From a virus, in IMG/VR virus record IMGVR_UViG_3300006919_000285, positions 1-29,442 of that record: 29,442 nt of DNA. One strand, written 5' to 3'. Below are positions 1 to 29,442 of the stretch, in pieces; the stretch's first letter is position 1; each line of letters begins with the position of its first letter. The notes under the pieces were generated by a model, which did not search any database, was not told the DNA's origin, and saw only the letters and a list, made by a program, of their open reading frames with translations. The translations under genes and the position numbers were made by a program.

Positions 1-177
1 ATAACCAAATTTATTGATGTGAGAATAACCAGTCACTCCACCGTTGGCAATGGGAATGTTTGAGGCTGAACCCGCAGTGTTGAGAATGTTACCATCTTTA
101 TCAGCAATCATTACTGCTTCAAATAGTGTGGTGCCGTTTGCTAGGTAACTCTGACTATTTTTGTTCCACTGTGCCAT
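1..177 (-). CDS. Partial virion-like protein of unknown function (N-terminal 59 residues)
   Basis: An open frame starts at the ATG at 175-177 and runs off the left edge without a stop, so only the first 59 residues are visible. It begins MAQWNKNSQSYL and continues through TTLFEAVMIADKDGNI and a Gly/Ala/Ser-rich stretch. The protein has no signal peptide and no membrane segment. The opening resembles short N-terminal modules I associate with structural proteins of T4-like marine phages, but this is recall and not a search result. It is the last visible gene of the minus-strand late operon, directly after the EF-hand membrane protein and separated from it by only 3 bases. A virion or fibre-associated role is an inference from context. 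Confidence 0.6.
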   Translation of the reverse strand, partial: MAQWNKNSQSYLANGTTLFEAVMIADKDGNILNTAGSASNIPIANGGVTGYSHINKFGY

Positions 178-180
178 GTT

Positions 181-519
181 TTAATCCTTTTTCTTGTTCC
201 CTACCGCATCAGCTGCAAAGAATGCAGAGACTAATACGGCAATAGATGCAAAGTATGTGGGTGCAATGTCTGCAATTAACTCTGCACCTTTATCCAATCC
301 GAACAGAGACGTACAAAAAATACCGAAAGGATATACTAAGAGACCAATCAAAGAAAACCATGCCATCTTACGTATAGCATCACGTTGTGCGTCTTGGTCT
401 TCCAATTCTTTCCTTTTAAATTCTAAATGCATATCCCATTCTTCTTTTGAGATATGTCCATCACCATTTGCATCGATTTGTTTTGCTACTTCAGAATCAA
501 GTGTGTGTTCGTCTGACAT
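181..519 (-). CDS. EF-hand protein with two membrane helices (holin candidate)
   Basis: This 112-residue protein has a canonical EF-hand loop at residues 16-27, with Asp16, Asn18, Asp20, Ser24 and Glu27 in the calcium-ligand positions. A charged helical stretch follows (about 30-50), then two hydrophobic segments at about 53-73 and 85-104, and a short Lys-rich tail (GNKKKD). The start is supported by GAGG seven bases upstream of the ATG. It lies two genes after the T4-type lysozyme on the same strand. A small two-helix membrane protein in that position is the best holin candidate in the window. The N-terminal calcium-binding motif is unusual for a holin. The sequence shows the motif and the helices. 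The lysis role is inference, and another membrane function is possible. Confidence 0.65.
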   Translation of the reverse strand: MSDEHTLDSEVAKQIDANGDGHISKEEWDMHLEFKRKELEDQDAQRDAIRKMAWFSLIGLLVYPFGIFCTSLFGLDKGAELIADIAPTYFASIAVLVSAFFAADAVGNKKKD

Positions 520-521
520 GT

Positions 522-728
522 TTATTCCTCTGGTTTGTTTAACTTTAAGATATCAGCCTTTTCAGTTTCAATTACAGAGAGTATAAGGTTAGTCAAGTCA
601 ATTTCTTTTTTGAGGAACCACATTTTCTTTTCTAGTTCCTCAAGTTGTTGCTGATAGTATTCTAACTCCTTTTCTTTTCGGAGTTTTTGTTCGATAACAT
701 CACTTATAAGTAATATCTTATCATTCAT
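522..728 (-). CDS. Small coiled-coil protein, unknown function
   Basis: This is a 68-residue soluble protein, rich in Lys, Glu, Leu and Gln. Heptad-like hydrophobic spacing runs from about residue 8 to 55, including EKELEYYQQQLEELEKKMW, and suggests one long coiled coil or helical hairpin. There is no signal peptide and no membrane segment. It sits between the lysozyme (its ATG immediately follows the lysozyme stop) and the EF-hand membrane protein, so it is almost certainly co-translated with the lysis genes. I do not recognise a named family. A regulator or accessory of lysis, or a small structural chaperone, would fit, but neither is shown by the sequence. Confidence 0.7.
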   Translation of the reverse strand: MNDKILLISDVIEQKLRKEKELEYYQQQLEELEKKMWFLKKEIDLTNLILSVIETEKADILKLNKPEE

Positions 729-1175
729 TTATACTTTTTCTAATCTCACCATCAAACGTTCAGCACGATTGGTCACTTGTTTGTGCCATCGTGAATCACG
801 TCCCTCAACTGCCGCTTCTGCCCAGTCACCTGCTTCGAGTGCAGTGTTGAATTTTTTGAACTGTGACAAACGAGGGCGGCCCATGTTGAACATCATATTA
901 ACAACTACCTGTTGCACTTCTTCGGGAAATCCTTCGAAGGTGTCTTCACCGTAAAGTACATGACATTCTGAGATAGAAGTGTCGAGGTCTTTCTCGAAAC
1001 ATTCCCATACTCGTTCTTTCGAGACTGGCGTTCCGAATTCTTGTCCCCATTCCGCATCATTCTCAGTAATAAGGTGACCAACACCAAAAGTGTGAAGTCC
1101 GAGATGGTCTGCATATACCTCGTATACCACCCCCTCATCTACCTTTAGTGTTTCGAATACTGCTTTTCTGTCCAT
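729..1175 (-). CDS. e: T4-type lysozyme (glycoside hydrolase family 24 muramidase)
   Basis: This 148-residue enzyme should cleave the MurNAc-GlcNAc bond of peptidoglycan. It aligns with T4 lysozyme: the catalytic triad is present as Glu14 (in KVDEG), Asp23 (YADHLG) and Thr29 (HTFGVGHLIT), at the T4 Glu11/Asp20/Thr26 spacing. The later VVVNMMFNMGR and SRWHKQVTNRAERL segments match the family's C-terminal lobe. It has no signal peptide, so export would need a holin, for which the EF-hand membrane protein two genes downstream is the candidate. An AAGGA ribosome site lies 8-9 bases before the ATG, inside the end of gp51. The hub protein gp5 in this window lacks the lysozyme domain it carries in T4, so this is the only visible muramidase. 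It could be an endolysin, a virion enzyme or both. Confidence 0.92.
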   Translation of the reverse strand: MDRKAVFETLKVDEGVVYEVYADHLGLHTFGVGHLITENDAEWGQEFGTPVSKERVWECFEKDLDTSISECHVLYGEDTFEGFPEEVQQVVVNMMFNMGRPRLSQFKKFNTALEAGDWAEAAVEGRDSRWHKQVTNRAERLMVRLEKV

Positions 1176-1177
1176 AT

Positions 1178-1354
1178 CTATTTCCTTTTGTGACGTTCTT
1201 TCTCTTCTTCTAGATAATTCATTAGTAATGTCAAATAAATTTCTCTTTCCCAGGGTATCATATTATCAAGTTCAGTTAAACTATATTTATGATGTTGCAT
1301 TAATTGAAAATTTGTGTTGTAGTAATTAAACAACGATTCGTGGGAAAGAGCCAC
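1178..1354 (-). CDS. 51: gp51-like baseplate hub assembly protein (tiny; GTG start or -1 frameshift product)
   Basis: This is a short frame missed by length cut-offs. From the GTG at 1352-1354 it encodes 58 residues, and from the first ATG (1298-1300) only 40. The core KYSLTELDNMIPWEREIY, followed by LLMNYLEEEKER, is a motif I recall from gp51 proteins of marine T4-like phages, which are much shorter than T4 gp51. The gene follows gp26 and precedes lysozyme, as expected for hub-assembly genes. Neither start has a well-placed ribosome site: GAGGGG lies 18 bases before the GTG, and nothing precedes the ATG. The frame is instead open in -1 relative to gp26 across its T8 tract, so it may be translated mainly as a 293-residue gp26-gp51 fusion. 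A TAGTG stop/start overlap (also used at 8476) is the alternative. Confidence 0.7.
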   Translation of the reverse strand: MALSHESLFNYYNTNFQLMQHHKYSLTELDNMIPWEREIYLTLLMNYLEEEKERHKRK

Positions 1355-1378
1355 TAAAAAAAATTTTGTATTCCCCTC
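1340..1378 (-). promoter_or_regulatory. Candidate -1 programmed ribosomal frameshift site at the end of gp26
   Basis: Read on the minus strand, the last sense codons of gp26 are CAA AAT TTT TTT before TAG. The heptamer T_TTT_TTT (1357-1363) fits the X_XXY_YYZ slip pattern in the gp26 frame. A Shine-Dalgarno-like GAGGGG (1373-1378) lies 9 bases before it, similar to the stimulator spacing of dnaX. A small hairpin follows at once: GTGG (1351-1354) pairs with CCAC (1340-1343) around a 7-base loop. A one-base slip back bypasses the stop and enters the gp51 frame through TTA GTG GCT. The arrangement is seen in the sequence. Actual frameshifting is inferred. Confidence 0.55.
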
Positions 1379-2058
1379 AGTACTTTACTTTGATTTGTTT
1401 GACAATTGGTACACTGAAAGTTTGATGTTATGGTCAAACTGGGTGCATCATCAAAAAAACTACCAAGTTTCCCTAACTGTTCAAAGGTTAGACTCTCAAC
1501 AAATTCATCCAAATCTTCAGAGTCCACTTCTGAACAATGATAGACGTTGTTCTCATCAAAAATCATAACCATCGAAGATTTGAGTATTTCGAATAATTGT
1601 TGAGATGCATCGAGGTTTGTTATACTAGATAAAGTTTTTAAAGATGGTAAATCTAATTTTACACCAACACTATCGGATATCATTACATTGTTATCTTCTG
1701 GTAAACTACCTTCAACTTCGGCCGATTCTAAATTCAATTCTACTTTGTTGGATGTTTTACAACTGTCATTTTCACATGTTATCATTACAGACGCAGTTTC
1801 ACCGATTGATACTGACCGAACTTTTAAGAATAACCACTCCATATCAACTGAACAAAGTTTATTTGGTTCTACTTTGTTATCTGTAACAGACCTCAATAGT
1901 TGTTTGACGGATTCAACTATTTGTTCATTATCTTCACTTTCTTGTGCAATAACTAATATTTTTTGTTCTTTCACTAAGAATGGTCTGTACTCAACCGTTT
2001 CTTTATTAACAGGTAAAACTGTTTTGTATTTTGGTGCGGTTTGAATTGGTAACGCCAT
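1354..2058 (-). CDS. 26: gp26-like baseplate hub assembly protein / tail assembly chaperone
   Basis: This 234-residue protein has the features of the T4 gp26 family as found in marine phages: an N-terminal YRPFLVKEQKILVIAQESED block (residues 24-43), a central helical region, and paired cysteines C95/C100 and C216/C219 (CTNC) that could form a zinc ribbon. It ends with GIQNFF. T4 gp26 has 208 residues and acts in assembling the central hub. A GAGG ribosome site 8 bases before the ATG supports the start. It sits between the gp54-like gene and gp51. The last codons form a T8 slippery run overlapping the gp51 frame, so the gene may encode both gp26 and a longer fusion, by analogy with lambda gpG/gpGT. 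That analogy is inference. Confidence 0.82.
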   Translation of the reverse strand: MALPIQTAPKYKTVLPVNKETVEYRPFLVKEQKILVIAQESEDNEQIVESVKQLLRSVTDNKVEPNKLCSVDMEWLFLKVRSVSIGETASVMITCENDSCKTSNKVELNLESAEVEGSLPEDNNVMISDSVGVKLDLPSLKTLSSITNLDASQQLFEILKSSMVMIFDENNVYHCSEVDSEDLDEFVESLTFEQLGKLGSFFDDAPSLTITSNFQCTNCQTNQSKVLRGIQNFF

Positions 2059-2075
2059 TATATATCCTCATAATT

Positions 2076-2801
2076 TTATGGTAGACCCAATCTACCCAAT
2101 ATTGACCTTGCAGAGTCAATTTTAGTCCCTGCACTTCTAACTGTCTCTCTTAACGAACCACCATCACCACCAAGTCTATCGACTACCGAAGCGACATCAC
2201 CCGCAACATCAAGTACTTGTCTTCCAGTATTCAGTTGTGAATCTAAGACTGATGGTTCTGGTAAGTCGTTATACTTAGTGGTGTAATACCTAAAGGCAAA
2301 TTGCACTTCTTGTTGCAAAATGATATCAGTACTATCATAGTCAAGTTGTTGTGCTGCGATAGTAACAGGAAATGCATCGTGTAAAATGGTTGTATGAGAA
2401 ACACTACCATCACTTCTTAAATGATTTACATGTACTTGACCAACGTATTCGTTTTGATAAGAAAACTTTGGTTTGTATGTTGCGTCATTACCTTCTGATA
2501 CACTACCGTAGATGAAATTGAACCACGATTCAAACACTTGTTTTTCTGCAAATGAATTATCACACATGAAACTAAATGATGCAGTTGCATCGTATGCAAC
2601 TTGTTGTGGCATTGTATCAACTACACCGTAAGTTGAAAATGGTGTTGTTTCTAAAGTTTTTCCAGGCATGATTGCGGATTTGCATAAAATTGCATCCACA
2701 GATATACCCAAAGGCGGGCAGAAAAAATATGTAGAAAATTTGTTTGGCCTTGCTGCATTACCTATTCTTGATTTTATTCTATCTACACTTAGTTCTGACA
2801 T
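2076..2801 (-). CDS. 54: Tail-tube-fold protein, probably gp54 baseplate tail-tube initiator
   Basis: This 241-residue protein carries the pattern of the T4 gp19/gp54 tail-tube fold: FSTYFFCPPLG near residue 22, an AIMPGKTLETTPFSTYG segment (43-59), YDATASFSFMCD, FESWFNFIYG, and LHDAFPVTIAAQQLDY before VQFAFRYYTTKY. After about residue 180 the tail is Gly/Asp/Ser-rich and probably flexible or helical. In T4, gp54 sits on the gp48 cap and starts tail-tube polymerisation. gp48 is present across the divergent promoter. The placement beside gp26 and gp51 favours gp54 over the major tube protein gp19, but the choice rests on context. The start ATG overlaps the stop of the upstream gene (TAATG), so translation is coupled. 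Confidence 0.72.
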   Translation of the reverse strand: MSELSVDRIKSRIGNAARPNKFSTYFFCPPLGISVDAILCKSAIMPGKTLETTPFSTYGVVDTMPQQVAYDATASFSFMCDNSFAEKQVFESWFNFIYGSVSEGNDATYKPKFSYQNEYVGQVHVNHLRSDGSVSHTTILHDAFPVTIAAQQLDYDSTDIILQQEVQFAFRYYTTKYNDLPEPSVLDSQLNTGRQVLDVAGDVASVVDRLGGDGGSLRETVRSAGTKIDSARSILGRLGLP

Positions 2802-3376
2802 TAGAATTTTTTCCTACTATTTGCATATACAGTATTTGCGTTTATATTGAATCGAGATGATGGTAACATTGAAACCATATCCCAATGTTTTAATGGCACT
2901 TCAAAAACTCTACTTTCTATATGTGTGTTTAGATATCTTTTTAAACAAGGTTTCATGAATCTATACCTAGATTGTTTTATCAACATGTCGTAGGAGATTC
3001 TCAATTTCATAAGTCTTTCATTTGAACTTTCTTCATTCATCAATAACTCATATAAATTACTAAGAAGAACTACTCTATATCTCGGAGCTATGTAATGTAA
3101 GTTCATCCCAAGGAATCCATCAGAATATATTTCCATGGGTATAACTAGAGGAAACCTATCCCAATATGGTAAAGTTTCTTGATATTTTGCATCGTAGAAG
3201 AACATGTACATCTTCCCTACAAATATCTTTGTTACAACTTCCCCCTCTCTTAATAACTTATCAGGTCTTTTTCTTATGTTTCTTAGTTCAATCCTGAACC
3301 AATTTAAAGCTTCTATACTTCTTTCTTCTATCTCAAACGGTTTCAAATCTGAAAGTTGTTGAAATAGTTGTGCCAT
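2801..3376 (-). CDS. Conserved T4-like marine phage protein, unknown function
   Basis: This 191-residue basic protein has no signal peptide. The central region contains MYMFFYDAKYQ, LPYWDRFPLVIPMEIYSDGF and GMNLHYIAPRYR (about residues 57-101), followed by a helical part with SRYRFMKPCLKRYL. I recall this pattern as a conserved protein of T4-like marine phages, encoded near tail genes, but cannot attach a firm function. A virion-assembly or DNA-end role has to be treated as a guess. The ATG is preceded by no clear ribosome site but by a perfect late promoter box 5 bases away, and the stop overlaps the next gene, gp54. It is therefore the first gene of a possible sub-operon with gp54, gp26, gp51 and the lysis genes. 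Confidence 0.75.
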   Translation of the reverse strand: MAQLFQQLSDLKPFEIEERSIEALNWFRIELRNIRKRPDKLLREGEVVTKIFVGKMYMFFYDAKYQETLPYWDRFPLVIPMEIYSDGFLGMNLHYIAPRYRVVLLSNLYELLMNEESSNERLMKLRISYDMLIKQSRYRFMKPCLKRYLNTHIESRVFEVPLKHWDMVSMLPSSRFNINANTVYANSRKKF

Positions 3377-4126
3377 TTATCTATTTATAGTCCATTTTAA
3401 AATATCGTTTTCTAAAATAGAAGTTTCTTCTGTCATATCTAAAAATATAGCGTTATCATCATCAGTCGGATTTTCTTTTTTCCATTCCACAGTGCCTCTT
3501 TTGATTAGTTCGTACAATTTTTTACCCGATGGTTCGAACTCTTGAGTAGAATATGAAATATGATTTTCTAGAATAAACCCTTCCATATAATTATTATGAT
3601 GTTTTTCAACAAATGCATAGAAGTTTGGATAATCTTTTTCGTTGTGACTCTTAAAAGTTTCATACCAATCATCATATTCCATTTCTCTACCTTCAGGTAC
3701 ATCTTCTGGTTTGCACCAAACAACAAAATCTAGGTCATAGAATTTGTTAAGTAACATCGCTTTCATCCTAGAACTACCGGGATGAAAATGCACACCTTTT
3801 TCTGTAGTTAGTTTTGCTGTTGGTGGTGTCCAGAATCCGTGGTCTCGTTTACATTCTTGATATAAAATCCAAAGTTTACCGATGTGCCATAGTCGATTGA
3901 AGTCAGTCTCTTCTACATTAAACGATGGCATATTTTTGAGAGAGTTTAATCCATACTTGAAATTATCTTTGGTGCCTTCATTAATGACATCCTTTATTTT
4001 TACACGAAGGGGTCTTTCTGGAACTTTAAGAAAAATATCTTTTAATTCATCTTTACCCACTGGGATGTATGTTTTTTTAGAGGTTAATTGATAACCCTTT
4101 AAAATTCTGCGTCTTTTTGATATCAT
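3377..4126 (-). CDS. Unknown protein, HPGxxR-motif paralogue A
   Basis: This 249-residue soluble protein has a very basic N-terminus (SKRRRILKGYQL). The middle region holds FNRLWHIGKLW (about 76-86), GFWTPPTAKL (97-106), HPGSSR (115-120), DFVVWCKPED and YDDWYETF. The same series of motifs in the same order occurs in the preceding gene (4123-4926), so the two look like diverged tandem copies. I do not recognise a family with known activity. The start overlaps the upstream stop as ATGA. The gene sits in a row with a CMP-sugar synthetase and a phosphatase, so a role in making or transferring a surface sugar is possible. A structural role is equally possible given the gp54 side of the operon. Confidence 0.7.
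   Translation of the reverse strand: MISKRRRILKGYQLTSKKTYIPVGKDELKDIFLKVPERPLRVKIKDVINEGTKDNFKYGLNSLKNMPSFNVEETDFNRLWHIGKLWILYQECKRDHGFWTPPTAKLTTEKGVHFHPGSSRMKAMLLNKFYDLDFVVWCKPEDVPEGREMEYDDWYETFKSHNEKDYPNFYAFVEKHHNNYMEGFILENHISYSTQEFEPSGKKLYELIKRGTVEWKKENPTDDDNAIFLDMTEETSILENDILKWTINR
3382..3389 (-). promoter_or_regulatory. T4-type late promoter box (TATAAATA)
   Basis: The minus strand reads TATAAATA, the exact T4 late consensus, followed by GATAA and the ATG of the 191-residue gene at 3376. It overlaps the last codons of the upstream gene. If the usual offset applies, transcription would start at or next to the ATG, giving an almost leaderless message. The 5-base spacing and similar spacer recur before gp25. 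Confidence 0.5.
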
Positions 4127-4926
4127 ATTATTTTAACATTGATTGATTTTGTTTTGATTTCTGTTACAGATGGATTAATACTTAGTAGAGGTAGTAAGTC
4201 ATGTTTTGTTATTTCTCTATCAACTTTTGATTCTATCACAAACCTTGAATTAGTATTCTCACTCAAGAGATGACTGATATCATCAGAACAACTACCAATA
4301 AAGTGTGGGGGTGTTTCACCCATCATGTTTGTCAGTTTGAATGCAAAATCCCACATATCCTTTCTTTCTTCTTCTACGTTTACTTCTATCATAGTATCAC
4401 AAATTCCATAATCTCTACATTTTTCAATAGGCCACAGATTGACCCATTCATCAAATGAAAGCACATCTGAATCACTATCTCCCACAGCATCCCAAAAAAC
4501 AATCTTTTCATCTAAACTATTTGTTGCGTAGTTTGCACAAAATCTATGTACTCCTGGGTGTAGTTTTATCTTTTTGCCTGAGTCTGGTCTGATGCAAGCC
4601 TGCATCGGGGAATATAGTCCTATTGTATTTTTTTGGTCTATCATCCATGACACTTTATTAGAATGAAACCATCTGTTTATCTTAGGGTTTTCTAAGTCTC
4701 TACTTTCAGAATTATAGAACTTGTATCGTTCTAATACTTGTAATACATAGTTAGTGCACATATCAATATCATTGAAATGCACTCTTTCTATTCTTGTTAA
4801 ATCCAGATAGTCACGAATAGTAATGAGTTTTGGTTTATAGTGTTCAGAAATCTTTGTAAACCAGTCATATAGATTGGTGTCAACAGATACATTTTTTTCA
4901 AAAAACAATCGGTTATTAACTGTCAT
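4123..4926 (-). CDS. Unknown protein, HPGxxR-motif paralogue B
   Basis: This 267-residue soluble protein has no signal peptide or membrane segment. It contains INRWFHSNKVSW (83-94), GLYSPMQACI (103-112), HPGVHR (123-128), KIVFWDAVGD (141-150) and SFDEWVNLW (157-165). These match, in order and spacing, the motifs in the next gene downstream (3377-4126). The part after about residue 170 differs from its neighbour. The histidine, arginine and tryptophan positions are the shared points and could be active or ligand-binding residues. The ATG lies 11 bases inside the end of the kdsB-like gene, so the two are translationally coupled. The function is unknown, and linkage to CMP-sugar synthesis suggests, without proving, a role in glycan modification. 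Confidence 0.7.
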   Translation of the reverse strand: MTVNNRLFFEKNVSVDTNLYDWFTKISEHYKPKLITIRDYLDLTRIERVHFNDIDMCTNYVLQVLERYKFYNSESRDLENPKINRWFHSNKVSWMIDQKNTIGLYSPMQACIRPDSGKKIKLHPGVHRFCANYATNSLDEKIVFWDAVGDSDSDVLSFDEWVNLWPIEKCRDYGICDTMIEVNVEEERKDMWDFAFKLTNMMGETPPHFIGSCSDDISHLLSENTNSRFVIESKVDREITKHDLLPLLSINPSVTEIKTKSINVKII

Positions 4927-5650
4927 TTCTTAGGAATTCTTCAGCTATTTTAATATCTTCTGGAGTATCAACAGAAATACTATCGTACACTTCTACGCAT
5001 TTAATCTTGAAACCATTGTCCAAGTATCTAATCATTTCTACGTTTTCTCTGATTTCATACTTCGACGGTTTTAGATTAAGAAAACATTCTAACATACCAC
5101 GACTGAACATATACAAACCGAGTTGTTTGTAATCTGATATTGGATGACGGGAATAGTGTCTAGCAAGATTATCTCTTCCAACCAGAGCTTTCACCACATT
5201 CATGTCAGTCAACTCTTTCTCGTCTCTGATTTTCGTATACGCATTAACAACACCATATCTATTGTCATATGCATCAATTAACATATCAATTGATTTTGGG
5301 TTGATTACAGGTTCATCACCCTGAATATTAACAAAAAAATCTGGTTGTTGTGGTCCTGAAAAATTTCTTCTAAATGATAGGCCGATTCTGTCTGTGCCAG
5401 TTCTAGTTTTGTCTGGTACCATCGAGCAATTGATATCTTCGTCCATACAATAACGCATGATACGTTCATCATCAGTCACTACAAAGGAGTGTGATAGGTA
5501 CTTGGATTTTTTGCATTGTTCGTATACCCGTTTAATCATAGGTACACCGTCAATTTTAGCCAAAGGTTTGCCTGGAAATCGTGTGGATTGATAACGTGCG
5601 GGTATTAAACCAACAACAGTTCTTTGTGATTCTGTATCGAATTTTTGCAT
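4916..5650 (-). CDS. kdsB: CMP-KDO synthetase-like cytidylyltransferase (KdsB family)
   Basis: This 244-residue enzyme should activate a 3-deoxy-manno-octulosonate-type sugar with CTP to give a CMP-sugar. Visible family motifs are IPARYQSTRFPGKPL (16-30), RTGTDR (83-88), NIQGDEP (108-114, including the metal-binding Asp region), ARHYSRHPI (163-171), LGLYMF (177-182) and VDTPED (227-232). The length matches KdsB (about 250). About twelve extra residues precede the core, and no better start codon lies nearer to it. The start is 46 bases inside the preceding HAD gene, an unusually long overlap. Bacterial KdsB serves lipopolysaccharide synthesis. In a phage late operon it probably supplies a CMP-sugar for modifying the host surface or a virion glycan. 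KDO versus a related 8- or 9-carbon acid cannot be decided. Confidence 0.85.
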   Translation of the reverse strand: MQKFDTESQRTVVGLIPARYQSTRFPGKPLAKIDGVPMIKRVYEQCKKSKYLSHSFVVTDDERIMRYCMDEDINCSMVPDKTRTGTDRIGLSFRRNFSGPQQPDFFVNIQGDEPVINPKSIDMLIDAYDNRYGVVNAYTKIRDEKELTDMNVVKALVGRDNLARHYSRHPISDYKQLGLYMFSRGMLECFLNLKPSKYEIRENVEMIRYLDNGFKIKCVEVYDSISVDTPEDIKIAEEFLRNDS

Positions 5651-6198
5651 TTTATATCACCATAACCCCATTCTGCATATATAAATTCTACACCGCAATT
5701 TTCTGCACATTGCATATCAACCATCATATCTCCAACATAAACGGTTTTTTCGGGTGTAGATTTACATTTTTCAATTGTGTATTCAAGTTGGTCACTGTGT
5801 GGTTTGCCTTTCATATTTTCTGAAGGACAGCACACATAATCAAACTTGGGGAAGAGTTTCAATACCATCTTTGTGCGGTCTTCTGATTTAGATGTCACAA
5901 TAGCCAACTTCGAACGGGTTTGTAGCATCAAAAGAGTTTCGCATATACCATTAAATGGTTTTATCAACTCCATATTAGTTTTACTAGTTTTGTCGTATAT
6001 TTTTTTTATAGATTTATGATTTTTAGATATACCCAAATCCATCAAGATTACTTCAAAAGGTTTTCCGATATGTTTGAAGTACTCCTCAAAAGGTATATCA
6101 ATACCCTTTCTTTCCATAACAGTTGTCCATGATGTTTTCATGTTTTGTTTCGAATCAACCAAAACACCATCTAAATCAAATACAATCAACTCTTTCAT
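5605..6198 (-). CDS. HAD-superfamily phosphatase (subfamily IA-like)
   Basis: All four HAD motifs are visible in this 197-residue protein: FDLDGVLVDS (nucleophile Asp8 and Asp10), VTSKSEDR (Thr102/Ser103), GKP (Lys132) and VGDMMVDM (Asp157, Asp161). Residues 15-85 form a helical cap of the C1 type, as in phosphoglycolate phosphatase. Its substrate cannot be read from the sequence. It overlaps the CMP-KDO synthetase-like gene by 46 bases, which suggests it dephosphorylates the sugar acid that KdsB then activates. The classical enzyme for that step, KdsC, is a capless HAD, so this would be a functional analogue. It follows gp4 through an ATGA overlap. A general nucleotide or sugar phosphatase is the alternative. 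Confidence 0.85.
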   Translation of the reverse strand: MKELIVFDLDGVLVDSKQNMKTSWTTVMERKGIDIPFEEYFKHIGKPFEVILMDLGISKNHKSIKKIYDKTSKTNMELIKPFNGICETLLMLQTRSKLAIVTSKSEDRTKMVLKLFPKFDYVCCPSENMKGKPHSDQLEYTIEKCKSTPEKTVYVGDMMVDMQCAENCGVEFIYAEWGYGDIKCKNSIQNHKELLLV

Positions 6199-6638
6199 TT
6201 CTTACCCGGCACCAACTCATCTTCAGTGAGTATTCTAAATTTGTACTTTCTGTCCCTACAAAACGTTTCAGCCGCTCTAAACTTTGCAACATTAACATGG
6301 TATGTCTTTAGTTCATTAAGATAACGTCTTGTTTTCCTTTTTTGTTCTTTTGGGGGAGACAGTTGTTTTTTAGGTTTAACTTCAATTATCTCTCTTACAG
6401 TTTTCTTATCGCTGGTAACATACTTAATATAAAAATCGGGAAAGTATCTATGCACTTTTCCATCTACGGGTGAAATGTACGGTATGATGATTTCTTCTGA
6501 ATTCCATTCTATTATCGATGGGTTTTCATCACAATATACCATAAAACGTCTTTCCCACAAAGACCTAAATATTATATTTGTTGGGTCACCTTTGTATTTT
6601 TTATAGTTTATCGGCCGAAACTTTCCTGAGTATGCCAT
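6195..6638 (-). CDS. 4: gp4 head completion nuclease-like protein
   Basis: This 147-residue protein matches T4 gp4 (gp50/65 head completion) in length and pattern: MAYSGKFRPINYKKYKGDP at the start, then SLWERRF, IIEWNSEEIIIPY, HRYFPDFYI and EIIEVKPK. The conserved Glu29, Asp68 and Glu86-x-Lys88 fit a TnsA-like PD-(D/E)xK nuclease fold. In T4 it acts on the filled head before tail joining. The ATG at 6636-6638 is preferred because family members begin at this MAYSGK motif. An in-frame TTG three codons upstream (6645-6647) is the alternative. It is the first gene of the minus-strand operon, divergent from gp48, and its stop overlaps the HAD start as ATGA. Confidence 0.88.
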   Translation of the reverse strand: MAYSGKFRPINYKKYKGDPTNIIFRSLWERRFMVYCDENPSIIEWNSEEIIIPYISPVDGKVHRYFPDFYIKYVTSDKKTVREIIEVKPKKQLSPPKEQKRKTRRYLNELKTYHVNVAKFRAAETFCRDRKYKFRILTEDELVPGKK

Positions 6639-6683
6639 TTTAACCAATAAATAACAATATATAACACTTATTTAGGAACTATT
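6639..6683. promoter_or_regulatory. Divergent intergenic control region between gp4 and gp48
   Basis: This 45-base, very AT-rich gap separates the two arms. On the plus strand it holds AATAAATA (6646-6653), matching the relaxed T4-type late box NATAAATA, followed by AGGA as the gp48 ribosome site. On the minus strand CTAAATAA sits about 27 bases before the gp4 ATG and is a weaker late-box candidate. It is the only divergent gene pair in the window, so both late operons probably begin here. Confidence 0.5.
6646..6653 (+). promoter_or_regulatory. Late promoter box (AATAAATA) before gp48
   Basis: This is a seven of seven match to ATAAATA with A in the first position. It lies 30 bases upstream of the gp48 ATG, leaving room for a conventional leader with an AGGA ribosome site at 6674-6677. 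Confidence 0.5.
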
Positions 6684-7769
6684 ATGGGTCTGATTAACAC
6701 TCTTTTAGATAAAGTAAACCAAGCAAACTCTGCTTTAGAAACCACAAAGGGTATAAAAAGTAAGATTGCCGGATTTACCAAAGACTCTGCAAATTTTGTT
6801 GATGAACTAAAAGAGCAAGCGGCTGAATCAGAAAGAACATTGCAAAAGAGACGTGCTTCTTTAGAAAAAAGTGTCGATGCAGCAAACTCATCTAAAAAAT
6901 TTGCCACACAAACAGCATCTTCTTCGTTTGTTGAGATACAATACCCCCTACAAGATGGTCTAGAAAATTTTATAGTATTCAGAACTAGACCTAGAAAAAA
7001 GAGAGATGGTGAGAATGGTAGAAATTTACTCTCTGATGAATCTGTAGAAATTGCATTATATGTGCCTGATGCTCTTATTAGTACTGCAAATGTTGGATAC
7101 AAGGCTGAAGGTGTTGGTACCTTTACTAGAGGTGCATTAGCAGTATTCGACAGAGGGATGTCCGTTGAAGCTTTAAAACAGGCAGGAGAAGAAATTGTAA
7201 ATGTTGCTGGTACAGCAATAAACAAAATGATTAATGCAGCAACAGGTGATGTTGTCAACTTTGTTCAGGGTCAAGCGGTAAACCCAATGCAAGAACAGAT
7301 GTTGGATGGTGTTGGTTTTCGTTCATTCAATTTTGAATATCAGTTTTGGCCAAAAACTCCTGATGAAGCAAACATGGTTCAACAAATAATCTACTATTTT
7401 AGAACTGCTATGTTACCAGATACTTTTGGTGCAGCTGATGAATCAGAAGCAGAAACCTTTTTCAACTACCCGAATATTTTCGATGTGGAATTTGAAGGTC
7501 CGGTCAAAGACACGGTTGATGGATTTTTACCTATGGTCTGCACAAAATGTGATGTTGACCATTTTGGGGGCACAAAGTTTGCTACATTTTACGATGGACA
7601 ACCAATCCACACCAATATGTCTTTATCGTTTACGGAAATCAAGATTTTGACTCAAGAAACATATAATCAAATTGCTTCAGGTAAAAAGTTTAGTAAATTT
7701 GCGAATGATGATATAGGTGGTGGTTCAGTTGGGTTACTTGACCGAAGCACCGCTGGAGGTGATGGCTAA
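6684..7769 (+). CDS. 48: gp48 baseplate tail-tube cap
   Basis: This 361-residue protein is close to T4 gp48 (364). It caps the central hub and, with gp54, starts the tail tube. After a Lys/Glu-rich helical N-terminus (to about residue 75) comes YPLQDGLENFIVFRTRPRKK, an Ala-rich helical part, and the diagnostic NPMQEQMLDGVGFRSFNFEY (200-219) with FWPKTPDEANMVQQIIYYFR (221-240), FFNYPNIFDVEF (259-270) and FYDGQPIHTNMSLSFTEIK. That C-terminal part is the tube-like domain. AGGA seven bases before the ATG supports the start, and the stop overlaps the gp53 start as TAATG. It is the first gene of the plus-strand operon. Confidence 0.92.
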   Translation: MGLINTLLDKVNQANSALETTKGIKSKIAGFTKDSANFVDELKEQAAESERTLQKRRASLEKSVDAANSSKKFATQTASSSFVEIQYPLQDGLENFIVFRTRPRKKRDGENGRNLLSDESVEIALYVPDALISTANVGYKAEGVGTFTRGALAVFDRGMSVEALKQAGEEIVNVAGTAINKMINAATGDVVNFVQGQAVNPMQEQMLDGVGFRSFNFEYQFWPKTPDEANMVQQIIYYFRTAMLPDTFGAADESEAETFFNYPNIFDVEFEGPVKDTVDGFLPMVCTKCDVDHFGGTKFATFYDGQPIHTNMSLSFTEIKILTQETYNQIASGKKFSKFANDDIGGGSVGLLDRSTAGGDG

Positions 7770-8476
7770 TGGCAACGAAATTTTTTAAAAATTTTCCTGA
7801 AATATCATATCCTATTGATAACCAAATCATCAAAATTAAGGATTATTTCAAAAAGGCTAGAATCGATGATTCATCTTTAGACCAAATTGTTGAGTATACA
7901 TTCTATGAACTGGAAGAGGGTGATAGACCGGATGTTGTTGCGTCTAAACTTTATGGGAATAGTGAGTTAAACTGGACTTTCTTTTTAGTTAATGATATTT
8001 CAAATTACTATGAGTGGTACAAATGGCCATCAGTTTTTGAAAATTATATTGAAGAAAAATATTCGGGTTTTGTTTTAGTTGCTCAGAACACATCAGATAT
8101 TATAACTCCAACAAACAAATTTTTAATGGGTGAAACTGTCCGTACCACTACAGGTTTTGGGAACATAAAATGTGTGGAACCTACATTCAAAAGAATAGCT
8201 GTAGACAATGTTACAGGTGTTTTTAAATCTTCGCAAAGTTTGACTGGTGCTATCAGTGAAAAAGAGTTTTCGATATATGAAGTACAAGAACATCGAGATG
8301 CAACAGCGTATTTTACAGATGGTAAAAAAAGAAGTACTGTTTCCACTAATGGGTGGACAAAAGTTTCTTATTATGATATGGAAACAGAAATAAATGAATC
8401 ACGTAGATTCATAAAAGTCATCAAACCTTCTAGGATTAAATCTGTAGTTAATCAATTCGAAAAGGTTATGTCATAG
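7769..8476 (+). CDS. 53: gp53 baseplate wedge protein
   Basis: This 235-residue protein is slightly longer than T4 gp53 (196). The N-terminal half contains the family core: FFKNFPEISYP, YYEL-like helices, and GDRPDVVASKLYGNSELNWTF-type LysM-like motif (51-76) followed by NDISNYYEWYKWP. The region after residue 100 is less conserved and contains a phage-specific insert. gp53 bridges neighbouring wedges and the hub in the T4 baseplate. A strong GGAGGTGAT ribosome site lies before the ATG, which overlaps the gp48 stop. It is followed by the hub gene, which starts in the TAGTG overlap at its stop. Confidence 0.9.
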   Translation: MATKFFKNFPEISYPIDNQIIKIKDYFKKARIDDSSLDQIVEYTFYELEEGDRPDVVASKLYGNSELNWTFFLVNDISNYYEWYKWPSVFENYIEEKYSGFVLVAQNTSDIITPTNKFLMGETVRTTTGFGNIKCVEPTFKRIAVDNVTGVFKSSQSLTGAISEKEFSIYEVQEHRDATAYFTDGKKRSTVSTNGWTKVSYYDMETEINESRRFIKVIKPSRIKSVVNQFEKVMS

Positions 8477-9918
8477 TGGAATCTGCAAATTATAAACAAG
8501 GTGAATTTACAGTAGATTCTATATCTATTGTAAATCAGGATGGTGAATCTGCCGACATATCCAAACTTGTCGTTGGTTTCAATATGTTCGAATCCATCTA
8601 TAAAAAATTTTGCACAGCTGAATTGGCCATCCTAGATGGTCTAGACATTTTGAAATACTATAAAATGTCAGGACAAGAATACGTTAGAATTTCAGTTAGA
8701 CAAAAAGAAGGTGTTGGTGAATCATCTGATAGTGAATTTAGTATAGATAAAACTTTCAGAGTTTACAAAATAGAAAACGTTCAAAGACCTCAAGAATTAG
8801 TCCAAACATATGTCATGAAACTTTGTGACCCAAGGATGTTTTTTTGTCGAAGAAAACGTATTAGTAAAACTATGAGGGGTTCTTATGATGAAATGTTACA
8901 GAGAATTTTATTGGAGGACGGACATTTTCTACCGCAAGAATTTGACTATTGGGAAAAGACTTCCCCATCTAATCACCAGTTTATATCACCAAATTGGACG
9001 ATATCATCACTCATTGATTTCCTAACTTCCGAGTCATCAATATTAAATGGTCCATATAAAAACGGCATGTTTTTTTACCAAACACTGAATGGTGGATTTA
9101 GGTACCAAGACATATCTACTATGTTTAAGTTGGAATTTCCTATAGAATTTTCTTACAAACCTAGAAATGCAGAAATAGATACGGATAAACAAGATTTAAA
9201 CTCACCAACAGGTCTTAACACGCAAATACTTGCAATAGAAAAACCTCATGTTTTCGATACCATGAAAGGTACAATAAACGGCATGTATTCTGCATTTATG
9301 AAAGTTTATAACCCCATAAAGAAAATTGAAGAAGATAACTTCTATGATATGAAAGAGGTATACGAAAGAAGTGGTCATCTTTCTGGATACCCTCTACTTA
9401 GATTGGATGAAAATGAGAAAGTATTGACAACAGAAAATCAGGTCGATAAACAGATTTCACCTAAAGTTTCTGAAGTTGACATAGACTTGGCTCCAAACAA
9501 AAATTTGTTTTCTACCATGGTTTATGAGACCACTATGGTTCACCCATTTGATGATTCCACTGATGTCGATTCTCCCGAAACTTTTCGGGGATTAGAAAAT
9601 AAAGACTCATCATCTTTGGAAAGAAATGCTTTAATGCAAATTTTAGATAATAATAAGGTTTTGGTGACTATACCTTTTCGAACTGATATAACGTGCGGCA
9701 CAATTATAAAACTACTTATGCCACCAGCTGAAAGTAACACTAATTTTTCACCAGATGAACTGAATGATAATAGGTATCTGATAACTGCAATAAACATTGA
9801 AGGTAATCCTTTGGAATACATAGGATATTGTCATTTGGAATGTGTTAAAGAAAGTTATGCAGCTGATATTATGCAAGTAAAACCTTTAGATAATTCACAG
9901 GACCCCGAAAATGTATAA
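8476..9918 (+). CDS. 27: gp27-like baseplate central hub protein
   Basis: This 480-residue protein starts on GTG inside a TAGTG overlap with gp53, with AAAAGG upstream and no nearby alternative. The N-terminal VDSISIVNQDGESADISKLV and FNMFESIYKKFCTAELAILD (about 14-53) and a long middle part fit the tail-hub fold of T4 gp27 (391 residues) as found in marine T4-like phages. Its place directly before the gp5-like needle, its expected partner in the hub, supports this. In T4, gene 27 is in a different cluster, so the identity depends partly on synteny known from cyanophages. It has no enzymatic motif. The C-terminal stretch VLVTIPFRTDITCGTIIKLLMPP resembles a terminal beta barrel. Confidence 0.75.
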   Translation: MESANYKQGEFTVDSISIVNQDGESADISKLVVGFNMFESIYKKFCTAELAILDGLDILKYYKMSGQEYVRISVRQKEGVGESSDSEFSIDKTFRVYKIENVQRPQELVQTYVMKLCDPRMFFCRRKRISKTMRGSYDEMLQRILLEDGHFLPQEFDYWEKTSPSNHQFISPNWTISSLIDFLTSESSILNGPYKNGMFFYQTLNGGFRYQDISTMFKLEFPIEFSYKPRNAEIDTDKQDLNSPTGLNTQILAIEKPHVFDTMKGTINGMYSAFMKVYNPIKKIEEDNFYDMKEVYERSGHLSGYPLLRLDENEKVLTTENQVDKQISPKVSEVDIDLAPNKNLFSTMVYETTMVHPFDDSTDVDSPETFRGLENKDSSSLERNALMQILDNNKVLVTIPFRTDITCGTIIKLLMPPAESNTNFSPDELNDNRYLITAINIEGNPLEYIGYCHLECVKESYAADIMQVKPLDNSQDPENV

Positions 9919-11161
9919 ACATTTTTTTGGAATAGTTGAAGACAGGAATGACCCTTTACAGATAGGCAGGGTAAGAGTTCGTATATACGGCATTCATACT
10001 GATTCGAAATTGAACATTGCTAGTGCAGATTTACCGTGGGCCCAAGTACTTTTACCCACAACATCTGCCGGTGTATCTGGTATGGGAACCCAACATGGAT
10101 TAGTGGAGGGGTCTACAGTATTTGGTTTTTTTAGAGATTCTGATACTTGTCAAGACCCTGTGGTTGTTGCCTCATCATCTGGATATCCAACATCCGGCAC
10201 AAAAGAAACAGTAACAGATGAATTGATATCAAGAAGTGTTGAGCTAGGATTCAATGACCCTCGTAGGTTGACAGTTGAAGATTATGTCGATACCCCTGAT
10301 GGACCAAATCCACCCCAAGATTCTAGAAGACCCCATGGACTCACTCTTGCGATGGACACTGCACCTAAAAGTCCAGAAACTATTGATGTGAAATATGATG
10401 CAACAGGTTCAACTATCACTGAGTATGAAGTAAAGGAAGAAGATTTACCTTGGTATCCACTATACACCGATGATTCTGATTTGTCAAGTTTTGCTAGAGG
10501 GGGCACTTTAGATAAAAACATTAACGAATCTTTGCAGGAAAATATCACGGGTGGTGAGATGCAGATACCAGATTCTCCTGCAGCACCCGTATATCCCTTC
10601 AATAAGGTCACACAGACTGAATCTGGACACGTATTTGAGGTAGATGATACTATGGGTGCAGAACGTATTAGTACTTACCATAGGTCAGGTACGTTCCAAG
10701 AGATACACCCAGATGGTTCTATTGTTCATCGTATAGTCAATGATAATAACCAAGTCGTTTGTAAGGATAACAAACTCTATATTGCTGGGAACTATGATGT
10801 CATAGTAGAAAAGGGTAATGTGACAATTAATGTCAATACAGGCGACGTTAATATGACAGTAGCACAAGGTAATGTTACCTCAACAGTTACAAAAGGAAAC
10901 TTCACAGGAACAATCGGTGGAACAACGGATGTTACTTCAGAAGGTAAGATTACAATTACTGGTAAATCGGGGACTGAAATCGTATCAGACACAAAGATTT
11001 CGGGTACACTCAACGTAACTGGGGCACAAACAAACGATTCTACTATTGTTGCAAAAGATACCATAACAGATAAGGGTGCAACACTTGCCACCCATACACA
11101 CAAGACTAAAGTTACTAGTGGTTCAAGTGCAGGTTCATATGAATCTAATAAACCGAGTTAA
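9911..11161 (+). CDS. 5: gp5-like baseplate hub needle without lysozyme domain
   Basis: This 416-residue protein shows an N-terminal OB-fold (about 1-95: FFGIVEDRNDPLQIGRVRVR, LPWAQVLLPTTSAG, GSTVFGFFRD). A linker follows, then a repetitive Val/Thr/Gly C-terminus (290-385: KGNVTINVNTGDVNMTV and relatives) typical of a trimeric beta-helix needle. T4 gp5 (575) has a lysozyme domain between these parts, and none is present here. Near the end, ATHTHKT places His395 and His397 as an HxH pair, like the iron-binding tips of P2 gpV and phi92 needles, although about 19 residues follow it here. It overlaps the hub gene by 8 bases. Confidence 0.88.
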   Translation: MYKHFFGIVEDRNDPLQIGRVRVRIYGIHTDSKLNIASADLPWAQVLLPTTSAGVSGMGTQHGLVEGSTVFGFFRDSDTCQDPVVVASSSGYPTSGTKETVTDELISRSVELGFNDPRRLTVEDYVDTPDGPNPPQDSRRPHGLTLAMDTAPKSPETIDVKYDATGSTITEYEVKEEDLPWYPLYTDDSDLSSFARGGTLDKNINESLQENITGGEMQIPDSPAAPVYPFNKVTQTESGHVFEVDDTMGAERISTYHRSGTFQEIHPDGSIVHRIVNDNNQVVCKDNKLYIAGNYDVIVEKGNVTINVNTGDVNMTVAQGNVTSTVTKGNFTGTIGGTTDVTSEGKITITGKSGTEIVSDTKISGTLNVTGAQTNDSTIVAKDTITDKGATLATHTHKTKVTSGSSAGSYESNKPS

Positions 11162-11169
11162 CGTTGGAG

Positions 11170-11177
11170 TATAAATA
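11170..11177 (+). promoter_or_regulatory. T4-type late promoter box (TATAAATA) before gp25
   Basis: This is an exact consensus TATAAATA lying 5 bases (GATAG) before the gp25 ATG, inside the 21-base gap after gp5. GGAG at 11166-11169 is 13 bases from the ATG, so read-through transcripts have a ribosome site. A transcript started from this box would lose that site. Confidence 0.5.
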
Positions 11178-11182
11178 GATAG

Positions 11183-11596
11183 ATGGTCGATATAGTCAAC
11201 GAAGGTAGGAAGGTTGCTGTAGTAAATAAATTCACAGATTTGGATTTATTTTTTTCTGCACATCCTATTACGGGAGACGTTACAAAAAGAACTGATTCTG
11301 ATGCAATAAAGAGGTCAGTGCGTAATATTGTAGAATGTAATAAGTATGAGAGGCCGTTCAAACCAAATTTTGGATGTTCTTTAAGAGATAGACTTTTTAC
11401 ATTAGATACCGACAGAAGAATCAATCGTCTAAAAAGAGAAATTATTGAACAAATAGAATCACTAGAACCTAGAGTAACTGATGTTCAAGTAAACCTATCC
11501 ACAGAAAACAATACCCTAAATGTGACGGTGTACTATATTATAAAAAATGGATATAGGGATGACAAGATTAGTGTAAATATTACAAGGGTCAGATAA
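11183..11596 (+). CDS. 25: gp25 baseplate wedge protein (TssE-like)
   Basis: This 137-residue protein is close to T4 gp25 (132). It carries RPFKPNFGCSLRDRLF (57-72) and the conserved EPR motif (Glu95-Pro96-Arg97 in SLEPRVTDVQV) shared by gp25 and type VI secretion TssE, which anchors the sheath start to the baseplate. The final beta part YYIIKNGYRDDKISVNI fits the family. It overlaps gp6 by one base (TAATG). About 16 residues at the N-terminus before KFTDLDLFFS are not part of the usual core. Other in-frame starts lie too far inside to be preferred. Confidence 0.94.
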   Translation: MVDIVNEGRKVAVVNKFTDLDLFFSAHPITGDVTKRTDSDAIKRSVRNIVECNKYERPFKPNFGCSLRDRLFTLDTDRRINRLKREIIEQIESLEPRVTDVQVNLSTENNTLNVTVYYIIKNGYRDDKISVNITRVR

Positions 11597-13473
11597 TGAC
11601 TGTAAAAAGTTCAAATGTAAACGTAACTGATATAGATTTCGAAGATATATCAAGAAATCTGAAATCGTACTTGAGTGGTCAAGAGGAATTCAAAGATTAC
11701 AACTTTGAAGGTTCCACTTTGTCTATTCTAATAGACCTTTTGACATATAGTTCACATATTGCTTCATTGAATACCAACATTGCAGTTTCAGAATTGTTCC
11801 TCGATTCTGCCCAAATTAGGAAAAACGTAGTATCAAGAGCAAAAGACTTGGGGTTTATTCCAGGTAGTGAAACTGCATCTACTGCAAAAATCAACCTTAG
11901 TGTTAATGGTGTTTTGGACGTAAATGGTAATCAACCATCAGTAAATGATATGATTTTACCTTTGGGTTCTAAATTTGAAACTGTTTACGATGGTACAACG
12001 TTCACTTTTGTCACCACTAATACATATAAACCAACACAAAATGGACAGTCTTATCTGTACGATGGGATTCAAATTTCTCAAGGTGTTTGGGTTGAAGACG
12101 TGTTTGTTTTTGACTCACAAGTTAAGTCTAGTAAATTCGTCCTTTCAAATCAAAGAGCAGATAGAAATAAATTCTACGTTGATGTTCTTTCTGGTGGCAC
12201 CACTATAACATACTCTTTAGCCGTAGAAGTTAATGAAGTGACAACGACTTCTGAAGTATATTATCTCCAAGAGAATGAAGACGGATTCACCGAAATTTAT
12301 TTTGGGGATGGGTTTTTGGGTAAACAATTACTTGATGGTGATATTATAACAGTAAGATATCTTGTTGTTGACACAATACATGCAAATGGTGCTCGTTCTT
12401 TTAATTTTATAGATTCTGTTGGTGGTTTTACTAATGCTACTATAGGTGTAGTAGAAAATGCTAACGGTGGTTCAGAAAAAGAAACAATTGATTCAATTAA
12501 ATTTAAAGCAACTAAGTTCTATACGTCTCAGAATAGATTGGTTACATTGAACGATTACAAATCAAAAATTGCCGAGTACTACCCCAATGCAGATGCAGTT
12601 GCAGTTTGGGGTGGGGAAGACAATGACCCACCTGAGTATGGTAAAGTATTTGTTGCAATCAAACCACAGAATTCTGACTACTTGACTGAGAATGAAAAGT
12701 TTGAAGTTAGACAAAATCTTAATCGTCTCAATATGTTAACAGTTAGACCTGAAGTAATTTCTCCTGAGTTAATTTCCATTTTGGTCACTACTAATTTTAA
12801 ATATAACAAAAATGCAACTTCTTTGTCACAAGGTGAGTTGGAAAATCTCGTAACGAATCAAATTCTTGAATGGGATAATAGATTTTTGAACAACTTCGAT
12901 TCTATATTCAGACACTCTAACTTAGTTTCCTTTATTGACCAAACAAATGCATCAATTCTTTCAAACATTACTAACATTCGTTTGAGAAAAACTATTTTAC
13001 CACCATCATCTGATAACATATCTACAGGTTATGTTATCAATTTCGGCAATCCTTTTTATCATCCTGTTGATGGTTATAATAGTGACGCGGGTGGTATTCT
13101 ATCCACAGATGGATTTTACGTTTCTGGTGATAGTATAAATAAGCAATACTTCGATGAGGATGGTATGGGTAATCTTCGAAGGTATATAATTTCAGGTTCA
13201 TCGAGAATTTATAGAGATTTGGTTGCTGGTACAGTTGATTACACTAAAGGTAGAATCGAAATCAATTCTATAAACATAACTGATACTGAATCTGGAACAA
13301 AAAGAATTAGTTTCACTATTATCCCAGCATCATATGATGTTGTTGCTGTGAGAGGAAATCTTATCGATATAGCTTCAGAAGGCATTAAAGTCGAGGGAAG
13401 TATTGATACAATTTCTAGTGGTGAGACTAGTGCTGGTGTTGGGTTTACAACAACTCAAGTAACCGAATATTAA
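11596..13473 (+). CDS. 6: gp6 baseplate wedge protein
   Basis: This 625-residue protein is near the length of T4 gp6 (660). Features are FEDISRNLKSYLSGQEEFKDYNF, STLSILIDLLTYSSHIASLN and ELFLDSAQIRKNVVSRAKDL in the first 100 residues, YFGDGFLGKQLLDGDIITVRYL in the middle, and RLVTLNDYKSKIAEYYPNADAVAVWGGEDNDPP, all typical of the gp6/GpJ-type wedge family. It forms the dimeric iris ring around the hub with gp7 and gp25. The C-terminal 130 residues (from about YNSDAGG) are probably a phage-specific domain. It is co-translated with gp25. A TATAAATA string inside it (13134-13141) could be a promoter for the next gene but may be chance. Confidence 0.93.
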   Translation: MTVKSSNVNVTDIDFEDISRNLKSYLSGQEEFKDYNFEGSTLSILIDLLTYSSHIASLNTNIAVSELFLDSAQIRKNVVSRAKDLGFIPGSETASTAKINLSVNGVLDVNGNQPSVNDMILPLGSKFETVYDGTTFTFVTTNTYKPTQNGQSYLYDGIQISQGVWVEDVFVFDSQVKSSKFVLSNQRADRNKFYVDVLSGGTTITYSLAVEVNEVTTTSEVYYLQENEDGFTEIYFGDGFLGKQLLDGDIITVRYLVVDTIHANGARSFNFIDSVGGFTNATIGVVENANGGSEKETIDSIKFKATKFYTSQNRLVTLNDYKSKIAEYYPNADAVAVWGGEDNDPPEYGKVFVAIKPQNSDYLTENEKFEVRQNLNRLNMLTVRPEVISPELISILVTTNFKYNKNATSLSQGELENLVTNQILEWDNRFLNNFDSIFRHSNLVSFIDQTNASILSNITNIRLRKTILPPSSDNISTGYVINFGNPFYHPVDGYNSDAGGILSTDGFYVSGDSINKQYFDEDGMGNLRRYIISGSSRIYRDLVAGTVDYTKGRIEINSINITDTESGTKRISFTIIPASYDVVAVRGNLIDIASEGIKVEGSIDTISSGETSAGVGFTTTQVTEY

Positions 13474-13540
13474 TATGTTTAAGTGATCAGGAGTCCCCTG
13501 AGTAGTTTCCCATTAACTTGGATTATAAAAGGAGAAAAAA
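13474..13540 (+). other. Intergenic leader with small hairpin
   Basis: This 67-base gap contains TCAGG (13487-13491) pairing with CCTGA (13497-13501) around a 5-base loop, with no T-run after it, so it is not a standard terminator. It may be an RNA-processing or stabilising hairpin for the downstream message. A strong AAGGAG site precedes the next ATG. TATAAAAG at about 13524 is a poor late-box match. Confidence 0.3.
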
Positions 13541-14038
13541 ATGGCAGATAAGAAAATTACTGCACTAACACAAGTCTCCGATGCCGATATTGGTGCAGAT
13601 GACTTGTTACACATTGTTGACGCCCCTGGTGGTACACCAGTCAATAAAAAGATGACGATTGGTCAATTGTTTGAAAACATTCCTACTTTTCTTGCGGTTG
13701 ATGACATCACAACTTTGAGTGCGGCTTCAGCCACAAACCTTGCTGCATCTTTTGCTACCGCTATCGATGGCGCTGGTTGGAGTGCTGATGGTATTTACAC
13801 TCTTGATGATGGAACTGACGTAGGTCAAATCAAATTCATCTATATGAAAACTGAACCAAATGGTTCTTTGTACGCAGCTAGAATCACTGTATCTTCATGG
13901 GGATATAGCACAGATACAACAGAACAAATTGTCATGGATACTCGTGGCATGGGTGTTATTTGTTTCTGGGATGGTTCCAATTGGTTCCCCATTGCCCGTA
14001 TGGATGCGGCCGATGGCACTGACCCAACAATCACCTAA
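13541..14038 (+). CDS. Small virion-type protein between gp6 and gp7-like
   Basis: This 165-residue protein begins MADKKITALTQVSDADIGAD, with DDLLHIVDAPGGTPVNKKMT and IGQLFENIP. This N-terminal module of about 50 residues is one I recall on virion-associated and fibre proteins of marine phages. The remainder (WSADGIYTLDDGTDVGQIKF, VICFWDGSNWFPIARMD) looks like a beta-rich head such as a decoration or fibre knob. The DGSNWFPI ending resembles small beta-barrel adhesin or capsid-decoration domains. An AAGGAG site supports the start. It interrupts the usual gp25-gp6-gp7-gp8 order. The function is inferred only as structural, possibly a short fibre or capsid decoration. Confidence 0.7.
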   Translation: MADKKITALTQVSDADIGADDLLHIVDAPGGTPVNKKMTIGQLFENIPTFLAVDDITTLSAASATNLAASFATAIDGAGWSADGIYTLDDGTDVGQIKFIYMKTEPNGSLYAARITVSSWGYSTDTTEQIVMDTRGMGVICFWDGSNWFPIARMDAADGTDPTIT

Positions 14039-14054
14039 TAGAGGTAGCTTTTAA

Positions 14055-17000
14055 ATGAGTAGACTAGATCTAACTCAGAAAATATCTCAAGAACTGATGG
14101 GGCTTCTTCCTGAATTTATAAGGGAAGACGCCCCTCTTTTTGAGCAATTTTTAAAAGCATATTTTGAATATCTCGATAGTGAAATCATTATTATAGATAC
14201 ACAATCCGAGATAGACTTTGTTGGTCTTGAATCTGGTGGAGCCCTTTTATTTGAAGGTGCAACAACTGCACCGTCTCCAGATAAAGACACATCAAAAGTA
14301 GTAGCCGAATCTACTCCCAATAACCCATTTACCTTTGTATCTTCTTTAGAAGTTGGTGAATATATTTACGGTCAAACTACAGGTACTTTAGCCGAACTTG
14401 TTGTAATTAATCAAAGTATACTACATGTAAAGACAATATCAGGATACGGTTTTCTTGAAGGAGAAACCGTAGAAGGAAGAACATCTAGGCAGACATTTGT
14501 AGTAAAAACCTACAAAGAAAATACGATAAGAGCTAACAACAATCTATTAAATTATTCTGATATTGATAGAACAACAACAAACTTAATTGAATATTGGCAG
14601 AAAGATTTTATTCCTTCGTTGAACTTTGGTGATGTTCAAACTAATCGTTTAGCACTGAAGAACATTGGACAATTCTATAAGCAAAAGGGTAACATAGAAT
14701 CTATAAAGTATATCTTAAGATTGATTTATGGTTCTGACTCAGAAATATTCTATCCAAATGAAGTAACTATGTACGCATCGACCTCTGATTACAGTCAGAG
14801 GAAACGTATGTCCATAGAAATGGTTAATTCTTTAAGGACACCAGAACCTACAGATAAAATAACTGAATATGATAATCTAGATAATATTGTTGCCCAATCA
14901 ATCATCGAATCAGTTTCATTTTTGGGAGATGGTTTATATTCGATTGATATCAATAGAGTTCTCAGTGATAATTTTACTATTAATTCATTAGTTAAGTTAC
15001 AAGACCGTGACGGTATCACTGAATATGAAGCTTATGTTCGTGGTATAATGTCAGGTGTTCAAATTGGAGAAAGTTCAACTTATCTTTCTGATGAACAGGA
15101 TGTTGACAGTATTATCGTTTATGAAGATGATTCTGGTATCTTATTGGAAAAGAACTCCATTGGGACAAACTATAGAATAAACGATAAGATAAACTTCACT
15201 GCATCTAGAGATGACGATGGTGTTAGAGATGCAACAGGTTTTGTATCCGATTTGACATCTGGACCAGTAGAAGAAATTATAATCGCGGACCCTGGTTCAG
15301 GATTCTTTTCCACATCGTTCATACCTATTGAATTCCCTGTAGAAAATTCATTTACTATTGCAATTACAGGGGAGTTGGACAGTGTAATACAGCCCGGTTT
15401 GAGAATTTTAGGTCTTGACGGACCTGCTAGAAAAATAGTATCAGTCGCAAACGATAGACAGTCTTTTACTCTAGACAGTAAAGTAACGTTAAAAGTTGGT
15501 GATTCTATTCAGATAGAAACGCCTCAATATATTGTATTCGATAACAACAACACTGGTGGTGACGGCGCAGTTGGTCTTTTAGGTTCTGTAAGTGACCAAA
15601 TCATTCTTGAAAATGCCCCAGATATATTTGGTCAATATGAATTCTTTTCTGAAGCTGGTCAGACTATAATATCAGGTAAAGATAATTATGGTCGTAGATT
15701 GATATTCGACAACAACACAGTTGAAGTTTGGGTTGATGAAATCTTAAGGCAAGAAAACGACAGCACTTATGGATACACAAAACAAAATGACAGAATTGTT
15801 TTTAATAATCCTCTGCAAGCCGGTCAAACAATTGACATATACCACGAATATAATTACTTAACATATGAAGATAATGGATACATTGGTTTAGAAAACGATT
15901 TTAAAGTTTTGACTGGAACTATAGACTTCACTTTAAGCTCAGACATTATTATTGGTACAAACACAATCTTCACTGAAGAGTTAAAAGTAGGTGACACATT
16001 AGTAGATTCTAATGGTTTAAAATATAAAATCGAACAAATCAACAATAATACCTCTGCAACATTAGTTGATGACGCTACTGTTACGCAAACAGAAACTAAT
16101 GTAAAAAGAATAAGAGACGCTGGTGCTATCAGAAGTATCATACTACAAGACGCTGGGTATTCATATAAAACTGTACCTAGAGTTTTTCCTGGTGGTTACA
16201 TATATTTCACCAATACATCTGATATTGATATCTTCCAAGAAAATGAAGTTATAACAGGTCAAAACTCTGGTGCACAATGTACTGTATTGAATATAGAAAA
16301 GAATAAAAGACGATTAGTTGTAAAGAAAGAAACTAATCAATCAGGGTCATTCTTATTCGGTGAAGCTATCCAAGGTAATGTTGGTAATCAATCTGTAATA
16401 CCATCTGGATTTAATATTGCTGCGGGAACTGGTGCAGAACTTTATGCATATGGTAGTAATATTGGTGGTGTCGCTGAAATCAATATCACCGACCAGGGTG
16501 GTAGATTCGATTCGTCTGGTCATCTGGATGAATCTTCCACATACAACATGGTTATACGAACACCATCATCTGCATTGAACAGAGACCAGGTATTTACTGG
16601 AAGAATATCAGGTGCCACTGGTAAAGTAATTTCATATGACTCAGACAGACATATTCTTTACTATACAGAATTGAACGGTAGTTTTCTATTCAACGAATAC
16701 GTTGACTATGCATTAGTGGATGAATTCCAAATTCTCAAAGTTGATGAATTTAATGCTAGAGGTAAACTATCAACAAGGGCAGATGTAGAGAGACAACTGA
16801 CAGGTGATGCTGGTACAATAAGCTCAACAGGTTCAGTATTGCAAGACAGTTTATATTATCAAACACACTCTTATGTAATTAGAACTGCTGAATCCATCAA
16901 CGTTTATCGTTCTATTATTAAGGATTTGGTACATCCGTCAGGACATATTTTCTTTGGTGAAGTTTCTATCCAAAATCAGATTAGAGACTCCGCAATCGAT

Positions 17001-18332
17001 ACCAAGTTCGAACCAACGATTATTATTAATGGGGACCCTGTTTTGGGAGTTCCGAATGCGTTTGAAAATTCCATTAGAATTTTCGAAATGTTTACACGGT
17101 TGGTCACACTCTGTACAGAGGATGGTGATAATGTATTGATGGAAAATGGAAGTAGGATATCAGTTTCTACCGATGACCAGATAAACATAATTAATGACCC
17201 TCTAACGGTTTTGAGAGACGCTAATGAACCTAAAGGACCAGAAGGCAAAAGAACAGGTCCCGATGTTGACCCAAGAACAGGTGAACCTTTAGCACCATAT
17301 GAAATTGTTGATAGTATTCCAATTGGTGCAACCACAGAATACTATGACAGTGGTTACCGTAACCAACACTTCAATTTGAAAATTATATCCGCCTTTGCTA
17401 GTGCGGCCCAGAGGAACAGACTCGCCAATAGATATACAAATGTCAGTCCTGATACTCTAGAATACATCTCACAAAAACCATATATTTCTTTAACTGGAGA
17501 TGTGCAAGAAGGTGATTTCCCAGTACTTACTCACAACGGATTTAGTGACCCACAAAGAGATTTTGGTGGTGGTCTAACTGCTTTGAGTTTGGATATGCCA
17601 AACCCTGTAACTGAAGGTGAACCAACAAACTCATACCCAAGAAACAGTTCTGGTTCAGGTAAGAACCGTTTCGGTGGTGTTGATGGATACTTTATTCCTG
17701 AAACACGTAAACTTGCAACTCAAGGTAAAATTTTATCTTACAGTGTTAGAGGTGAGGAAGGATTTATCTACGAGGATGGTGGATATATAGAACAAGAATT
17801 AGAATATGGATATATGAGACTGGAAGAACGGCGTGATGCTGAAGTTAAAGGTATCTTTGGTGATGTCATTCTTTTAGAAGATGAGTCTGGTTCTGTCTTA
17901 GTTGAAACCGATACCATAGAACAACCAGCTGGACATCTAATATCGGAACGTTCATATTCCAACGAAGGTCATTACATTTATACCGAAGATGGTTTTACAA
18001 TATGCACTGAAGATAACGAAAGAATTATAAATGAATTAGGTTCTCAAGGTTCAATATCTTCATTTGTTCCATTAGGGACATCTGTTGGTAGTCTAAATAG
18101 AATAGCTGGACAAAGAACGTACAGAATTTCTTATTATATACAGCAAGAAAATAGTGACAATATTATCTTAGAAGATGGTATTGGCACAATATTATCCGAA
18201 TCGTCAGAATCGGAAGGTTTAACACTAAACCAATTGGGCCAGTTGTTCGATTGGAGAATATCAGATTTTCAAAGTCATAGTAGACAGAGAACTTATGTCA
18301 CTTATGGTTCATACGTTGTATCTGGTGCATAA
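14055..18332 (+). CDS. 7: gp7-like giant baseplate wedge protein
   Basis: This 1425-residue protein is longer than T4 gp7 (1032). The N-terminus LTQKISQELMGLLPEFIRED and FLKAYFEYLD, then IEYWQKDFIPSL and NIGQFYKQKGNIESIKYILR with LIYGSDSEIFYP (about 185-235), is the wedge signature I associate with gp7-type proteins of marine T4-like phages. Much of the rest is modular beta sequence: three GQTTG/SGA-type modules (about 100-152, 725-782, 845-890), Gly-Tyr turns, and repeated EDGxGxxLxE strings toward the C-terminus. Its position between gp6 and gp8 supports gp7. An AGAGGTAG site precedes the ATG. The name rests on position and the N-terminal pattern rather than on full-length similarity. Confidence 0.68.
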   Translation: MSRLDLTQKISQELMGLLPEFIREDAPLFEQFLKAYFEYLDSEIIIIDTQSEIDFVGLESGGALLFEGATTAPSPDKDTSKVVAESTPNNPFTFVSSLEVGEYIYGQTTGTLAELVVINQSILHVKTISGYGFLEGETVEGRTSRQTFVVKTYKENTIRANNNLLNYSDIDRTTTNLIEYWQKDFIPSLNFGDVQTNRLALKNIGQFYKQKGNIESIKYILRLIYGSDSEIFYPNEVTMYASTSDYSQRKRMSIEMVNSLRTPEPTDKITEYDNLDNIVAQSIIESVSFLGDGLYSIDINRVLSDNFTINSLVKLQDRDGITEYEAYVRGIMSGVQIGESSTYLSDEQDVDSIIVYEDDSGILLEKNSIGTNYRINDKINFTASRDDDGVRDATGFVSDLTSGPVEEIIIADPGSGFFSTSFIPIEFPVENSFTIAITGELDSVIQPGLRILGLDGPARKIVSVANDRQSFTLDSKVTLKVGDSIQIETPQYIVFDNNNTGGDGAVGLLGSVSDQIILENAPDIFGQYEFFSEAGQTIISGKDNYGRRLIFDNNTVEVWVDEILRQENDSTYGYTKQNDRIVFNNPLQAGQTIDIYHEYNYLTYEDNGYIGLENDFKVLTGTIDFTLSSDIIIGTNTIFTEELKVGDTLVDSNGLKYKIEQINNNTSATLVDDATVTQTETNVKRIRDAGAIRSIILQDAGYSYKTVPRVFPGGYIYFTNTSDIDIFQENEVITGQNSGAQCTVLNIEKNKRRLVVKKETNQSGSFLFGEAIQGNVGNQSVIPSGFNIAAGTGAELYAYGSNIGGVAEINITDQGGRFDSSGHLDESSTYNMVIRTPSSALNRDQVFTGRISGATGKVISYDSDRHILYYTELNGSFLFNEYVDYALVDEFQILKVDEFNARGKLSTRADVERQLTGDAGTISSTGSVLQDSLYYQTHSYVIRTAESINVYRSIIKDLVHPSGHIFFGEVSIQNQIRDSAIDTKFEPTIIINGDPVLGVPNAFENSIRIFEMFTRLVTLCTEDGDNVLMENGSRISVSTDDQINIINDPLTVLRDANEPKGPEGKRTGPDVDPRTGEPLAPYEIVDSIPIGATTEYYDSGYRNQHFNLKIISAFASAAQRNRLANRYTNVSPDTLEYISQKPYISLTGDVQEGDFPVLTHNGFSDPQRDFGGGLTALSLDMPNPVTEGEPTNSYPRNSSGSGKNRFGGVDGYFIPETRKLATQGKILSYSVRGEEGFIYEDGGYIEQELEYGYMRLEERRDAEVKGIFGDVILLEDESGSVLVETDTIEQPAGHLISERSYSNEGHYIYTEDGFTICTEDNERIINELGSQGSISSFVPLGTSVGSLNRIAGQRTYRISYYIQQENSDNIILEDGIGTILSESSESEGLTLNQLGQLFDWRISDFQSHSRQRTYVTYGSYVVSGA

Positions 18333-18335
18333 ATA
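18328..18335 (+). promoter_or_regulatory. Late promoter box (CATAAATA) before gp8
   Basis: CATAAATA overlaps the gp7-like stop codon and lies 33 bases before the gp8 ATG. A normal leader with GGAG at 18355-18358 follows. It matches the relaxed NATAAATA late box. It would give gp8 and the 2399-residue gene their own late transcript. Confidence 0.5.
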
Positions 18336-18368
18336 ATTCTAAACACAATTTCATGGAGAAATTTTTAA

Positions 18369-19838
18369 ATGGCTGCAATCATTTCCTCGAAGTTTCGTAC
18401 ACATAACGCGAAACAATTTAAAGAAGATTTTGGGGAGAACGTATCCTCAACTTATATTTTCATTGGTAGGTCATATTCATGGTCTAACGATAGTGACCCA
18501 CCCGCTCCGGCCAACTCTGTTGGTGAGGAACACGAAGCATTTGATGATATGATTGCACTGAAAAAGGTCTCATCTGCTGATGTTTCTCATGGATTGACTA
18601 GATATGATTGGACTCTTAACACAATCTATGATGAGTACGATCATACTATCAGTGCAACGAGTCCTTCTTCTGCAACTTCAGCGACTTCTGTTTACGATTC
18701 ACGTTTCTATGTTGTTACAGATGAGTATAATGTATATAAGTGTATTCGAATGGGCAGAGATTCAGCTGGCACTGCCGTTGCATCTACAACAAAACCAACT
18801 GGTACAAGTTCTACTCAGTTAGTTTTCGGTTCTGAAGGCGGTGGCGGTGGATTACCGTATATCTGGAAATATATGTATTCTATTTCTGCGGCCGATACTA
18901 TTAAATTTGTGACTAATGACTTCATTCCAGTAAAAACTTTAGGTGCAAAAGCTTCAATTAACGGAACTGGTACAAACGGTGAACTTGGAAGTAGTGCAAC
19001 TGATGATGGTACATCACTTTGGGATGTGGAAAATGATTCTGTCGATGGCGCAATCTATCATTATAGAATTCTTGATGGTGGTAGCGGATACACAAATGGT
19101 ACTTACGACATCAACGTAGATGGAGATGGTTCTGGTGCAGTTGTTAGGGTGGAAATTGCATCTAATACAATTAACCAAGTTTATGCGTTAGATGCAGCTT
19201 CATACGGTTCTGGTTATCGTAGAGCGACTGTTGACACATCATCTCTTCCTGCTGGTAATAGTGGGGTAATTTTACCAATCTTATCACCTATTAATGGACA
19301 TGGAGCTGACCCAGTTGAAGAACTTGGTGGAAACTTTGTTATTGTAAACTCAAGACTTGAGTTTGCTGAAGGTGCTGGTGATTTCCCGACAGATAACGAT
19401 TTCCGCAGAATTGGATTGTTACAAGACCCATTTGTAGTTGGTCAGACAACACTAGCTACTGGTGATAACTATGCAGCATATTTTAAAATGGTTGTTAGTT
19501 CAACTGCACAGCTGACTGTTGATGACATCATATTCAATGCATCTTCAAATGGTTCTGGTGTTGCAGCATCTAGAATTATATCTATTAATGCTTCTTCTAG
19601 AGAAGTTTCACATGTACCCATTGCTAATAGTGGTGGTTCCTATGTCAACTTTGTGAATGGAGATTCAGTCTATTTGAATGGTGTGCAAGTCGCGACTGTT
19701 GATAATCCAAATGGAATTAACGCAGCTTTCCCAGAAATCCAAAGATTCAGTGGTAACATTATGTACTTAGAAAATCGTGGTGCGGTAACACGCGCAGCTG
19801 ACCAGATTGAGGATATTAAATTAATTATTGAGATGTAA
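18369..19838 (+). CDS. 8: gp8 baseplate wedge protein
   Basis: This 489-residue protein is longer than T4 gp8 (334). Its ends match T4 gp8 closely: SSKFRTHNAKQFKEDF at the start, IFIGRSYSWSND, DDMIALKKV, SHGLTRYDW, YNVYKCI, YIWKYMYSIS, FVTNDFIPVKTL, and the closing GNIMYLENRGAVTRAADQIE with an Ile/Leu-rich end. The extra length comes from a Gly-rich middle insert (about 235-300, with GGSGYTNGTYDINVDGDGSG and a second GSGY turn) that resembles modules in the neighbouring giant proteins. gp8 forms a homodimer that bridges gp7 and gp10 in the T4 wedge. GGAG before the ATG supports the start. Confidence 0.93.
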   Translation: MAAIISSKFRTHNAKQFKEDFGENVSSTYIFIGRSYSWSNDSDPPAPANSVGEEHEAFDDMIALKKVSSADVSHGLTRYDWTLNTIYDEYDHTISATSPSSATSATSVYDSRFYVVTDEYNVYKCIRMGRDSAGTAVASTTKPTGTSSTQLVFGSEGGGGGLPYIWKYMYSISAADTIKFVTNDFIPVKTLGAKASINGTGTNGELGSSATDDGTSLWDVENDSVDGAIYHYRILDGGSGYTNGTYDINVDGDGSGAVVRVEIASNTINQVYALDAASYGSGYRRATVDTSSLPAGNSGVILPILSPINGHGADPVEELGGNFVIVNSRLEFAEGAGDFPTDNDFRRIGLLQDPFVVGQTTLATGDNYAAYFKMVVSSTAQLTVDDIIFNASSNGSGVAASRIISINASSREVSHVPIANSGGSYVNFVNGDSVYLNGVQVATVDNPNGINAAFPEIQRFSGNIMYLENRGAVTRAADQIEDIKLIIEM

Positions 19839-19882
19839 TTAAATTTCAATTGTTTCGGTTTAAGAAAAGAGCTTGAGGAAAA

Positions 19883-22800
19883 ATGGTAGAAAAAACTAAT
19901 TTAAATGTTTCGCCTTATTATGACGATTATGACGAGGATAAGAATTATCATAAAATTCTCTATCGCGCAGGAAGACCAATTCAAGCTCGTGAATTGACGC
20001 AAACTCAGTCTATATTACAGAATCAGATTGAAAAATTTGGAGGACATTTTTTCAAGGAAGGTTCCATTGTTCAAGGTGCACAATTAGATATCAATTCTAA
20101 TACTTTTTATGTAAAAGTAGAATCATCTAACCCAAATTCTAATGGTGATTCTAACGTCAACACATACTTGTCTGATTTTGTTGGTAAGTTTTTAAGAGGC
20201 CAAACAACAGGTGTTATCCTGAAGGTTTCTGATTTCAGTGAACAGACAACATCTGACCCAGCTACACTTTTTGGTAATTTCATCACCCAAGGTACGGATG
20301 CTTTCAACTCTTTCGGTTTTATAGGTAATGAGGTGTTGGAAGAAGTTACTTTAAACTCTGATGGGGTACCAACTGTCAATGCTGGTAACAACAATCAATT
20401 TCAGATACCCGAGTTTATTAAAACTAACCCATCTGTTGGCCGTTCACTTTCAGCTCAAATTTCTGAAGGTTTAGTCTACACTAGAGGTTTTTTTGTATCT
20501 GTTCCTAAACAATCAATTATCTTAGAAAAATACACAGCAAGGGGGACTTATAAGGTAGGTCTCTCAATAACGGAAACAAAAATTTCTTCAGCTGATGACG
20601 TGTCTTTGAATGATAACTCTCAAGGTACAAGTAATGAAAACGCACCTGGAGCAGATAGACTTAAGATTAGTTTGACTTTATCCAAAGAACAAATCTCTAC
20701 GGTAGAAAATCTTAATTTTATTGAGATGGGCCGTGTCCTTCAAGGTAAAGTTAGAAGTGGTGTCAAAAAATCCGTCTATGGAGAGTTTGAAAACACTTTA
20801 GCTAAACGTACTTATGATGCTAATGGTGACTTTGTTGTACAAAAATTTGTAGGTACAACGAGAGAACACCTGAACACAGGAACAAATAATGGTGTTTACG
20901 AAGCCGATGACGGTGGTCTTGAAAAGAATTTTGTTCTGGAAATTAGTAAAGGACAAGCATATGTAAAGGGTTATGATATTACAAAAATCTCAACTGAATT
21001 TGTGACGTTGAATAAAGCTCGAACTACAGCATCTCTAGAAGGTGCATCTACATCTGTTAGACTTGGAAATAATATCAAAATTACAAATACCCATTCTATG
21101 CCAGATTTGGGTAGTGAGACAACATCCACCAACACTTTCGGTGTTCTTAAATTCTATGATGGGACAATTTCAACACCTGGTGTTGCATCATCCTCGAATA
21201 TGATTGGATACGGCCGTGTTAGGGACGTTTCATTATCAGATGGTACTGACACATCTGGAATTTATGACGATACTTCTGTTTTCAATTTAAGTTGTTTTGA
21301 CATTAAGATGTTCACTAAATTGACAGGAACTACTTCTACTGCAACATTCGAGGCTGGAGATAAAGTTACTGGTGCCACATCTGGGGCTACAGGTATTGTA
21401 TCGGAAGATGTACTTTCTGGTGGTTCAGAAATATATGTACATGACGTAGTAGGTACATTTCAAGTTGGTGAATCAGTCAATGCAAGGACAAATACCGCAA
21501 CTATAGCTACGACTACAGCGGTACGTTCGTATAATATTGACAGAGTGCGTTCAGTTTTTGCATCAACTGCATCTGGTGGTACTAATTTTACTGCTGACTT
21601 AGTTTTAGATTCTAATGTCGTTCTTACTGGTACCATTACTTTAACAAACGGTAATGCAACAATGTCTGGTTTTCTGACTAGATTTGTTTCAGAGTTAAAG
21701 GAAGGTGATATTATTGTTGGTGGTGATGGTACAGAGGCAATTGTATCATCTGTTACTGATGGCACAACTGTAACACTAACTGCACCATATTCAGGCTCAA
21801 ATTTTTCTGGTAACGTAACCAGAAAAAGAACTAAAATAGATAAGCAAAGTCAGACTGCAAATATTTTTGCTTTCCCCAGAGATTACGTTTCAACTAGTAG
21901 TGTTGGAAGTAATACTTTTAGAAAACAAGAAATTGTTACAATAAGTGGTGGTCAGTTTATTGTAGAAACGGGTTTAGCGAATACGGAATTAGGTTCAGTT
22001 AGTGACCCCAATTCATTTATTATATCAGTGTTAACTGCTGGTTCAGGTAGTTCACCTTTACTTGCTGCTGGTGATGTTATTGATTTGACTGACCCTAGTT
22101 GGACAAAATCTGTCACAACAGGTGGTGGTGGTGTTGGTGAAAAAGTTACTGTATCGAGTGGAAGTAATATTAATGCTGATGATAACAATGCTCAACTTCT
22201 AGTTACTTATACTGTTGATTACACAAATCAGACAAGAAGGTCTAAAACATTACGTGAAGCTAGATGTTTGTCATTTGAATCTTCAAATTCGTCTGGGGTG
22301 TTTTACGGTACTGCATACGACCATAAAGATTTGTGTTTAGGTGTTTCTGATGTATTCAGAATCAGGGGTGTCTTTGAGGGAGTTGGTGGTTCTACACCTC
22401 TTCCACCTAGTGCACAGTTTTTAGACCCTTCAGCTGTCTTCTCAACCTTTGAAATTGTTGTTGGTCAAACAACAGGCGTTCAAGCTAAAGTCATAAAATA
22501 CGATGCATTAGGCCGTACTTATTTTTACTACTTAAACGAAGGTGAGTCGTTCAATGAGGGAGAATTTATTGTAGGACAACTTTCAAAAGCACAAGCTGAA
22601 ATTAATGGTCTTAGTGCGGGTTCACCCAATATAGCCTCTCGATACTTTTTTGACAATGGACAGAGAGATGGATTTTATGATTTATCCAAACTGACTCTTA
22701 AACCTGGTTCACCCTCACCAAACAATCCTATTTTAGTTTTGTTTGATTATTTCACAGCTTCTGGTGGTGACTTTTATGATGTTGGTTCTTATTCGGGTAT

Positions 22801-25800
22801 TGATTATTCAGAAATTCCTGTTTATTCACCAAACAAAGTTGACCTTGGTGGTCTAGAACCAGATGGTCAATTTGAATTATCTGATGCTGTCGATTGTAGA
22901 CCATCTGTTGGCCAGGTTTTGGGATTGAGTACATTTTCATCCAATAACCCAGACCCAGAATCACCTCTTAATATTTCTGACAATGTTGGTTCTGGTGCTC
23001 GATACGCACCTTTTAGTTATGAAAATGGTAGGTCTTTTGCATCAACTAGACCAAACATCACAGTAACAGGTTCATCACCTATCCACACCCCTGTTACAGG
23101 AACTAGTTTCAATAGTGATATTGAATTTTATGTTGCTAGAATAGATAGGGTATTCTTGAACAAGCAAGGTAAGTTCCAAATATCAAAAGGTGTTCCCGCA
23201 ATCACACCACAAAGACCTGGTGTAATTAATGATGCCATTGAATTATATGAAATTTATGTACCTGCGTATACGAAAAATTTAGCCAATGTATCTATAAAAA
23301 CTAAAGATTACAAACGTTATACGATGAAAGACATTGACCGTATAAACAAACGTTTGACAAATCTGGAACAGGTTACTGCACTTTCTCTTCTCGAATCTGA
23401 AGCACTATCAAAGCAGATTCTAGATGGAGATGGATTGGACCGATTTAAGTCTGGTTTTGTAGTAGATAATTTCAATAATCACGGTATAGGTGATGTATTG
23501 CATCCTGATTATTCCTGCTCTATCGATGCTAAAAGAGGACAAGTCAGACCGGCCGGAGCAACAGTTAATGTTGATTTGAAAATGAATCATGCATTATCCA
23601 AAAACTTGTTCTGGCATTCAGACAACATTGTCACTTTACCATACGGTGTTATCAATTACATTGAAGCAGATAAAGCATCTAGGTCTATTAGTGTAAACCC
23701 ATACACAGTTTATGACTACAAAGGTAAAATGAAACTAAGCCCTTCGCAGGATTTATGGTTTGATATAACCGAAACTGAAACTGCTAAAACTGGTAATACA
23801 TTATACGATGCAGTTTTTGTTAAGTCTTCTGCTGAAGCTCAAACTTTAGGTGTTGAAGATGGGGAATTGATGTCTACGGTTTGGGGTGGTTGGCAGACAG
23901 ATTGGTCTGGTTCTCCTTCTGAAACTATAGAAACTACAAATATTGCTGGTGGATGGGATGGTGACCCAACTCAAGCTGGTAATTGGGTTCAGGGAACAAC
24001 AATTAATAGAACCATAACTGAACAAGTTGAGGGTCAAAGTAGGAATGGTATTCAAACTTCTGTAGTTGAAAACTCAACCACAGAGACAGGAAACAGTCGT
24101 TTGAAATCTGGTGAACTTCAACAGTATATGAGAGAAAACCAAATCTTTGTAACTGTTGATGGTCTCAAACCAAATACAAATCACTTTACATTCTTTGATA
24201 ATATCGATGTCAATAATTATTGTCAACCTTTAACATCATCATTCTCCACTAGAAATACGACAGTGATTGGCGATGGTTTGAGGTCTGATAGTAAAGGTAC
24301 ATTGTCATTCATATTCCACTTACCCAAAACAAAAAAATTAAAGTTTAAAACCGGGCAAAGAATGTTAAAGGTGACTTCAAGTTACTATGACTTGAATAAC
24401 CCATCATCGGTAGCAGTTAGTGAATACAGGTCAGATGGAACACTTTTAACTCAGGATACTGAAATTGTTACCACTCGAACCGTAACGTATGTTAATGAAG
24501 TTGTTTCAGAAACGCAACAGATAACGTCAACATCTGAATCTATTGCAACTGAACCCTATGGTGTGTCTACAAACTCTGTAGACGTTCCTGCGGATACTTA
24601 CAACATAACAAACGTTTATAATGATTATACGATTGTTAATCCGACTGAACCTGAACCAACACCTCCACCCGAAGTTGTAGATGTGGAAGAAGTCATTCCA
24701 CCAAATAATCAAAATACAGGTGGTGCTGAACTTGAGAATCCTGGAGATTCGGGCGATAACATTGTTGAAACTATTGCAAATGATACAAACAACCTTTCTG
24801 TAGGTGTTGTTCTTGGTGGTCAATCGAATTTTGTTGGTGGAACCATTCCTATATCATACTGCTTCACTGATGGAACATGCGACAGAGATAATGACGTGTA
24901 TGAACCAACTAGTGGGGCAGTTGAACCTGTAGCTACTGTTTATAATGTCACTTACGAGGGTTCAGATTGGGAAACTGGTGATGTTCCAAATTATGTTAAT
25001 GAAGCTGATATTATTGCAGCAGCTGCAGCTTGGTCAAATGGTACATCTGTTACTGTTGAACCAACTTATAATACTGCTGGTACTGCTATTACTGCACAAG
25101 CAACAACTACTGTGTCATCAGCACCAGCTGGAATTAGTTCACCGGATTCAATTTCTACGAGAATACAATCCTTTAGTGGCGAAGATTATTTTAGAGACTG
25201 GAAAGAATCAAACGAGAGAGGGTTTTGTTATGTTGACCCATTAGCACAGTCATTTTTGGTAACACAGCAAGGTGGTATTTTTTTACATGATGTTGAAGTT
25301 TACTTTTCAAAGAAAGACCAAAGTGGTGCTACAATTACCTGTGAAATTAGAAATATGGTTAATAGTCATCCTGGTAATAAAATTATAGATTATGTTTCAC
25401 TTAGACCAGGAAGTGTTAATGTTTCAGATAATGCTACGGCATCAACAAAATTCAAATTTCTCTCTCCTGTTAAACTGGAACAGAATGAAGAGTATTGCTT
25501 TGTTTTAATATCTCCATCGGCGGATTATGAAGTATGGCACTCACGTATTGGTGAAGCTGATATAACTACAGGTCAACAAATTTCATCACAACCATATCTT
25601 GGTTCAATGTTTAAGTCACAGAACACTAAAACATGGACACCAGAACAAACTGATGATATTAAGTTTAGATTGAATATATGCAACTTCAACCGAAACATGG
25701 TTGGATATATGAGATTGGAAAACAAGGATGTCACTTGGAAGAGGTTGAAGAGAAATCCGATAGAAACATTCCAAGGTCAGAACTATGTCAAGATAAACTC

Positions 25801-27082
25801 ATACTCACATGGAATGTACACAACATCATCTAGTGTTAGACTATTAGATGTTGAAGGTGACAGAAAAGATTCGGTTGTGGAAGTGACGAATAGAGTTTTA
25901 TCTGGTACTCCTAGTGATGGTACTTACACAGATTTAGATGTTGCATATGCAAGTGGTTCCGGTGGTTCTGGCCTGAAGGTCGATATTACTGTTGCATCTG
26001 GTGTTATTTCTGATTTTAGAATTTCCGATGTTGGTCAGGGATATTCTGTAAATGACAATCTAATTGTTAGTAACTTTAATAGTGGTGCAGATGTAACTTT
26101 TAATGTATCTTCAATTGAAGATACCATTGGTGGATTTCCATTAAATTCTATTAGATATGTAGCTGGAAATTCGTTAGCTGCATTCACTACAATAGCTAAC
26201 ATAACTATGGATTCCTTTACTATTATTCCAGACACTTCTTCTTATCAAGGTATCAATAAGTTGGAGAATGCTTGGACTGCATTAAATAGTACAAGTGCTG
26301 GTGGTAGACCGAGAATGCTGAAAAACGTTTATTATGATGTGGGTCAAACAATGATTCCTCATGTTCAACCACAAGGAACTAAAATATTCAGTAACATATA
26401 CCCAACAGCAATGTCTTCACCTGAAGGATTTGCACCTCAGACACCGTACTCTAAAGATAATGAATCGGTTTTCTTCACACTGAATGACAATATTTACTTT
26501 AATAGACCCAATGTTGTTGCCTCAAGATTGAACGAAGTTGATAAAATGCAATCTGAAAGGTCTCTGGATATCAGGATTCAATTCACAACAGATAATCCAA
26601 ATGTTAGTCCTGTTTTTGATTTAGAATCTATGGGGTTTGTTGCGGTGATGAATAGGATTAATAATATTGATACATCATCTGATGTTCCAACTGGGACCAC
26701 TTATGTTGCATCAACTGAACCAGAAGGTGATAACAATAAATTTGTATACGTAACTAAGAAGGTTGAATTACAAAATCCTGCAACTTCATTGAAGGTATTT
26801 GCAGATAACTTCAGACCTCTTGGAACAGAACTTGAATTTATGTATAAAATTATTAAAACGGATGAAGATACTCCTGTTGATGATATAGGATGGCGGTATT
26901 TTAACACCACTGGAACTTCAGATATTGAAATTGATGCTGATAGTAGGTCATTTAAAGAGTACTCATACACTGCTGATGATTTGCCAGAATTTATATCTTT
27001 TGCTATAAAGATTGTAGGTAAATCTTCTAACACATGTATCGTTCCTGTTGTAACTTCATTCAGGGCATTGGCATTAGCATAA
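19883..27082 (+). CDS. Giant DUF4815-type baseplate/fibre structural protein
   Basis: This 2399-residue protein is the largest in the window. The N-terminus KTNLNVSPYYDDYDEDKNYH, YRAGRPIQARELTQTQSILQ and IEKFGGHFFKEGS is the DUF4815 pattern of T4-like marine phage virion proteins. At about 1143-1215 a predicted coiled-coil (YTMKDIDRINKRLTNLEQ) and LHPDYSCSIDAKRGQ occur. A Pro/Glu-rich hinge follows at about 1580-1610. Near 1780, VDPLAQSFLVTQQGGIFL begins a conserved terminal domain with EVYFSKKDQ, SPVKLEQNEEYCFVLISPS and SQPYLGSMFKSQNTKTWTPE. It probably connects the wedge to fibres, in place of T4 gp10/gp9, but this is inferred from position. A TTGAGG site precedes the ATG. Confidence 0.85.
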   Translation: MVEKTNLNVSPYYDDYDEDKNYHKILYRAGRPIQARELTQTQSILQNQIEKFGGHFFKEGSIVQGAQLDINSNTFYVKVESSNPNSNGDSNVNTYLSDFVGKFLRGQTTGVILKVSDFSEQTTSDPATLFGNFITQGTDAFNSFGFIGNEVLEEVTLNSDGVPTVNAGNNNQFQIPEFIKTNPSVGRSLSAQISEGLVYTRGFFVSVPKQSIILEKYTARGTYKVGLSITETKISSADDVSLNDNSQGTSNENAPGADRLKISLTLSKEQISTVENLNFIEMGRVLQGKVRSGVKKSVYGEFENTLAKRTYDANGDFVVQKFVGTTREHLNTGTNNGVYEADDGGLEKNFVLEISKGQAYVKGYDITKISTEFVTLNKARTTASLEGASTSVRLGNNIKITNTHSMPDLGSETTSTNTFGVLKFYDGTISTPGVASSSNMIGYGRVRDVSLSDGTDTSGIYDDTSVFNLSCFDIKMFTKLTGTTSTATFEAGDKVTGATSGATGIVSEDVLSGGSEIYVHDVVGTFQVGESVNARTNTATIATTTAVRSYNIDRVRSVFASTASGGTNFTADLVLDSNVVLTGTITLTNGNATMSGFLTRFVSELKEGDIIVGGDGTEAIVSSVTDGTTVTLTAPYSGSNFSGNVTRKRTKIDKQSQTANIFAFPRDYVSTSSVGSNTFRKQEIVTISGGQFIVETGLANTELGSVSDPNSFIISVLTAGSGSSPLLAAGDVIDLTDPSWTKSVTTGGGGVGEKVTVSSGSNINADDNNAQLLVTYTVDYTNQTRRSKTLREARCLSFESSNSSGVFYGTAYDHKDLCLGVSDVFRIRGVFEGVGGSTPLPPSAQFLDPSAVFSTFEIVVGQTTGVQAKVIKYDALGRTYFYYLNEGESFNEGEFIVGQLSKAQAEINGLSAGSPNIASRYFFDNGQRDGFYDLSKLTLKPGSPSPNNPILVLFDYFTASGGDFYDVGSYSGIDYSEIPVYSPNKVDLGGLEPDGQFELSDAVDCRPSVGQVLGLSTFSSNNPDPESPLNISDNVGSGARYAPFSYENGRSFASTRPNITVTGSSPIHTPVTGTSFNSDIEFYVARIDRVFLNKQGKFQISKGVPAITPQRPGVINDAIELYEIYVPAYTKNLANVSIKTKDYKRYTMKDIDRINKRLTNLEQVTALSLLESEALSKQILDGDGLDRFKSGFVVDNFNNHGIGDVLHPDYSCSIDAKRGQVRPAGATVNVDLKMNHALSKNLFWHSDNIVTLPYGVINYIEADKASRSISVNPYTVYDYKGKMKLSPSQDLWFDITETETAKTGNTLYDAVFVKSSAEAQTLGVEDGELMSTVWGGWQTDWSGSPSETIETTNIAGGWDGDPTQAGNWVQGTTINRTITEQVEGQSRNGIQTSVVENSTTETGNSRLKSGELQQYMRENQIFVTVDGLKPNTNHFTFFDNIDVNNYCQPLTSSFSTRNTTVIGDGLRSDSKGTLSFIFHLPKTKKLKFKTGQRMLKVTSSYYDLNNPSSVAVSEYRSDGTLLTQDTEIVTTRTVTYVNEVVSETQQITSTSESIATEPYGVSTNSVDVPADTYNITNVYNDYTIVNPTEPEPTPPPEVVDVEEVIPPNNQNTGGAELENPGDSGDNIVETIANDTNNLSVGVVLGGQSNFVGGTIPISYCFTDGTCDRDNDVYEPTSGAVEPVATVYNVTYEGSDWETGDVPNYVNEADIIAAAAAWSNGTSVTVEPTYNTAGTAITAQATTTVSSAPAGISSPDSISTRIQSFSGEDYFRDWKESNERGFCYVDPLAQSFLVTQQGGIFLHDVEVYFSKKDQSGATITCEIRNMVNSHPGNKIIDYVSLRPGSVNVSDNATASTKFKFLSPVKLEQNEEYCFVLISPSADYEVWHSRIGEADITTGQQISSQPYLGSMFKSQNTKTWTPEQTDDIKFRLNICNFNRNMVGYMRLENKDVTWKRLKRNPIETFQGQNYVKINSYSHGMYTTSSSVRLLDVEGDRKDSVVEVTNRVLSGTPSDGTYTDLDVAYASGSGGSGLKVDITVASGVISDFRISDVGQGYSVNDNLIVSNFNSGADVTFNVSSIEDTIGGFPLNSIRYVAGNSLAAFTTIANITMDSFTIIPDTSSYQGINKLENAWTALNSTSAGGRPRMLKNVYYDVGQTMIPHVQPQGTKIFSNIYPTAMSSPEGFAPQTPYSKDNESVFFTLNDNIYFNRPNVVASRLNEVDKMQSERSLDIRIQFTTDNPNVSPVFDLESMGFVAVMNRINNIDTSSDVPTGTTYVASTEPEGDNNKFVYVTKKVELQNPATSLKVFADNFRPLGTELEFMYKIIKTDEDTPVDDIGWRYFNTTGTSDIEIDADSRSFKEYSYTADDLPEFISFAIKIVGKSSNTCIVPVVTSFRALALA

Positions 27083-27288
27083 TGGGTATAAAAGTAGATG
27101 GACATAATCAATTATACCGAGATGAACAAACTCAGGCTATAATAAATAAAGATAATGAAGAATACGAAAGCTATATCCTTCGTAGGAACAAATTAAAACG
27201 CGAACGTGAAGAAATTAAAAATCTAAAGAATGAAGTTTCTGATTTGAAAAAATTAATAACGACACTAATAGAGAAAATAGATGGCTAA
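27082..27288 (+). CDS. Small coiled-coil protein of T4-like marine phages
   Basis: This 68-residue protein starts at the ATG that overlaps the previous stop (TAATG). An upstream in-frame ATG at 27034 lies inside the giant gene and is not preferred. It begins MGIKVDGHNQLYRDEQTQAI, then becomes strongly charged and helical (REREEIKNLKNEVSDLKKL), a likely coiled coil. I recall this pattern as a small conserved protein next to fibre genes in T4-like marine phages. Its role is unknown, and fibre chaperone or trimerisation helper would fit. Its end overlaps the next gene by 8 bases. Confidence 0.75.
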   Translation: MGIKVDGHNQLYRDEQTQAIINKDNEEYESYILRRNKLKREREEIKNLKNEVSDLKKLITTLIEKIDG

Positions 27289-28747
27289 GACAGTAGACGA
27301 ATTTAGTACTTTAGATGATTTTAGACTGAAGTACAACGAGTTAGCGACTGACGTTGGTGATATCGCTGGACTTGCAACTGATAGAAGAACAACTATCATT
27401 GACGCCTTGAACAGTATCGAAGAAAAGGTTTTCTTCTTTCAAGAATTCATTTTCACTGCTACCGCTTCTCAGATAGAATTCACTGGCCAAGACAATAGTG
27501 GCAACACGTTAAGATTTCGAAGCAATCGTATTCAGGTTTTTGTTGATGATATGCATTTACTTGAAGACGATGACTACATTATTGCAAGTCCGGTAGGTAA
27601 CTCACACACTGAAATTCAGCTTGTTGGTTCTTATTCTGCCGGTTTGTCTGCTGGTCAAAAATTAACTGTCTATTCTTTCACTGGTTCATTTATTGGAACT
27701 GAAATTCAAGATGCTATTGTTGGTTATTACACAGAAAACCAATTTAATGCAATCTATAATACAAACGATGAAGGTGTTATTTTAAACGCACGTTCATTCG
27801 GTGCAACTACGGTACTTACATATGGTGATGTAATTGACGGTGAGTATAAAATAGAATTTGCAGGAAATACCTATACACAAGGCTATATGTTGGTAGAAGG
27901 TGCTGTTGAACTGAACAGTACTCTTGGTGTAGATGGTAACTTTAGAGTTGGTACTGGTGATACATCATTGTTTGATGTTGATGCAGCTACAGGTAATACA
28001 CAAATTGATGGTACTCTAGAAGTAGATAGTACTCTTGGTGTAGATGGTAACTTTAGAGTTGGTACTGGTGGTACATCATTGTTTGATGTTGATGCAGCTA
28101 CAGGTAACACTCAAATCGATGGCACCTTAGAAGTTGATGGTACAGTAGGAGTTGATGGAAACTTTAGAGTTGGTACATCTGGTAACTCAAAGTTTGATGT
28201 TGCGGCTTCTACAGGTAATACTCAAATCGATGGTACTTTGGGTGTTGATGGAAACTTAACAGTTAATACAGATAAATTTGTGGTGACTGCTTCAAATGGT
28301 GATGTCAGTGCACTTGGCACTATAACCTCAACATTTTCCGGTAATTTAACGGGTAATGTACTCGGTGATGTTACAGGAGATATTTACTCATCAAATGGTA
28401 CCAGCAAAATTTTAGAAAGTGGTACAAACGGAACAGACGCAACTTTTACTGGTGATGTTACTGGACAAGTTAGTGACATCACTAACCACGCTATAACAGC
28501 ATTAAATGATGTTAATAATACAAATCCAACTTCAGGGCAGACAGGTTACCTATTAACTTGGACTGGAACCGAATGGCAAGGTGCAGAAGCACCAGATACA
28601 GGTGTCATTACCTTAACATCAAGTAATGGTATTGTTGATAGTGGCACTGCTGATAACCCAGATATAGAATTGGATTATGAAATTGTTTCTGTTGCACCGT
28701 CTGGTGCAGGTGGAACTTCTACAGGGCACCTTTGGTTCGTAGTATAA
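27281..28747 (+). CDS. Tail fibre-like protein with 37-residue repeats
   Basis: This 488-residue protein has the N-terminal attachment module MAKTVDEFSTLDDFRLKYNE and GDIAGLATDRRTTIIDALNS, followed by a beta-rich part. Then come 37-residue repeats (about 213-320, each STLGVDGNFRVGTG plus SLFDVDAATGNTQIDGTLEV) and shorter strand repeats GNLTGNVLGDVTGDI. The C-terminus (ITALNDVNNTNPTSGQTGYL, LTWTGTEWQGAEAPDTGVIT) ends in a Gly-rich tip and is the likely receptor-proximal part. Such repeated GNTQIDGTL strands are typical of trimeric beta-helix fibres. It overlaps the coiled-coil gene by 8 bases. The fibre role is inferred from composition and position. Confidence 0.8.
   Translation: MAKTVDEFSTLDDFRLKYNELATDVGDIAGLATDRRTTIIDALNSIEEKVFFFQEFIFTATASQIEFTGQDNSGNTLRFRSNRIQVFVDDMHLLEDDDYIIASPVGNSHTEIQLVGSYSAGLSAGQKLTVYSFTGSFIGTEIQDAIVGYYTENQFNAIYNTNDEGVILNARSFGATTVLTYGDVIDGEYKIEFAGNTYTQGYMLVEGAVELNSTLGVDGNFRVGTGDTSLFDVDAATGNTQIDGTLEVDSTLGVDGNFRVGTGGTSLFDVDAATGNTQIDGTLEVDGTVGVDGNFRVGTSGNSKFDVAASTGNTQIDGTLGVDGNLTVNTDKFVVTASNGDVSALGTITSTFSGNLTGNVLGDVTGDIYSSNGTSKILESGTNGTDATFTGDVTGQVSDITNHAITALNDVNNTNPTSGQTGYLLTWTGTEWQGAEAPDTGVITLTSSNGIVDSGTADNPDIELDYEIVSVAPSGAGGTSTGHLWFVV
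27917..28237 (+). repeat. 111-bp tandem repeats inside the fibre gene
   Basis: Units begin at 27917, 28028 and 28139. The first two are 111 bp and nearly identical in their first 80 bases, while the last third carries mostly synonymous changes. The third is more diverged and slightly shortened before merging into the next strand repeat. The reading frame is kept throughout. Confidence 0.9.
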
Positions 28748-28750
28748 ATA
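28743..28750 (+). promoter_or_regulatory. T4-type late promoter box (TATAAATA) before the repeat protein
   Basis: An exact TATAAATA contains the stop codon of the fibre gene and ends 7 bases before the next ATG (28758). I see no ribosome site in the 10-base gap. It is the third late box in the window set unusually close to a start codon. Confidence 0.5.
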
Positions 28751-28757
28751 AGTTAAA

Positions 28758-29442
28758 ATGGCAGACATATATGTAAATTTAGGGTACTCCTTTCAGCAAA
28801 ATTACATCGCCCGTACGCCATTAAATAATCAACAAACATCTCAGGGAAGAGCACCAACACCATATATTGCCATTGGTAGAGTACCCGCAAACGCTCAAAC
28901 CGCAGCTAATAATCAAAGTCCGTTTATTCAACAAAACAGACAACCATCAACCTATAACAATATCGGTAGAAATCCGTTAATTTATCAGTTTAGGTCGCCG
29001 TCTATCTATCAAGTTATTGCGATAGGTAATACTAGAATTCCTTATATCGCTGATGGTCAACAACCGTTAATTAAGAATAATCAACAACCGTTAATTAAAA
29101 ACGCACAAACAGTGGGTCAAACGGTTACTCGTGGTATCGGTATTATTCAATATGCATATAGAGTAGCTGCACCATACCCTTATGAATATCAACAACCGTC
29201 TAGAACTCAGATACCCGGTATTGGTATTATCCAGTATGCATATAGGGCAGATGCACCATACCCCTACACTTATCAACAACCGTCTAGAACTCAGATACCC
29301 GGTATTGGTATTATACAATATGCATATAGGGCAGATGCACCATACCCTTATGAATATCAACAACCGTCTAGAACTCAGATACCCGGTATTGGTATTATCC
29401 AGTATGCATATAGGGCAGATGCACCATACCCTTATGAATATC
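28758..29442 (+). CDS. Repetitive virion-like protein (partial, runs off right edge)
   Basis: The frame begins MADIYVNLGYSFQQNYIART and stays open to the window end, 228 complete codons, with no stop. The protein is rich in Gln, Pro, Tyr, Asn and Ile, with motifs such as AIGRVPANAQ, NNQQPLIKNNQQPLIKNAQ, and then a 28-residue repeat (QQPSRTQIPGIGIIQYAYRA plus DAPYPYEY). There is no signal peptide and no membrane segment. Composition and position after a tail fibre gene suggest a fibre or adhesin component, but no family is recognised. It was not found by closed-ORF methods because it lacks a stop in the window. Confidence 0.75.
   Translation, partial: MADIYVNLGYSFQQNYIARTPLNNQQTSQGRAPTPYIAIGRVPANAQTAANNQSPFIQQNRQPSTYNNIGRNPLIYQFRSPSIYQVIAIGNTRIPYIADGQQPLIKNNQQPLIKNAQTVGQTVTRGIGIIQYAYRVAAPYPYEYQQPSRTQIPGIGIIQYAYRADAPYPYTYQQPSRTQIPGIGIIQYAYRADAPYPYEYQQPSRTQIPGIGIIQYAYRADAPYPYEY
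29106..29442 (+). repeat. 84-bp tandem repeats in the right-edge gene
   Basis: Four units start at 29106 (degenerate), 29190, 29274 and 29358, and the last base of the window begins a fifth. Units two to four differ by 2-6 bases each. The fourth looks like the second in its first part and the third in its last part. Each unit encodes 28 residues with the frame preserved. Confidence 0.92.

Follow-up and report, generated by a model that had tools for sequence, protein, structure and literature searches.

The window, by which we mean the whole stretch of DNA analysed, is a 29,442-base record of an uncultured virus and includes a region for a T4-like tail and baseplate, with a tube cap, wedge subunits, a hub/lysozyme and a DNA end protector. 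On its minus strand a tail tube family gene is followed by a gp26-like gene and then by a gp51-like reading frame (Table 1), an order resembling V-G-T of phage lambda. Residues 9-234 of gp26 match the T4_baseplate family PF12322 (3e-50), and the protein also matches phrog_150 (7e-53). The gp51 reading matches phrog_634, annotated 'baseplate hub assembly catalyst' (7e-27), as well as the C-terminal part of phrog_150.

Unlike in lambda, the next reading frame after gp51 is not a tape measure gene but a phage-lysozyme family ORF (729-1175, minus strand; PF00959, 1.5e-7), lying directly 3' of gp51. Several relatives have a tape measure gene nearby at this place, and it was found close downstream of gp51 in phiM12, Cr30 and HTVC008M; none was seen in the window. 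Further along the same strand, a small ORF (181-519) has an EF-hand match (PF13202, 1.5e-6), a calcium-binding motif unusual for a phage protein, and its C-terminal half looks hydrophobic by eye. On the plus strand, two very long ORFs of 1425 and 2399 aa occupy the region 14055-27082, the first of them matching baseplate wedge and virion structural families.

At the end of gp26 the minus strand reads ...CTG AGG GGA ATA CAA AAT TTT TTT TAG TGG..., as the earlier note had described: the gene ends on T_TTT_TTT directly before TAG, GAGGGG lies 9 bases upstream, and the -1 frame is open from the slip site into gp51, where it continues to position 1178. From the slip site this frame reads FF-LVALSHESLFNYYNTNFQLMQHHKYSLTELDNMIPWEREIY..., and joining it to gp26 gives a predicted fusion of 293 aa, the length that had been proposed. 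Among the 23 ATG-initiated ORFs of at least 100 aa in the window, gp26 alone carries an X_XXY_YYZ heptamer within five codons of its end. Since the arrangement is unique among these ORFs and is kept in relatives, it is more than chance would give. A second in-phase heptamer of slippery type, A_AAT_TTT (1360-1366, minus strand), overlaps the start of T_TTT_TTT, so that the window has tandem slip-type sites.

Table 1. Features of the gp26-gp51 junction and the adjoining tail tube gene in the window.
Feature	Position	Strand	Basis
Tail tube family protein	2076..2801	(-)	phrog_45, 2e-30; directly upstream of gp26
gp26-like gene, predicted chaperone short form (TAC-N), 234 aa	1354..2058	(-)	PF12322, phrog_150
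SD-like element GAGGGG, putative stimulator, ends 9 nt 5' of heptamer	1373..1378	(-)	sequence and relatives
Slippery heptamer T_TTT_TTT, inside a run of 8 T	1357..1363	(-)	in phase with gp26
gp26 frame-0 stop TAG, directly 3' of heptamer	1354..1356	(-)	junction sequence
GTG in TAGTG, overlapping the stop of gp26; conceivable but improbable own start of gp51	1352..1354	(-)	no SD in range
gp51-like extension in the -1 frame, predicted TAC-C, 59 residues beyond the slip, then a stop	1178..1357	(-)	phrog_634 and coding signal of the -1 frame in relatives

We compared this junction with those of related phages, as the earlier note had proposed. A scan of IMG/VR with gp51, from which we retained the 80 best loci, was supplemented by S-CAM1, P-SSM2 and S-PM2; in this first set gp51 lay in the -1 frame in 84 of 84 junctions. 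Adding further named phages and removing duplicates gave a final set of 82 distinct junctions, while searches of viral_contigs with S-CRM01, ValKK3 and Phi1 queries yielded only a few extra loci. The heptamer T_TTT_TTN was present in 81 of the 82 (T_TTT_TTC in 48, T_TTT_TTT in 27 and T_TTT_TTA in 6), although these relatives share ancestry and the counts given here are not counts of independent events. The near-exception, locus L065, has G_TTT_TTT. In every frameshift-type junction compared, from IMG/VR relatives and named phages alike, gp51 was open and in the -1 frame.

The same layout was found in phiM12, P10VF (with T_TTT_TTG), Cr30, P-HM1, HTVC008M, MA10 and S-B68, and also in KVP40, S-PRM1, S-CRM01, Mosig, S-CAM1 and P-SSM2. 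The slippery run, the -1 frame and the Shine-Dalgarno (SD)-like element are common to T4-like phages of the cyanophage, pelagiphage, KVP40, Sinorhizobium, Rhizobium and Caulobacter types. The stop codon of gp26 lies 0-1 codon past the slip in 78 of 81 junctions, and the predicted junction peptide of the P-SSM2 type reads ...LQSFFRISMAHEDLESYYK.

The nucleotides of the slip site are constrained beyond the amino acids that they encode. The first of its two Phe codons is TTT in all 81 junctions, compared with 77% TTT among Phe codons elsewhere in these gp26 genes, and the codon before the pair ends in T in 81 of 81, where about 66% would be expected. This preceding codon is AGT, AAT, GAT, TCT or GCT, meaning that its amino acid varies while the final T is kept; the Z base of the heptamer is free across the 81 junctions. 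Fixed X and Y with a free Z is the constraint that a ribosomal slippery heptamer predicts, although nominal probabilities for these biases are overstated because the junctions share descent. We therefore regard it as extremely improbable that the frame changes by slippage of RNA polymerase on the T run: the 8 T of the window are near the range for such slippage, but in 54 of 81 relatives the run stops at 6 T with a C or A behind it, and runs of 6 T are shorter than is typical for transcriptional slippage. The dependence on codon phase and the SD-like element both point to the ribosome rather than to the polymerase, and with T runs this short and interrupted, transcriptional slippage is disfavoured.

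The other route to gp51 would be its translation as a separate small protein, either by termination and reinitiation at TAGTG or from an ATG inside the frame, at codon 21 counted from the slip. TAGTG is present in the window, where the GTG overlapping the stop in principle allows reinitiation, which we counted against a frameshift; the codon-21 ATG is present in 79 of 81 junctions, and starts of this kind are given for gp51 in some annotated records (P-SSM2, and Mosig with a late ATG). However, just 8 of 81 junctions have a GTG or ATG at the position of this overlap, and 68 of 81 are free of ATG, GTG and TTG from 10 codons before the slip to 6 codons after it. The claim that gp51 has no well-placed start of its own was borne out, since in the window neither the GTG at 1354 (+2.2 kcal/mol) nor the late ATG (+2.4 kcal/mol) has a Shine-Dalgarno sequence, and in no relative does the codon-21 ATG have one (mean +0.45 kcal/mol).

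Moreover, the coding signal extends upstream of this ATG. Over -1-frame codons 4-19 after the slip, the stretch that precedes the usual first ATG (codon 20/21), differences among relatives fall at codon positions 1, 2 and 3 in proportions of 27, 20 and 52%. With 52% of the differences at the third position, codons 4-19 appear to be translated in the -1 frame. This conserved coding reaches from the codon-21 ATG back to the slip site, and a separate start of gp51 would leave the synonymous constraint on the heptamer unexplained. Given the scarcity of start codons, the lack of Shine-Dalgarno sequences and the coding upstream of the ATG, we rejected independent translation as the main route to gp51 and consider it very unlikely.

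Turning to possible stimulators, the relatives carry an SD-like GAGGG at -14 to -10, with GG at -11/-10 in 81 of 81 junctions. The duplex of this segment with the anti-SD averages -6.5 kcal/mol over the 81 junctions, compared with -4.8 kcal/mol for synonymous recoding, which indicates that the pairing is kept beyond coding need. The site that precedes the start of gp26 itself pairs less well (mean -4.8 versus -6.5 kcal/mol), and in the window the SD-like segment reaches -8.3 kcal/mol. The downstream GTGG/CCAC hairpin, which had also been suggested as a stimulator, was rejected on both thermodynamic and comparative grounds: structure downstream of the slip in the window has a z of -0.26, and RNAalifold, which does not cover pseudoknots, gave zero consensus pairs over 64 nt in 20 relatives.

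Taken together, the junction has an in-phase heptamer, a -1 frame that is open and under coding selection, and a candidate SD-like stimulator upstream; a downstream stem-loop or pseudoknot, which is common at -1 frameshift sites but not universal, was not found in the window or in the 20 relatives (pseudoknots not being covered). In bacterial dnaX a slippery heptamer is accompanied by an SD-like stimulator about 10 nt upstream and also by a downstream stem-loop. The gp26-gp51 junction resembles dnaX in the first two elements and differs from it in the third, for which the window and 20 relatives gave no counterpart.

The best reading of these data, and the one that the earlier note had put forward by analogy with lambda G/GT, is that a programmed -1 frameshift very probably joins gp26 to gp51 as one recoded gene for two tail assembly chaperone forms. 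Most ribosomes would stop at TAG and give gp26, the short form (TAC-N). A minority would pause near T_TTT_TTT, aided by pairing of the upstream GAGGGG with 16S rRNA; the two Phe-tRNAs would slip back by one base and translation would resume in the -1 frame, giving the gp26-gp51 fusion as the long form (TAC-NC). Reasoning from lambda, we would expect the short form to coat the tape-measure protein and the gp51 extension to bring in subunits of the tail tube or hub. What the comparison shows are the sequence features and the selection on the -1 frame; that slippage takes place, how efficient it is and that the products act as chaperones are inferences.

Like lambda G/GT, the pair lies behind the tail tube gene and would yield a short form together with a product fused by -1 frameshifting. 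The lambda heptamer is G_GGA_AAG, and no sequence homology was found between gp26/gp51 and G/GT. An AlphaFold2 model of gp26 built with 65 sequences (pLDDT 90.8) matched, in Foldseek, the gp26/gp51 families of other phages; against the PDB the HK97 tail assembly chaperone (2ob9_B) appeared at rank 42 without significance (E = 1.7, probability 0.11), and a profile search of PDB sequences with gp26 gave no relevant match.

The T4 genes 26 and 51 belong to the same protein family as the pair in the window but, unlike it, are two separate genes on opposite strands with no recoding. Frameshifting is reportedly conserved in several T4-like groups, with T4 said, in an abstract from 2022, to use genes 26 and 51. 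The gene 51 product of HP3, Phi1, Aes508, 31.2 and O157 typing phage 3 has about 250 aa. Residues ~1-201 match PF12322 in the three of these proteins scanned (1e-54 to 1e-43), and across all five the final ~50 residues, when aligned, are 31-40% identical to gp51 of the window. A T4-type gp51 is therefore a single polypeptide with a PF12322 domain and a gp51 tail, so that the fused architecture exists as a protein. T4-type gene 26 consists of the PF12322 part only, stopping roughly where the slip site would be. The window thus has the gp26 domain in its short form and an extension homologous to the T4-type gp51 tail, and because these architectures correspond, the recoded marine gene and the T4 pair would give the same two products. 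The two products that T4-type phages obtain from separate genes appear, in marine phages, to come from slippage.

In a tree of 27 sequences, which has long branches and leaves out the Campylobacter gp26, the T4-type 26 and 51 proteins are sister groups (84/84), and the phiKT1024 pair together with the CPt10 gp51 forms a separate group (97/96). In the Vibrio phage phiKT1024 (L091:611-1953) the gp26/gp51 paralogues stand in tandem, and in the Campylobacter phage CPt10 (L103) they are about 10 kb apart. Their grouping tentatively hints at a second, independent duplication. Duplication may have replaced the frameshift on two or more independent occasions: in the T4/RB49/Aeromonas group, where 26 and 51 lie on opposite strands, and in the Campylobacter (CPt10/CP220) and Vibrio phiKT1024-type phages, where the paralogues are distant or tandem. 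The marine group, including the window, would have kept the recoded gene with the SD-like element as its only detectable stimulator; we put this history forward as a possibility somewhat short of even.

The earlier note knew of no description of a frameshift at this gene pair, a view overtaken by the literature. Judging from its title and from papers citing it, the work of Vladimirov, Gautam & Davidson (Virology 2022, doi 10.1016/j.virol.2021.11.003) identified the T4-like tail assembly chaperone genes; the PRFect paper (PMC10885494), citing them, notes T4-like phages in which a short gene and a fused, longer one take the place of frameshifting; and PMC12846349, also citing them, describes T4-like TAC-N genes with poly-T signals for -1 slippage. 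Since the T4-like frameshift was published in 2022, the window, from an uncultured relative, is a new example and not a new discovery. What we contribute are the counts on synonymous constraint, on the SD-like element and on the lack of downstream structure, and the gain over the 2022 report lies in breadth and quantitative support.

Finally, many cyanophage and pelagiphage genomes have gp51 annotated as a separate gene, begun at an arbitrary late ATG, or missed altogether. In S-CAM1 (L081) and S-PRM1 (L110) gp51 is wholly unannotated with the -1 frame intact; a natural single-gene fusion in records of the S-CAM1 type, hinted at by one annotated feature under the match, was dismissed, gp51 being merely unannotated there. 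If the frameshift is true, such annotations of gp51 would be wrong, and the 'gp26' and 'gp51' of marine phages would be the short and long products for which T4 has separate genes. These phages would then offer natural pairs in which to study the need for two forms and the ratio between them.
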